From the NCBI GenBank assembly GCA_017436785.1, contig JAFSCK010000023.1, positions 1 to 53,224 of the forward strand: a stretch of DNA of 53,224 nt, written 5' to 3'. The notes beneath the pieces were generated by a model. That model did no database searches. It had not been told where the DNA came from and was given only the letters and a program-made list of their open reading frames with translations. Positions 1 through 53,224 of this stretch are shown here, piece by piece. Source of the DNA: Oscillospiraceae bacterium (GTDB lineage Bacteria > Bacillota > Clostridia > Oscillospirales > Oscillospiraceae). Position numbers and translations under genes: made by a program. Each line of letters opens with the position of its first letter. The stretch's first letter is position 1.

Positions 1-1406
1 CGGTCCAGCTGGACGGGCAGACCGACGACTTCGGGAGCGATGGTGTAGCCACGGACATGGCAGCCGCCGCGGTTGGAGGTAGCGTAAGTAATGCCGATAC
101 CCTGAACGCCGCGGGCGTCGTAAGCGGGCATCTCCTGCTTCTTAACGGACATGGAAACCTCGGGCATACCGTAGTGCTCGCAGAGTCTTGCGGAGCCGGA
201 GCTCATCAGCCAATCCAGTTCGGTCTTGGGATCGCCCATGCGCTTGGTCCATTCGATCAGAGCGGGAACGTTGCCCCACTCCAGAGGATAGCCGGCGCAA
301 TCTTCTTCCTTAATAGCACCGCGCTGATACAGCTCCATAGCGGCAGCGATGGTGCAGGGAACGGAGATGGCATCCAGACCATACTCGTTGCACCACATAT
401 TGGCCTCGTTGACGATGGCCAGATCGTTGTTGCCGCAGTCAGCGCCGTAAGCCCACAGAGGCTCGTACTCGGGACCACCAACGACCTTGTCGCCGACCTT
501 GACGATACGGCCGCAAGCGATGGGGCAGCGGTGGCAGGCACCGGCCTTGACCAGATACTTCTCAGCCAGAGCTTCGCCGGAAACATCCTCAGCCTTGTCG
601 TAGTAAGCTTCCTGCCAGTTCTTGGTGGGCAGAGAGCCGACGCCGTTGATGACGTTGACCAGAGAAGCGGTACCCAGAGCGCGCAGACCGCCGCCGGTCA
701 GACCGTTCTCGCGGATATTGACCATAACGTCCTTGTTAGCAGCCTTCAGGTTCTCAACAGATGCCAGAACCTCGTCAGCATTCTTCTTGGAAGCGGTGAC
801 AACGATGCCCTTCAGCTTCTTGCTGCCCATGACAGCACCGACACCGGAACGGCCGGCAGCGCGGTCCTTATCGTTCATAATAGCGGCGAGCAATACCTTC
901 TTCTCACCGGCAATACCGATGGACAGGACGGAGGAATCCTTACCGTGCTTCTCTTTCAGCTTCTCATCCAGTTCCTCGGAGAACATGCCCAGATACTCAC
1001 GGGCATCCAGCAGCTCGATCTTGTCGTCGACAATGTTGATGTAGGTCCACTCGGGAGCTTCGCCTTCCACGATCAGAGCATCCCAGCCGGCGTACTTCAG
1101 CTTGGCACCCCAGATACCGCCGGAGTTGGAGCAGGCGATCATGCCGGTCAGAGGGGACTTGGTGACGACCATGTAACGGCCGGAGGAGGGAGCGCCAGCA
1201 CCAGTCAGAGGGCCGGTGATGTAGACCAGCTTGTTGTCGGGACCCAGTGCATCAGCGGTTGCACAGCCTTCGTCGTAGACGATCTTGGTGCCCAGACCAC
1301 GACCGCCGATGAACTTCTTAGCCAGATCGGTATCCAGCTTTTCAACGGTGATGGTGCCGGTGGTCAGGTTAATGCGGGCAAGTTTTTCGTAGTATGCGTA
1401 TGCCAT
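1..1406 (-). CDS. Aldehyde:ferredoxin oxidoreductase (tungstopterin enzyme), C-terminus off window
   Basis: Family members oxidise aldehydes to carboxylates with ferredoxin, using a bis-tungstopterin and one [4Fe-4S] cluster in the cytoplasm. The 468 visible residues start MAYAYYEKLARINLTTG. They carry the GGRG motif at residues 34-37 and the cluster motif C291-H-R-C-P-I-A-C298 (CxxCxxxC); the fourth cysteine would lie in the missing C-terminal 100-150 residues. The start at 1406 has a GGAGGT ribosome binding site about 8 bases upstream. The ORF is open to the window edge, so it is cut by the window and not broken. The divergent Mo/W regulator, the cofactor genes, tupABC and a W-type radical SAM maturase fit a tungsten enzyme. 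The substrate cannot be read from the sequence. Confidence 0.93.
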   Translation of the reverse strand, partial: MAYAYYEKLARINLTTGTITVEKLDTDLAKKFIGGRGLGTKIVYDEGCATADALGPDNKLVYITGPLTGAGAPSSGRYMVVTKSPLTGMIACSNSGGIWGAKLKYAGWDALIVEGEAPEWTYINIVDDKIELLDAREYLGMFSEELDEKLKEKHGKDSSVLSIGIAGEKKVLLAAIMNDKDRAAGRSGVGAVMGSKKLKGIVVTASKKNADEVLASVENLKAANKDVMVNIRENGLTGGGLRALGTASLVNVINGVGSLPTKNWQEAYYDKAEDVSGEALAEKYLVKAGACHRCPIACGRIVKVGDKVVGGPEYEPLWAYGADCGNNDLAIVNEANMWCNEYGLDAISVPCTIAAAMELYQRGAIKEEDCAGYPLEWGNVPALIEWTKRMGDPKTELDWLMSSGSARLCEHYGMPEVSMSVKKQEMPAYDARGVQGIGITYATSNRGGCHVRGYTIAPEVVGLPVQLD

Positions 1407-1470
1407 AACGATAACCTCCAAAAGTTTTGTATATGTTCAATTTTTCGGTTTTCCTGCTTTGGATACTTTC

Positions 1471-1498
1471 ATTATATTGGAAAAAGAGTTTCCTGCAA
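1471..1498 (-). promoter_or_regulatory. Promoter of the aldehyde oxidoreductase gene
   Basis: On the minus strand TTGCAG (1493-1498) and TATAAT (1471-1476) are separated by 16 bp, about 65 bp upstream of the start codon at 1406. This is a sigma-A type promoter called from sequence alone. Confidence 0.6.
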
Positions 1499-1517
1499 GA
1501 CTTCCCAGCTATTTCCG

Positions 1518-1625
1518 CGTGAAACGATACGAAACTGTCCCAACTTGCACGAACCTTCTTAGGATTACTAAAAAAACACCGTGCGAAATAATACGAAAAT
1601 ATATGAATTGGCACAAACTTCCTAG
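1518..1625. repeat. Two imperfect direct repeats between divergent promoters
   Basis: Units of about 46 bp lie at 1518-1563 and 1580-1625, offset by about 62 bp. Each holds a CGTG..AATACGAAA-like block (1518-1535 and 1580-1599) followed by a TTG.CAC.AAC.TTC.TAGG block (1545-1563 and 1608-1625). They fill the gap between the -35 boxes of the two divergent promoters. That position suits operators for the HTH regulator at 1709, which is an inference. The rest of the roughly 300-bp gap holds only promoters and a ribosome binding site. Confidence 0.5.
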
Positions 1626-1636
1626 GGGTTCGGGTC

Positions 1637-1665
1637 TTGTGGAACTTTACAAAAAAGAGTATAAT
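1637..1665 (+). promoter_or_regulatory. Promoter of the regulator/molybdopterin operon
   Basis: TTGTGG (1637-1642), a 17-bp spacer and TATAAT (1660-1665) precede the regulator gene by about 44 bp. I saw no other convincing promoter before the terminator at 10508, so this promoter may drive all nine genes from 1709 to 10466. Confidence 0.65.
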
Positions 1666-1708
1666 ATAGAACATGATTCTGTAAAGTTATGTCAGAGGAG
1701 GGAACGGC

Positions 1709-2644
1709 TTGGCACAGAATAAATCCCTATCGACGCAGGAAGTGGCGGATATTCTTCATGTCAGCAAATCCACCATTTACGATCTGATTCGCAAAGGAGA
1801 GATCCATTCCTATAAAATTGGAAGGAAGGTGCGTTTTACACAGGATGATGTGGATGCCTATATTGCCAGGTCCCGGCATGAGCACTCTACCCGGCCTGTG
1901 AAAAATATCGATACCCATTCCACGCTGCTGACACCTCCTAAAGAGGAACAGCCGAAATTGATCATTTCCGGTCAGGATGTGGTTCTGGATATTTTGGCGA
2001 ATTATTTGCAGCAGGAGGAAATCCATACAGCCAGAACGTATTTAAACAGCTTTGAAGGTCTGCTGTCGCTTTATCAGGATAATATTCACGTGGCGGCCTG
2101 CCATTTGTTTGATGGATTTGACTATAACACCTCCTTTGTCCGCAGCCTGATTCCCGGAATACCGGCAGTGCTTATCAATGTCAGCTACCGCACACAGGGC
2201 TTTTATGTCCAAAAGGGAAATCCTAAAAAAATCAAAGGCTGGTCTGATTTGGGCAGGGAGGACATTACCGTGCTGAATCGCCGGGTTGGCTCCAGCGCCC
2301 GGATCCTGATGGACATTCAGCTGAAACGGCTGGGAATCCCCTCTGCCAAGGTCAAGGGTTATGATAGGATCATGAAATCCCACCTGACCATGGCGGCAGC
2401 CATTGCCGCCGGAGAAGCGGATCTTGCCATTGGCACGGAGCGCATTTCCCGGCAGATCGAGAATCTGGATTTTATCCCCCTGTTGGAAGAACGGTTCGAT
2501 TTTGTCATAAAAAAGGAAATGATGGAAACGGAAGCAATACAGAAGCTACTGAAGGTATTGCACGATCATGCATTCCGAAAGGAGATCGCCCACTTCTCGG
2601 GCAATGATTACCGGGATCTCGGTAAGATCATTACGGAGGTTTGA
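1709..2644 (+). CDS. HTH regulator with periplasmic-binding-protein-like ligand domain (probable Mo/W sensor)
   Basis: Likely a cytoplasmic transcription factor of 311 residues. Residues 6-55 are an excisionase/MerR-like helix-turn-helix (STQEVADILHVSKSTIYDLI). Residues 90-311 are a PBP-like domain (PF12727-type) homologous to the C-terminal domain of the MoeA fusion encoded at 3878. Shared positions include ACHL, GNP/DNP, a VNRR/VNRQ..GS block and IAAGEAD/IVSGSAD. Such domains resemble molybdate-binding proteins, so oxyanion or cofactor sensing is inferred. The start is TTG at 1709, chosen for GAGGAGGG at 1695-1702. It is divergent from the tungsten enzyme and first in the cofactor operon. 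ModE is the functional analogue but has a different architecture. Confidence 0.85.
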   Translation: MAQNKSLSTQEVADILHVSKSTIYDLIRKGEIHSYKIGRKVRFTQDDVDAYIARSRHEHSTRPVKNIDTHSTLLTPPKEEQPKLIISGQDVVLDILANYLQQEEIHTARTYLNSFEGLLSLYQDNIHVAACHLFDGFDYNTSFVRSLIPGIPAVLINVSYRTQGFYVQKGNPKKIKGWSDLGREDITVLNRRVGSSARILMDIQLKRLGIPSAKVKGYDRIMKSHLTMAAAIAAGEADLAIGTERISRQIENLDFIPLLEERFDFVIKKEMMETEAIQKLLKVLHDHAFRKEIAHFSGNDYRDLGKIITEV

Positions 2645-2651
2645 AATAAGA

Positions 2652-3872
2652 ATGTTACATGTAAAAACGCCGGAAGAGGTTCTGGCTTTGCTGAAAAGTG
2701 AATTTAAAATGGTCGCGGAAACGGAGCAAGCTTCTCTGTCTGCTGCCATGGGCCGTGTTTTGGCGGAGGACATTGCTGCCACAGAATATGTCCCTGATTT
2801 CGACCGCTCCACTGTAGACGGCTACGCGGTCCGGGCACGGGATACCTTCGGCTGCACTGATGCCATTCCCGCCATCCTTCCCCTGCAGGGAGAAGTTTTT
2901 ATGGGAGAAGGTGCGGAGTTTGCACTGAATCTCGAGGAGTGTGTGGCAGTTCCCACCGGCGGCGCCGTTCCAAATGGGGCCGACAGTGTGGTGATGGTGG
3001 AATACACCGAAGACTATGGCGACGGTACCATCGGCATCTCGAAGTCTGCAGCACCCGGACAGAACATGATCTTCCGGGGAGATGATGTGTATCCCGGTAA
3101 AGTTATTTTGCAGCAGGGCCGTGTTTTGTCCTCTCAGGATATCGGCGCACTGGCTGCCATTGGCCGGGTAAAGGTTCCGGTACGCAAAAGGCTGACGGTA
3201 GGAGTCATCTCCACCGGCGATGAGCTGGTACCTCCCGAGGAAACTCCCGGTCCGGGACAGGTACGGGATGTGAACAGCCCCATGCTGGAAGCTATGCTTA
3301 CAGGCTTCGGCGTTCAGGTCATCAATTACGGCATTGTTATAGACAATGAAGTATTGCTCAGTGAAAAGGTACATAAGGCTGTGTCCGAATGTGATGCCGT
3401 GCTTCTGTCCGGCGGCAGCAGCGTGGGTGTCAAGGATGCCGCCTGCCGCATCATCGAGTCCATGGGTTCCCTTTTGCTCCACGGCATCGCAATCAAGCCC
3501 GGCAAGCCCACCATTCTGGGCAAGGCCGGCATGAAGCCGCTGGTTGGTCTGCCAGGCCATCCTGTGGCGGCGTATTTTATTACAGAGCTCTTTGTCCTGC
3601 CTCTGCTGAGTATTCTCTCAGGAAGAAAGCAGGAAAGCTACACCGTATCGGCAAAAGTGACGGAAAGCATCGGTGCCAACCATGGGCGCGCCCAGTATCA
3701 GTGCTGCCGGCTGGAACGCAGAGACAGCGAACTGTATGCTTATCCCATCCGTGGCAAGTCCGGCCTGATTACCACGCTTGCAGGTGCTGACGGCTATTTC
3801 TGTATCGACCGGGATTGCGAGGGCCTTCCCAAGTATGCTGAGATTCAAGTAACGATTTCGCAAGGAGACTAA
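2652..3872 (+). CDS. moeA: Molybdopterin molybdenumtransferase MoeA (copy 1)
   Basis: MoeA inserts molybdate or tungstate into adenylylated molybdopterin. The 406 residues cover the normal MoeA length. Visible motifs are DFDRSTVDGYAVRARD near residues 55-70, TGDELVPP in the MogA-like domain, LSGGSSVG, and GKPTILG followed by GLPGHPVAAY. The ATG at 2652 is preferred over an upstream in-frame ATG at 2568 because it follows the regulator stop (2644), lies 12 bases after GGAGG and begins where family similarity begins. A second MoeA follows 5 bp downstream. Paired MoeA proteins in W-using organisms have been proposed to split Mo and W; which copy does which cannot be seen here. Confidence 0.93.
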   Translation: MLHVKTPEEVLALLKSEFKMVAETEQASLSAAMGRVLAEDIAATEYVPDFDRSTVDGYAVRARDTFGCTDAIPAILPLQGEVFMGEGAEFALNLEECVAVPTGGAVPNGADSVVMVEYTEDYGDGTIGISKSAAPGQNMIFRGDDVYPGKVILQQGRVLSSQDIGALAAIGRVKVPVRKRLTVGVISTGDELVPPEETPGPGQVRDVNSPMLEAMLTGFGVQVINYGIVIDNEVLLSEKVHKAVSECDAVLLSGGSSVGVKDAACRIIESMGSLLLHGIAIKPGKPTILGKAGMKPLVGLPGHPVAAYFITELFVLPLLSILSGRKQESYTVSAKVTESIGANHGRAQYQCCRLERRDSELYAYPIRGKSGLITTLAGADGYFCIDRDCEGLPKYAEIQVTISQGD

Positions 3873-3877
3873 AGAAC

Positions 3878-5803
3878 ATGGGATTTGAATATTTGACCAA
3901 CATTCCACTTGCCAAGGCAAGAGAAGATTATCTGAAACTGCTCCGGAGCCATGGTTATGGCCCGAAGACAGAGGTGATCCCCGTGTGGGATGCCTGCGGA
4001 CGGGTTACAGCCCATGCGGTCTATGCCCATATCTGTGCTCCTCACTATGCGGCCAGCGCTATGGACGGCGTGGCAGTCAACGCAAAGGATACCTTTGGTG
4101 CTACTGAGACCACGCCCATCACCTTGAATCCCGATCAGTTCATTGTTCTGGATACCGGTGATCCCATCCCTGAGAATTGCGATGCTGTGATCATGGTGGA
4201 AGATATCGTCAAGAACGATGATGCTACCATTACCATTCACGCAGCAGCTGCTCCTTGGCAGCATATCCGCCAGATCGGCGAGGACATCTGTGCAGGGGAA
4301 ATGATCCTGCCCTCTCATATGACGGTCTCTCCCTCTGCAATCGGTGCCATGATCGCAGGGGGCGTGCTGGAGATCGAGGTGATCCGCAAGCCAGTCGTGG
4401 GTATCATCCCTACCGGCGACGAGATCATCCCCCCCTGCACCGACCCGAAGCCCGGTGACATTCTGGAATTTAACGGATCCATCTTCTCTGCCATGGTACG
4501 GCAGTGGGGTGCGGAAGCCCATGTATATCCCATCGTTCCCGATAAGTTTGAACAGATCAAGTCCATGGTGGCAAAGGCCGTCAGCGAATGTGATCTGGTG
4601 ATCCTCAATGCCGGATCTTCTGCGGGCCGCGAGGATTTCTCCGCAAGAGTCATTCGGGAGCTGGGTGAGGTGCTGTACCACGGCATCGCCATGAAGCCCG
4701 GCAAGCCTGCCATTTTGGGCTGTCAGGGTGCGATCCCGATTCTGGGTGTACCTGGCTATCCTGTTTCCGGTATCATCGTCATTGAACAGCTTTTGAAGCC
4801 CCTCGTTGACCATTGGTTGAAGGTCCCTGCGGAAAATCCGCAGTATGCCAAGGCAACCCTGACCCGGCCTGTGGTAAGTGGTCTGAAATACGAGGAATTT
4901 GTCCGTGTCCGCATGGGTTATGTGGGCGATAAGCTGATGGCATCCCCTTTAAGCCGGGGCAGCGGTGTGGTGTCCTCCTTTATGAAGGCCGACGGCATTT
5001 TGGAAGTGCCTCAGGGAATGGAGGGGTATGAGGCCGGCAGCGAGGTAGAGGTACGTCTGTTGTGTCCTGCCCAGAAGCTGGAAAATACGCTGGTGGTCAT
5101 TGGCAGCCATGATCCGCTGCTGGATGAGTTGGCGGATATGATGCATGTGGATAACAGCAAGGTCTATATGAGCTCTGCCCATGTTGGTTCCATGGGCGGC
5201 ATTATGGCCATCCGCCGGGGCGAGGCCCATGCTGCCGGCTGTCATCTGCTGGATACTGCAACTGGCAAGTACAACCTTGCTTTTATGAAGAAATATTTCC
5301 CCAAGGGCGGTGTAAAGCTGATCCGTTGTGTGGGCCGCCAGCAGGGTCTGATGGTTGCCAAGGACAATCCTCTGAAGATTCAGAATTTCTCGGACATTGC
5401 CAAGACTGGTGTCCGCTATGTCAACCGCCAGAAGGGCTCCGGTACCCGAATCCTGACGGATTATCTGTGTAAGCAGGAAAATCTGGACACTGCCGCCATC
5501 TACGGCTATGACCGGGAAGAGCTGACCCACACCTCTGTGGCGGCACAGATCGTCAGTGGCAGCGCAGATGCCGGTATGGGCATCTATTCCGCAGCAAAGC
5601 TCTATGATCTGGACTTCATTCCCATCTGTATTGAAGAATATGATCTGATCATCCCTGACCACGCTTGGGATACGCGCATGGTGCAGCAGATGATGGCCAC
5701 CTTGAAGAGCGAGTCCTTCAAGGAAAAGATTATGGCCTTGGGCGGCTATACCGTGGAAAATCCCGGTGAGATCATTTCATTAAATGGATATGAAACAGTT
5801 TGA
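3878..5803 (+). CDS. MoeA fused to a C-terminal PBP-like domain (copy 2)
   Basis: This 641-residue protein has a MoeA unit at about residues 1-400: SAMDGVAVNAKD, TGDEIIPP, LNAGSSAGREDF, GKPAILG and GVPGYPVSG. A PBP-like domain covers about residues 405-641 and resembles the regulator encoded at 1709. The layout is known in clostridia and archaea, where the extra domain is thought to bind the oxyanion or help metal choice. In the first motif copy 1 has DFDRSTVDG and this copy has HYAASAMDG, so the active-site loops differ. It starts 5 bp after copy 1, with AAGGAG at 3861-3866. The 3-prime end overlaps the next gene by 20 bp. Confidence 0.92.
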   Translation: MGFEYLTNIPLAKAREDYLKLLRSHGYGPKTEVIPVWDACGRVTAHAVYAHICAPHYAASAMDGVAVNAKDTFGATETTPITLNPDQFIVLDTGDPIPENCDAVIMVEDIVKNDDATITIHAAAAPWQHIRQIGEDICAGEMILPSHMTVSPSAIGAMIAGGVLEIEVIRKPVVGIIPTGDEIIPPCTDPKPGDILEFNGSIFSAMVRQWGAEAHVYPIVPDKFEQIKSMVAKAVSECDLVILNAGSSAGREDFSARVIRELGEVLYHGIAMKPGKPAILGCQGAIPILGVPGYPVSGIIVIEQLLKPLVDHWLKVPAENPQYAKATLTRPVVSGLKYEEFVRVRMGYVGDKLMASPLSRGSGVVSSFMKADGILEVPQGMEGYEAGSEVEVRLLCPAQKLENTLVVIGSHDPLLDELADMMHVDNSKVYMSSAHVGSMGGIMAIRRGEAHAAGCHLLDTATGKYNLAFMKKYFPKGGVKLIRCVGRQQGLMVAKDNPLKIQNFSDIAKTGVRYVNRQKGSGTRILTDYLCKQENLDTAAIYGYDREELTHTSVAAQIVSGSADAGMGIYSAAKLYDLDFIPICIEEYDLIIPDHAWDTRMVQQMMATLKSESFKEKIMALGGYTVENPGEIISLNGYETV

Positions 5804-7115
5804 TGCAATCGTCATCGGCGGCGGAATCTTGGGCTGTATGACAGCTCGAAACCTGCGCCGGTGGAAGATCCAAACCTTACTGTTGGAAAAAGAAGATGAT
5901 GTTTGCAAAGGCATCACCCGTGCCAACTCTGCTATCGTCTATGCTGGTTATGATAACAAGCCCGGCAGCCTGAAAGCAGAGCTAACAGTTCGGGGAAACG
6001 CCAACATGGCGAAGCTCTGTGAAGAGTTAGAAGTGCCTTTTTCCCGCTGCGGTTCTCTTCTGGTAACATATGAGGAGGTGTCTCTTCCCAAAATGCAGCG
6101 GAAGCTGGAAAATGGCATCCGAAACGGTGTTCCTGGGGTACAGATGCTGACCGGACCGGAAGCGGAGGCCATGGAGCCAATGCTAAAAAAGGGTGTGGTG
6201 GCAGCACTGTATGCCCCCAGCACCGGAACCGTGAATCCTTGGCAGCTGGGTATCGCAGCTTTTGAAAATGCTGTCGCCAACGGTGCGGAGGTAATGCTGA
6301 ATACAGAGGTCCTGAAGATCCGAGAACAGGACGACGGCTATGTGGTGGAAACAGCGCAGGGTACTTTCCGATGCAGCATGATTTTTAATTGTGCGGGCCT
6401 GACTGCGGATAAGGTGCAAAAAATGGCCTTTGCCACCACGATTCGGCTGGAACTGGACAGTGCGGAATATCTGGTGTTGGATCCTGCGGCACAAAAGCCG
6501 GAGCGGGTGATTTTCCATCAAGCCAAAAGCTGCGGCAAGGGCATCACAGCCATTCCGTGTTCGGAAGGAAACCTTCTGGTCAGCGGCGTCAGGAAACCTT
6601 TGGACATTCCCTTTGCCACCACGGTGGAGGGCTTGCAGGAGCTTTATGCAGCCACAAAGGAACTGCTTCCGCAGGTACAGTTGGAGAAAGTCATTCGTTC
6701 CTTCGGTGCTGTCCGGCCCAATCCCCATAGGGAAAACGGAGAGAACGTGAATGATTTCTGTATAGAAAATCCTGGCCCCGGCTTTTACAGCCTGATCGGC
6801 ATCAAAACACCGGGGCTTACCTGTGCCAATGAGCTGGGGCTTCTGATGGCGGAAAAAGGGGCGGAATATCTGGGAGCAGAAAAGAATCCGGCCTTCGATC
6901 CTAAGCGCAAGGCAATATCCGAAAAAGATAACGAGATCATCTGTCAGTGTGAAAAGATCACAAGGGCAGAAATTCTGGAAGCCATCCGCCGGGGTGCGTC
7001 TACGGTAGATGGGGTAAAGCGCCGGGTCGGCAGCGGCATGGGCCGCTGTCAGGGAAGCCGCTGTAGCTATGCCATTGAAAGACTGCTGGAGGAATACGGT
7101 CAATGGAGCATGTAG
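5784..7115 (+). CDS. GlpA-like FAD oxidoreductase with C-terminal BFD-type [2Fe-2S] domain
   Basis: A 443-residue flavoprotein of the DAO/glycerol-3-phosphate dehydrogenase fold. The FAD-binding start is DAIVIGGGILGCMTARNL, and a DAO-like core runs to about residue 370. Four cysteines, C387-x-C389 and C422-x4-C427, form a BFD-like [2Fe-2S] site. It overlaps the moeA fusion by 20 bp and the next flavoprotein by 13 bp, so the two are probably made together as a two-subunit dehydrogenase like GlpA/GlpB or HcnC/HcnB. The usual third partner (DUF1667) is absent. Substrate is unknown; from its place in the cofactor operon I infer an electron transfer role linked to the W/Mo enzyme. ATG at 5790 is an alternative start. 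Confidence 0.8.
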   Translation: MDMKQFDAIVIGGGILGCMTARNLRRWKIQTLLLEKEDDVCKGITRANSAIVYAGYDNKPGSLKAELTVRGNANMAKLCEELEVPFSRCGSLLVTYEEVSLPKMQRKLENGIRNGVPGVQMLTGPEAEAMEPMLKKGVVAALYAPSTGTVNPWQLGIAAFENAVANGAEVMLNTEVLKIREQDDGYVVETAQGTFRCSMIFNCAGLTADKVQKMAFATTIRLELDSAEYLVLDPAAQKPERVIFHQAKSCGKGITAIPCSEGNLLVSGVRKPLDIPFATTVEGLQELYAATKELLPQVQLEKVIRSFGAVRPNPHRENGENVNDFCIENPGPGFYSLIGIKTPGLTCANELGLLMAEKGAEYLGAEKNPAFDPKRKAISEKDNEIICQCEKITRAEILEAIRRGASTVDGVKRRVGSGMGRCQGSRCSYAIERLLEEYGQWSM

Positions 7116-7960
7116 ACATCCTGATTATCGGCGGCGGTGCTGCTGGTATCTCCGCAGCAAAGGCAGCTGCCGGTGCCAAGGTGCTGCTGGTGGATCGAAA
7201 ACCAAGCTTAGGCGGTGTATTGCTCCAATGTATCCACCACGGCTTCGGCAAAAACAAAAGCGGTATCCAATATGCTGAAGAATTGACGCAAGATCTCCCA
7301 GAAACCCTTGAGGTGGCCCTAAATACCACAGTTTTATCTGTTTCCGGAAATAAGACGGCGATCCTCTCCGGTAAGGCGTACGGGAAGAGGGAAGTAGCCT
7401 TTTCCCAGTTGATTCTGGCTGCAGGCTGCCGGGAGATCCCTGCCGGCGCGCTGCCCATCGCTGGGACCCGGCCAAAGGGTGTCTATACCGCCGGTCAGAT
7501 GCAGGAGCAGATGAATCTCCATGGTGTTCTACCAACGGGTCCGGCCGTGATCCTCGGCAGTGGAGACTTGGGGCTCATTATGGCAAAGCAGCTGGCACAG
7601 GCGGGGCTGCAGGTGACGATGGTGGAACAAGGACGCTATTGCGGCGGAATGCTGCGAAACCAGCGATGCTTGGAAGAATATCCCATTCGCTTGATCTGCT
7701 CGGATACCATTGCTCAGATCCATGGTGAGAAAGCCATCCGCGGCTGCACAACAAGAAATGGAGCGTATCTTCCTTGCAGTACCCTTCTTATTGCTGTGGG
7801 ACTTCGCCCTGAACGAGAGCTGATCGAGGATTTGGGATATCCCCAATGGCTTCATCTATGCGGAAACTGCAACGCAGTTCACCCAATGGTGGAGGCAGTT
7901 GTACAGGAAGGAAAACAGGCGGGTGCTGCCGCTATGAAAAATATACGAGGTAGCTTATGA
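7103..7960 (+). CDS. Pyridine nucleotide-disulfide-type FAD oxidoreductase, partner of the preceding flavoprotein
   Basis: This 285-residue protein has an N-terminal FAD motif (DILIIGGGAAGISAAKAAA), a central NAD(P)-type Rossmann motif (AVILGSGDLGLIMAKQL, about residues 147-163) and a C-terminal VGLRPE motif. It is shorter than classic two-dinucleotide enzymes and lacks a CxxxxC redox disulfide, as is usual for the small subunit of GlpA/HcnC-type pairs. It starts inside the previous gene (13-bp overlap), and its stop overlaps moaA as ATGA, pointing to coupled translation. Function is inferred: it may receive or deliver NAD(P)H electrons for the flavoprotein upstream. Confidence 0.78.
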   Translation: MEHVDILIIGGGAAGISAAKAAAGAKVLLVDRKPSLGGVLLQCIHHGFGKNKSGIQYAEELTQDLPETLEVALNTTVLSVSGNKTAILSGKAYGKREVAFSQLILAAGCREIPAGALPIAGTRPKGVYTAGQMQEQMNLHGVLPTGPAVILGSGDLGLIMAKQLAQAGLQVTMVEQGRYCGGMLRNQRCLEEYPIRLICSDTIAQIHGEKAIRGCTTRNGAYLPCSTLLIAVGLRPERELIEDLGYPQWLHLCGNCNAVHPMVEAVVQEGKQAGAAAMKNIRGSL

Positions 7961-8910
7961 TTGACCGATTGGGACGTAATATTACCTATCTTCGCATTTC
8001 CGTAACAGACAAATGCAACCTTCGCTGCCGGTATTGCATGCCGGAGGACGGTGTTTGCAAGAAAGAACATACGGACATGCTGACGGAGGATGAGATCATC
8101 CATGCCGTGGAGGTTGCCGCGGAGCTGGGGATCACCAAGATTCGGATCACCGGCGGCGAGCCTCTGGTGAAAAAGAATATTGTGTCCATCTGCCGCCGGA
8201 CTGCGGCAGTGGAGGGAATCAAAGAGGTTTGTCTCACTACAAACGGTGTGCTGCTTCCTCAATTGGCAAAGCCCTTGAAGGAAGCTGGGGTCAAGCGGCT
8301 GAATTTGAGCCTTGACACACTGCAGCCGGACAAGTATGCTTATATTACCCGTATTGGTAAAATGGATACCTTCCGTGCCGGTCTGGATGCTGCCTATGCA
8401 GCAGGCTTTGAGAAGATCAAGATCAATTCCGTACTGATTGGCGGGTTTAACGATGATGAGATCGAAGCTATGGCGAATCTGACGCTGGAATACCCTTTGG
8501 ATATGCGATTCATTGAGCTGATGCCAATGTACGATAGCGGTGATTTTGGTATAGATGCCTACCTGCCGTATTCCAAGGTTCTGGAAAAGCTGCCGGAGGC
8601 TGTGGCGGTACCTCAGGATGGCGGTGTTGCCAAGCTTTACCGCCTGCCGGGGGCAAAGGGTAATATCGGTCTGATAAGCCCTGTCAGCGCCCATTTCTGC
8701 GGGGAGTGCAACCGCCTGCGGCTGACATCTGACGGAAAGCTGAAACCCTGCCTCCATGCAGCGGATGAGTATTCAATAAAGGGTCTGGACAAGGCTGGGA
8801 TGAAAGCAGTCTTTGAGAAGGCCATCTGGAACAAGCCTGCTTGGCATGGTGACCTGGATGCCATCCACCGTTCTCAGGCGGGAAGAAACATGAACGAAAT
8901 CGGAGGATAA
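7957..8910 (+). CDS. moaA: GTP 3',8-cyclase MoaA (radical SAM)
   Basis: First enzyme of molybdopterin synthesis: it converts GTP to 3',8-cyclo-GTP using SAM. The radical SAM cysteines are C20, C24 and C27 (CNLRCRYC), followed by a GGEP motif. The second cluster region reads HFCGECNRLRLTSDG..KPCL. The C-terminus ends in the conserved Gly-Gly (MNEIGG). The 317-residue length is normal. It begins in an ATGA overlap with the flavoprotein gene and is followed after 5 bp by moaC. The codons for the final Gly-Gly also supply the ribosome binding site of moaC. Confidence 0.96.
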   Translation: MIDRLGRNITYLRISVTDKCNLRCRYCMPEDGVCKKEHTDMLTEDEIIHAVEVAAELGITKIRITGGEPLVKKNIVSICRRTAAVEGIKEVCLTTNGVLLPQLAKPLKEAGVKRLNLSLDTLQPDKYAYITRIGKMDTFRAGLDAAYAAGFEKIKINSVLIGGFNDDEIEAMANLTLEYPLDMRFIELMPMYDSGDFGIDAYLPYSKVLEKLPEAVAVPQDGGVAKLYRLPGAKGNIGLISPVSAHFCGECNRLRLTSDGKLKPCLHAADEYSIKGLDKAGMKAVFEKAIWNKPAWHGDLDAIHRSQAGRNMNEIGG

Positions 8911-8915
8911 GAAGC

Positions 8916-9395
8916 ATGTCCGACTTTACCCATTTTAATGAACAGGGTCGTGCCAAGATGGTAGATGTTGGTGAAAAGCCCATATCTCAGCGTGTTGCCG
9001 TGGCTGCAGGCCGGGTTCTGGTCAATGAGAAGACCTTTTCTCTGATCCAGTCCGGCGGAATGAAGAAGGGCGATGTGCTCACCGTTGCCCAGATCGCCGG
9101 TGTCATGGGAGCCAAGCGTACCCCAGATATCATTCCCATGTGCCATCCTATCTTGATGGACGGCATCAATCTGGAGCTTTCTCTGGAAGAAAATAGAAAA
9201 TCTGTGGAGATCAAAGCCACCGTTTCCTGTGACGGACGAACCGGTGTGGAGATGGAAGCACTGACCGCCGTTTCCACCGCAGCCCTGACGGTCTACGATA
9301 TGTGCAAGGCGGTCCAAAAGGATATGGTCATCACCGATATCCGTCTTCTCAGCAAGACCGGCGGCATTCATGGCGATTATAAGCGGGAGGAATAA
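8916..9395 (+). CDS. moaC: Cyclic pyranopterin monophosphate synthase MoaC
   Basis: MoaC turns the MoaA product into cyclic pyranopterin monophosphate. The 159-residue protein carries the diagnostic opening FTHFNEQGRAKMVDVGEK, the active-site MCHPI motif, and GVEMEALTAVSTAALTVYDM with KAVQKDM. CGGAGG at 8901-8906 gives the start at 8916. It sits in the conserved order moaA-moaC-mog. Confidence 0.97.
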   Translation: MSDFTHFNEQGRAKMVDVGEKPISQRVAVAAGRVLVNEKTFSLIQSGGMKKGDVLTVAQIAGVMGAKRTPDIIPMCHPILMDGINLELSLEENRKSVEIKATVSCDGRTGVEMEALTAVSTAALTVYDMCKAVQKDMVITDIRLLSKTGGIHGDYKREE

Positions 9396-9397
9396 TC

Positions 9398-9889
9398 ATG
9401 TATACAGCAGCAGTCATCACCATCAGCGACAAGGGGTATCGGGGCGAGCGGATAGACACCAGTGGCCCCAATCTAGTGCAGATCCTTACCGACAAGGGCT
9501 TTGATGTGACCCATACCGCTATCATTCCCGATGAAAAGGAAATGATAAAGGCAGAACTGGTAAAATGCGCCGATGAGCTGGCCATTGCGCTGGTGCTCAC
9601 CACCGGCGGTACCGGTTTCTCTCCCCGGGACGTTACGCCTGAGGCAACGATGGAAATCGTGGAGCGTCCCACTCCCGGTATTCCCGAAGCCATGCGTTAT
9701 GAATCTCTGAAGATCACGCCCAAGGGCTGCCTCAGCCGCAGCGCCGCAGGCATTCGGGGCCGCAGTCTTATCATCAACCTCCCCGGCAGCAAGAAGGCCT
9801 CTGCTGAGAATATTTTGGCGGTCATCGACCCTGTTGCTCATGGTCTTGATATGCTTTACTCCGAGGGCAGCGCTGATTGCGCAAGGTGA
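9398..9889 (+). CDS. mog: Molybdopterin adenylyltransferase (Mog/MoaB family)
   Basis: Activates molybdopterin with ATP to adenylyl-molybdopterin, the substrate of MoeA. The 163 residues include AVITISDKGYRGERIDTSGP, LTTGGTGFSPRDVTPEAT and INLPGSKKASAEN, all typical of the MogA/MoaB fold. Either name could be used; activity in bacteria is usually called Mog. It starts 2 bp after moaC and ends 4 bp before the NTPase gene. Confidence 0.94.
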   Translation: MYTAAVITISDKGYRGERIDTSGPNLVQILTDKGFDVTHTAIIPDEKEMIKAELVKCADELAIALVLTTGGTGFSPRDVTPEATMEIVERPTPGIPEAMRYESLKITPKGCLSRSAAGIRGRSLIINLPGSKKASAENILAVIDPVAHGLDMLYSEGSADCAR

Positions 9890-9893
9890 TTCC

Positions 9894-10466
9894 ATGAAGA
9901 ATCTCTTTTTGACCGGTCCCATTGGAAGCGGAAAAAGTACAAGTATAGCGGTTGCTCTGGGGGAACATCTTTCCGAAGCGGGCGGCTTTCTGACGGTACG
10001 TCAGCGGGACGATGCTGGGCGGGCCATTGCCTACTGGCTGAAGCGGCCTGACGGCAGGGATGGGCAGACCATCATTGATTATTCCCAGAAGCCCTATACC
10101 ATGCATATGGAAGTGTTTGAGGATTTTGGTGTCGCGCTGCTGGACGAAGCGAAGCAGTGTGACTATGTTGTTCTGGATGAGATCGGCGGCTTTGAGGTGC
10201 TGTCGGATGCTTTCCTGAGTGCCCTTATGAAACTGCTTGAAAGTGATGTTCCCTGCATTGGCGTGATGAAAGGTGCTGGACCGGCCAGTAAGATGATCCA
10301 AAAGTTGGGATTGGGCGATGCCTATGTGCAAAGGGCGGAAGCTTTGCGCCAGTGGATGCGCCGTGATGAAAAGACAGTGCTTTACGAATGCACGCAGTTT
10401 GATCCGCAGGGGCTGAGCTTGGCCCAACAGTGGGTAAGCTGCTATTGTAATGCGGATTCTCAATAA
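9894..10466 (+). CDS. P-loop nucleoside-triphosphatase (NTPase_1/THEP1-like) in the molybdopterin operon
   Basis: A 190-residue P-loop protein with Walker A GPIGSGKST (about residues 8-16) and a Walker B-like VVLDEIGGFE (about residues 88-97), resembling the THEP1/NTPase_1 family. The ATG at 9894 is chosen over an upstream in-frame ATG because it follows the mog stop by 4 bp and begins directly with the P-loop strand. As last gene of the cofactor operon it may supply a nucleotide-dependent step, for example like MobB, but no motif shows this. The stop codon lies inside a perfect palindrome (10457-10483). Confidence 0.75.
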   Translation: MKNLFLTGPIGSGKSTSIAVALGEHLSEAGGFLTVRQRDDAGRAIAYWLKRPDGRDGQTIIDYSQKPYTMHMEVFEDFGVALLDEAKQCDYVVLDEIGGFEVLSDAFLSALMKLLESDVPCIGVMKGAGPASKMIQKLGLGDAYVQRAEALRQWMRRDEKTVLYECTQFDPQGLSLAQQWVSCYCNADSQ

Positions 10467-10483
10467 AACGGTTTTATTGAGAA
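10457..10483. promoter_or_regulatory. Perfect 12-bp-arm palindrome over the NTPase stop codon
   Basis: Two 12-base arms (TTCTCAATAAAA and its exact complement) flank a 3-base centre. The TAA stop at 10464-10466 lies in the left arm. No T-run follows, so it is not a standard terminator; it could be an mRNA 3-prime stabilising hairpin or a protein-binding site. Confidence 0.5.
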
Positions 10484-10507
10484 CATATTGCACAAATCAG
10501 GATGCTG

Positions 10508-10545
10508 CACAGCAGGTATGGGAAACCGCCTGCTGTGTTTGTTTT
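10508..10545 (+). terminator. Rho-independent terminator of the regulator/molybdopterin operon
   Basis: A 9-bp stem CACAGCAGG/CCTGCTGTG (10508-10516 with 10529-10537) is followed by TTTGTTTT. It separates the cofactor operon from the promoter of the importer operon. Confidence 0.8.
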
Positions 10546-10584
10546 ACCCGCCCAAATATTATAAAAATAAAAGTAGAATCATGG

Positions 10585-10613
10585 TTGAATTTGTACAAAG
10601 CGTATGCTATACT
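10585..10613 (+). promoter_or_regulatory. Promoter of the FecCD-type importer operon
   Basis: TTGAAT (10585-10590), a 17-bp spacer and TATACT (10608-10613). The same layout (TTGAAA-17-TATACT) precedes tupA. Predicted transcription start is near 10620, leaving a leader of about 154 bases. Confidence 0.7.
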
Positions 10614-10619
10614 TTAATA

Positions 10620-10773
10620 AGTGACTGCCCCGGAAAAGCCAGGGAGGAAGATCATTTTGAAAAGCGGTGGACGAGCCTCTTTCCAAAATCCAATGCTAAG
10701 CGCAGCAATAGCTGTGCTCTTTGGTCTTTGGAACGGGTTCGTCATTTTTATTATCAAATTTGGAGGAAGAAAC
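10620..10773 (+). promoter_or_regulatory. Structured 5' leader shared with tupA (candidate Moco/Tuco-type riboswitch)
   Basis: This leader contains a 23-base block at 10666-10688 that is identical to 15903-15925 before tupA. A second block, GGGTTCGTCATTTTT at 10735-10749, is also shared. GACGAGCC (10669-10676) can pair with GGGTTCGTC (10735-10743), followed by a T-run. Inside, TTCCAAA (10681-10687) pairs with TTTGGAA (10727-10733), and GCGCAGC/GCTGTGC form an apical hairpin. Promoter spacing and leader length also match the tup leader. The Moco RNA motif (RF01055) is a known class before such genes; membership was not tested. The ribosome binding site is GGAGG at 10762-10766. Confidence 0.7.
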
Positions 10774-11874
10774 ATGAAGAAGATCATCGCTCTGCTGCTG
10801 GCACTGGTTATGGTTTTGAGCCTGCCTGCTTGCGGCGCAAAGGAAGAAGCCCCCGCTGAAACCACTGCAGCTCCTGTAGTGGTAGCTCCTGTAGAAACTG
10901 CTGCTCCCGAAACTGAAGCACCCGAGTGGCCCAAGACCATCACCGATATCATGGGCAACGAAGTGGTTCTGCAGGCTCCTGCAGCTCACCTTGTTGGTAC
11001 CCACAATCCTACTATGAACACTGCTGTTGTTTTGGGTGGCGGCGGCAAATATATTGCAGGCTTCGGCAATAAGGAAATGGCAGACGTTCTGTATTCCTAT
11101 GTCTATCCCGAGCTGAAGGATGATGTCATCCAGATCGGCAAGGGCAAGAACATCAACTATGAGACGGTTCTGACCACCGGTGCTGATCTGGCTATCCTGC
11201 CCCAGCGTTTTGCCTACATGGTGGAGGAATTTGAGGCCATCGGCATTCCCGCAATCGTCATCCTGTCTTCTACCGAAAGCTATGATACCATCCGTAACGC
11301 CATCAACCTGATGGGTGAAGTGGTTGGCGAAGAGGACCGTGCAGAGGAGATTCTGACCTACTTCAACGGCATCATCGACAAGATCACCGAACGTACCGCA
11401 GCCGTCACCGAAAAGCCCTCTGTTATGTTCCTTGGCAGCTCCAATATGTATGCAGTTGCTCCCGGTGCTATGATCCAGAGTGACATTATGGAGACTGCCG
11501 GTGCTGTAAATGCCGTTTCCGGGGTTGAAGTTCTGGGCTCCTTTGCAGATGTCAGCGCAGAAGAAATCGTCGGCTGGAATCCTGATGTGATCTGGGTTCC
11601 TAACTATGCAGACTACACCGTGGAAGATGTTCTGAACGCTCCTGAGTTCTCCAGCATCACTGCTGTCCAGAACGGTGCCGTTTATACCTTCCCCTGTGAA
11701 CTGGAGCCTTGGGATTATCCCACTGTCAGCGCCTGTCTGGGTGCTGCATGGGCTGCCTACAACCTGCATCCCGATCTGTATTCCTATGATGAGCTGATCG
11801 CCGATGTCAACGGCCTGTATGAGCTGCTTTATGGCCAGACCTTTACTGCCGAGCAGATTGGTATTATTGAATAA
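10774..11874 (+). CDS. Substrate-binding lipoprotein of FecCD-type ABC importer (candidate molybdate/tungstate)
   Basis: A 366-residue lipoprotein exported to the membrane surface. The signal peptide MKKIIALLLALVMVLSLPAC has its lipobox cysteine at residue 20, followed by an Ala/Pro/Glu-rich linker to about residue 48. A Peripla_BP_2 (helical backbone, class III) domain follows. The family usually binds iron-siderophores, haem or cobalamin, but Haemophilus MolA of the same fold carries molybdate and tungstate. The shared leader with tupA and the position between mog and xdhC support Mo/W (inference). ATG at 10774 has GGAGG 7 bases upstream and the only good signal peptide. Confidence 0.85.
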   Translation: MKKIIALLLALVMVLSLPACGAKEEAPAETTAAPVVVAPVETAAPETEAPEWPKTITDIMGNEVVLQAPAAHLVGTHNPTMNTAVVLGGGGKYIAGFGNKEMADVLYSYVYPELKDDVIQIGKGKNINYETVLTTGADLAILPQRFAYMVEEFEAIGIPAIVILSSTESYDTIRNAINLMGEVVGEEDRAEEILTYFNGIIDKITERTAAVTEKPSVMFLGSSNMYAVAPGAMIQSDIMETAGAVNAVSGVEVLGSFADVSAEEIVGWNPDVIWVPNYADYTVEDVLNAPEFSSITAVQNGAVYTFPCELEPWDYPTVSACLGAAWAAYNLHPDLYSYDELIADVNGLYELLYGQTFTAEQIGIIE

Positions 11875-11892
11875 TCCCTAAAGGAGCATTTT

Positions 11893-12918
11893 ATGCCTTC
11901 TCAAAAATCGTATCGCCTGATAATGATTTTCCTCACGGTGGCCCTTGTGGCCACCAGTGTGGTTGCCCTGTGCATTGGACGGTACTCTATTGATCCAAGG
12001 GAGGCTTTCGGCGCGGTGGCCAGCTATCTGCAGAAGCGGATGGCCGGAACCGTGGAAAAGCCGACTGCCATGGAGAATGTCATTTTTGTTCTGCGCATTC
12101 CCAGAATCATCGGTGCCATCGTGATTGGTGCGGCGCTGAGCCTGTCTGGTGCGGTGTATCAGAGCGTGTTTAAAAATCCTCTGGTCTCCCCAGATATTCT
12201 GGGTGTATCCTCCGGCGCCAGCGTCGGTGCCGCAACTGAGATCCTGCTGGGTGGAAGCCTTCTGTCCATGCAGCTGATGGCTTTTGCTGTGGGCCTTCTG
12301 GCAGTGCTGCTGTCTACGGCCATCCCCAAGATGCTGAAAAACAATTCCAACCTGATGCTGGTGCTTTCCGGCACCATTGTGGGCGGCTTTATGTGTTCGG
12401 TACTGGGAGTGCTGAAATTCATTGCGGAGGAAGATACAGAACTTTCCTCCATCATCTACTGGCAAATGGGCAGCGTCCAGTCCGTGAAAATGGATACCCT
12501 TGTCTATGTTGCTCCTATCTTTATTGCTGGTGCGGTGATCCTTGTGCTGCTCAGCTGGCAGCTGAACATCCTATCTTTCGGTGAAAACGAAGCAAAGACC
12601 TTGGGTGTGAATCTGAAAATGCTTCGCGGCATTACCATCGTGATTTCCAGCATGCTGACTGCCTCTGCTGTCAGTATCAGCGGCACCATCGGCTGGATCG
12701 GTCTGATCATTCCCCATCTAGGACGGTTATGTGTGGGTTCCGACAATACAAAGATGATCCCCTGCGCCATGCTGATGGGCGGATTGTTCCTGCTGGTGAT
12801 GGATACCATTGCCCGTACGGTAACATCGCTGGAGGTCCCGCTGTCGATCTTGACAGGCCTCATCGGTGCACCGATCTATGCATGGCTTCTGTGGAAGCAG
12901 AAAGCGAGGGTGATGTAA
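11893..12918 (+). CDS. FecCD/BtuC-family ABC permease
   Basis: A 341-residue integral membrane permease with about ten hydrophobic helices. Typical FecCD motifs are LRIPRIIGAIVIGAALSLSG (about residues 74-93), QSVFKNPLVSPDILGVSSGA, and GTIGWIGLIIPHLGR. It forms a homodimeric type II importer channel with the ATPase downstream. AAAGGAG precedes the ATG at 11893, and it sits 18 bp after the binding-protein gene. Substrate is inferred from the neighbours only. Confidence 0.93.
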   Translation: MPSQKSYRLIMIFLTVALVATSVVALCIGRYSIDPREAFGAVASYLQKRMAGTVEKPTAMENVIFVLRIPRIIGAIVIGAALSLSGAVYQSVFKNPLVSPDILGVSSGASVGAATEILLGGSLLSMQLMAFAVGLLAVLLSTAIPKMLKNNSNLMLVLSGTIVGGFMCSVLGVLKFIAEEDTELSSIIYWQMGSVQSVKMDTLVYVAPIFIAGAVILVLLSWQLNILSFGENEAKTLGVNLKMLRGITIVISSMLTASAVSISGTIGWIGLIIPHLGRLCVGSDNTKMIPCAMLMGGLFLLVMDTIARTVTSLEVPLSILTGLIGAPIYAWLLWKQKARVM

Positions 12919-12919
12919 G

Positions 12920-13705
12920 ATGGTACAATTGACAGGTCACAATCTGTTTTATTCCTACACCCGGGACCGAATGATCCTGAAGGATATTTCCTTCCGCTTT
13001 AAAAGCGGAGAGATCGTTTCCATCCTTGGTCCTAACGGTGCAGGAAAGACCACCTTCTTAAACTGCCTTGCCAATCTGGTTCCTCTTGACAAAGGTGAGA
13101 TTTTCATCGATGATAAGAATATCCGAAAGATTCCCCCTCGGGAGGTGGCAAAGGTCATCGGCTATGTGCCTCAGATCATTGTTCCCAGCTTCGATTTTTC
13201 CGTTCTGGAATATGTAGTCACCGGCTGCGCACCTCATATGGGCACCCTGTCCCGCCCTAAGCAGGAGCATTACGATATTGCTATGGATGCCATCAAACGC
13301 ATGGGCATCGAAAAGCTGTGGAACCGCTCCTACAGCCAGATCTCCGGCGGTGAGCGGCAGCAGGTGTCCATTGCCCGTGCGCTGGCCCAGCGTCCTGCCT
13401 TTATCCTGATGGATGAACCCACCGCGCACTTGGATTATGGCAATCAGATCAAGGTGCTAAAGACCGTCCGCAGCTTGAAGGAAGAGGGCTACGGTGTGAT
13501 CCTGACTACCCACAATCCTGATCATGCATTGCTGCTGCAGGATCAGGTGGCGATTCTTGACCGGAATGGTGTTTTGTCCACAGGCCTGAGCACCGATGTT
13601 TTGAAAGAGCAGAATCTCACGGAGCTATATGGTACCGAACTGAAACTGTTTTATGAAGAACAATTGGGAAGAGAGGTATGCGCTGCACCCCAGTTTACAA
13701 TTTGA
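12920..13705 (+). CDS. FecE-type ABC transporter ATP-binding protein
   Basis: A 261-residue ATPase: Walker A GPNGAGKTT, Q-loop in IGYVPQ, ABC signature ISGGERQQ, Walker B FILMDEPTAHLD and the H-loop histidine in ILTTHNPDH. The start lies 1 bp after the permease stop. It powers the FecCD-type importer encoded upstream. The C-terminal extension after residue 215 is usual for FecE/BtuD relatives. Confidence 0.94.
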   Translation: MVQLTGHNLFYSYTRDRMILKDISFRFKSGEIVSILGPNGAGKTTFLNCLANLVPLDKGEIFIDDKNIRKIPPREVAKVIGYVPQIIVPSFDFSVLEYVVTGCAPHMGTLSRPKQEHYDIAMDAIKRMGIEKLWNRSYSQISGGERQQVSIARALAQRPAFILMDEPTAHLDYGNQIKVLKTVRSLKEEGYGVILTTHNPDHALLLQDQVAILDRNGVLSTGLSTDVLKEQNLTELYGTELKLFYEEQLGREVCAAPQFTI

Positions 13706-13723
13706 TTTTCAGGAGGAGAGCCC

Positions 13724-14542
13724 ATGGAATTTTATGAGCAGGTATTGAAGGCTAAAAAAGAGAATAAAGTCTACGCGACTGCCACTGTCGTGAAGACAGA
13801 AGGGAACACCCCCCGCAAGCCCGGTGCAAAAATGCTGGTGTTTGCGGATGGCAGCATTGTTGGCAGCGTTGGCGGCGGTATTGTTGAGGAGCAGACGATT
13901 GCAGATTGTCTGGCTGCCATGAACAGCGGGCAAAATCTGATGAAAACCTATTCTGCCATTTCACAGGAGGTGGTGGAGAAGGGGATGGTCTGCGGCAACA
14001 ATATGACCATTTTCATTGAGTCTGGGGAGCGGCTGCCTTACCTGTATCTGTGCGGCTGCGGTCATGTGGCGCAGGCAGTGCTGCCTTTGGCAAAGGCTTT
14101 GGGATATTATGTGGTGGCCATCGATGCCCGGGATATTTCCGGCTATGAGGAGGCCTTAGCGCCTGCGGATGAGCTGCACATTCTGGAAAGCTTTGACCAG
14201 ATCGGACAGTTGAACTTTATTCCTGGCTCTGCTTTCATCGTTTGCTCCTTCTCCCACAAAACTGATGGAGATATTCTGAATGTGATCCTCAGCAAAGAAC
14301 CTTCCTATGTTGGTATGCTGGGCGGCAAGCCCAAGATCCGGGCTTTGTTTACAAAACTGAAGGAAAACGGCTATTCCGAGGAGGTTTTGAAGCAGATCCA
14401 TGCTCCCATCGGCTTAGATATTGGCGGCGAAAAACCTGTAGAAATCGCTGTATCCATTATGGCAGAAGTGCTGGCAGCCAAATACAGCGGCAGCTGCCGT
14501 TCCATGCGGGATATCCTCCGGGACTCTGTATTTCCCTTATAA
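13724..14542 (+). CDS. XdhC/CoxI-family molybdenum cofactor chaperone-like protein
   Basis: XdhC proteins bind and protect mature Mo cofactor and help its sulfuration and insertion into molybdoenzymes. The 272 residues have the N-terminal XdhC/CoxI region (TVVKTEGNTPRKPGAKMLV, GSVGGGIVEE) and a C-terminal Rossmann-like domain (YLCGCGHVAQAVLPLAKALG). A conserved MLGGKPKI block and IGLDIGGEKPVEIAVSIMAE follow. AGGAGGAG precedes the ATG at 13724. It is last in the importer operon, and a strong terminator follows. No XdhA/B-type hydroxylase lies in the window, so the client may be elsewhere. Confidence 0.9.
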   Translation: MEFYEQVLKAKKENKVYATATVVKTEGNTPRKPGAKMLVFADGSIVGSVGGGIVEEQTIADCLAAMNSGQNLMKTYSAISQEVVEKGMVCGNNMTIFIESGERLPYLYLCGCGHVAQAVLPLAKALGYYVVAIDARDISGYEEALAPADELHILESFDQIGQLNFIPGSAFIVCSFSHKTDGDILNVILSKEPSYVGMLGGKPKIRALFTKLKENGYSEEVLKQIHAPIGLDIGGEKPVEIAVSIMAEVLAAKYSGSCRSMRDILRDSVFPL

Positions 14543-14550
14543 AAGTAAGA

Positions 14551-14585
14551 ATGACCACTGCCTTTTGGACAGTGGTCATTTTTTT
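14551..14585 (+). terminator. Rho-independent terminator after the xdhC-like gene
   Basis: A 10-bp stem ATGACCACTG/CAGTGGTCAT (14551-14560 with 14570-14579) is followed by six T. The T-run overlaps the stop codon of the convergent gene. Confidence 0.9.
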
Positions 14586-15105
14586 ACACATCGAACCGGT
14601 TATAGCTTTCATAGCAATCAAGACACAGCTTTTTGCCTCCTGCGATTCGGATCCAGTTGGCACCGGTTTTTTCGCCGCAGCATTCGCAGTAGTAGCTATC
14701 GAAAATCTTTGCAGGGGTAGGTAAGGGGATGCGGGTAGACATGACATCAAAGAGTTCTTCATAGCTGCGGTCGAAATAATAGCCCTTGGATTCCTCCGGA
14801 GTCATGTTCAAAGGCTTTGGCTTCAGCACCAGCCGAACAGATTCTCCAGTGGCCCGATTATAGAAGGAAAAGGCCTGCTTTCCGGTCATATGAAACAGCA
14901 GATTGCCTTTGCCAATGCTGCAGCCCAGCATGACTTGGATGGCATCCACGCCGCAGGCATCGTTTTCGGAAATACAGAGCACCTGTTCATTATCGGAGAA
15001 GGTGATGTCCAGCAGCTTCATGGCATATTCTGCGGCGGCATAGCCGATTCGCAGTCCGCCGCAGTGGTGTCCGTGAAAGTCTACGCATTTTTCCCAAAGG
15101 GTCAT
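14584..15105 (-). CDS. FmdE-like protein with C-terminal zinc-finger
   Basis: A 173-residue protein. The N-terminus (CVDFHGHHCGGLRIGYAAAE) is the FmdE signature, first named for a protein encoded with tungsten formylmethanofuran dehydrogenase; NDACGVDAIQ is a second family motif. The C-terminal 45 residues hold CxxCG...CLDC, a probable zinc ribbon. FmdE-like proteins recur with Mo/W enzymes, but their role is unsettled. The ATG at 15105, 2 bp after the stop of the MoaE-like gene, is preferred over an upstream in-frame ATG inside that gene. It is last in a three-gene unit. Confidence 0.85.
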   Translation of the reverse strand: MTLWEKCVDFHGHHCGGLRIGYAAAEYAMKLLDITFSDNEQVLCISENDACGVDAIQVMLGCSIGKGNLLFHMTGKQAFSFYNRATGESVRLVLKPKPLNMTPEESKGYYFDRSYEELFDVMSTRIPLPTPAKIFDSYYCECCGEKTGANWIRIAGGKKLCLDCYESYNRFDV

Positions 15106-15107
15106 AG

Positions 15108-15500
15108 TCAGTTCAGCTCCGTTTCTACCACACATTCATTTTTGACGCGGCCTACCAGATAATTCAGGGCATCCACAACCCGGGGACGGATATCGCCACC
15201 AATGAGAACGTACATAATGTCGTCACCCGTGGAAAGCCGGCCTTCATTGAGCCAGACCTTTATGTAATAGATACCTTCCAGTTTATAGGTATCGGAGATT
15301 ACGGCGTTGACCTTTTCTTCGTCGTAAGAGAAGACCATACCGGTAACGGCTTTGGTATCCTCCGCGCCATAGCGGACTTTGGCCTTGGCAGTTTGACGGA
15401 CAGTTCCATTGTGGGTCAGATACATGCCGATTTTCGGCGCAGATTCATGCGCTTTGGCTTCTTTCAGCCATGCATCGATAGAAGGAATGGGTTTAGACAT
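15108..15500 (-). CDS. MoaE-like molybdopterin synthase large subunit, divergent
   Basis: MoaE dimers with MoaD convert cyclic pyranopterin to molybdopterin. The 130 residues show the MoaE plan: HNGTVRQT, then FSYDEEKVNAVIS, then VWLNEGRLSTGDDIMYVLIGGDIRPRVVDAL. The C-terminal RVKNECVVE keeps a lysine at the position I align with E. coli Lys119. The second catalytic lysine (Lys126, in WK+E) is replaced by a V-E-T stretch, and the tail is short. AGGAGG 7 bases before the ATG gives the start. No obvious MoaD is in the window; the 84-residue protein just upstream ends in Gly-Gly. Confidence 0.75.
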   Translation of the reverse strand: MSKPIPSIDAWLKEAKAHESAPKIGMYLTHNGTVRQTAKAKVRYGAEDTKAVTGMVFSYDEEKVNAVISDTYKLEGIYYIKVWLNEGRLSTGDDIMYVLIGGDIRPRVVDALNYLVGRVKNECVVETELN

Positions 15501-15503
15501 ATA

Positions 15504-15758
15504 TTAGCCTCCTGTTGAGAGAAATTGGATAAAATAGCGGTGATAGATCGCTTCTATATCAGCATCCTCGCCCTCCATAAGAACGCGGATGCGTTTGGCT
15601 GCCCATACACCCATGCCCTTGGGCTTTAATTCCGTCAGGGTTATGCGGCAGGAACCATATCGATAGCAGTTGCTGCTTTCTTCAGTCACATCCTCCTGCT
15701 CCCGGAAAAAGCTGCGGGCACGCTGAATGGATACGCTCCAAGTTTCGTCTTTGGTCAT
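15504..15758 (-). CDS. Small protein of unknown function with C-terminal Gly-Gly, upstream of MoaE-like gene
   Basis: 84 residues, not recognised. It begins MTKDETWSVSIQRARSFF and ends FLSTGG; the C-terminal half has two predicted strands (SCRITLTEL and KRIRVLME). The ATG at 15758 is chosen for GAGGTG 8 bases upstream; an upstream in-frame ATG at 15812 has no such site. Size, terminal Gly-Gly and place directly before a moaE-like gene recall MoaD. However, a helical start is unlike MoaD, and the Gly-Gly codons double as the ribosome binding site of the next gene. Also possible: a small accessory protein unrelated to sulfur transfer. Confidence 0.6.
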   Translation of the reverse strand: MTKDETWSVSIQRARSFFREQEDVTEESSNCYRYGSCRITLTELKPKGMGVWAAKRIRVLMEGEDADIEAIYHRYFIQFLSTGG

Positions 15759-15817
15759 TGTAATCACCTCATCTTTATCATACAGCAAATAACAGCAAAA
15801 AGAAAGATGCAAAACTA

Positions 15818-15846
15818 TTGAAATTGATGTTTTCTTGTGATATACT
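15818..15846 (+). promoter_or_regulatory. Promoter of tupABC
   Basis: TTGAAA (15818-15823), a 17-bp spacer and TATACT (15841-15846); predicted start near 15853. It parallels the promoter at 10585. Confidence 0.75.
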
Positions 15847-15852
15847 TACCCG

Positions 15853-16012
15853 GTAAGAATGAAGGACCCCAGATGCGGGGCGGCATAGCGTTTTGCAAAG
15901 TTGGTGGACGAGCCTCTTTCCAAAAGCAGATCAGGTTACGCAGTAATTGCGCCCTTTTTGCATTGGATGGGTTCGTCATTTTTTATTTTTGAAACATATT
16001 GGAGGAACAAAA
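15853..16012 (+). promoter_or_regulatory. Structured 5' leader of tupA, second copy of the shared element
   Basis: About 160 bases. A CCCC-AGATGC-GGGG hairpin lies at about 15867-15880. The conserved 23-base block is 15903-15925. GACGAGCC (15906-15913) can pair with GGGTTCGTC (15969-15977), followed by six T. TCCAA (15919-15923) pairs with TTGGA (15963-15967), and CGCA/TGCG forms the tip. The tips differ in sequence from the 10620 copy while pairing is kept, which suggests a selected RNA fold. It is a candidate Moco/Tuco-type riboswitch or a new class. Confidence 0.7.
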
Positions 16013-17053
16013 ATGAAGAAGATCGTATCTTTGCTGCTGGTTCTGGCCATGATGCTGGGTCTGGTAGCCTGCGGTGCTTCTAAGCCCGCTGAGACACAGG
16101 CACCCACTGAGGCCCCTGTTGTTACCGAAGCTCCCGCTCCCGCAACGGAAGCACCCGAAACTGAGGCTGCTCTGGTTGTGGATACTATGATCCTGAAGGA
16201 AGCCGATGACAAGATGCTGAACACCTATTCTGCCATCGCTGTCAATGCTGATGCACCCTTTGTGGATGCTGATGGCAATGCAGTTTCCGATGTCTATGTG
16301 AACACTGCCGGCGCCGATGCTCTGATCCAGTGGCTGCTGAGCGAAGATGCTCTGACCATGGCTGGTGAGTACGGTGTTGCCGAGTATGGCGAGTATCTGT
16401 TCTACGTTCTGGAGAACGTTCCCACCTACACCGGCGAGATCGCTGCTGCTACCGAGGAGACCAAGACCATCCGTCTCTCCACCACCACCTCCGTGAAGGA
16501 CTCTGGTCTGCTGGGTTACCTGCTGCCCGCTTTTGAGGATGCTTACGGCTACACTGTGGAAGTGCAGTCTGCCGGTACCGGTAAGGCTATTGCTGCAGCC
16601 AAGGCTGGCAATGCTGACCTGATTCTGGTTCACTCCAAGAGCCAGGAGGAGACCTTCGTTGCTGACGGTTTCGGCCGTATTGTGGATGGCTTCGAGGCTG
16701 AGCGCGTATCCTTCATTTACAACTACTTCGTCCTGTGCGGTCCTTCCGCTGACCCCGCTGGTGTTGCAGCCGCTGCTTCCGTTCTGGATGCCTTCGCAGC
16801 CATTGCTGACGGCAAGCATGCCTTCATTTCCCGCGGTGACAGCTCCGGCACGCACACCAAGGAGCTGCAGCTGTGGCCCGCTGAGCTGGGTATTGCCAAG
16901 GAAGCTGAGAGCTTTGCTGCCTACGCTGACTGGTATGTTTCTGCCAACACCGGCATGGGTGCCTGCTTGGTCATGGCTGAGGAAATGGGCGCTTATATCC
17001 TGACCGATAAGGCTACTTTCCTGACCTTCGTTGCCAACGACGGTGTTATGTAA
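16013..17053 (+). CDS. tupA: Tungstate-binding lipoprotein, TupA-like but circularly permuted
   Basis: TupA binds tungstate for the TupBC importer. The 346 residues have a lipoprotein signal (cysteine 20) and a Pro/Thr/Glu linker to about residue 55. Residues 58-131 (ILKEADDKMLNTYSAIAVN ... IQWLLSEDA ... GEYLFY) match the C-terminal part of ordinary TupA. Residues 142-346 hold the N-terminal and central parts: STTTSVKDSGLL 146-157, SRGDSSGTH 263-271, GMGACLVMAEEMGAYILTD 314-332. The chain then stops at FLTFVANDGVM, where ordinary TupA goes on into the segment found here at the front. GGAGG at 16001-16005 sets the start. It is followed by a hairpin terminator, then tupB and tupC. Confidence 0.88.
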   Translation: MKKIVSLLLVLAMMLGLVACGASKPAETQAPTEAPVVTEAPAPATEAPETEAALVVDTMILKEADDKMLNTYSAIAVNADAPFVDADGNAVSDVYVNTAGADALIQWLLSEDALTMAGEYGVAEYGEYLFYVLENVPTYTGEIAAATEETKTIRLSTTTSVKDSGLLGYLLPAFEDAYGYTVEVQSAGTGKAIAAAKAGNADLILVHSKSQEETFVADGFGRIVDGFEAERVSFIYNYFVLCGPSADPAGVAAAASVLDAFAAIADGKHAFISRGDSSGTHTKELQLWPAELGIAKEAESFAAYADWYVSANTGMGACLVMAEEMGAYILTDKATFLTFVANDGVM

Positions 17054-17085
17054 GGATTGCATTTCCTGAAAAAATACTGTAAAAT

Positions 17086-17115
17086 AAATCCCGTGGGGCG
17101 ACCCACGGGATTTTT
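17086..17115 (+). terminator. Hairpin terminator between tupA and tupB
   Basis: A 12-bp stem AAATCCCGTGGG/CCCACGGGATTT (17086-17097 with 17102-17113) with T-run. It is placed inside the operon, so it may be leaky and lower permease and ATPase levels relative to the binding protein. Confidence 0.75.
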
Positions 17116-17133
17116 CACAAAGGGAGACAATAT

Positions 17134-17820
17134 ATGAAAACAGCGCTGATGAAGGCTCTGGCGTTGATCCTGTCAAGGGATGCGGAGCTGATCAATATCT
17201 TAAGCGTCACCGCAAAAATGAGCCTGCAAAGCTCTGTCATAGCCCTTTTGCTCGGACTTCCCATCGGTATCTGGCTGGGAGCCTGCAAGTTTCCCGGAAG
17301 AAATGTAGTCCTGATTGGAAACCGAACCCTGCAGGGCATGCCTCCGGTGGTCTGTGGCTTGCTGTTTTATATGCTTTTTTCCGGTGTTGGACCCTTGCGG
17401 CACCTGAAGCTTTTATTCACGGTTGACATTATGATCTTGGCACAGGTGGTGCTGATCACACCCATTGTGGTAGGGACCATGGAGACTTATGTTTCCGGTG
17501 TGGCCCCTGCTGTGCGGGAAACAGCCCGGGGACTGGGGCTCGGAGGGATCAAAACCTTTATTCTTTTGTGCAATGAATGCATCTATCAAATCATTTCCGC
17601 TTACCTGCTGGCATTTGCCCGGTCCATCGCTGAGGTAGGCGCGGTGTCCATGGTAGGCGGCGCTATCAGCTGGAAGACCAATGTCATGACTACCGCCATC
17701 ATGCAGTATACAAACCGGGGTAATTTTTCTCTGGGTGTTGCACTGGGCATGATCCTGCTGACTCTCTCTCTGATCGTGAATATTATCATTTCAGTTTTAC
17801 AAAGGAGGCTGAGCCGATGA
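17134..17820 (+). CDS. tupB: Tungstate ABC transporter permease TupB
   Basis: A 228-residue permease with about five membrane helices. The inner-membrane transporter loop ETARGLGLGG (EAA-type motif that docks the ATPase) lies near residue 129. Residue pattern GLPIGIWLGA, GMPPVVCGLLFYMLFSG and SRSIAEVGAVSMVGG-like stretches fit TupB/CysT relatives. GGGAG lies 7 bases before the ATG. It overlaps tupC by 4 bp (ATGA). Confidence 0.92.
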   Translation: MKTALMKALALILSRDAELINILSVTAKMSLQSSVIALLLGLPIGIWLGACKFPGRNVVLIGNRTLQGMPPVVCGLLFYMLFSGVGPLRHLKLLFTVDIMILAQVVLITPIVVGTMETYVSGVAPAVRETARGLGLGGIKTFILLCNECIYQIISAYLLAFARSIAEVGAVSMVGGAISWKTNVMTTAIMQYTNRGNFSLGVALGMILLTLSLIVNIIISVLQRRLSR

Positions 17821-18470
17821 AGCTAACACCCTTCTCCAAAACCTATGAGGGAAGAGAGGTCTTGGATTTTCCCGGCATGGAGCTGCAGCCCGGGAAGATT
17901 TACGCCATTATTGGTGCCAACGGCAGTGGAAAGTCTACCTTTGCTAAAATTCTGGCTGGCATTTTGCCTGCAGATCAGAAGGGGCAGCTTCTTTCCGGTG
18001 GAGACATCGGCTATATGCCTCAGAAGAACTACGCATTCCGTATGAGTACAAAGGAAAACATTTTGCTGAATGGTAAGGATTTTACCCGGGCAGAACACCT
18101 GATGGATGCCATCCAGCTCCGTCATCTGGAGAATAAGCGGGCAGACAGGCTTTCCGGTGGTGAAACAGCCCGAATGGCACTGGTGCGGCTGATGATGAAG
18201 CGGTATGATTTGGTGCTTCTGGACGAACCCACTGCTGCCATGGATATGGAAACCACTCTTTTGTCAGAAACCATCATTGTAAACTACGTTCGTGAGACGA
18301 ATTGTTCCCTGATTTTAGTGACCCACAGCCTGCAGCAGGCCAGACGGATCGCGGATGAAGTGTGGTATTTCCATAAAGGAAAGCTTTTGGAGGCAGGCTC
18401 AAAAAAACAGCTGCTTTATATACCGGAAAAGCCGGAAACAAAGCAGTTTCTTGAATTTTACGGCGTGTAG
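17817..18470 (+). CDS. tupC: Tungstate ABC transporter ATP-binding protein TupC
   Basis: A 217-residue ATPase: Walker A GANGSGKST at 33-41, signature LSGGETARMAL, Walker B LVLLDEPTAAMD and an H-loop (ILVTHSLQQAR). It is shorter than molybdate ModC because it lacks the C-terminal TOBE regulatory domain, as is usual for TupC. ATGA overlap with tupB; 12 bp before the radical SAM gene, so all four genes from tupA may be one unit. Confidence 0.93.
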   Translation: MKLTPFSKTYEGREVLDFPGMELQPGKIYAIIGANGSGKSTFAKILAGILPADQKGQLLSGGDIGYMPQKNYAFRMSTKENILLNGKDFTRAEHLMDAIQLRHLENKRADRLSGGETARMALVRLMMKRYDLVLLDEPTAAMDMETTLLSETIIVNYVRETNCSLILVTHSLQQARRIADEVWYFHKGKLLEAGSKKQLLYIPEKPETKQFLEFYGV

Positions 18471-18482
18471 CGGAGGCGCCCT

Positions 18483-19613
18483 ATGCTGAGAAAGCTTTAT
18501 ATCGAGCCTACTACAAAATGTAATCTGAATTGTAAAATGTGCTTCCGCCATACTTGGTTCGACGAACCCATCTGTGATTTGTCTTTGGAAGACTATCAGC
18601 ATGTGCTGAAAACGATGCCGAAGTCCGTGGAAACGATTTTCTTCGGTGGTATGGGAGAACCGCTTTTCCACAAGGATATTCTGGAAATGATTCGTTTGGC
18701 AGCGCAGACGGGAAGGGAAGTGGAACTGCTGACCAATGGCACTCTGCTGACGGAAACCATGATCTATGGGATCTTGGATGCAGGTCTATCCCGGTTGTGG
18801 ATCTCCATCGATGATCTGGAAACGGATTCTTCCATCAATGCGGCGTCCGATGGCGGCGAGTTGGATCATTCCGGCCATAATCATTCTGGAAAGGTTCTCA
18901 GCAATATTCGCATGCTCAATAAGATCCGCCAGAAGTCCTTAAGCACCATTTCTCTGGGTATTACATTCGTTGCTATGAAGAGTAATGTCCATCAGCTTTC
19001 CAAGCTGCCCTTTTTTATCGCCCAGCATCTTGTGGACGAAGTAAATGTTTCCAACATTTCGCCCACTGATGAAACATCACAGCAGGAACTTCTGTATACC
19101 GGCCTTGTGAATATGTATACCGGTCCCGGCAAAGGCAGTGTCCTGCCAGCAGTCCGGCTGCCATATTTCGACATGAACATTCAGGAGGCCGCTGACGGCA
19201 TCCGTAGCCTAATGCGCAAGCAGAATTTTAATCTCTATTTTAATGACCAGCCGGTGCTGCGGAAGACTGGCTACTGCAAATTTGTCCGGGAGGGCATGAC
19301 CTTTGTCCGAGCGGATGGAAAGGTAAGCCCTTGTATGGCACTGCTGCACAATGGCTATACCTATATGAGCAATGTCCGCCGAAAGATTACCCACTGTTCC
19401 TTTGGTTCTATCAAGGAACAGCCTTTGGCGGAGATTTGGGATAGCACAGAATACAAAACCTTCCGAAGAAAGTTTGACGATTTTGACTTCGCCGCCTGTC
19501 TTTACTGTGGACACTGCGAGCTGTTTTCTGAAAACAAGGAGGATTGCATCGGCAACACCCATCCCGCCTGCGGCGGCTGCCTATGGGCAGAGGGTGTGCT
19601 GAGCTGTCCATAA
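18483..19613 (+). CDS. Radical SAM/SPASM protein, tungsten oxidoreductase maturase type
   Basis: 376 residues. The radical SAM cluster is C13-x3-C17-x2-C20 (CNLNCKMC), followed by FFGGMGEPLFH. The C-terminal SPASM/twitch region is cysteine-rich: CKFVREGMTFVRADGKVSPC, CLYCGHCELF, CIGNTHPACGGCLW. This layout fits the family annotated as tungsten cofactor oxidoreductase radical SAM maturase, encoded beside aldehyde oxidoreductase-like genes. A loop near residues 121-137 (DGGELDHSGHNHSG) is His-rich and looks inserted. No peptide substrate gene is visible; the oxidoreductase at the left edge is the likely client (inference). Confidence 0.8.
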   Translation: MLRKLYIEPTTKCNLNCKMCFRHTWFDEPICDLSLEDYQHVLKTMPKSVETIFFGGMGEPLFHKDILEMIRLAAQTGREVELLTNGTLLTETMIYGILDAGLSRLWISIDDLETDSSINAASDGGELDHSGHNHSGKVLSNIRMLNKIRQKSLSTISLGITFVAMKSNVHQLSKLPFFIAQHLVDEVNVSNISPTDETSQQELLYTGLVNMYTGPGKGSVLPAVRLPYFDMNIQEAADGIRSLMRKQNFNLYFNDQPVLRKTGYCKFVREGMTFVRADGKVSPCMALLHNGYTYMSNVRRKITHCSFGSIKEQPLAEIWDSTEYKTFRRKFDDFDFAACLYCGHCELFSENKEDCIGNTHPACGGCLWAEGVLSCP

Positions 19614-19621
19614 TGGAATAG

Positions 19622-19657
19622 AAATGCGGCAGCCTGAAAATAGGCTGCCGCATTTTT
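19622..19657 (+). terminator. Terminator after the radical SAM gene
   Basis: A 14-bp stem AAATGCGGCAGCCT/AGGCTGCCGCATTT (19622-19635 with 19642-19655) ending in T. It marks the end of the tungsten island. Confidence 0.92.
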
Positions 19658-19745
19658 GCGCAAAAGAGGACCCTAAGGATACCGGAAAAGAAGCTTTAGT
19701 GGAAGCCTTTTTCTTTCGTCAAAAACAGGTCGGTTGCTTCACAAT

Positions 19746-21434
19746 TTACTTGTCCATACCGCAGTGCATTGCGGCTTCGACCAGCGCCCGGTCATTCATG
19801 ACTGCATCGTAGAACCGGAAACCACCGGCAAAATTGTAGGCGTTAAAGCCATAGCCTTCCAGAATCCGGGTGGCGATGTAGCTGCGCAGGCCGCTCTGGC
19901 AGATCACATAGACAGGTTTTCCGATTTCGATCTCGCCGATCCGTTCCCGCAGTTCATCTACCGGAATATTCATGAACCCGTCAATGTGTCCGCGGCTGTA
20001 TTCGCCCACAGTCCGGGTATCCAGCAGGGTAACACTGCCGTCCCTAGGTAGTTTGGAAGCATCGGCCAGATGCCACTGCTTTAAGCCTCTGGAAATATTG
20101 TCGATCATAAAACCTGCCATATTCACAGGATCCTTGGCGGAGGAATAGGGAGGTGCATAGGCAAGGTCCAGATCCTTCAGATCAGTTGCTTTCATCTTAG
20201 CATGGATAGCGGTAGAGAGCACATCGATGCGCTTGTCTACGCCATCGTAACCCACGATTTGGGCACCCAGAAGACGGTAGGTTTCCTTTTCAAAAACCAC
20301 CTTCATGGTCATGAGCTTGCCGCCGGGATAGTAGCCTGCATGGCTCATGGGGGATAGGATCACCGTATCCACATCCAACCCGGATTTCCGGGCATTGGTC
20401 TCGTTGATGCCGGTGGTAGCTGCACTCATGTCAAAGACCTTGATAACGCTGCTGCCCTGAGAACCTAAGTACCGGCTGTCGCCTCCGCAGATATTGTCCG
20501 CTGCGATCCGCCCCTGCTTGTTGGCAGGACCTGCCAGTGCGATCAAGGCACCCTCTCCGGTAACATAATGCTTCACCTGTACTGCATCGCCCACAGCGTA
20601 GATGTCAGGAATGGAGGTTTCCATCCGGTCATTCACCAGAATGCTGCCCTTCATGCCGAGAGCCAGACCAGCCTCTTTGGCAAGGGAGGCTTCCGGGGTG
20701 ACACCAATGGCTAGCACCACCATATCCGCATGGAGGGAGGGCTGGCCTTTCAGCAGCACATCCAAGCCGCCGTCCTTCTCTGCGAACCCTTCCACACTAT
20801 AGCCCAAAGCCAGCTTTACACCATGTTTACGCATTTCTGCGTGGATAAAAGAAGCCATGTCCGCATCAAAGGGATTCATCAACTGCTTAGGCCGCTGGAC
20901 AATGGTCACATCCAGCCCCAGTTCCCGAAGATTCTCCGCCACTTCCAGACCGATAAAACCACCGCCCACCATAACAGCGGACTTCGGGTTATTCTGATGG
21001 ATAAATTCCTTGATCCGGAAGGTATCCTCCACGGTACGCAGAGTGAACAGCTTATCACTGTCCATACCGGGCAGGTCGGGCCAGACTGGCTTTGCACCGG
21101 GAGAAAGCAGCAACTTATCGTAATTCTCCTCAAAAACTTCACCGGTTTGCAGATTTTTCACGGAAACCGTCTTTCTGTCGGGATGAATGGCGGTTACTTC
21201 GTGATGTACATTCATGTGGATCCGGAATCTGGAAAAGAAGCTCTCCGGAGTCTGCAGGGTCAGATCCTCCGGATCTTCAATAACCCCGCCGATGTAGTAC
21301 GGCAGACCGCAGTTGGCGTAGGAAATGTATCCGGAACGCTCGAAAACGACGATCTCAGCTTTTTCGTCCAGTCTGCGGATCCTTGCCGCAGCCGTAGCTC
21401 CACCTGCCACGCCACCTACGATCACAACTTTCAT
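19746..21434 (-). CDS. CoA-disulfide reductase/NADH persulfide reductase with C-terminal rhodanese domain
   Basis: 562 residues. A flavoprotein disulfide reductase with FAD motif VVIVGGVAGGATAAARIRR, active cysteine 42 in YANCGLPYY, and a second Rossmann motif (VMVGGGFIGLEVAENL). A rhodanese domain covers about residues 460-562 with the sulfur-carrying cysteine in VICQSGLR. Relatives reduce CoA-disulfide, CoA-persulfide or polysulfide. It is last in the thioredoxin-rhodanese operon (ATGA overlap upstream) and so belongs to a sulfur/thiol redox unit under the palindrome-bearing promoter at 22108. Confidence 0.92.
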   Translation of the reverse strand: MKVVIVGGVAGGATAAARIRRLDEKAEIVVFERSGYISYANCGLPYYIGGVIEDPEDLTLQTPESFFSRFRIHMNVHHEVTAIHPDRKTVSVKNLQTGEVFEENYDKLLLSPGAKPVWPDLPGMDSDKLFTLRTVEDTFRIKEFIHQNNPKSAVMVGGGFIGLEVAENLRELGLDVTIVQRPKQLMNPFDADMASFIHAEMRKHGVKLALGYSVEGFAEKDGGLDVLLKGQPSLHADMVVLAIGVTPEASLAKEAGLALGMKGSILVNDRMETSIPDIYAVGDAVQVKHYVTGEGALIALAGPANKQGRIAADNICGGDSRYLGSQGSSVIKVFDMSAATTGINETNARKSGLDVDTVILSPMSHAGYYPGGKLMTMKVVFEKETYRLLGAQIVGYDGVDKRIDVLSTAIHAKMKATDLKDLDLAYAPPYSSAKDPVNMAGFMIDNISRGLKQWHLADASKLPRDGSVTLLDTRTVGEYSRGHIDGFMNIPVDELRERIGEIEIGKPVYVICQSGLRSYIATRILEGYGFNAYNFAGGFRFYDAVMNDRALVEAAMHCGMDK

Positions 21435-21754
21435 ATAGACTCCACCTTTCCACGATAAGCGGCAATACCGCCGATGTTGTTTACTTTCCTATATCCCATA
21501 TGCTGCAAATAGCTGACTGCTTGACGGCTCCGGGCACCGGAGTGGCAGTAGACATACAGGGCTGTATCTTTATTTTCCAAAAGGTCAGCCACTTTGTCAA
21601 TGGTTTGCAGAGGAATATTCTTGCTTCCGGAGATATGTCCATCCCGGTATTCCTGCGGGGTACGCACATCCAGCAGTACAGCGCCCTCCTGCTGCCGATA
21701 CTCTTTTACGCCCTGGTTGATATCAGGCTGTTTGAAAAAATCGAAGAAGCCCAT
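21431..21754 (-). CDS. Single-domain rhodanese-like sulfurtransferase
   Basis: 107 residues, PspE/GlpE-like. LLDVRTPQEYRDGHISGSKNIPL is the substrate-side motif and YCHSGARS carries the catalytic cysteine. Cytoplasmic (no signal peptide). It lies between trxA (12 bp upstream) and the CoA-disulfide reductase (4-bp overlap), suggesting persulfide transfer to or from them. Confidence 0.93.
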   Translation of the reverse strand: MGFFDFFKQPDINQGVKEYRQQEGAVLLDVRTPQEYRDGHISGSKNIPLQTIDKVADLLENKDTALYVYCHSGARSRQAVSYLQHMGYRKVNNIGGIAAYRGKVESI

Positions 21755-21766
21755 ACCCGCACCTCC

Positions 21767-22072
21767 TTACAGCATAGATAGAATTGCCCTCTTGGGTCTT
21801 GCGCCTCGTTCCTGTCTAAGGACATTTCCGTTTTCCATCACCACTAAGGTAGGAATACTCATAACACCAAAACGTTGTGCCAGCTCCGGATTTTCGTCCA
21901 CGTTAATTTTGCCCACCTTGATATCAGGACGCTCCTTGGCGATCTCCTCTACCAGAGGAACAACCATACGGCAAGGACCGCACCACGGTGCCCAGAAGTC
22001 CAGCAGGACCTTCTTTTCGGAGTTCATGACTTCCTTGTGAAAGTTATTGTTATTGATATTGATAGCTGCCAT
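21767..22072 (-). CDS. trxA: Thioredoxin
   Basis: 101 residues with active site W-C31-G-P-C34 and the cis-proline region GVMSIPTLVV. First gene of the unit trxA-rhodanese-CoA-disulfide reductase. AGGAGG lies 9 bases before the ATG. Its role is dithiol reduction in the cytoplasm, here probably serving the two persulfide enzymes downstream. Confidence 0.95.
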   Translation of the reverse strand: MAAININNNNFHKEVMNSEKKVLLDFWAPWCGPCRMVVPLVEEIAKERPDIKVGKINVDENPELAQRFGVMSIPTLVVMENGNVLRQERGARPKRAILSML

Positions 22073-22107
22073 AGGTTAGTCCTCCTTGTTTCTTTTTTTG
22101 TATCTTC

Positions 22108-22148
22108 ATTATAGCTGCTGAAACCGCTGATTTCCGTGATGATATCAC
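22108..22148 (-). promoter_or_regulatory. trxA promoter with 13-bp palindrome (class II activator position)
   Basis: On the minus strand TATAAT (22108-22113) lies 22 bp downstream of GTGATATCATCAC (22136-22148). No good -35 box is seen. The palindrome would centre near -41. Two other promoters here have the same arrangement (23376-23416 and 24399-24439). Confidence 0.75.
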
Positions 22149-22160
22149 CAAAAGAATACG

Positions 22161-22193
22161 AAAAAATCTGCCGGACCCTTTATCCGGCAGATT
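22161..22193 (-). terminator. Terminator after the rhodanese lipoprotein gene
   Basis: An 11-bp stem (22165-22175 with 22183-22193); read on the minus strand it ends in six U. It follows the stop at 22200. Confidence 0.88.
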
Positions 22194-22199
22194 CCTTTG

Positions 22200-22583
22200 T
22201 TATTCGGTTACGGTTTCTCCCGGCCAATCGTTGATACCGCCAAATTCCATGATATTCGTGTACCCCAGAGTCACCAGCTTTTCGGATGCTTGCTTACTGC
22301 GGTTGCCGCTGCGGCAATATACGAAAATTAACTGATTCTTGTCCGGTAATTCGGAAATATCTTCCATGCCGATGGCCTCATTTGGAACATTGATGGCTCC
22401 CGGAATGTGCTGAGCTGCAAATTCCTCCGGTGTTCGTACATCCAGAATAATGTATCCGTTTTCTTCCGCCATCATGGCAACAGCATCCGTCATGCTGATT
22501 TGGCGGTAGCTGATTTCTTCTGCAGGAGCTGCACACCCTGCTAGAAGGAAAATTGCCAGGAGAATTGGCAGAATGTTTTTCAT
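22200..22583 (-). CDS. Rhodanese-like lipoprotein
   Basis: 127 residues. The signal peptide MKNILPILLAIFLLAGC has a lipobox LAGC (cysteine 17), so the enzyme sits on the outer face of the membrane. A rhodanese domain follows with ILDVRTPEEFAAQHIPGA and the catalytic cysteine in VYCRSGNRS. The start at 22583 is chosen because GGGGG is 7 bases upstream; the ATG two codons earlier is too close. It is the second gene of the SDR unit. Confidence 0.88.
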   Translation of the reverse strand: MKNILPILLAIFLLAGCAAPAEEISYRQISMTDAVAMMAEENGYIILDVRTPEEFAAQHIPGAINVPNEAIGMEDISELPDKNQLIFVYCRSGNRSKQASEKLVTLGYTNIMEFGGINDWPGETVTE

Positions 22584-22596
22584 AGCCATGCCCCCT

Positions 22597-23343
22597 TTAA
22601 CTGCGGGCCATGCCATCCACGCTTAATACCACACCGGTGATATAGGACGCTTCATCAGAGGCCAAAAACACAAAGGCATTGGCAATATCTTCGGGCTGTC
22701 CCAGACGACGCAGGGGGATTTTGGCAATCATGGGGTCAATTACTTCTTTGGGAACCGCCTTCATCATATCCGTCTCCGTGATACCGGGGGCCACCGCGTT
22801 GACCCGGATCCCCTTGGGACCTAACTCTCTTGCCAGAGATATGGTCAGGCCATTGACTGCAAACTTGGATGCAGGGTATGCAAAACCGCTGGGCTGACCG
22901 GAAATGCTGACCATGGAGGAAGTAGAGAGGATTACACCGGAGCCTCTTGCCGTCATGCATTCTGCGGCTGCCCGGGTGGCATTGAATACACCCTTTACAT
23001 TCAAGTCCATGACCTTATCGTAGGTTTCCTCGGTGTAACTCATAAAGGGTGTGCTTTCCGATACGCCTGCATTGTTCACCAGAATATCCACACAACCGTA
23101 TTTGCCTGTTGCCTCTCGAAAGGCAGCTCTAACAGATTCCAAACTGGAAAGGTCAGGGCTGATTCCGGCGACAGTTGCATCGGGGTGTTTCTCTTTCAGC
23201 TGCGCAACTGCCTTATCAGCAGAGGCTTGAGAGCTGGCAGTCAAGATGACGGTAGCGCCTTCCTTCAGAAACTTATCTGCGGTGGCAAACCCAATGCCAC
23301 GGCTTCCACCGGTGATGATCGCAACTTTATTCTTCAGTCTCAT
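22597..23343 (-). CDS. Short-chain dehydrogenase/reductase (FabG-like)
   Basis: 248 residues. The NAD(P) motif is TGGSRGIG (about residues 12-19), then NNAG, and the catalytic tetrad includes Ser in STSSMVSISG and Tyr-x3-Lys in YPASK. C-terminal GVVLSVDGMARS is typical of FabG relatives. Substrate unknown. It is co-transcribed with the rhodanese lipoprotein 13 bp downstream and driven by a promoter with the same palindrome as trxA. Confidence 0.92.
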   Translation of the reverse strand: MRLKNKVAIITGGSRGIGFATADKFLKEGATVILTASSQASADKAVAQLKEKHPDATVAGISPDLSSLESVRAAFREATGKYGCVDILVNNAGVSESTPFMSYTEETYDKVMDLNVKGVFNATRAAAECMTARGSGVILSTSSMVSISGQPSGFAYPASKFAVNGLTISLARELGPKGIRVNAVAPGITETDMMKAVPKEVIDPMIAKIPLRRLGQPEDIANAFVFLASDEASYITGVVLSVDGMARS

Positions 23344-23375
23344 ATGAGTACCTCCTTGTTCTTATTTGTAACTGT

Positions 23376-23416
23376 ATTATATGCGATTTTGCAGATACCT
23401 TCTGTGATTACATCAC
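23376..23416 (-). promoter_or_regulatory. SDR promoter with 13-bp palindrome
   Basis: Minus strand TATAAT (23376-23381), 22-bp gap, GTGATGTAATCAC (23404-23416). The outer bases extend it to TGTGAT...ATCACA. The palindrome overlaps the U-run of the nitroreductase terminator. Confidence 0.75.
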
Positions 23417-23458
23417 AAAAAACAGCATGTCGGGAGAAAGCTCCCGACATGCCGTTTT
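23415..23458. terminator. Terminator after the nitroreductase gene
   Basis: A 12-bp stem GCATGTCGGGAG/CTCCCGACATGC (23425-23436 with 23441-23452) with T-runs on both strands. It ends minus-strand transcription from the nitroreductase. Confidence 0.9.
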
Positions 23459-23494
23459 TCTAAGTAGATTCAAATATCTTGTTTTTGGGTCTGG

Positions 23495-24361
23495 TTATAG
23501 AGCCGTGGTTGCGATGATCTTATGATCCTTCGGGATCTGCAAACCATCTGCAACAGGAGCGAAATCCCAGTGGAGCTTTCCTGCCCAATTCTCCGCCACG
23601 GCGGTGAAGTGGAGCAGAACAATGCCTAAACTCAGATCACCGTCGATCTTGGTATTGTAGGCATCAGGCCTTGCCACAAGGCTGACACTGCCATCGTGGA
23701 GTAGGAAACCGTAAGCCTGACGGTTCAGATAGCTGGGGGCGAGAGACGCCGCATACAGGGCTTCCCACAGCATGTCGTCAAAGAAGCCGATATAGCGGTC
23801 CAGATTGTGGCTATTGCCCCAAGTCTCCACAAAAGCGAGATCATTAACGCTGCGTTTGGGCTCCATATAGCGGTATTTGGCTTTGATATCTACATCGGAC
23901 ATACTGCGGAAATTCAGCCGCAGCCGCTTGACAGATTTCTTGCCATAACCGAAGGCTGCAATGGCTACAACGTCCATGTTGCTTTCGATCCCAAGCACAT
24001 CCTTCACTTCCACGCTGTCGGTGAAGGTGAGCCAGCAGCTGTCAAGCTCAAGATCTGCCAGCTTCAGTAGAAGATCCTGCATCACATAACCGCCATTTAC
24101 ATGAGCCAGATCATGCTTCTCAGACACCAGCACCAGATACTGCGGTGCGCCCACTAGGAACTGGTGATATCCTGCAGCACCTTCCAGTGCGGCCCGGGCA
24201 TCGGTTCCGAAGAAATAGAGCTGAGTTTTCAATTCCGGAATCAGACGGCGTACGGTATTATAATAATAGTTCTTGATGGTTTCCAGCGTGGAGAAGGGAA
24301 CCTGCTTATCGGTGAATTCCCGGAAGGATTTTCTGTTCTGGATCAATGCACTGTAATTCAT
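23495..24361 (-). CDS. Nitroreductase-family flavoprotein
   Basis: 288 residues. The N-terminal NRKSFREFTDKQVP motif (FMN-binding Arg/Ser) and AAFGYGKKSVKRL near residue 140 are typical of nitroreductases. The length exceeds the usual 170-220. The C-terminal half (from about residue 185) has a second weakly similar stretch (LAPSYLNRQAYGFLL), as in the TM1586-type NiRdase class. FMN/NAD(P)H reduction of an unknown acceptor is inferred. It is a single gene with its own palindrome promoter. Confidence 0.82.
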   Translation of the reverse strand: MNYSALIQNRKSFREFTDKQVPFSTLETIKNYYYNTVRRLIPELKTQLYFFGTDARAALEGAAGYHQFLVGAPQYLVLVSEKHDLAHVNGGYVMQDLLLKLADLELDSCWLTFTDSVEVKDVLGIESNMDVVAIAAFGYGKKSVKRLRLNFRSMSDVDIKAKYRYMEPKRSVNDLAFVETWGNSHNLDRYIGFFDDMLWEALYAASLAPSYLNRQAYGFLLHDGSVSLVARPDAYNTKIDGDLSLGIVLLHFTAVAENWAGKLHWDFAPVADGLQIPKDHKIIATTAL

Positions 24362-24398
24362 AAAAGCGCCTCCTTGTTTTATTTTTTATCTTGGCTAT

Positions 24399-24439
24399 AG
24401 TATAAGGAAAAACCTTCCTGATTTCTGTGACAATATCAC
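24399..24439 (-). promoter_or_regulatory. Nitroreductase promoter with 13-bp palindrome
   Basis: Minus strand TATACT (24399-24404), 22-bp gap, GTGATATTGTCAC (24427-24439). One arm position departs from the GTGAT-N3-ATCAC form. Confidence 0.72.
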
Positions 24440-24446
24440 GTAGTAA

Positions 24447-24596
24447 ATTACAAATAATCGCACAGAATATGGAGTTGAAGTTGGCACAGTACCGGATGAT
24501 CCGTTAGGATGCCAGACAACGCTGAACATTTATACGGACAATGTAATGGATAAGGTGTATGAAAACATGGAAATTCTGAAAAAACGTTGCAATTAA
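24447..24596 (+). pseudogene. Remnant of a tyrosine recombinase (integrase) C-terminus
   Basis: After a stop at 24444 an open stretch with no start codon encodes ...CQTTLNIYTDNVMDKVYE..KKRCN and stops at 24594. QTTLNIYTD is the usual text around the catalytic tyrosine of phage and transposon integrases. The upstream catalytic Arg/His boxes are missing. It lies in a 406-bp gap (24362-24767) that otherwise holds two promoters. Confidence 0.5.
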
Positions 24597-24615
24597 TCTG
24601 CATCTATGTTATTAT
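24587..24615 (+). promoter_or_regulatory. Promoter of the CobW gene pair
   Basis: TTGCAA (24587-24592), 17 bp, TATTAT (24610-24615). The leader to 24767 is AT-rich and holds ATTACGA, a weak half-site resembling Zur boxes; no full palindrome is visible. Confidence 0.6.
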
Positions 24616-24767
24616 ACTTTGAGGCAGTTTTCTAAAAGTATTACGAAAACTCCGCGTACACCTTCTTTGCCTTCTGAGAATGCGCAGGGATGTGTAGACC
24701 TACAACATAAAAAAGAAAAATATAAATAACATATAAAAAACTAACTTTTGGAAGGGAAAAGACAATT

Positions 24768-26096
24768 ATGACCAAAATTGATATTTATTCCGGCTTCCTT
24801 GGTGCCGGCAAGACTACCTTGATCAAGAAGATGATTCAAGAGGCCTATGCAGGCCAAAAGTTGGTGCTGATTGAAAATGAATTTGGTGAGATCGGCATTG
24901 ACGGCGGCTTCTTGCAGGATGCCGGCATCAACATCACCGAGATGAACTCTGGATGCATCTGCTGCTCTCTGGTGGGCGATTTCGGCAAGGCTTTGACGCA
25001 GGTCATTGAGCAGTATCATCCTGACCGGATCCTCATTGAGCCCTCCGGTGTAGGCAAGCTGTCCGATGTGATCGGCGCTGTAAAGAAAGTCACCTCCGAG
25101 GAAGTTGCCTTGGGTTATACCGTTGCTGTGGCAGACGCCGGCAAGGTAAAGGTCTATATGAAAAACTTTGGTGAGTTCTATAACAACCAGATCGAAACTG
25201 CCTCGACCATCATCCTGTCCCGTACAGATTCTATCTCTCAGGCCAAGCTGGATACTGCTGTGGCAATGCTGCGAGAGCATAATGCCGCGGCTACCATCGT
25301 AACTACCCCTTGGGGCCAGCTCACCGGTGCCCAGCTGCTGCACGCTATGGAAGGAAAGGCTACACTGGCAGCAGAGTTGGCAAAGCTGCAGCAGGAGCAC
25401 GAGCACCATCACCATGAGCATGACGAGCACTGCACCTGCGGCTGCCATGACCATGAAGAGCACGAGCATCATCACCACCATCACGAGGATGGCGAATGCT
25501 GCTGCGACCACCACGATCATGAACACCACCATCATCATGAAGATGGTGAATGCGGATGCGGTCATCATAACTATGAGCACCATCACCACCACGAAGAAGA
25601 ACATTGCTGCGGTCATCACCACGGCGATGAGGGCTGCCATGAGCACCACCATGGCCATGTAGAAGAGGAGCATTGTGCCCAGTACCATGAGCACCATCAT
25701 CACCACGAGGACGGCGAATGCTGCTGCGGCCACCATGACCACGAGCATCACCACCATCTTGACCATGACGAGCACTGCACCTGCGGCTGCCACGACCATG
25801 ACCATCATCACCATCATCATGCCGACGAGGTCTTTACTTCTTGGGGCGTGGAAACTGCCAAGAAGTTTGACCGCAAGCAGGTGGAGTTGGCACTGCAGCA
25901 GCTGGATTCCGGTCTGTATGGCATGGTGCTGAGAGCCAAAGGTATCCTGATGGCAAATGACGGCACTTGGATCCATTTTGACTATGTGCCCGAAGAGTAT
26001 AATGTACGCGAGGGTTCTGCTGATATCACGGGCAAGCTCTGTGTCATTGGCTCCCAGCTGGACGAGAAGGGCGTTGCCGCCCTGTTTGGGGTGTAA
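24768..26096 (+). CDS. CobW/COG0523 GTPase with long His/Cys-rich metal-binding insert
   Basis: COG0523 proteins are GTP-dependent metallochaperones, mostly for zinc or cobalt. Of 442 residues, 1-205 are the GTPase: Walker A GFLGAGKTT at 9-17, metal motif C63-I-C65-C66, EPSGVG near residue 92, SRTD near residue 151. Residues 211-351 are almost wholly His, Glu, Asp, Cys and Gly in repeats such as HHHHHEDGECCC. Residues 352-442 are the CobW C-terminal domain. His-rich inserts are common in the family, but 141 residues with many CxC/CCC groups is long. GGAAGGG precedes the start. The second CobW gene follows after 3 bp. Confidence 0.92.
   Translation: MTKIDIYSGFLGAGKTTLIKKMIQEAYAGQKLVLIENEFGEIGIDGGFLQDAGINITEMNSGCICCSLVGDFGKALTQVIEQYHPDRILIEPSGVGKLSDVIGAVKKVTSEEVALGYTVAVADAGKVKVYMKNFGEFYNNQIETASTIILSRTDSISQAKLDTAVAMLREHNAAATIVTTPWGQLTGAQLLHAMEGKATLAAELAKLQQEHEHHHHEHDEHCTCGCHDHEEHEHHHHHHEDGECCCDHHDHEHHHHHEDGECGCGHHNYEHHHHHEEEHCCGHHHGDEGCHEHHHGHVEEEHCAQYHEHHHHHEDGECCCGHHDHEHHHHLDHDEHCTCGCHDHDHHHHHHADEVFTSWGVETAKKFDRKQVELALQQLDSGLYGMVLRAKGILMANDGTWIHFDYVPEEYNVREGSADITGKLCVIGSQLDEKGVAALFGV
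25398..25820 (+). repeat. Tandem in-frame repeats coding the His/Cys-rich insert
   Basis: The 423 bp are built of recurring CAC/CAT, GAG/GAC and TGC codons. The module for EDGEC(C/G)C + HH + HEHHHH appears about four times, and a module for DEHCTCGCHDH opens and closes the array. Such arrays can change in copy number by slippage. Confidence 0.8.
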
Positions 26097-26099
26097 GCC

Positions 26100-27044
26100 A
26101 TGCAGCAGATTCCTGTTTATTCTTTCACCGGATTTCTGGATTCCGGCAAGACCAAATTTATCCAGGAGACTTTGGAGGATGAGCGCTTCAACGCAGGCGA
26201 GCGTACGCTGGTGCTGCTGTTTGAGGAGGGTGAGGAGGAATATGACCTGTCCACCTATCCGCATAAGAACGTTTTCATCGAGGTGCTGGACCAGCAGACC
26301 GTTACCACCAAGCAGTTGACAGCTCTGCAGAAAAAGTACAAGGCTGAGCGGGTGGTGTGCGAGCTGAACGGCATGCAGCAGGTCGGAGATCTGTATATGC
26401 GGTTCCCGGAGGCTTGGGTTGTGGCCCAGGAGGTCATGTTTGCAGATGCCACCACCATCATGGCCTATAACGCCAATATGCGCAATCTGGTCATGGATAA
26501 GCTGGTGGGTGCTCAGATGGTGGTTTTCAACCGTCTGGAAAAGGGTGCAGACATTATGCCCTTCCATAAGCTGGCCCGTGCTGCCTCCCGTCGCATCGAT
26601 ATCCTCTACGATTACACCGATGGAAGTACGGAATTTGATGAGATCGAGGACCCGCTGCCCTTTGATATCAACGCACCCGTCATCTGCGTCAATGACGATG
26701 ATTATGCCCTGTGGTACCGGGACTGCACCGAGGAGCCGGAAAAGTATAATGGCAAGACCGTCTGCTTTAAGGCGCAGGTAGCTATGCTCCGCCGGGATAA
26801 GAACGGCATGTTTGCCCCCGGACGGTTCGTTATGACCTGCTGTGTGGATGACATTCAGTTCTGCGGCATTCCCTGCCGTTATGACCGGGCTTCCGAGTTG
26901 GAATCTCGGAGCTGGGTCATGGTGACGGCCAAGATCACCGCGGAAAGGCATAAGCTGTACAAAGGCGACATGGGCCCTGTCCTGACTGCCATTCGGGTGG
27001 ATAAGGACGCAGAACCCGCTGTGCCGGATGTCTGTACGTTTTGA
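26100..27044 (+). CDS. CobW-like P-loop protein lacking the CxCC motif, with extra C-terminal domain
   Basis: 314 residues. Residues 1-190 resemble the CobW GTPase (Walker A GFLDSGKTKF), but the metal motif CxCC is absent and the switch regions are divergent. Residues 195-314 contain CCVDDIQFCGIPC and a beta-rich pattern (NGKTVCFKAQVAMLRR, SWVMVTAKI) like the C-terminal part of TIGR03943/YcgQ proteins, which are encoded with CobW GTPases. It is coupled 3 bp after the first CobW gene. It is probably an accessory partner in metal delivery. No membrane segment is seen, unlike YcgQ. Confidence 0.75.
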   Translation: MQQIPVYSFTGFLDSGKTKFIQETLEDERFNAGERTLVLLFEEGEEEYDLSTYPHKNVFIEVLDQQTVTTKQLTALQKKYKAERVVCELNGMQQVGDLYMRFPEAWVVAQEVMFADATTIMAYNANMRNLVMDKLVGAQMVVFNRLEKGADIMPFHKLARAASRRIDILYDYTDGSTEFDEIEDPLPFDINAPVICVNDDDYALWYRDCTEEPEKYNGKTVCFKAQVAMLRRDKNGMFAPGRFVMTCCVDDIQFCGIPCRYDRASELESRSWVMVTAKITAERHKLYKGDMGPVLTAIRVDKDAEPAVPDVCTF

Positions 27045-27053
27045 AAAATAGAA

Positions 27054-27082
27054 AGTGCGGGAGCATACTTTGCTCCCGCACT
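27054..27082. terminator. Bidirectional terminator between convergent genes
   Basis: A 12-bp stem AGTGCGGGAGCA/TGCTCCCGCACT (27054-27065 with 27071-27082) lies between the CobW-like stop and the stop of the minus-strand gene at 27089. The tails are only partly T-rich. Confidence 0.8.
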
Positions 27083-27088
27083 GTTTCA

Positions 27089-27667
27089 TTATGGGAGAAT
27101 GATTTCCCAGTTACCGGAAATGGTCAGGTCCTGATCCGCTTTCTTGGATCCAACGAAGCTTTCGATATGCAGAGTGTGAGCGCCCTCTACCAGTTTCATT
27201 TGGAAAGTGGCGGAATTTCCCGAAAAGGGAACAGGATCAGATCCAACAAAATCTGCAATTCGGTTTCCGGCGGCATCTGTAAAGTAATAGCGGCCAAGTG
27301 CCAGTGCCTCTTCCTCCCGGTAGGGTAAACTCTCCGGCATGAGAAAACGAGCGGTTACCAGTAGGCTGCCGTTTTCGGTCCTTGCGGTAACGCTGATCTC
27401 ATCCGTGGCATTTTCATAGGCTATACCCACAATTGCCCTGTTCCATCCAAGAATATCCCGGAAATATCCATGTTTCCCAGCGGCACCTACCCCGAGAGGG
27501 AGTGCCAAGCACAATGCCAAGGCAGCGGCAATGGTAAGAGACTTTCGATAGTGCTTTTTCATAACGGGATGTTCCTTTCTATGTTCCAGATTTTGGATGA
27601 TTCGGCGGCGCGTATGCTCCGACATATGAATTGATTCCACATTTTCTTTAATTCCATAAAAATCCAT
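27089..27667 (-). CDS. Membrane-anchored protein, likely anti-sigma partner
   Basis: 192 residues. A cytoplasmic N-terminus of about 40 residues, one membrane helix at about residues 43-62 (SLTIAAALALCLALPLGVG) and an external beta-rich domain. Its ATG overlaps the sigma factor stop by one base (TAATG), as is usual for ECF sigma/anti-sigma pairs (some are DUF4179-type). No zinc HxxxCxxC motif is present in the N-terminal part, so it is not a ZAS-type anti-sigma. The function is inferred from arrangement. Confidence 0.65.
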   Translation of the reverse strand: MDFYGIKENVESIHMSEHTRRRIIQNLEHRKEHPVMKKHYRKSLTIAAALALCLALPLGVGAAGKHGYFRDILGWNRAIVGIAYENATDEISVTARTENGSLLVTARFLMPESLPYREEEALALGRYYFTDAAGNRIADFVGSDPVPFSGNSATFQMKLVEGAHTLHIESFVGSKKADQDLTISGNWEIILP

Positions 27668-28128
27668 TACAGATACTCCCTTCGATAGATATCTCCTAAT
27701 AGCTTGCGTCCCTTTTGAAGCCGCATTTTGATAGCTGAGGGTGTTTTTTCGATGATTTTTGCGATGTCTTCTACCCGGTATTCTTCCACATAGTGAAGCA
27801 TCATCACCAGCCGATATTTTTCCGGCAGGGCCATCAACGCTTCTAGGATTTGTTGATCTGGGGCTGCTGGTGCAGCGATGCTGAGAGAGTCCACATCAGC
27901 ATGGTTGTGCCGTGTTTTCAGCCGAAGAATATCCCGGCACTGGTTGGCAGCTACCCGCAGAAGCCATGCTTTCTCATGTTCGGCATCAGAAAAGGGCGGG
28001 GCTTTCTGGAAATATCGGATCAGGGTTTCCTGCACCGCATCCTCTGCGTCGGCTTCATTTCCCAGCATGACAAAGCACATCCTGTATAGCCGGTCGCCAT
28101 AAGCATCCAAGATTCGTTCAATTGACAT
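27667..28128 (-). CDS. ECF-type RNA polymerase sigma factor
   Basis: 153 residues. Sigma region 2 (MCFVMLGNEADAEDAVQET) and region 4 (LMALPEKYRLVMMLHYVEEY, then a helix-turn-helix VEDIAKIIEKTPSAIKMRL). No region 3, hence ECF type. AGGAGG lies 8 bases before the ATG at 28128. It is followed by its probable membrane partner. Target promoters are unknown. Confidence 0.93.
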   Translation of the reverse strand: MSIERILDAYGDRLYRMCFVMLGNEADAEDAVQETLIRYFQKAPPFSDAEHEKAWLLRVAANQCRDILRLKTRHNHADVDSLSIAAPAAPDQQILEALMALPEKYRLVMMLHYVEEYRVEDIAKIIEKTPSAIKMRLQKGRKLLGDIYRREYL

Positions 28129-28200
28129 TTGTCTTACCTCCTTTCACCCATAACACGATGAAAAACAGCATTTGGTCAATTATATCATAAAAAATTTTTG

Positions 28201-28254
28201 TTGACATTCTCGAATATCGAGAATATAATATAACTAGAATGCTCGATATTCGAG
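28201..28254 (+). promoter_or_regulatory. Consensus promoter embedded in two palindromic operators
   Basis: TTGACA (28201-28206), exactly 17 bp, TATAAT (28224-28229). The spacer is itself a palindrome, ATTCTCGA-ATA-TCGAGAAT (28206-28224). A second, CTCGA-TAT-TCGAG, lies at 28242-28254 after the start point. Probable autoregulatory sites of the PadR repressor. Confidence 0.85.
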
Positions 28255-28271
28255 AATAGGAGGTGGAAGCC

Positions 28272-28592
28272 ATGCCACGTGCAAAATTTCAAACCTTAAC
28301 AGAGCAGATGTTTTATATCCTTCTGTGTTTGAGGCAGGAATGCTATGGTCTGGATATTCTTGATAAGGTTCCTCAGATGACTGGCGGGCGAGTAAATGTG
28401 GGTTCCGGCACGCTATATAATCTTCTGGAACAGTTTCTGGAAGCAGGTTTCATTCAGGAAACAAAAGTGGAAGGACGACGCAGAAGCTACCTGCTCACGG
28501 AAAAGGGCAGGGAAATGCTGAAAAAGGAATATCTGCGCATTCAGGCACAGGCAAAAGATTACCAAGCCGTTTTTGGAGAGGAGGGGGCATGA
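28272..28592 (+). CDS. PadR-family transcriptional regulator
   Basis: 106 residues. Winged helix typical of PadR: TEQMFYILLCLRQECYGLDIL, VGSGTLYNLLEQFLEAGFI and the wing RRRSYLLTEKG. The ATG at 28272 has AGGAGG (28258-28263) 8 bases upstream; an in-frame GTG at 28263 overlaps that site and is rejected. The gene is coupled (ATGA) to the DUF2812 gene, a standard PadR/DUF2812 pair. Confidence 0.93.
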   Translation: MPRAKFQTLTEQMFYILLCLRQECYGLDILDKVPQMTGGRVNVGSGTLYNLLEQFLEAGFIQETKVEGRRRSYLLTEKGREMLKKEYLRIQAQAKDYQAVFGEEGA

Positions 28593-29965
28593 TAAGAAAT
28601 ACAAAGCGCCGGTTGGAAGTGTTCACTTTCTACAATCATACCGGACTGACCAGACACTTTGAGAAAATGGCGAGAAAGGGATGGCTGATCCACCGTATAT
28701 CCTCGCTGGGGTGGGTTTACCGCAGGATCGAGCCAAAGGATATCCACTTTGCTATCAGCTATTATCCCAAGGCATCGGAATTTGATCCGGAGCCCAGCGA
28801 GGGGCAGAAAACATTCCATGAGTTTTGTGCCCATACTGGCTGGATGCTTGCCTGTACCACCGCTCAAATGCAGGTGTTCTACAATGAACAGGAAGACCCT
28901 GTTCCCATTGAAACGGACCCGGCATTGGAAGTGGAGACCATCCATGCCGCCATTAAAAAATCCTTCCTGCCCGCCCAGATCACCCTTTTGGTCATGGGGT
29001 TGCTCTTTGGCTGGATCGCAGCGCTGAGACTGGTTGGAAATCCCATTGCTTTTTTGGCGGACCCCATGAGCGTGTTCACTGTCTGCTGCTGGTCCATGGT
29101 GTTTTGGCTTTCCCTTTTGGAAATCACAATGTATTTCCGCTGGCATAAACGAGCAGAGGAGGCTGCGGAAAACGGACAATTTCTGGATACCCCGGATACA
29201 TCGAAAGTCCACTGGACGGCCATGGGCATCCTTGGGGTGGGTGTGCTGTATCTGGTGCTCAATATTGTGGGCTCCTCGGATCAGCTTCTGCAATTCATCA
29301 TGGCTGGCATGACGGTGTATATGGTGCTGCTGTTTATTCTGGCAGAGGGCATCAAGCGGTTGGGGAAAAGGCTGAAATTATCCCGGAATGTCAACCGGAC
29401 TGTGACTTTTGTACTGGTATTTATCCTATCGTGGGCCATGAGTATGACCGTTACGTTTTCTGCTATGGAACTCCGGGAGCAGGGGATCCTAGACCGAGGC
29501 GAGAAGGTAACACTGACAGAAGTCCCACTGCATATGGAAGACCTGATAGAGGTGGAAGGAACCTACATAACTCCTCTCAGTGATTCCGAGTCCATTTTCT
29601 TGAAGCAGATAAACATCACACAGATGCCGCACTTTGATGAACCCCACCACAGCGTGGGTCCCAATATGGAGTATACCATTATCTATGTGAAAATGCCCTT
29701 TCTCTACGAGACCTGCAAACGGCAAATGGTGAAAGATCTGACGCAGGCAAACCGGCTGAACATTCCTGTTGAATACCGGGACCGTCTGGAACCTACGGAC
29801 CCCACCCTCTGGGGAGCGGAGAAAGCCTATTATGTAGTTAATGATGGTGTCGACTGGGAATCCAACCATTATTTCCTGTGCTATCCCGATCGGTTTGTGG
29901 AAATCAAATTTAGCTGGGAGGCGACAAAGGAACAAATGCAGATTGCCGGAGGAAAATTAGGTTAA
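28589..29965 (+). CDS. DUF2812-domain membrane protein
   Basis: 458 residues. The N-terminal cytoplasmic DUF2812 domain spans about residues 1-115 (FYNHTGLTRHFEKMARKGW, YYPKASEFDP). About five hydrophobic helices follow at roughly 130-290, then a C-terminal domain of mixed strands from about 310. Family function is unknown; members are usually encoded directly behind a PadR regulator that represses them. Here the shared operator region suggests inducible expression. Confidence 0.85.
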   Translation: MIRNTKRRLEVFTFYNHTGLTRHFEKMARKGWLIHRISSLGWVYRRIEPKDIHFAISYYPKASEFDPEPSEGQKTFHEFCAHTGWMLACTTAQMQVFYNEQEDPVPIETDPALEVETIHAAIKKSFLPAQITLLVMGLLFGWIAALRLVGNPIAFLADPMSVFTVCCWSMVFWLSLLEITMYFRWHKRAEEAAENGQFLDTPDTSKVHWTAMGILGVGVLYLVLNIVGSSDQLLQFIMAGMTVYMVLLFILAEGIKRLGKRLKLSRNVNRTVTFVLVFILSWAMSMTVTFSAMELREQGILDRGEKVTLTEVPLHMEDLIEVEGTYITPLSDSESIFLKQINITQMPHFDEPHHSVGPNMEYTIIYVKMPFLYETCKRQMVKDLTQANRLNIPVEYRDRLEPTDPTLWGAEKAYYVVNDGVDWESNHYFLCYPDRFVEIKFSWEATKEQMQIAGGKLG

Positions 29966-30010
29966 CGAACAAAAATTCGTAAAATAATTGATGCATTTTT
30001 CCGAGGTTTG

Positions 30011-30019
30011 TGGTATAGT
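30011..30019 (+). promoter_or_regulatory. Extended -10 promoter before rarA
   Basis: TG-G-TATAGT at 30011-30019, with no strong -35 box at 17 bp; 28 bp before the rarA start. Confidence 0.45.
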
Positions 30020-30047
30020 ATAGAAAAAATTCCCGGGAGGGAACACT

Positions 30048-31307
30048 ATGTATCAACCCCTAGCAGATCTGCTGCGGCCCCAGACGCTGGATGAGGTCTT
30101 TGGTCAGGAGCACATTCTGGGAAAAAATGCTGTATTGCGGCGGCTCATTGATTTCGGAAAGATACCCAACATGGTCTTTTATGGTCCCAGCGGCACCGGA
30201 AAGACCACTGTTGCCAATATTATTGCAAAACAGACAAACCGGACCCTCTACAAATTAAATGCCACCACGGCCTCCACAGCGGATATCAAAGAGATCGTGG
30301 CCCAGTTGGATACCTTTATGGCCCCCAATGGTGTGCTGCTTTACCTGGACGAGATTCAGTCCTTTAACAAAAAGCAGCAGCAATCTCTTCTGGAGCATAT
30401 AGAGAACGGGAAGATCACGCTTATCGCTTCGACTACGGAGAATCCCTACTTTTATGTCTTCAATGCAATTTTGAGCCGGGCCACGGTCTTTGAATTTAAG
30501 CAGATCGATTCTGCGGCTGCACTGCAGGCAGTGAACCGGGCGGTAGCCTTTATGGAGCAGCGTACTGCGCTGAAAGCTGTTCCAGAAGCCGGTGCGTTGG
30601 AATACATTGCCCAGAGCTGCGGCGGCGACCTGCGGAAGGCAATGAATGCGGTAGAGGTCATGTTCTCCGCCGGAGTTCCAGAAGGGGACAGGCTCTCTTT
30701 GACGCTGGTAGATGCCAAAGCAGTTACTCAAAAAAGTGCCTTGCGGGCAGACCGGGATGGAGACAATCACTATGATTTGCTGTCTGCTCTGCAAAAATCC
30801 ATTCGTGGTTCCGATCCTGATGCTGCTTGTCACTATTTGGCGAGGCTTCTGGAAGCAGGACAGATGCAATCCGCATGCCGCCGTCTGATGGTCATTGCAG
30901 CAGAAGATGTGGGTTTGGCCTTTCCACAGATCATCCCCATTGTTAACGCCTGTGTGGATATGGCCTTTAAGCTGGGCATGCCGGAAGCGCGGATCCCTCT
31001 GGGAGATGCGGCGGTGCTTATGGCGACCTCTCCCAAGTCCAACTCAGGTCACATTGCGCTGGATATGGCGCTGGAGGACGTGCGCCGTGGTAAGGGAGGC
31101 GGCTTTCCTAGGCATTTGCAGAATGTCCATGCCGATTCTTATACCATGGAGCGGGAGCAGGGTTATGTATATCCCCATGATTTTCCGAACCATTGGGTCC
31201 GTCAGCAATATCTGCCGGATGATCTAGTGGGAACTACCTATTATGAATACGGCCCCAATAAGCTTGAGCAGGCAGCGAAAGCATACTGGGACATGGTCAA
31301 GCGCTAA
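30048..31307 (+). CDS. rarA: Replication-associated recombination ATPase RarA (MgsA)
   Basis: 419 residues. An AAA+ clamp-loader-like ATPase acting at stalled replication forks. Walker A GPSGTGKTT at 46-54, Walker B LLYLDEIQSF, sensor STTENPYFYV. The C-terminal part includes APKSNS-like TSPKSNSGHIALDMAL and PHDFPNHWVRQQYLPD, diagnostic of RarA. GGGAGG lies 7 bases before the ATG. Confidence 0.96.
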   Translation: MYQPLADLLRPQTLDEVFGQEHILGKNAVLRRLIDFGKIPNMVFYGPSGTGKTTVANIIAKQTNRTLYKLNATTASTADIKEIVAQLDTFMAPNGVLLYLDEIQSFNKKQQQSLLEHIENGKITLIASTTENPYFYVFNAILSRATVFEFKQIDSAAALQAVNRAVAFMEQRTALKAVPEAGALEYIAQSCGGDLRKAMNAVEVMFSAGVPEGDRLSLTLVDAKAVTQKSALRADRDGDNHYDLLSALQKSIRGSDPDAACHYLARLLEAGQMQSACRRLMVIAAEDVGLAFPQIIPIVNACVDMAFKLGMPEARIPLGDAAVLMATSPKSNSGHIALDMALEDVRRGKGGGFPRHLQNVHADSYTMEREQGYVYPHDFPNHWVRQQYLPDDLVGTTYYEYGPNKLEQAAKAYWDMVKR

Positions 31308-31356
31308 TTGTTTTTGTAGGGCATTCTGTCCTACAGAAGATAGGAGATAAAGAAGA

Positions 31357-31554
31357 ATGGATGTTCGACTAAATGACATTCTGGTGATGAAAAAGCCCCA
31401 TCCCTGTGGGGAGAAGCGTTGGCTGGTGCTACGTACCGGAGCCGATTTTCGCTTGCGCTGCTTGGGCTGCGGCCATGAACTGATGACCCCTCGTTTTAAA
31501 GCGGAAAAGAATATCCGCTCGATAGAACGGGCCATCCCAACAGAAGAAGCCTGA
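31357..31554 (+). CDS. DUF951 small protein
   Basis: 65 residues matching the DUF951 pattern: DILVMKKPHPCG, WLVLRTGADFRLRCLGCGHE, PRFKAEKNIR. The cysteines in CLGCG and PHPCG suggest a zinc ribbon. Function unknown; the family is widespread in Firmicutes. AGGAG precedes the ATG at 31357. Confidence 0.9.
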   Translation: MDVRLNDILVMKKPHPCGEKRWLVLRTGADFRLRCLGCGHELMTPRFKAEKNIRSIERAIPTEEA

Positions 31555-31563
31555 CGAACCAGA

Positions 31564-31602
31564 AGCAGGATGGAGCACAGCTGTATGCCCATCCTGCTTT
31601 TT
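31564..31602 (+). terminator. Terminator after the DUF951 gene
   Basis: A 10-bp stem AGCAGGATGG/CCATCCTGCT (31564-31573 with 31589-31598) followed by TTTT. Confidence 0.85.
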
Positions 31603-31747
31603 CTATGAAATGCCGCAGATTACAGAGCTTTGGAGGCCGTTTCTATCGTGCCTTGCAGGAACTTGCGCAGACAGAGCCTTTCCAAAGCGACCGACTTTTT
31701 CGTTTCTGGGCGGTATACTGTAGCCACAATACCATGGAGGTGAAGGC

Positions 31748-32521
31748 TTGTCGGTTTATCTGGATCTGGTAATATTGCTCAATTTTCTGGTGGACTTTTT
31801 GCTGCTGCTGGGGACAAACCGCCTCTGTGGTTTCCCAGCGCAGCCGGGAAGGTGTAGTCTGGGCGCGCTGCTGGGCGGGATCTATGGCGGTGCATGTTTG
31901 ATCCCGGGCTTTCGATTTCTGGGAAACCTGCTTTGGCGGAGTGCTTGCCTGATGGGGATTGCTGTGCTGTCCTTTGGATGTAGTTTAAGCGCAGGAAAAC
32001 GAGGCGGAGTCTTTCTACTGCTTAGCATGGCGATGGGTGGCTTATCCCTCAGCATTGGGAAAGGCAATATGCCGGGTCTGCTGCTGTCTGCTGGCGGGGT
32101 CTGGGCGCTGTGCTGTGTTGGTTTCGGCAGGGGAGGTGTCGGTAAGGCATATGTACCTGTTACACTGCACTATGGAGGACACTCTGTCAGCGTGATCGCT
32201 CTTCGAGATTCCGGAAATACCCTGCGTGATCCCATTACCGGAGAGGCGGTGCTGGTATTGTCCGGGCATGCTGCCCAGAAGCTGACAGGGTTGACACGCC
32301 AGCAGCTAAGAAATCCTCTGGAGACCCTTTCGCAGCGGCCTTTGCCGGGCCTGCGTCTGATCCCTTACCGGTCAGTGGGGCAGGAGGGCGGCATGCTGCT
32401 GGGAATGCGATTGTCCAATGTACAGATCGGAAATCGAAGGCAAAGCGTTGTGGTGGCTTTTGCGGCAGAAGGCTTGGGAAGCGGGGAAATGTATCAGGCG
32501 TTGACGGGAGGGGCAATATGA
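31748..32521 (+). CDS. spoIIGA: Sporulation sigma-E processing protease SpoIIGA
   Basis: A membrane aspartic protease that cleaves pro-sigma-E in the mother cell. 257 residues: about five N-terminal membrane helices to residue 125, then a cytoplasmic domain with the aspartic protease motif LRDSGN (Asp154). It is somewhat shorter than Bacillus SpoIIGA (about 310), mostly in the loops. The start is TTG at 31748 with GGAGGTG at about 31737. ATGA overlap with sigE. It shows the organism can form endospores. Confidence 0.93.
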
Positions 32522-33222
32522 AGTGGTTCACCATACTCAAAAAGATGCTGTCACTGCGGCCACAGGGGCTATATTACATAGGCGGAAGCGATGTTCTGCC
32601 CCCTCCACTAAAGGGAGCAGAGGAGTTGTCTGCATTGGAGGCATTGGAGCGGGGAGATGAAGCTGCACGGCAGACCTTAGTTGAGCATAATCTTCGGCTG
32701 GTAGTGTATATTTCCCGCCGGTTTGAAAATACCGGTATCCCCTTGGAGGATCTGATTTCAATTGGCACCATCGGGCTGATCAAAGCCATCTCGACCTATC
32801 GTCTGGATAAAAAAATCAAACTGGCAACCTATGCTTCCCGCTGTATCGAAAATGAGATCTTGATGTATATCCGAAAGACCGCCAATCAAAAAACAGAGGT
32901 TTCTCTGGATGAACCCATCAATATGGATTGCGATGGAAATGAATTGCTGCTTTCGGATATTCTGGGAACGGACGAAGATATGATCCTTCGGCCCTTGGAA
33001 AATGATGTAGACCTGTGTGTATTGCGCCAGTCCCTGCGGGAACTCCCGGAACGGGAGCGGGAACTGATCTTTATGCGTTTTGGATTAGAGGGAAGAAAGG
33101 AACTGACGCAGAAGGAAGTCGCACAAAAAATGGGCATCTCCCAATCCTATATATCCCGACTGGAGAAACGAATCATGCAAAGACTGAAAAAAGAATTCAT
33201 TCGACAGACAACCTGCGCTTGA
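32518..33222 (+). CDS. sigE: Sporulation sigma factor sigma-E
   Basis: 234 residues, the early mother-cell sigma factor. The N-terminal pro-sequence region (about 25-30 residues, basic start [11 protein letters not shown]) is followed by region 2 ([45 protein letters not shown]) and region 4 ([23 protein letters not shown]). It is encoded directly behind its own protease gene, the usual arrangement. The sigG gene that often follows is absent; rex comes next. Confidence 0.96.
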
Positions 33223-33247
33223 TTTTTCAAAATCAGTATGCTATAAT
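33219..33247 (+). promoter_or_regulatory. Promoter of rex
   Basis: TTGATT (33219-33224), 17 bp, TATAAT (33242-33247). Downstream an ATCGATA/TATCGAT inverted repeat (33246-33268) surrounds the start region; it does not match the known Rex operator. Confidence 0.65.
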
Positions 33248-33300
33248 CGATATGATTTTTTATCGATAGAATTATAACGAACATTGCAAAAGAGGTAAGT

Positions 33301-33942
33301 ATGGAACCGAAAAAAATTTCCAAATCCGTCCTGAAGCGTTTGCCGGGATATCTGTCCTATTTGAAGAGCATGCCTGATTCTGCCCCTCCTCATATCTCTG
33401 CGACCGCCTTGGCCAATGCGCTGGGAATGGGTGAAGTGCAGGTGCGAAAGGACCTTGCAATGGTCTCTGATGGCGGTCGGCCTAAGATCGGCTACCTGCG
33501 GGAATCTTTGATCGATGATATCGAACAGTTTTTGGGCTATGACAATACTACGGACGCGGTCCTCATTGGTGCAGGCAAGCTGGGTCAGGCTCTGATGGCG
33601 TATAAGGGCTTTGATGAATATGGTCTGAACATTATGGCAGCCTTTGACCGCAGTCCGCAAATGGAAAAAACCGATGAGGGAAAGCCGGTCTATAATATTA
33701 CCAAGCTGGAACAGTTTTGCCGTACCCATAAGGTGCTGATGGGCATCATTACGGTTCCTGCCGAGTCTGCGCAGGAGGTGGCCGACCAGCTGATTGCCGG
33801 CGGCATCAAGGCAATCTGGAATTTTGCCCCCACCCATCTGGATGTACCTTCCAATATTCTGGTACAGAATGAGAATATGGCTACCAGTCTGGCCGTTCTT
33901 TCGGTTCATTTGCAGGCACAGATCAAGGAAGAAAAGAAATAA
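33301..33942 (+). CDS. rex: Redox-sensing transcriptional repressor Rex
   Basis: 213 residues. An N-terminal winged helix (SKSVLKRLPGYLSYL, ISATALANALGMGEVQVRKDL) and a C-terminal Rossmann domain that senses the NADH/NAD ratio (VLIGAGKLGQALM). The LKRLPGYL and QVRKDL motifs are diagnostic. In clostridia it represses fermentation genes. No clear Rex box is visible in this window. Confidence 0.96.
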   Translation: MEPKKISKSVLKRLPGYLSYLKSMPDSAPPHISATALANALGMGEVQVRKDLAMVSDGGRPKIGYLRESLIDDIEQFLGYDNTTDAVLIGAGKLGQALMAYKGFDEYGLNIMAAFDRSPQMEKTDEGKPVYNITKLEQFCRTHKVLMGIITVPAESAQEVADQLIAGGIKAIWNFAPTHLDVPSNILVQNENMATSLAVLSVHLQAQIKEEKK

Positions 33943-33976
33943 AACCACTATCAAGATATGCGATAATGAAATAGAT

Positions 33977-34009
33977 AAAACTGGCAGGTCAAGAAGACCT
34001 GCCAGTTTT
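33977..34009. terminator. Bidirectional terminator after rex
   Basis: A 14-bp perfect stem AAAACTGGCAGGTC/GACCTGCCAGTTTT (33977-33990 with 33996-34009). It serves rex and the convergent XRE gene. Confidence 0.9.
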
Positions 34010-34017
34010 GTATTACT

Positions 34018-34599
34018 TTAAAATCCAAATAGCAGCCGCCTAAGGAGCAAAACGACAACAAGCCCTACCAATGCCACGACCAGTTCTATTAGAAAATGCT
34101 GATAATGGCGCTTGCCGATTTCCTGCTGCTTCTCCAACTCATCTAACCGCCTTCCTTCCAGAAAGGCGATAATCTCCTTATAGGTATGAATGTTATGTGC
34201 TTTTTTACGTTTTTCAATCCGCAAAGACCACCAAATGCTTACTGCTGCCCATGCAAGCCAGAGAAGGATTCCCCATACTTTGAGATACCGCACGAGAGGC
34301 ATTGGCAAAATCACCATTCCAATGAGCATGATAAGATAAACTCTCTGATCATTTTTGAAAACACGAATATCTTCTGCATCGATTTGTTCTTTCATTGTTT
34401 GTACATCTCCTTTGACAAGAATATCCAGGGAAACGCCAAACACAGAACTCAGCAGCACCAAGCTACGGATGTCTGGATAGTTTCGGTCATTCTCCCAGTT
34501 TGAAATTGTCTGGCGGGTTACATAGATTTTATCCGCCAATTCCTCCTGAGAGAGCTGTGCATCCAGCCTGTGTTTCCTGATTTGTTTGCCGATTTCCAT
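34018..34599 (-). CDS. XRE-family regulator with C-terminal membrane helices
   Basis: 193 residues. The Cro/C1 helix-turn-helix covers residues 1-60 (LSQEELADKIYVTRQTISNWENDRNYPDI). Two adjacent hydrophobic helices follow at about 88-126 and one at the C-terminus (about 168-190), so it is membrane-bound. AGGAGGG lies 8 bases before the ATG. Family members often control adjacent stress or transport genes; no target is visible apart from the palindrome at 34681. Confidence 0.85.
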   Translation of the reverse strand: MEIGKQIRKHRLDAQLSQEELADKIYVTRQTISNWENDRNYPDIRSLVLLSSVFGVSLDILVKGDVQTMKEQIDAEDIRVFKNDQRVYLIMLIGMVILPMPLVRYLKVWGILLWLAWAAVSIWWSLRIEKRKKAHNIHTYKEIIAFLEGRRLDELEKQQEIGKRHYQHFLIELVVALVGLVVVLLLRRLLFGF

Positions 34600-34680
34600 T
34601 TGGCATCCCTCCTGAGGTTATCCTACTGTGAAGTATCTTTTTTCGCAATCAAAGGCTTTTGACAAGGAATAGATTTGCAC

Positions 34681-34698
34681 TGTAAAACGTGTTTTACA
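34681..34698. promoter_or_regulatory. Perfect palindrome upstream of the XRE gene
   Basis: TGTAAAAC-GT-GTTTTACA. On the plus strand it is followed one base later by TATAAT. It lies 82 bp upstream of the XRE start codon and could be its operator. Confidence 0.5.
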
Positions 34699-34738
34699 TT
34701 ATAATTTTGGTGAGTCAGCTATAACAGAAGCAGAAATA

Positions 34739-34770
34739 CCCTGCACGGAGCATATCAGCCCTGTGCAGGG
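34739..34770 (-). terminator. Hairpin after the MFS gene
   Basis: An 8-bp stem CCCTGCAC/GTGCAGGG (34739-34746 with 34763-34770) lies just past the minus-strand stop at 34792. The tail is only partly U-rich, so the call is moderate. Confidence 0.5.
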
Positions 34771-34791
34771 TTCTCTCGTTTTTATGCTGGG

Positions 34792-36186
34792 TTACTTTCC
34801 AACACGCTTACGATACTCTTTTCCACCAAAATACAGCGGGACCAGTGTCAGCAGTACCATAACGCCTGCGATGCCGAAGAGATTTTCCTGAGGAACATCG
34901 ATGAGGTGGCCGTAGACATCATAGACGGGAACCGGCTGGGGGGTAAGCTTGATAATGAAATTGCCGATGAGGGTACCTACGAACATAGGGATCAGCGTAA
35001 AGAAGATGACTTTCACACCCTCCAAAGCACCCCGGCTCTCCTCAGGGAAGAGCATCTTGACCCATATGGTGGCAGCCTGACTGATGAGCACATAGCCGAC
35101 ACCCACCAGAAATACGAAACAGAACAAGTGCAGATTGTCAAGACTGAACAGATTGGCGGTGTTGATGCTGTCAGGACCGGTCACAAACTTGCTGATGCCG
35201 AACAGACCCACAGCATTGATCAGAACGCTGGCAAAGCAGACCTGAGGGATTTTGCCGGAGTTGATGATCTTGGCAAAGGGAATTGTCACAAGGGCTGCCA
35301 GCAGCAGGGCAATGCCCTCTACCAGACCCATATCACCGGTAGTCAGGCCAATATCGTAGATCAACCAGTTACCCAGATGAGTAAAGTAAAAATTAAAGGG
35401 GATAAAGAAGACGCAGTTGACGGTACAAGCCAGCAGCATTTCCTTCAGATGGGGATTTTTATTCAGAGTTTCCAGCTGAAATACGGAAATCAGCTGCTGC
35501 AGGAAGGTTCCCTTTTTGTGGGGCTTAACATCGGGGTGATCCTTCATAAAGAAGAGGGAGGCAATGCCTACAAGGATAACAAACAGACCCATGGTCCAGA
35601 AAAGCAGCTGATAGTTGTCCTGACTGGGGTCATAGTGGTCAGTGCCCACAGTGGGATTTCCGATGTTGATAAGCATGCCGCCCACCACGGTGCCGATGAC
35701 GGTAGAAAGAATGGGAAGAACGGCCAGTGCTGCACCGACCTGACCGCCGTTGCCTTCGTTGGTGTGGTCATTGAGCCAGACGCTGTAGCCGGAGTCATAG
35801 GCCATGGAACCGAAGAAACTCATAATGGCATCGGTCGCCACCACCAATGCACCGCTGAGGGCTACAAGGGCACTGATCCCACTGTCCCGGGCATACTCTG
35901 TCAGGCCGAACAAAATGGTAGTAAAGCCCCAGATGATGTAGCCGCAGCTTACGAATATTCTTCTCTTACCCAGTCGATCGGACCAAGTACCGAAGACAAA
36001 GGTGGAAACGGTGGTGACCAACGCCGATACAATGACCATCCATGTGACAATATTCACATCACCACTGATCTTTGCATAAACGAAGGTATTGAACCATTGG
36101 TTTTCCATGTTCCAGCACAGCTGACCAGCCAGACCCATGCCCCACACAATGGCCCAGAAGCTGCGATTGTGTTCTTTGGTTTTCAT
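34792..36186 (-). CDS. MFS-type transporter (MelB/GPH-like)
   Basis: 464 residues with about 12 hydrophobic segments. The loop motif GTWSDRLGKRRIFV between helices 2 and 3 is the MFS/GPH signature. A large loop near residues 180-195 is followed by LLFWTMGLFVILVGIASLFF. It could be a cation symporter. The substrate is unknown, but co-transcription with two flavoproteins suggests it imports or exports their substrate. GGAGAG precedes the start; it is the last gene of a three-gene operon. Confidence 0.85.
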   Translation of the reverse strand: MKTKEHNRSFWAIVWGMGLAGQLCWNMENQWFNTFVYAKISGDVNIVTWMVIVSALVTTVSTFVFGTWSDRLGKRRIFVSCGYIIWGFTTILFGLTEYARDSGISALVALSGALVVATDAIMSFFGSMAYDSGYSVWLNDHTNEGNGGQVGAALAVLPILSTVIGTVVGGMLINIGNPTVGTDHYDPSQDNYQLLFWTMGLFVILVGIASLFFMKDHPDVKPHKKGTFLQQLISVFQLETLNKNPHLKEMLLACTVNCVFFIPFNFYFTHLGNWLIYDIGLTTGDMGLVEGIALLLAALVTIPFAKIINSGKIPQVCFASVLINAVGLFGISKFVTGPDSINTANLFSLDNLHLFCFVFLVGVGYVLISQAATIWVKMLFPEESRGALEGVKVIFFTLIPMFVGTLIGNFIIKLTPQPVPVYDVYGHLIDVPQENLFGIAGVMVLLTLVPLYFGGKEYRKRVGK

Positions 36187-36201
36187 AGATTTCTCTCCTT
36201 T

Positions 36202-37515
36202 TTAAGCATCTTTTACGGTATCTGCCATGCTGCCGACTTTTTTCCACAGCTTTAGCGCTTTCTTTTCCCAGACCGGATATCCATTGGGTGTGTCGGGATA
36301 AGCCTGATAATGCTTTTTCAGGGCCTCTCCCTTTTGCGTGGAGGAAGCCAGCGAAATCAGCGCTTTTAGACTGAAGGCACCTGAAAGAACACCCTGAATA
36401 AGTGCACCCAGCAGGTTTTCTACCTCCGGCTCATCATCGCTCTTAAATACAATGCCTTTTTTATACAGATAGTCATTGTCTGCTTCCGTCATATTAACGG
36501 CACCGATCAGCATGGCACGCTCTCCGGCATAGGCAGCACCCTCGCCGGTCTGATAGATACGGTTGATCTCCCATAGCTTTTCCTTTGTGGGGTATCCACC
36601 GTCTTTCATGGCTTCCGCAACGACATCCGCGGCCGGTGTACACTGTACCCACGCGGAGGGGATGCCCTCACCATTGATAGGTTTGGTCAGACATGCCGCA
36701 TCGCCGATTACAAGAAAACCATCTGTGACGAAGGAGAAGGGAGGCCTCCGGTAGGGGGTGCAGGCCATTTCTTCGTATTGCAGCTCATATTCCGGCAAGG
36801 GGATGGCAGCTTCAAATTTTGCCATGCACTTTCGAGCGTAGTCAAAACTCAGGTTTGCTCCCACACCAATGATGGCCCCACCGGGAGTATGCTGAGGTGC
36901 GATCCAGCCCTTGTAATAAGGCCAGCTGGTGCTGTCCACGACGGAAATACAGGGATCCTTTAACTTTACATACTTCAGCAGAACATAGAATCTATCCCGG
37001 GGTCCGGTTTCAAAGCTTTCCATATAGGGATCGTCTATGGTGCGGCGGACCACAGCAGAAATTCCGCTGGCATCCACCACCAGCCGAGCTGGGATCTCTT
37101 CTCTTTCGGTTGTGATAATGCCGGCAATGCGCCCGTTTTCGTAACGCAGTTCCTGAAATGCGGTACGGAACCGGAACTGGGCACCTGCCTCTACAGCAGT
37201 TTTTCTCAGCCGCTTGATAAACAGGGGCAGATGAAGCACGGCGACATTGATATAATTGGTTTTCAGATGGTTATTCAAAGCGGATTTGCCGTAGCATACA
37301 TGAAAATCACGGACAAATTCCTCGTCACCCTCGCCGCTGGGCTCCACGCCAAATTCCTTGAAGGAATCTCGTGTGAAGTGGATAATATCCAGCCGTTTGG
37401 CGAGGGATTCTTCTGTGTCCCGGTCAATGACAAGTACCTTTAGCCCCCGCTTTGCCAGCAATCCCGCGAAGTAGGTTCCTGCCGTGCAGGCACCTACGAT
37501 CACAACGTCATACAT
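36202..37515 (-). CDS. FixC/geranylgeranyl-reductase-like FAD oxidoreductase
   Basis: 437 residues. The N-terminal FAD motif is VVIVGACTAGTYFAGLLAKRG: the third glycine of GxGxxG is replaced, giving GACTAG. The FAD ribityl motif VTDGFLVIGDAACLTKPINGEG is well kept (near residue 250), as in geranylgeranyl reductases and FixC. These enzymes reduce isoprenoid double bonds or pass electrons from ferredoxin. The role here is unknown. AGGAGG precedes the ATG. It lies 15 bp before the transporter gene and 21 bp after the CrtI-like gene. Confidence 0.8.
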   Translation of the reverse strand: MYDVVIVGACTAGTYFAGLLAKRGLKVLVIDRDTEESLAKRLDIIHFTRDSFKEFGVEPSGEGDEEFVRDFHVCYGKSALNNHLKTNYINVAVLHLPLFIKRLRKTAVEAGAQFRFRTAFQELRYENGRIAGIITTEREEIPARLVVDASGISAVVRRTIDDPYMESFETGPRDRFYVLLKYVKLKDPCISVVDSTSWPYYKGWIAPQHTPGGAIIGVGANLSFDYARKCMAKFEAAIPLPEYELQYEEMACTPYRRPPFSFVTDGFLVIGDAACLTKPINGEGIPSAWVQCTPAADVVAEAMKDGGYPTKEKLWEINRIYQTGEGAAYAGERAMLIGAVNMTEADNDYLYKKGIVFKSDDEPEVENLLGALIQGVLSGAFSLKALISLASSTQKGEALKKHYQAYPDTPNGYPVWEKKALKLWKKVGSMADTVKDA

Positions 37516-37536
37516 ACACTCAGATCCTCCTATCGG

Positions 37537-39030
37537 TTATTTCTTCGCCTTTTCCCAAGCTGTTTTTGCACCCAGCATCACAGCGCCTACGCCGCCGCCG
37601 TTTTCACTTTGCTGCCCCACAAAATAGAGGCCCTTTACATCGGTTTTGTGAGGGGGATTCTTTTGTCCCATAATAGGCACCACACCGCCGAAGCTGCTCT
37701 TTTTCATGTGCGTATACTGGCGGTAATCTGCCGCAGTCATGATTTTACGTGTCACGGTATGGCGGCGCAGCTCCGGCAGATGGGCTTCTGCCAGTGTCAC
37801 CAGACGGTCAGCGTAACGCTCCTTTACATCCTCCCAGTCTCCTTCTGACAGGGTGTCCGGGCAGACGGTGTAGATGGTAACACAGTGCTTTCCTTCAGGC
37901 GCAAAGTCTGGGGCATGATGGCTGGGAACGTAGATGAGATAGCCGTCATCACCGCCGTGATACACATGGTTTCTCAGCTTTTCCGTGGCGGAACTAAGAT
38001 CATACATTCCATAGCAGTAGGTCAGGGGAGAGCGTAGGTATTCCATGGGATCATAGTCCACACCTAAATGAACCATGAATACAGCTTCCATAGGACGGTA
38101 GCTTGTAAGGATTTTCCGATATTCTTCGCTGAGGTGCTCCAATCCAACACAATTTTCAAAGAAATCCTTTCCCGCACCACAGCCCACTACCATATCGGCA
38201 GCGACCTGCGTGCCATCGGAGAGAAGAATCCCCTTAGCGGTTCCGTTTTCTATGAGGACCTTGTCCACGACTGTGCCGTAAGTGATGCTGCCTCCGTGTT
38301 CTTCGATGTATGCAGCCAAAGCCTCCGGCAGCTTCTGGCAGCCGCCAGTGAAATAGACATAGCCGCCATAATAGTGCTGTCCTTCCTCAACAGGGATCCG
38401 CATATCGAAGGCACTTTCAAAGTTCATGAAGATCACGCCGAGTCCCTGCACTTCCTTGGGGTCAGCGCAAAAGTCGGCAAAAATACCGGTAAACAGAGTA
38501 CAGATTTTCTCACTTTTGAAGAAATGCTTTGTAAATTCGTCAGCATTCATCGATGCGAATTTTCTCAGTTTCAGCATGGCAAGGGCTGTTCGGATCTTGA
38601 TGCCTAGGGTCTGGGGCTGACGGCTCAGCCACCGCAGATGCATCACATGGTCATATACCCGGTAATATTCGTCGATGCCTTCTGCATCTTCAGGGAAAAG
38701 TTTTTTCAGCTTTTCCCGCCGCCAGTACTTGCCTCCAAACTCCACTGGCTTGACCATATCATAATCCGGCATGACGATATCCCGGTCTGCACGCTGGGTT
38801 TCCAGCTCGATTCCCAATTCTTTCAGAAGCTCGTACAGACTTTCTCCGGGCAGCATATCGCCGATCAGCAAGGGGCCCTGCTCAAACCGATAGCCTTCAT
38901 GATCCAGCAACGCAGCAACACCACCGGGAGCAAGGTTCTTATCGAAAATATGTACCTGATGCCCTTCCTTAGCAGCAAAAGCACCGAAGGTAAGACCGCC
39001 CAGTCCCGCTCCAATAATGGCAACTTGCAT
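37537..39030 (-). CDS. Phytoene desaturase (CrtI)-like FAD oxidoreductase
   Basis: 497 residues. The FAD motif AIIGAGLGGLTFGAFAAKEGHQV has no signal peptide. The middle part has YFTGGCQKLPEALAAYI, and the C-terminus has GLYFVGQQSENGGGVGAVMLG, both typical of CrtI/CrtISO/RetSat relatives. The class desaturates, saturates or isomerises polyenes. No carotenoid synthase gene is nearby, so a carotenoid role is unlikely. The start at 39030 has AAGGAG 8 bases upstream; an ATG 11 codons earlier lacks one. First gene of the flavoprotein/transporter operon. Confidence 0.82.
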   Translation of the reverse strand: MQVAIIGAGLGGLTFGAFAAKEGHQVHIFDKNLAPGGVAALLDHEGYRFEQGPLLIGDMLPGESLYELLKELGIELETQRADRDIVMPDYDMVKPVEFGGKYWRREKLKKLFPEDAEGIDEYYRVYDHVMHLRWLSRQPQTLGIKIRTALAMLKLRKFASMNADEFTKHFFKSEKICTLFTGIFADFCADPKEVQGLGVIFMNFESAFDMRIPVEEGQHYYGGYVYFTGGCQKLPEALAAYIEEHGGSITYGTVVDKVLIENGTAKGILLSDGTQVAADMVVGCGAGKDFFENCVGLEHLSEEYRKILTSYRPMEAVFMVHLGVDYDPMEYLRSPLTYCYGMYDLSSATEKLRNHVYHGGDDGYLIYVPSHHAPDFAPEGKHCVTIYTVCPDTLSEGDWEDVKERYADRLVTLAEAHLPELRRHTVTRKIMTAADYRQYTHMKKSSFGGVVPIMGQKNPPHKTDVKGLYFVGQQSENGGGVGAVMLGAKTAWEKAKK

Positions 39031-39061
39031 AGAAAACACTCCTTTGCAGAATGATAAATTC

Positions 39062-39070
39062 ATTATATCA
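39062..39070 (-). promoter_or_regulatory. Extended -10 promoter of the CrtI-like operon
   Basis: On the minus strand TG-A-TATAAT (39062-39070), 31 bp before the start codon; no clear -35 box. Confidence 0.55.
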
Positions 39071-39215
39071 CCCCAAAATAAAAAAAGCTACCATTCGATG
39101 AAAATTACACGATAATGGACGGTGCTGGAGCAGCTCCGCTTATTTCTGCACTAGGGAGGCGCATATGTGTATCACAATGGTTCAAAAATCCGATTCGATA
39201 AAAGGGACAACATAC

Positions 39216-39244
39216 TTGCATATCGAAAGTGATTATGATAATAT
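39216..39244 (+). promoter_or_regulatory. Promoter of the Y-family polymerase gene
   Basis: TTGCAT (39216-39221), 17 bp, TAATAT (39239-39244). No convincing LexA box (GAAC-N4-GTTC) was found near it. Confidence 0.5.
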
Positions 39245-39275
39245 ACAAACATATGAACAAAAAGGAGGCATGGAA

Positions 39276-40766
39276 ATGGTACAGAAGTATTATATTGCCA
39301 TTGATTTAAAATCATTTTATGCCTCTCAGGAGTGTATTGCCAGAGGCTTGGACCCAATGAAAACCAACCTTGTTGTAGCGGATTCTAGCCGGACGGAGAA
39401 AACGATCTGCCTTGCGGTATCACCATCCTTAAAGGCATTGGGAATACCCGGAAGAGCCAGACTTTTTGAGGCGGTGCAAAAAGTAAAGGAAGCAAATGCT
39501 TTGCGGATTAGCAAAGCACCGGGAAGGGTATTTACGGGAAAATCCTGCGATGCAGAACAGCTTCAGAAAGATCCTTCCTTAGAAATCGATTTCATAGCGG
39601 CACCGCCCCGGATGGCACACTATATGGAATGCAGCACAAGGATCTATGAGATTTATCTGAAATACATTGCACCGGAGGATATCCATGTATACTCCATTGA
39701 TGAAGTGTTCATTGACGCGACCCCTTATTTAAAAACCTATGGTCTATCGGCCTATGAATTGGCCAGAAAGCTGGTTTATGAGGTGATGGATACCACAGGG
39801 ATCACTGCCGCAGCTGGAATTGGAACAAATTTATATTTATGCAAGGTGGCTATGGATATCATGGCAAAACGTACGGAGCCGGATTCTTGCGGAGTCCGCA
39901 TTGCGCAGCTGGACGAAGAAAGCTACCGGCGGCTTCTGTGGGACCACCGTCCATTGACGGACTTTTGGCGGGTTGGACGTGGTTATGAAAAAAAGCTGGA
40001 AGCACATGGCCTGTTTACCATGGGAGATATTGCCCGCTGCTCCGTACAGCACGAGCAGCTTCTATATAAGCTATTTGGGGTAAATGCAGAACTGCTGATC
40101 GACCATGCTTGGGGTTGGGAGCCCTGCACCATTGCAGATATCAAAGCCTATAAGCCTCAGAGCAGCAGTTTGGGGTCCGGACAGGTTTTATGCAGTCCTT
40201 ATGATGCAAGGAAGGCGAAATTGATCGTTCGGGAAATGACGGATTTGCTGACCTTGGAGCTGGTGGATAAAGGCTTGGTGACAGACCAGCTGGTGCTTAC
40301 CATTGGTTATGACAGAGAAAGCCTGTTGAATCCGGAAATTGCTGCAAGCTACCATGGAGAAGTGGTTCTGGACCACTATGGCCGAAGGATCCCCAAACAT
40401 GCCCATGGAAGCATTTGTCTGGATCGGTGGATGTCTTCCACGAGGGTAATTACCGATGCGGTTATGGAATTATACGACCGTATTATTGATCCGAAGCTTC
40501 TGGTGCGGAGAATCAATTTGGTAGCCAACCACATCCAGCCAGAAGTCTCTCTCCCGGCTGAAGAGAATGTTCAAATGGACCTATTTATAAACAATGAAGA
40601 GGCAGAGGAACGGGAGAAAATTCTGATGCGGGAAAAAAATCAGCAAAAGGCGGTTCTGGATATTCGGCGAAAATATGGAAAAAACGCCATTTTAAAGGGT
40701 ATGAACTATCAGGAGGGGGCTACTACCAGAGCAAGAAATGGACAGATCGGAGGCCACAAGGCGTGA
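39276..40766 (+). CDS. Y-family DNA polymerase (UmuC/UvrX-like)
   Basis: A translesion polymerase of 496 residues. Catalytic motifs: IDLKSFYASQEC at the N-terminus (first acidic residue and steric gate region) and VYSIDEVFIDATPYL (paired Asp-Glu). A thumb helix-hairpin region (ITAAAGIGTNLYLCKVAMDI) and a little-finger domain with a C-terminal basic tail follow. The start at 39276 is 7 bases after AGGAGG; an ATG at 39270 is too close to it. It is coupled to a YolD-family gene (GTGA), the layout of Bacillus uvrX/yolD. Confidence 0.92.
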   Translation: MVQKYYIAIDLKSFYASQECIARGLDPMKTNLVVADSSRTEKTICLAVSPSLKALGIPGRARLFEAVQKVKEANALRISKAPGRVFTGKSCDAEQLQKDPSLEIDFIAAPPRMAHYMECSTRIYEIYLKYIAPEDIHVYSIDEVFIDATPYLKTYGLSAYELARKLVYEVMDTTGITAAAGIGTNLYLCKVAMDIMAKRTEPDSCGVRIAQLDEESYRRLLWDHRPLTDFWRVGRGYEKKLEAHGLFTMGDIARCSVQHEQLLYKLFGVNAELLIDHAWGWEPCTIADIKAYKPQSSSLGSGQVLCSPYDARKAKLIVREMTDLLTLELVDKGLVTDQLVLTIGYDRESLLNPEIAASYHGEVVLDHYGRRIPKHAHGSICLDRWMSSTRVITDAVMELYDRIIDPKLLVRRINLVANHIQPEVSLPAEENVQMDLFINNEEAEEREKILMREKNQQKAVLDIRRKYGKNAILKGMNYQEGATTRARNGQIGGHKA

Positions 40767-41203
40767 AACATAATTATGAAGATATTATTCATTTGCCTTA
40801 TAACGGTTCAAAAAGGTCAAAGCGGATTTCTATGGCAGAACGTGGGGCGCAGTTTAGTCCCTTTGCGGCGCTGACAGGCTATGATGCAAAGATTCTGGAA
40901 GCTGCCCGCTTGACAGATGGGGAAAAGGAGCTGGGGATCGACGCTAAACTAGCGCTGGATGAAAAGCTGCAGCTGCTGTTCCAGCTGCATGAAAAAAGGC
41001 CGATGGTTTCCATCACATATTTTGTGTCTGATGAAAAGAAAAGCGGTGGAAGCTACGAAACGATCTCCGGCGCTGTGAAAAGTGTAGACCCTTATGAAGA
41101 AGTAATACAGTTGGAAGATGGAAGGACTGTGGAATTTTGCAACATTTTTGATATTTCTGGAGATATACTTTCTCTTTCAGAAAGTCGCTTCCTTTCGGAA
41201 TAA
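40763..41203 (+). CDS. YolD-like protein, partner of the Y-family polymerase
   Basis: 146 residues. The N-terminal RISMAERGAQFSPFAALTGYD is the YolD motif; the rest is a small beta-rich domain (KSVDPYEEVIQLEDGRTVEF). YolD proteins are encoded beside Y-family polymerases and are thought to modulate them, in place of UmuD. The start is GTG at 40763 overlapping the polymerase stop, with GGAGG at 40749-40753. Confidence 0.88.
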   Translation: MKHNYEDIIHLPYNGSKRSKRISMAERGAQFSPFAALTGYDAKILEAARLTDGEKELGIDAKLALDEKLQLLFQLHEKRPMVSITYFVSDEKKSGGSYETISGAVKSVDPYEEVIQLEDGRTVEFCNIFDISGDILSLSESRFLSE

Positions 41204-41245
41204 AAGAAAAGCCCCCTGATGCAGTTTAAATGTGCATCAGGGGGC
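41202..41245. terminator. Terminator between yolD-like gene and tspO
   Basis: A 13-bp stem GCCCCCTGATGCA/TGCATCAGGGGGC (41211-41223 with 41233-41245). The A-run at 41202-41210 gives a U-tail on the minus strand, so it mainly serves tspO. Confidence 0.9.
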
Positions 41246-41250
41246 TTGGA

Positions 41251-41727
41251 TCATTTGTTAAGATACCAGACACCAGCGTTTAAATATGCAGCAAAGGACA
41301 GCCACAGCAGGTAGGGGATTTGCAGATTGGCGGCAAGAGGATCGATTTGTTTGAAAGTAAAGAACATCCACAGAACAATAGCCAACAGGCAAAGAAGCCA
41401 GAAAAACGCAATGGAGAAGGCCTGCAAATTAAAAAAGATCAGGCTCCAGCAGAAGTTCAGCGCCAACTGGATCACGAAGAGATTTAATCCACGGCTTCGT
41501 TCGGCAGAGGAAGGCATCATACTGATTCTGGCGGCACCGATTCCCATGAGGGCATATAAAATTCCCCAGACAACAGGGAATACCCACATAGATGGTGACA
41601 GCGGCGGCTGGATCACAGTTTCATTATAGAGCTGGATACCCTCTCTGCTCAGCCAGCCGGATAATCCGCCTACGGCCTCTGCCAGCAAAATCCATAGTAA
41701 ATATGGTTTCCATGTACGCAGTTTCAT
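41251..41727 (-). CDS. TspO/MBR-family membrane protein
   Basis: 158 residues with five membrane helices. The family motifs are QPPLSPSMWVFPVVWGILYALMG, LNFCWSLIFF and LWLSFAAYLNAGVWYLN. TspO proteins bind porphyrins or tetrapyrroles and some act in stress response. The ATG at 41727 follows GGGTGA by 7 bases; a TTG at 41742 is an alternative. Single gene. Confidence 0.92.
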   Translation of the reverse strand: MKLRTWKPYLLWILLAEAVGGLSGWLSREGIQLYNETVIQPPLSPSMWVFPVVWGILYALMGIGAARISMMPSSAERSRGLNLFVIQLALNFCWSLIFFNLQAFSIAFFWLLCLLAIVLWMFFTFKQIDPLAANLQIPYLLWLSFAAYLNAGVWYLNK

Positions 41728-41803
41728 GTTCGTATCACCCAATTACAGGATATGCAATTGGGGAAACATTATGCGAAAAAGAACCACCAGTGGAAAAGGG
41801 GCG

Positions 41804-42835
41804 TTATTGCAGCTCTGCGATGTCCTGAATCAGACGCTCCGTCTCCTTCCAGCCAATGCAGGGATCGGTGATGGATTTTCCATAGACATGTTCGCCAATT
41901 TTTTGGCTGCCGCTTTCCAAATAGCTTTCGATCATGAAGCCCTTGACCATATCCTTGATATGGCGGTTATGACGGCAGGTATAAAGCACATCCTTGCAGA
42001 TTCTCGGCTGCTGATCGTATTTTTTAGCAGAATTTGAGTGGTTTGCATCTACGATCAGTGCCATATTTTGCAGGCCCTTAGCTGCATAGGCGGTGTATAG
42101 ATGCTCCAGATCCTCGAAGTGGTAATTGGGAATGGCCTCGCCGTGTTTATTTACATAACCACGCATAATGGCATGGGACAAGGGATTTCCGGTGGTTTCC
42201 ACTTCCCAGCCGCGATAGATAAAGGTGTGAGCTTTTTGGGCGGCCAAGATGGAGTTAAGCATGACGGAAATGTCTCCGCTGGTAGGATTTTTCATACCAA
42301 CAGGAACCGCAATGCCGGAGGAAGTAAGCCGATGCTCCTGATTTTCTACACTTCTGGCACCAACAGCAACATAAGCCAACAAGTCCGACAGATAGCGGTA
42401 ATTATCGGGATACAGCATTTCATCTGCGGTAGACAGACCGGTGTTGGCGAGAACATTGGTATGCAGGCGGCGAATAGCGATCACGCCCTCCAGCATATCC
42501 TCTTTTCGTTCAGGATCTGGTTGGTGAAGAAGTCCTTTATAGCCTTCTCCGGTAGTACGGGGCTTATTGGTATAGACACGGGGGATCAACAGCAGCTTAT
42601 CCGATACCTTCTCCTGAAGCGCAGCGAGCCGCTCGCAATAATCTATCACGGCATCCTCACGGTCAGCGGAGCAAGGTCCAATGATTAAAACCATTTTGTC
42701 GCTTTTTCCGGTGAAAATATCGGCAATCTCCAAGTCTCGAGCTTCCTTGATTTTTGAAAGGGATGCGGTCAGCGGGTACTGCTCCTTGATCTCCTTTGGG
42801 ATGGGAAGTTTTCTGTTGAAATGCATGTTTTTCAT
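41804..42835 (-). CDS. 3-deoxy-7-phosphoheptulonate (DAHP) synthase, type I alpha (AroG-like)
   Basis: First enzyme of the shikimate pathway: joins phosphoenolpyruvate and erythrose 4-phosphate. 343 residues; motifs LIIGPCSADRE, YTNKPRTTGEGYKGLLHQP, GARSVENQEHR, VGMKNPTSGD, and the metal site VDANHSNSAKK. The start at 42835 has GAGAGG about 9 bases upstream; the longer ORF start lacks one. It lies apart from the aro operon, where the tail of a second DAHP synthase of another type is seen (53148). Two isozymes would allow separate feedback control. Confidence 0.94.
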   Translation of the reverse strand: MKNMHFNRKLPIPKEIKEQYPLTASLSKIKEARDLEIADIFTGKSDKMVLIIGPCSADREDAVIDYCERLAALQEKVSDKLLLIPRVYTNKPRTTGEGYKGLLHQPDPERKEDMLEGVIAIRRLHTNVLANTGLSTADEMLYPDNYRYLSDLLAYVAVGARSVENQEHRLTSSGIAVPVGMKNPTSGDISVMLNSILAAQKAHTFIYRGWEVETTGNPLSHAIMRGYVNKHGEAIPNYHFEDLEHLYTAYAAKGLQNMALIVDANHSNSAKKYDQQPRICKDVLYTCRHNRHIKDMVKGFMIESYLESGSQKIGEHVYGKSITDPCIGWKETERLIQDIAELQ

Positions 42836-42867
42836 GGAAAGGATCCTCTCTTTTTTTCGATGGGTAA

Positions 42868-42896
42868 ACTTTAACATGGAAATAGGAGAAATGCAA
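42868..42896 (-). promoter_or_regulatory. Possible promoter of the DAHP synthase gene
   Basis: Minus strand TTGCAT (42891-42896), 17 bp, TAAAGT (42868-42873). The -10 box is a poor match. Confidence 0.35.
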
Positions 42897-42975
42897 CTCA
42901 AAAAGAGAATAAACTTTTTGTTGTAATTTTAAAAATCTATGATACACTCAAATTATCAGAAAAGGAGGGATCTGC

Positions 42976-43833
42976 GTGAAATTAAAACAGTTGTACAAGG
43001 AAGATAAAATTATTCTGGCGATTGAAACGGCAAAGGGAAATGTCGATGTAGTTGCTGAGGCTGCAAAGCGGGGCTTGACAGCGTCTGCAACGATGCTGGA
43101 AGCCATTCAGGCGGGCGAAGAAGGCGTTTCTTTGCTAAAAGACCTGTCTGAGAATGCACAGTGTTTCGTGGAAGGCATGCCTGCTCCGGCGGTGACAGGC
43201 TGCGATAAGATTCTGTGCATTGGTCTGAACTATCGTCGTCACGCGAAGGAATGCAATCTGCCATTGCCGCCGGCACCTGTCCTCTTTAATAAGTTTTCCA
43301 ATGCATTGGCTGCGGATCAGGAATGCGTGTATTTGGATCCTGCCTATATCGAATACGACTACGAAGCAGAGCTGGTAGCGATCATTGGTAAGCCTGCCAG
43401 AAATGTCAGCAAAGAAGACGCTCTGGATTATGTCTTTGGATATACCTGCGGCAATGACCTGTCTACCAGAGATTTGCAATTTGCCCGCAGCAATCAGTGG
43501 CTTCTGTCTAAGACCTTTGATGGATTTGCACCTGTTGGTCCCTGTGTTGTGACAGCGGATGCAATTGATCCCAATGACTTGGGAATTTCTTCTATGGTAA
43601 ATGGAGAACAGCGGCAAAATTCCAGAACCTCGGATATGATCTTCTCTGTGGCGGAAATCATTGCGGATCTATCCAGACATTTTACCTTGCAGCCCGGCGA
43701 TCTGATCTTTACAGGTACTCCGCAGGGTGTTATGCACGGCTATCCCAAGGATCAGAAGAATTGGCTGAAGCCCGGCGACAGCGTGGAAGTCAGCATTGAA
43801 GGTATTGGTACCTTACATAATACATTTCGTTAA
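42976..43833 (+). CDS. Fumarylacetoacetate hydrolase (FAH)-family protein
   Basis: 285 residues. The FAH fold is recognised from ILCIGLNYRRHAKECN, the metal ligands in YIEYDYEAELVAIIG, GYTCGNDLSTRDLQ, KTFDGFAPVGP and LIFTGTPQGV. Members hydrolyse or decarboxylate acylpyruvates or oxaloacetate-like compounds; the substrate cannot be told. The start is GTG at 42976 with AAAGGAGG at 42961-42968. A LUD-domain gene follows after 15 bp, probably in one operon. Confidence 0.88.
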   Translation: MKLKQLYKEDKIILAIETAKGNVDVVAEAAKRGLTASATMLEAIQAGEEGVSLLKDLSENAQCFVEGMPAPAVTGCDKILCIGLNYRRHAKECNLPLPPAPVLFNKFSNALAADQECVYLDPAYIEYDYEAELVAIIGKPARNVSKEDALDYVFGYTCGNDLSTRDLQFARSNQWLLSKTFDGFAPVGPCVVTADAIDPNDLGISSMVNGEQRQNSRTSDMIFSVAEIIADLSRHFTLQPGDLIFTGTPQGVMHGYPKDQKNWLKPGDSVEVSIEGIGTLHNTFR

Positions 43834-43848
43834 CAGGAGGGATTTTAC

Positions 43849-44487
43849 ATGGTAGAACCGAAAAAAAAGTATTACGAAAAACGGGCACAGCTTCTGCTGA
43901 AGAATCTCCACAATCGCCATTTTGAAGCCTATTACTGTGAAACTGCTGCACAGGCACTGGAAAAAGCGCTGGAACTGATTCCTGAAGGTGCTACCGTGGG
44001 CTGGGGCGGTGCCATGTCTGCAGAACAAATCGGTTTGATCGCTTCATTGAATGCAGGAAACTACAATACCATTGACCGGGATAAGGCAACTACACCTGCA
44101 GAACGGGAGAAGGCCATGAAGCAGTGTCTGATGGCAGATGTGTTTGTTGCGGGTGCAAATGCCCTGAGTATTGACGGACAGATGGTCAGTATCGATGGAA
44201 ACGGAAACCGCGTAGCGGCAATTGTCTACGGACCGGACAGTGTGGTTATTGTTGCCGGTATGAACAAAGTCGTGGATTCCTTGGACGATGCACTTCGCCG
44301 TGCTAGAACTGTGGCTGCACCCAGTAATAAGCAGCGGTTTGCCGTGCAGACACCTTGTGAAGTAACAGGCACCTGTGCTGACTGCAAGAGTGATGGCTGT
44401 ATCTGCAACCAAATCCTCATTACCCGTAACTGTAAACCCGCCGGACGGATCAAGTTTGTGATTGTAGGCGAGGAACTGGGTCTGTAA
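43849..44487 (+). CDS. LUD-domain protein (LutC-like)
   Basis: 212 residues. LUD domain pattern: EGATVGWGGAMSAEQIGL, the central DVFVAGANALSIDGQMVSIDGNGNRVAAI and VVIVAGMNKVV. The C-terminal C-x-G-x-C-x2-C and CxC cysteines (TGTCADCKSDGCIC) could bind a metal or cluster. LutC relatives act in lactate oxidation, but the lutA/lutB partners are absent. GGAGG precedes the ATG. Confidence 0.88.
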   Translation: MVEPKKKYYEKRAQLLLKNLHNRHFEAYYCETAAQALEKALELIPEGATVGWGGAMSAEQIGLIASLNAGNYNTIDRDKATTPAEREKAMKQCLMADVFVAGANALSIDGQMVSIDGNGNRVAAIVYGPDSVVIVAGMNKVVDSLDDALRRARTVAAPSNKQRFAVQTPCEVTGTCADCKSDGCICNQILITRNCKPAGRIKFVIVGEELGL

Positions 44488-44562
44488 ATTGGTAGCAAAA
44501 AAGTATGATGTGTTTACCATATCTAACTGCTTTGAAGCAGAGTTGGTGTAAGGTATAAAGTG

Positions 44563-44599
44563 AAAAAACCTTCGTATGGCAATCATACGAAGGTTTTTT
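44563..44599. terminator. Bidirectional terminator between LUD and dehydrogenase genes
   Basis: A 16-bp perfect stem AAAAAACCTTCGTATG/CATACGAAGGTTTTTT (44563-44578 with 44584-44599). Confidence 0.94.
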
Positions 44600-44609
44600 G
44601 CTGGGGAAA

Positions 44610-45599
44610 TCATCTTTGGAAAGTAACCTCTGTATTTAGGTCGGGATTCCCGGAAAAGAAGCTTACCAGATTATTTACAGTGGTAGAAGCAATATTATCC
44701 AGAGCCTCTTTGGTCAGGAACGCTTGATGGGAGGTAACGATGACATTGGGCATTGCGATCAAACGTACCAGTTTATCATCCTGAACAATATCTCCGGAGA
44801 AGTCCTCGTAGAACAGATCACCCTCTTCTTCGTAAACATCCAGACAGGCAGCGCCGACTTTTCCGGTTTTGATTCCCTGAATGAGGTCTTCCGTGTCTAC
44901 AAGGCCGCCGCGGGAGGTGTTGACGATCACGACACCATCCTTCATTTGAGAAATGGTATCAGCGTTGATCAGATGGTTGGTTTCCTCCGTCAGAGGGCAG
45001 TGCAGGGAGATGATATCGGACTGGGCAAACAATTCATCCAGCTCCCCATAGTCCAACCCGGTATCCGGATCGGGATACTTATCGTAAGCCAAAATCCTCA
45101 TGCCGAATCCCCGACAGATATTTGCAAAGACCCGGCCGATTTTTCCCGTTCCAATAATACCCACGGTTTTTCCATAAAGATCAAAGCCTGTGAGGCCCTG
45201 AAGACTGAAGTTAAATTCCCGAGTACGGTTATGGGCTTTGTGGGTATGACGGTTTACCGTAAGCAGAAGAGCCATGGCATGTTCAGCAACGGCGTGAGGG
45301 GAATAGGCGGGAACACGAAATACCCGAAGCTTTCTCTGACAGGCCTTAATATCCACATTATTGAAGCCCGCACAGCGAAGTACAATGGCTTTTACACCTG
45401 ATTCATATAATTTTTGAATTACCTCAGCATTGACAATATCATTTACAAAGACACATACAGCATCATATCCTGCAGCCAGAGAAACGGTATCGGGAGTTAA
45501 GTTGGGCTCATAATACTTGATTTCAATCCCGGCAGGAATGGCATAGCGCTCAAATCCGGCAATATCATAAGGCTTCGTATCAAAAAAAGCAAGTCTCAT
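44610..45599 (-). CDS. D-2-hydroxyacid dehydrogenase (D-lactate dehydrogenase-like)
   Basis: 329 residues. NAD motif VGIIGTGKIGRVFANI. Catalytic residues lie in LRCAGFNNVD (Arg), NTSRGGLVDTEDL and SHQAFLTKEAL (His), as in LdhA-type D-lactate dehydrogenases. It reduces pyruvate or a related 2-keto acid. The start at 45599 has GGAGG 7 bases upstream; the longer ORF start is rejected. It has its own consensus promoter at 45628-45656. Confidence 0.92.
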   Translation of the reverse strand: MRLAFFDTKPYDIAGFERYAIPAGIEIKYYEPNLTPDTVSLAAGYDAVCVFVNDIVNAEVIQKLYESGVKAIVLRCAGFNNVDIKACQRKLRVFRVPAYSPHAVAEHAMALLLTVNRHTHKAHNRTREFNFSLQGLTGFDLYGKTVGIIGTGKIGRVFANICRGFGMRILAYDKYPDPDTGLDYGELDELFAQSDIISLHCPLTEETNHLINADTISQMKDGVVIVNTSRGGLVDTEDLIQGIKTGKVGAACLDVYEEEGDLFYEDFSGDIVQDDKLVRLIAMPNVIVTSHQAFLTKEALDNIASTTVNNLVSFFSGNPDLNTEVTFQR

Positions 45600-45627
45600 A
45601 TTCATCCCTCCTTTTTGTATCGATAAT

Positions 45628-45656
45628 ATTATATCGGTAAATGCAGAGCTTGTCAA
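45628..45656 (-). promoter_or_regulatory. Promoter of the D-2-hydroxyacid dehydrogenase gene
   Basis: Minus strand TTGACA (45651-45656), 17 bp, TATAAT (45628-45633): full consensus. No Rex box overlaps it. Confidence 0.85.
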
Positions 45657-45688
45657 TAGTATTTTATCCAGCGAAATGGAAAAAATTC

Positions 45689-45717
45689 TTGCGCGGAATA
45701 TGGTTGTATGGTATAGT
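45689..45717 (+). promoter_or_regulatory. Promoter of the gtrA-like gene
   Basis: TTGCGC (45689-45694), 17 bp, TATAGT (45712-45717) with an upstream TG (extended -10). Confidence 0.65.
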
Positions 45718-45743
45718 GGAAAGGACATAGGAGGGCTGAAACT

Positions 45744-46157
45744 GTGAATAAGCTAAAGAATTTTGTCAATGAGTACTGGGATATTGTGAGTTACTTGATT
45801 TTTGGTGTTTTGACGACAGTGGTAAACTACATTGTTTATCTTCCGTTGCTGAACATTCTGCATTTCTCTGCGGCGCTGAGCAATGTAATCGCATGGGCTG
45901 CGGCAGTTGCGTTTGCCTATGTAACCAATAAGCCTTTTGTGTTTAAAAGCTATGACTGGTCTTTGAAAACCGTCATTCCGGAACTGAGTAAGTTTGTTAG
46001 CTGCCGTGTTGCATCTGGTGCGATGGAAACCGCAATTCTTTTTCTGACGGTTGATCTTCTGGGATGGAACGGAAATATCTGGAAGCTTGTCACCAGTGTT
46101 TTGGTGGTCATTTTAAATTATGTCTTCAGCAAGCTGATCGTTTTCCGAAAAAAGTGA
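45744..46157 (+). CDS. GtrA-family membrane protein
   Basis: 137 residues with four membrane helices. Family pattern: LIFGVLTTVVNYIVY, AWAAAVAFAYVTNKPFVF, FVSCRVASGAMETAI and VLNYVFSKLIVFRK-like end. GtrA proteins help flip prenyl-linked sugars for cell-surface glycosylation. The start is GTG at 45744 with AGGAGGG about 9 bases upstream. Single gene. Confidence 0.9.
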   Translation: MNKLKNFVNEYWDIVSYLIFGVLTTVVNYIVYLPLLNILHFSAALSNVIAWAAAVAFAYVTNKPFVFKSYDWSLKTVIPELSKFVSCRVASGAMETAILFLTVDLLGWNGNIWKLVTSVLVVILNYVFSKLIVFRKK

Positions 46158-46168
46158 TAAATATTTAA

Positions 46169-46204
46169 AAAACTGCCGTATGGATAGAACCATACGGCAG
46201 TTTT
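46169..46204. terminator. Bidirectional terminator between gtrA-like gene and aro operon
   Basis: A 15-bp perfect stem AAAACTGCCGTATGG/CCATACGGCAGTTTT (46169-46183 with 46190-46204). It ends the eight-gene aro operon on the minus strand. Confidence 0.93.
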
Positions 46205-46205
46205 G

Positions 46206-46652
46206 TTATGCATCGGCAGATTTGTCCAGCATATTTACCAGATATTCAATTGCTTCCCGGTATCCATCCAGTCCATGTCCTTTAATGGTTTTACAGCAGG
46301 CGATTCCAGCGTAAGAGATTTGCCGGAAGGGCTCTCTGGAGTCCACATCAGAGATGTGGACTTCTACTGTGGGAATGGAAACGGCTTTCAGTGCATCCAG
46401 TATTGCAACAGAGGTGTGAGTATAGGCGGCAGGATTGATGACGATACCGTCCATCTTACCATATGCCCACTGGATCTTATCCACTAGATTTCCCTCATGA
46501 TTGCTTTGATACTGCTCGATTTCGACGCCCAGTTCTTTTGCGGTGGTATCTAGAAGGAGAAGCAGGTCAGCAAAGCTGCTTTTTCCATAAATTCCCGGCT
46601 CCCGAATACCAAGCATATTCAGATTGGGTCCGTTGATGACAAGAATTTTCAT
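46206..46652 (-). CDS. aroQ: Type II 3-dehydroquinate dehydratase
   Basis: Third step of the shikimate pathway. 148 residues: VINGPNLNMLGIREPGIYG (catalytic Tyr and Arg), QSNHEGNLVDKI, INPAAYTHTSVAI and VEVHISD (catalytic His). Last gene of the aro operon, 1 bp after the aroE/aroK fusion. Confidence 0.96.
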   Translation of the reverse strand: MKILVINGPNLNMLGIREPGIYGKSSFADLLLLLDTTAKELGVEIEQYQSNHEGNLVDKIQWAYGKMDGIVINPAAYTHTSVAILDALKAVSIPTVEVHISDVDSREPFRQISYAGIACCKTIKGHGLDGYREAIEYLVNMLDKSADA

Positions 46653-46653
46653 A

Positions 46654-47874
46654 TCATGCCTCCAATTCTTCTAAGATGCGGCAAACGGTTTCAGCAGGTG
46701 AGGTGTGGTTCTCTATAATTGAATCTGCAAAGGCTTCATACAGTGGCTTTCGTACGTTGTAAAGAGCTTCCAGTGTATTGCTCTGAGATAGAGGACGCCC
46801 ATCGGTAGGCAGTAGATGCAAGTCCCGCTTCAGCCAGATGATGCGGCTGTTTTGGTGCAGCAGGGGATAGTTATATGCTTTGGTAACGCAGCCGCCTCCT
46901 GTGGCGATAATCAGACCGGATTGTTTACCAAGTTCCTCAAGGACTTTGGTTTCCCATTGACGGAAGATTTCTTCGCCATCCTGCGAGAAAATGTCAGGGA
47001 TAGGCTTTCCGACAAGCTCCTCCACCAGCCTGTCTGCATCTACAAATTTACGACCTGTCTTTTCAGAGAGAAGCGCACCAATGGTGCTTTTTCCACAGCC
47101 GGGCATTCCGATTAGAACCAGATTTTGCATCTGTGCAGAAAGTGTCTTGTAGACTTTTTCGATGACGGTATCTTCCAAAGGCTTACCGCCGAAATATTCT
47201 GCAGCTTCCTTGGCCTGTGCAACCAGCATCCACAATCCGTTTTCATAGGGCAAACCCAGCGCTTCTGCATCCAATAAAAGCTGAGTTCTGGCAGGGTTGT
47301 AGATCATATCCAGAACGCCTTCCAAGTGCGGGAAATCCTTGAGATCCAAGGGCGCAGCTCCGGTATGAGGGTACATACCCACAGGCGTGGTGTTGACGAT
47401 AACAGAGGCATCATAGTGACGTTGGAGATTGGTATAGTTGTCAGGTCCGGAGCGGGAGATGATGATAACATGGGCCTGCATGTCTTCCAAAACCCTGACC
47501 GCTGTGTTGGAAGCTCCTCCGCTGCCCAGAACCAATACTTTCTTATGAGAGACATCAATACCACTTCGTTTTACCATCGAGGAAAAACCAAAGTAATCCG
47601 TGTTGTGTCCGAAAAGACTGCCATCCTCTCTACGGATAATGGTATTAACTGCTTCCATTCGGACTGCCATAGGGGAGAGTTCATCCAGAAAAGGAATCAC
47701 GTCTTTTTTATAGGGAATGGTGACATTGATCCCGGAGAAATCTCCGTGAAGGAGAAAGTTCTCTATTTCTTCCGCCTCTTTTTCGAACAGGTCATAGGAA
47801 TAGCTCCCTATCAGGGCATGAATCTGAGGTGAGTAACTGTGTCCCAGCTTTCTGCCCAGTAAACCGCATTTCAT
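46654..47874 (-). CDS. Shikimate dehydrogenase-shikimate kinase fusion
   Basis: 406 residues carrying two consecutive pathway steps. Residues 1-245 are AroE: GLLGRKLGHSYSPQIH, NVTIPYK, NTDYFGFSSM and VLGSGGASNTAV. Residues about 250-406 are AroK: Walker A IGMPGCGKST, FVDADRLVEELVG, ATGGGCVT, and GRPLS near the C-terminus. A continuous reading frame with a short linker argues for a true fusion. The ATG at 47874 overlaps the pheA stop by one base (TGATG); a TTG one codon earlier is less likely. Confidence 0.95.
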   Translation of the reverse strand: MKCGLLGRKLGHSYSPQIHALIGSYSYDLFEKEAEEIENFLLHGDFSGINVTIPYKKDVIPFLDELSPMAVRMEAVNTIIRREDGSLFGHNTDYFGFSSMVKRSGIDVSHKKVLVLGSGGASNTAVRVLEDMQAHVIIISRSGPDNYTNLQRHYDASVIVNTTPVGMYPHTGAAPLDLKDFPHLEGVLDMIYNPARTQLLLDAEALGLPYENGLWMLVAQAKEAAEYFGGKPLEDTVIEKVYKTLSAQMQNLVLIGMPGCGKSTIGALLSEKTGRKFVDADRLVEELVGKPIPDIFSQDGEEIFRQWETKVLEELGKQSGLIIATGGGCVTKAYNYPLLHQNSRIIWLKRDLHLLPTDGRPLSQSNTLEALYNVRKPLYEAFADSIIENHTSPAETVCRILEELEA

Positions 47875-49016
47875 CAAACCACCTCGGTATAGCTTCCTAA
47901 GTATTTAAATTCCTCACAAAGATCATCCAGCTCACACATCAATTGGATAAACTCCTCGGAATAAATCGAGGTTTCTAAATCAAAATAGAACATAAATTCA
48001 AACTCCCGGTCAGGAATGGGGCGGGATTCCAGCTTTGTGACATTGATGCCCAGTGTATATAGCCGAGCGAGGACTTTGTAGAGTGCGCCGGGCTTATGGG
48101 GCAGAATCATCATGATACTGGTTTTGTCAGAACCGGGGTAGATTTCCAAATTTTTACTAATGCAAATAAACCGGGTACGGTTGTTGCCCTTATCCTGCAC
48201 GGAGGAAGCAAGGCATGTCAGTCCATACAGCTCTGCACAGGATCGGCTGGAAAGCGCAGCCACATCTTTTTGACCGGATTTTGCCACCATTTCCGAGGCG
48301 AGGGCTGTATTTGCCACCGGGATCACATTCACACCGGAAAGAGAATGGAGAAAATCGCCGCACTGATTGATGGCCTGCTCATGGGAGTAGATCGTTTTAA
48401 TATCAGATAGAGATGTTCCCGGATTTGCCAGAAGGTTATGATCGACCTTTAATCGGAAGGTACGCACTATGGAAAAATTGTGCCGGATCATCAAATCATA
48501 AACCTTGGTGACGGAACCGGCAGTAGAATTTTCAATGGGGAGGATGCCGTACTGACACATACCCTGTTCGATGGCGGTAAACACAGCTTCAAAGTTCTTA
48601 AAATACATAATAAAGGGACTTTTGAAAATCTTTTCGCAGGCGATTTGAGAATAGGCACCCTCAACACCCTGACAGGCAACGACGGGGGCCTGTGGAAACA
48701 GCTTTGGTGTGTGTTCTATGGATTGGGAAATCTTCTGATACAGAGGGCTCAAAGCGTCGTTGCGCTTGTTTTGATAGCTGCGGCTCAATTCAAACAGCAT
48801 GGAGTATAGAACACGGGTGTAGTTCCCCATTTCCGGGCCTGCCATTTCGGCAACCTTCTGTAAGATAGCGCGTTCCCTCCCGGGGTGGAAGATGGGAAGA
48901 TTGTGCTCCCGTTTGTAGTCTGCTACTTTCGCAGATACTGCCATTCTGGCTGTGAAGAGCTTGACCAATTCCTTGTCGAGTTCATCGATTTCCTGACGGA
49001 GTTCGGTTAAGTCCAT
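47874..49016 (-). CDS. pheA: Chorismate mutase-prephenate dehydratase (P-protein)
   Basis: 380 residues. Residues 1-85 are an AroQ-type chorismate mutase (LRQEIDELDKELVKLFTARM, YKREHNLPIFHPGRE). About 110-285 is prephenate dehydratase (CQGVEGAYSQIA, GILPIENSTAGSV, NRTRFICIS). An ACT domain covers about 300-380 (LPHKPGALYKVLARLYTLGINVTKLESRP), the usual phenylalanine feedback site. It turns chorismate into phenylpyruvate. 3 bp after aroC. Confidence 0.96.
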   Translation of the reverse strand: MDLTELRQEIDELDKELVKLFTARMAVSAKVADYKREHNLPIFHPGRERAILQKVAEMAGPEMGNYTRVLYSMLFELSRSYQNKRNDALSPLYQKISQSIEHTPKLFPQAPVVACQGVEGAYSQIACEKIFKSPFIMYFKNFEAVFTAIEQGMCQYGILPIENSTAGSVTKVYDLMIRHNFSIVRTFRLKVDHNLLANPGTSLSDIKTIYSHEQAINQCGDFLHSLSGVNVIPVANTALASEMVAKSGQKDVAALSSRSCAELYGLTCLASSVQDKGNNRTRFICISKNLEIYPGSDKTSIMMILPHKPGALYKVLARLYTLGINVTKLESRPIPDREFEFMFYFDLETSIYSEEFIQLMCELDDLCEEFKYLGSYTEVV

Positions 49017-49019
49017 GGC

Positions 49020-50111
49020 TTATTTCCTCCTGCTTGTTTGTGTGTTTCCCAGAATCAGATCATAGATTGTAATTGCAGCTGCAGCTTCTATCACGGGAAC
49101 TGCTCTGGGAACGATACAGGGATCGTGACGGCCCGTTATGATAAGCCCCTGAGTATCTCCCTTGGCCAGCGAAATGCTCTGTTGTGAGCGGGAGATGGAT
49201 GGTGTGGGCTTTATAACTGTCTGGAAAATTACGGGCATTCCGTTGGTAATACCACCCAAAATTCCGCCAGCATGGTTGGAAAGGGTACGAACGGTGCCAT
49301 TTTCTAAAACATATGCATCATTGCACTGACTTCCACGCATAGATCCGGCCAAATATCCGGCACCGAAGCTGACAGATTTCACAGCGGGAATGCCATAGAC
49401 GATTTGTGCGATACGGCTTTCTACGCCGCCAAACATAGGCTCACCCAGTCCGGCAGGAAGACCTGTAATATAGCACTCGATCATACCGCCGAGACTGTCT
49501 CCATCCGCGCGGGCTTCTGCGATCTTTTTCCGCATCCGTATACCGGCATCAGCAGAGAAAACAGGGAAATCTTTTTGGATAAGGTCCAACTGGGGAGCAA
49601 GGCGATTTACGTCAGAATCATCATGTTCACCGCCAATGGAAACGATGCGGGCACCCAAACGGATGCCGTTTTCTGCAAGCCACTGAATGCATAAACCGCC
49701 TGCAATACACAGCGGGGCCGTCAACCGCCCGGAGAAATGGCCGCCGCCTGCGGCATCCTGAAAACCGCCATACTTGACCTGTGCGGTGTAATCCGCATGA
49801 CCGGGACGAGGACAGTCTTTCAAGTTGTTATAATCGCCGGAACGGGTATTGCGGTTATGGATGACGGCTGCGATTGGGGCACCGCAGGTAAAGCCATCGA
49901 GAATACCTGCCAGAAATTCCGGACGGTCTTCTTCTCGACGGGGCGTGGACCAGTCGTTTTGACCGGGGGCCCGACGATTTAAAAAGCTTTGCAGAATATC
50001 CAGATCAACGGGAAGTCCTGCAGGTATGCCGTCCAGCGTCATGCCGATAGCAGGCCCGTGAGATTGGCCAAAAATTGACAGTTTTAAATTTTCACCGTAG
50101 GTACTGCTCAT
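49020..50111 (-). CDS. aroC: Chorismate synthase
   Basis: Last shikimate step, FMN-dependent. 363 residues: FGQSHGPAIGMTLDGIPAG, RRAPGQNDWSTPRREED, RPGHADYTAQVKYGG, GGGHFSGRLTA, SNHAGGILGGITNGMPV and GRHDPCIVPRAVPVIEA. The ATG at 50111 lies inside the end of aroA (20-bp overlap), which suggests coupled translation. Confidence 0.97.
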   Translation of the reverse strand: MSSTYGENLKLSIFGQSHGPAIGMTLDGIPAGLPVDLDILQSFLNRRAPGQNDWSTPRREEDRPEFLAGILDGFTCGAPIAAVIHNRNTRSGDYNNLKDCPRPGHADYTAQVKYGGFQDAAGGGHFSGRLTAPLCIAGGLCIQWLAENGIRLGARIVSIGGEHDDSDVNRLAPQLDLIQKDFPVFSADAGIRMRKKIAEARADGDSLGGMIECYITGLPAGLGEPMFGGVESRIAQIVYGIPAVKSVSFGAGYLAGSMRGSQCNDAYVLENGTVRTLSNHAGGILGGITNGMPVIFQTVIKPTPSISRSQQSISLAKGDTQGLIITGRHDPCIVPRAVPVIEAAAAITIYDLILGNTQTSRRK

Positions 50112-51288
50112 ATGTTCCTCCTAGACGGCGGTATTCTTCAAAAAAGTGGGGATAAGATTTCTTGACACATTCCGCGCCAAGAATCACGACAGGTTCGCTG
50201 CACACGGTTGCTGCAATTGCGGCAGACATGGCGATGCGGTGGTCGTTTGCACTGTCTACAGTTCCACCAGTCAAACCTGTTCCATAGACAGTTAAGGTAT
50301 TCTCGTCTGCCTTCGCTTTTCCGCCAAGGGCTTCCAGCATGGCAATGACAGATGCAACACGGTCAGATTCCTTCAGCCGGAGCCGCTGGATGTCCGTGAA
50401 GACAGCTCCCTTCCGACATGCTGCAACAATGGATAAAATGGGAACCAGATCGGGAATATCTGCAGCAGAAATGGTGATGGATTCCTTTAACTGAGGAAGC
50501 AGGGAATTGACAACCCGGTCGCCCTGCGCAGAATCATAGAACAATCCGGTGGTATGCACTTGATTTCCCAATTCCTTTGCAGCAAGGAAAAATGCGGCGT
50601 TGCTCCAATCACCTTCCACGATCACCATTTCCGGAGAACGGAACTTCTGTTGTCCGGGTATGTTTTCGGGAACGGAGTATACTCTGAATTTTCGGATTAC
50701 TTGCTGGGTAAGGTCCACATAAGGCTTGGATTCCAGCGTACCAACGATTTTGATCTGGCTGCTGTCGTTTAAATGGGGTAAGGCCAGCAACAACCCTGTT
50801 ATATATTGGCTTGAAATATTACCGGGAATAACATATTCTCCGGGAGTGAGCCTGCCTTGACACCGTATTGTGGTTGCTGTCGACCTGCTAAGACTGCACC
50901 CCATTCGTTCCATTTCTTCCCAGAGGGGAGAGAGCGGACGCTGCGGCAATCTGCCTTCCATGTGGAAGGTAGCATCCACGCCCAGCGCACCCACAATCGG
51001 CAAAAGGAAACGCAATGTCGAGCCGCTTTCACAGCAATTTAAATGAGCGCTGTTAGGAACAGTATGGATAGGCTCTATAGAGTATCCATAAGAGGTCCGT
51101 AGAATTTCAGAACCCAATGCATTCAGACAGTCAACAGTGGCTTCGATATCCCGGTTGGTTTCGGAGCATTTCAACACAGTAGGCTTATCTGCAAAAGCGG
51201 CACAGATCAGCAGGCGGTGTGCTTGAGATTTGGAAGGAATCGCCTCGATCAGTCCATTTAGCTTTTGGGGATGAATCAATATATCCAT
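50092..51288 (-). CDS. aroA: 3-phosphoshikimate 1-carboxyvinyltransferase (EPSP synthase)
   Basis: 398 residues; adds enolpyruvate to shikimate 3-phosphate. Motifs: IPSKSQAHRLLICAAFAD, CCESGSTLRFLLPI, GNISSQYITGLLLALP, RLRLKESDRVASVIAMLEALGG and NDHRIAMSAAIA. The length is a little under the usual 425. The ATG at 51288, 1 bp past the aroB stop, is chosen over an ORF start inside aroB. Confidence 0.96.
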   Translation of the reverse strand: MDILIHPQKLNGLIEAIPSKSQAHRLLICAAFADKPTVLKCSETNRDIEATVDCLNALGSEILRTSYGYSIEPIHTVPNSAHLNCCESGSTLRFLLPIVGALGVDATFHMEGRLPQRPLSPLWEEMERMGCSLSRSTATTIRCQGRLTPGEYVIPGNISSQYITGLLLALPHLNDSSQIKIVGTLESKPYVDLTQQVIRKFRVYSVPENIPGQQKFRSPEMVIVEGDWSNAAFFLAAKELGNQVHTTGLFYDSAQGDRVVNSLLPQLKESITISAADIPDLVPILSIVAACRKGAVFTDIQRLRLKESDRVASVIAMLEALGGKAKADENTLTVYGTGLTGGTVDSANDHRIAMSAAIAATVCSEPVVILGAECVKKSYPHFFEEYRRLGGTYEQYLR

Positions 51289-51289
51289 A

Positions 51290-52324
51290 TCAAAGACCTG
51301 CCTCGATGAAGGATTTGAGATCGGATACTTTCGTCGGAACGATGGAACAGTTTCCAATTGCGTTGGGGATAATGAGTTTTACGATCCCGCCGCTCCGCTT
51401 TTTGTCTGACAGGGTATAGGCATAAATATCCTCCACTGGGTAGGCTGCTGTTATGGGCAGGCCGAATTGCTCCAGAAGTGAGAGGATACGGTCAGAATCT
51501 ACACAATGGGAGGCGCGGCAGACAATGGCAATACCGATGGCAACGGCCTCACCGTGAGAAAGCTGGAAATTGCTTCTGGCTTCTACACCATGTCCGATGG
51601 TATGACCAAGATTCAGCTTCATCCGTGCCCCCGTATCAAATTCATCCTCCATTACCACGTTACGCTTTAATTCCACACAACGAGCGATGACGGCTTCCAG
51701 ATCGAAGGCAAGACCGTTTTCCTCTAAATGGGAAAAAAGATTCGGATCATACAGAATACCATATTTGATAACCTCTGCACACCCTGCCCGGAAAATAGGG
51801 GATGGAAGGGAATGGAGTACATCTGTGTCACAAAGGACCAGACTGGGCTGCCAAAATGCGCCGCACAGGTTTTTTCCGGCAGGTAGATCAATGGCAGTTT
51901 TTCCACCTACGGAAGAATCCACAGCAGCCAGCAGGGTGGTGGGGACTTGAATGAAACGGATTCCTCTCAGAAAACTTGCAGCAGCGAAGCCTGCTAAGTC
52001 TCCTACAACACCGCCGCCCAGTGCAATGATCAGATCAGAGCGGGTGAGCTTATGTTCGGCAAGGAAATTGACAAGGTCAAAAAATGTTTTTCCGTTTTTG
52101 CTTTCCTCTCCGGCAGGAAACAGGAAAGTACACACCCCAAAACCCTCTGCTTCGAGACTGTCAGAAACGGTTTCTCCATACAAAGGCCAAACGGTACTCT
52201 CACTGACAATGCAGATTTTTTGCGCACGTTCCAGTTTTTTTACTTCGGTGCCAATGGTATGAAGCAGGCCTGTCCCGATTTTAATTTCATAGGTTTTTGA
52301 CGCATTCACAATTACGGAAGTCAT
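51290..52324 (-). CDS. aroB: 3-dehydroquinate synthase
   Basis: 344 residues; second shikimate step, NAD- and metal-dependent. Motifs: FPAGEESKNGKTF, DLIIALGGGVVGDLAGFAA, QVPTTLLAAVDSSVGGKTAID and metal ligands in LNLGHTIGHGVEA. It starts in an ATGA overlap with tyrA. Confidence 0.97.
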   Translation of the reverse strand: MTSVIVNASKTYEIKIGTGLLHTIGTEVKKLERAQKICIVSESTVWPLYGETVSDSLEAEGFGVCTFLFPAGEESKNGKTFFDLVNFLAEHKLTRSDLIIALGGGVVGDLAGFAAASFLRGIRFIQVPTTLLAAVDSSVGGKTAIDLPAGKNLCGAFWQPSLVLCDTDVLHSLPSPIFRAGCAEVIKYGILYDPNLFSHLEENGLAFDLEAVIARCVELKRNVVMEDEFDTGARMKLNLGHTIGHGVEARSNFQLSHGEAVAIGIAIVCRASHCVDSDRILSLLEQFGLPITAAYPVEDIYAYTLSDKKRSGGIVKLIIPNAIGNCSIVPTKVSDLKSFIEAGL

Positions 52325-53151
52325 CCGTCAACCTGCTCCTTTCTTCTTTTTCCCTCATCGAGAAGAGAAATCAACGTTTCCATATCATCTGATTCTATGG
52401 CGTGTTTGTATTCATTCAAGCTCTTAATATAAAAATCCAGCTCAAATAGTACGTTTTTCTTATTTTCCATGAAAAGCTCTGCCCACATCTGAGGGTTCAG
52501 CCATGCAACGCGGGTCAGATCCCGATAACTGCCTGCGGAAAATCCCTTGTGATTCAATGCAGTGGGGGATTTGATGAAGGCATTGCTCAAAATATGGGGC
52601 ATTTGAGATGTGAATGCGATCATTTTGTCATGTTCTTCCGCGGTGGTGACGGAAAAGAAACCGAAATTACAGGGTTTTAAGGCTTGCTTTATCCGGTCAA
52701 GAAGCTGCATGTCATCAAAAACAGGGGGAACCAGCACCATGGGTGCCCCTTTGAATAGGCCTGAGCGGCTATACTTAAACCCGGAGAACTGGGAACCAGC
52801 CATGGGATGTCCACCCACAAAGGTGAATCCATATTGCTTTGCCAGAGGGAAGCATCTGCGGCAGATTTCCACCTTGGTGCCGCAGCAGTCCAGTACCAAT
52901 GCCTCAGGAGAGATCAGGTGCGCATTCTGTCCCAGCCACGAAGCGCTTCCGTCTGGGTAGATGGCCAATAGGATCAGATCGCATTGAGGAATCGTTTCTT
53001 CGTTTAAACGGCCATGAACGGCTCCTGCCAGCATGGCAAAGGAGAGCATGCTTTCATTTCTTTGGATTGCGTAAACGGTATGCCCCTCCAAGGCGTAGGC
53101 TCTGGCGAGAGAACCGCCAATCAAGCCAAGACCTAATATGCCAACCTTCAT
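52321..53151 (-). CDS. tyrA: Prephenate dehydrogenase
   Basis: 276 residues; converts prephenate to 4-hydroxyphenylpyruvate for tyrosine. NAD motif GILGLGLIGGSLARA; GGHPMAGSQFSGFKYS holds the catalytic His region; SQMPHILSNAF and YRDLTRVAWLNPQMW follow. There is no ACT domain, so feedback may act on other enzymes. It overlaps the gene upstream by 4 bp (ATGA). Confidence 0.95.
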   Translation of the reverse strand: MKVGILGLGLIGGSLARAYALEGHTVYAIQRNESMLSFAMLAGAVHGRLNEETIPQCDLILLAIYPDGSASWLGQNAHLISPEALVLDCCGTKVEICRRCFPLAKQYGFTFVGGHPMAGSQFSGFKYSRSGLFKGAPMVLVPPVFDDMQLLDRIKQALKPCNFGFFSVTTAEEHDKMIAFTSQMPHILSNAFIKSPTALNHKGFSAGSYRDLTRVAWLNPQMWAELFMENKKNVLFELDFYIKSLNEYKHAIESDDMETLISLLDEGKRRKEQVDG

Positions 53152-53224
53152 AAAACTACCTCGCGGATCGCTTGAACTTGCTTACACAGGGAATCAAACT
53201 GGGTAGGAGTCAGGGACTGTGCGC
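53148..53224 (-). CDS. C-terminal tail of a second DAHP synthase (probable), cut by window edge
   Basis: The minus strand reads ...AQSLTPTQFDSLCKQVQAIR and stops at 53148 in an ATGA overlap with tyrA. QSLTPEQF-like ends are typical of the AroF/KDO8P-type (I beta) DAHP synthases. Only 24 residues are visible, so this rests on the tail and the operon context. Confidence 0.6.
   Translation of the reverse strand, partial: AQSLTPTQFDSLCKQVQAIREVVL

Follow-up and report, generated by a model that had tools for sequence, protein, structure and literature searches.

Circular permutations of proteins are mostly engineered, or are recognised between very distant proteins. For TupA of Desulfovibrio alaskensis G20 (PDB 5MY5), the published description places lobe B at residues 91-200, proposes a binding site formed by T9-T11, S12, H59, R118, T124, and D170, and includes an R118K variant as a case of single changes shifting the choice between molybdenum and tungsten (PMC5517513). 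In Treponema pallidum, the ABC-transporter binding lipoprotein TpMglB-2 is naturally circularly permuted, a rearrangement common to a clade; its authors suggest an adaptation to membrane tethering (PMC4990184). With CPSARST, a permutation relation was reported among glycine betaine-binding proteins, molybdate-binding proteins, and CysB (PMC2395249). No earlier report of a permuted TupA was found in searches limited to open-access literature.

Here we describe a 346-aa lipoprotein, identified by its sequence as a circularly permuted TupA, which is encoded in a 53,224-nucleotide stretch of an Oscillospiraceae genome (GenBank GCA_017436785.1, contig JAFSCK010000023.1; the whole stretch analysed is referred to as the window). 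It shares with D. alaskensis TupA the core, the TTTS motif, the equivalents of H59, R118, T124, and D170, and the TupB and TupC partners; it differs from that protein in its chain order, a 20-aa linker, a tether mapped to lobe B, and two insertions in lobe A, one of 7 residues and one of about 11. L121 (genome G420), a canonical TupA from the sister lineage, has the same tupA-tupB-tupC operon and is 56% identical to the window protein in block B and 46% in block A (blocks as in Table 1), but it has the ordinary order, with the core first and the NTYS-containing block last, and is without the joining linker. Like TpMglB-2, permuted TupA is a clade-wide permuted binding lipoprotein with a transporter partner; TpMglB-2 differs in having a type I (cluster B) sugar-binding fold (PMC4990184) and another cut site, and no sequence relation is claimed. 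The CPSARST cases likewise concern circular permutation within the type II binding-protein superfamily, but they lie between families less than 24% identical and were recognised by structure (PMC2395249). For TupA, both orders occur inside a single family at about 50% identity, and ligand site and partners are unchanged between them.

Gene layout and chain order

The protein encoded at 16013-17053 does not have the canonical TupA chain order (Table 1). Pfam and NCBIfam matches cover residues 147-342 only, corresponding to the first ~190 positions of a TupA-type binding protein; the last quarter of TupA is absent from its usual place in these matches and was located in front, in residues 56-131. 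The signal peptide ends in the lipobox LVAC. The tether that follows is 8-109 residues long among permuted relatives (82 measurable), and the distance between the cysteine and the first block, with a median of 37 (n = 82), exceeds that of canonical TupA (median 19, n = 42). A lobe B strand opens block A, which passes into lobe A at Thr71/Tyr72; the joining linker is 20 aa long in 102 of 103 permuted relatives.

Table 1 Features of the permuted tupA locus. Positions are those of the window.
Feature	Position	Strand	Basis
Partial aldehyde ferredoxin oxidoreductase family gene (AFOR_C), at contig edge	9-737	-	PF01314
GGAGG, likely ribosome-binding site, 7 bases 5' of ATG	16001..16005	+	Sequence reading
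Permuted tupA, 346-aa lipoprotein (stop included)	16013..17053	+	Reading frame and relatives
Signal peptide, lipobox LVAC, Cys20	16013..16072	+	Translation
Low-complexity tether, Pro/Thr/Glu/Ala rich, residues 21-55	16073..16177	+	Translation
Block A, residues 56-131, usual TupA C-terminal end	16178..16405	+	Profile, rotation scan, ligand/lobe mapping
Linker from old C-terminus to old N-terminus, residues 132-151	16406..16465	+	Profile, relatives
Block B, residues 152-346, usual N-terminal and middle part	16466..17050	+	Pfam PF12849, NCBIfam NF041772, ligand mapping
tupB, permease	17134..17820	+	PF00528, NF038017, NF041773
tupC, ATPase, 217 aa; matches residues 1-209 of 319-position TupC model	17817..18470	+	PF00005, NF041774
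Radical SAM/SPASM protein	18483..19613	+	TIGR04317 best, 255.9 bits (below cut-off of 380)

Evidence for circular permutation

A first-pass annotation of the window had proposed that the block which normally ends TupA sits at the front of this protein, and this was borne out: against a profile built from ordinary TupA C-termini only (15 of 58 canonical rows left out; shuffle and same-protein controls), block A scored 58.1 bits, while the best of 1030 shuffles reached 8.3. Un-permuting the chain in silico raised the score against ordinary TupA from 223.6 to 271.9 bits and turned a partial match into a full-length one; the rotated protein spans positions 2-242 of the 245 of the canonical model in a single alignment, so the whole domain is present. 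The further claim of that annotation, a permutation and not a truncation plus duplication, is upheld by the rotation scan, by the constant ends, and by block trees that lead to the same four canonical TupAs. By these comparisons the protein is a natural permutant, with the same domain, new ends, the old ends joined, and a single origin.

In single-sequence searches the N-terminal block gave weak evidence only, and no TupA match came from a Pfam scan of residues 1-151. The NF041772 TupA cut-off of 400 bits was reached by neither the native (125 bits) nor the rotated protein (138.7 bits). Four canonical TupAs from the same family also stay below it, at 194-255 bits; the shortfall thus points to lineage distance and is no argument against a TupA.

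Among the canonical-TupA positions conserved at >=90%, 48 of 53 are kept at >=90% in the permuted form. Position 312 is Asn in 103/103 permuted proteins vs. Gly in 58/58 canonical ones, and position 117 is Ala in 97/103 vs. Ile in 58/58. The permuted set consists of 105 rows minus L079 and L089, which were not split; kept out of the canonical set were L179 (masked stretch), L169 (short), L122, L124, and L127 (repeat loci), and L125, L126, L144, L148, L182, and L185 (mismatch to the motif pattern).

Binding site and lobes

The proposed D. alaskensis site corresponds to T157-T159, S160, H207, R274, T280, and D332 of the permuted protein. The window protein has all eight residues, as do 103 of 103 permuted proteins examined, in keeping with the earlier expectation that the oxyanion site survives, and the two-lobed TupA fold is likewise predicted to be retained.

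In D. alaskensis numbering, position 180 marks the end of block B and block A begins near 186-189, both within lobe B, and Thr71/Tyr72 are equivalent to Gln200/Tyr201, the chain's return crossing to lobe A. By the published lobe boundaries (PMC5517513), both new ends map to lobe B, which agrees with the first suggestion that the lipid anchor is attached at another face. Lobe A would then be continuous (about residues 72-231) and lobe B would fall into two segments (56-71 and ~246-346); ordinary TupA has the opposite arrangement. The lipid tether would lead into lobe B, not lobe A.

Operon partners and tungsten context

tupB is the next gene in 79 of the 80 loci kept from a scan of named genomes (see below), the exception (L067) having 103 bases left, and both tupB and tupC lie downstream in 73/73 loci with more than 1.5 kb of downstream sequence. 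In the window both genes score under the NCBIfam equivalog cut-offs (320 and 400). The best model for the radical SAM/SPASM gene is a tungsten cofactor oxidoreductase maturase, below cut-off, and the genes beside the operon are XdhC-like (closest to an AOR maturation factor), MoaE-like, and FmdE-like. No Rfam element was above cut-off at 9500-20000. A second metal-type ABC system at 10621-13705 (+), directly 5' of the XdhC-like gene, is made up of a Peripla_BP_2 lipoprotein with a TupA-like signal peptide and tether, a FecCD-like permease, and an ATPase.

Of 25 other genomes carrying the permuted gene, 24 have AFOR_C (PF01314), vs. 2 of 20 family genomes without a TupA match (Fisher p 2e-9, kinship uncorrected), these 20 having been chosen by hand from the listed non-matching genomes and not at random. 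The window's own genome holds three AFOR_C matches, one of them at 9-737 of the window and the other two elsewhere.

Across 33 TupBs of permuted systems, 17 of the 19 positions invariant in 47 canonical TupBs are kept. The canonical Asn at position 177 is Ala in 32 and Gly in one, and the canonical Arg at 183 is Asn in 31 of 33 (Ala177 and Asn183 in the window). Both positions sit between predicted membrane segments five and six, in a loop that presumably faces the binding protein, as in ModB-type transporters. Since the chance that both changes fall in 172-196 is ~0.16 (8 of the 19 invariant positions lie there), the co-change is only suggestive of a TupB docking altered alongside the permutation. 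A stronger version, in which the topology was turned inside out and the transporter re-fitted its docking, with TupA Asn312 gained and TupB Asn177 and Arg183 lost, is conceivable but doubtful; if true, the two systems would be a natural before-and-after pair, in which the permease reads chain order and anchor position.

Distribution

The same order was sought in other proteins, as the first reading had advised, and was found in five family-level groups. In the same-family sample, 30 of 200 genomes had a match: 20 permuted (15 genera, including that of the window), seven canonical, two divergent remnants (L034, L035), and one signal peptide only (G174). The order sample gave nine matches in 394 genomes, four permuted (G000, G472, G294, G306) and five canonical; the class sample gave 47 in 391, four of them permuted (G000, G1134, G1291, G983). 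In the phylum sample 187 of 398 genomes had a match, and among the matches listed only the window's own is permuted; those beyond the ones listed are the weakest, and no full-length permuted match could fall among them.

Peptide patterns taken from the permuted form, run against 84,980 named species genomes, matched 240 stretches, 202 of them relatives; the 80 kept all span the permuted protein from residue <=2 to >=289 of 291. By accession prefixes they belong to 77 assemblies, with titles such as Oscillospiraceae, Lachnospiraceae, and Clostridia; rumen, caecum, and colon are the sources of many, and some of these genomes are the same as in the rank-sample collection. In three named assemblies two permuted loci each were seen (L037 and L045; L078 and L091; L085 and L097), and some genomes may carry two copies.

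The exact host of the gene is less sure than the gene itself, because four other searched genomes of the window's own genus gave no match and the window's genome, a fragmented MAG of 174 contigs, has 7.3% estimated contamination.

Origin of the permuted form

A tree was built from 96 TupAs, rotated or canonical; all 38 permuted rows fall into a single clade (SH-aLRT 100). Its sister group, the canonical L121, L027, L128, and L129, is the same in the whole-protein tree (support 95), the block A-only tree (83), and the block B-only tree (94); these supports of 83-95 are shallow and come from quick trees. In the TupB tree the permuted systems stand beside three of the four sister systems on one branch (support 88). 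L187 and L188, being the same genes as L128 and L129, were not given separate rows in that tree, and no adjacent tupB was found for the L027 system, which is hence absent from it.

The trees support a permutation that arose once, within a tupA-tupB-tupC operon. The canonical order is the older one, as it is the only order seen outside the class among the phylum matches listed. The route may have been a tandem in-frame duplication followed by trimming of both ends, or fission and fusion; intermediates of the duplication route, with block A at both ends, were not seen among the family, order, class, phylum, and named-genome matches.

Interpretation and alternatives

Very probably, the gene encodes a tungstate-binding TupA lipoprotein that underwent one circular permutation, has its tether on lobe B, and feeds TupBC for AFOR-type enzymes. 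The sequence shows that the chain was cut in a lobe B loop just ahead of the strand leading to ILKEADD, and that the old ends were joined through the 20-residue linker; the C-terminal block now comes first, followed by the linker and then by the N-terminal and middle part. Tungstate would be bound between the lobes by the same residues and passed to the adjacently encoded TupB and TupC, and the tungsten would be supplied to enzymes of the aldehyde ferredoxin oxidoreductase family; the lipid tether would enter at lobe B rather than lobe A.

A chimera, in which another TupA supplied the N-terminal block from its C-terminus and the protein's own C-terminus was lost, would fit two blocks that are equally separable in sequence, and identity to L121 is lower in block A (46%) than in block B (56%). 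The tree of either block nevertheless leads to one and the same set of four canonical TupAs as sister group, and the permease tree concurs with three of the four sister systems; this agreement argues against a chimera, which we regard as improbable. An assembly or binning artefact, with two tupA pieces joined in the wrong order, might be suspected in a MAG so fragmented and with such contamination, and an assembly error at the junction had been named at the outset as what could overturn the reading. The order and the 20-aa linker are, however, common to many independent assemblies, including a one-contig 4.3 Mb genome (G078); the identical order in 80/80 kept named-genome loci and in 25 further genomes (with some overlap) excludes such an error, and the chance of an artefact is negligible. 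Block A might instead complete the lobe of a neighbouring molecule in a domain-swapped dimer. The chain ends of TupA-type proteins lie close together, and a linker of constant length fits an intramolecular bridge between them; a swap is regarded as highly improbable.

There is a small chance that the permuted protein keeps its fold but binds molybdate or another oxyanion in place of tungstate, ligand choice not being set by the eight residues alone, as the precedent of the R118K variant indicates (PMC5517513). Against this, all eight proposed residues are those of a tungstate-selective TupA, a tungsten-enzyme family (AFOR) is present in nearly all genomes with the gene, and tungsten-type maturation genes adjoin the operon.

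The permuted form has persisted in 15 or more genera of a single family and in four further family-level groups. Both orders exist in related bacteria with the same site residues and operon, and so the effects of chain order and tether on folding, ligand release, and docking are directly testable. Annotation is affected too: only the core is recognised by Pfam and the NCBIfam TupA model, and the N-terminal quarter therefore resembles an unknown domain. Tungsten use in gut bacteria, among which carriers of permuted TupA are found, is of current interest.

Divergent copies and variants

L034/L190:6967-8067 (G041) is a lipoprotein with the same permuted layout, ~26-28% identical; it is without STTTS and SRGDxSGTH and has no tupB or tupC nearby. 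It seems to be a permuted TupA that lost its oxyanion site, perhaps for a new role. L035 (G084:C23) is of the permuted type but shorter (260-aa frame), stops mid-core, and looks like a decaying copy. G306 has, in addition to its permuted TupA, a protein in which a LysM-like domain precedes a TupA-like domain of canonical order (L126, G306:C285). In G846 (L187, G846:C8) two canonical tupA genes flank tupB-tupC, one on either side, and are not fused. L147 (G570) is a canonical TupA with ~80 extra C-terminal residues of putative SH3-type appearance, as judged by eye.
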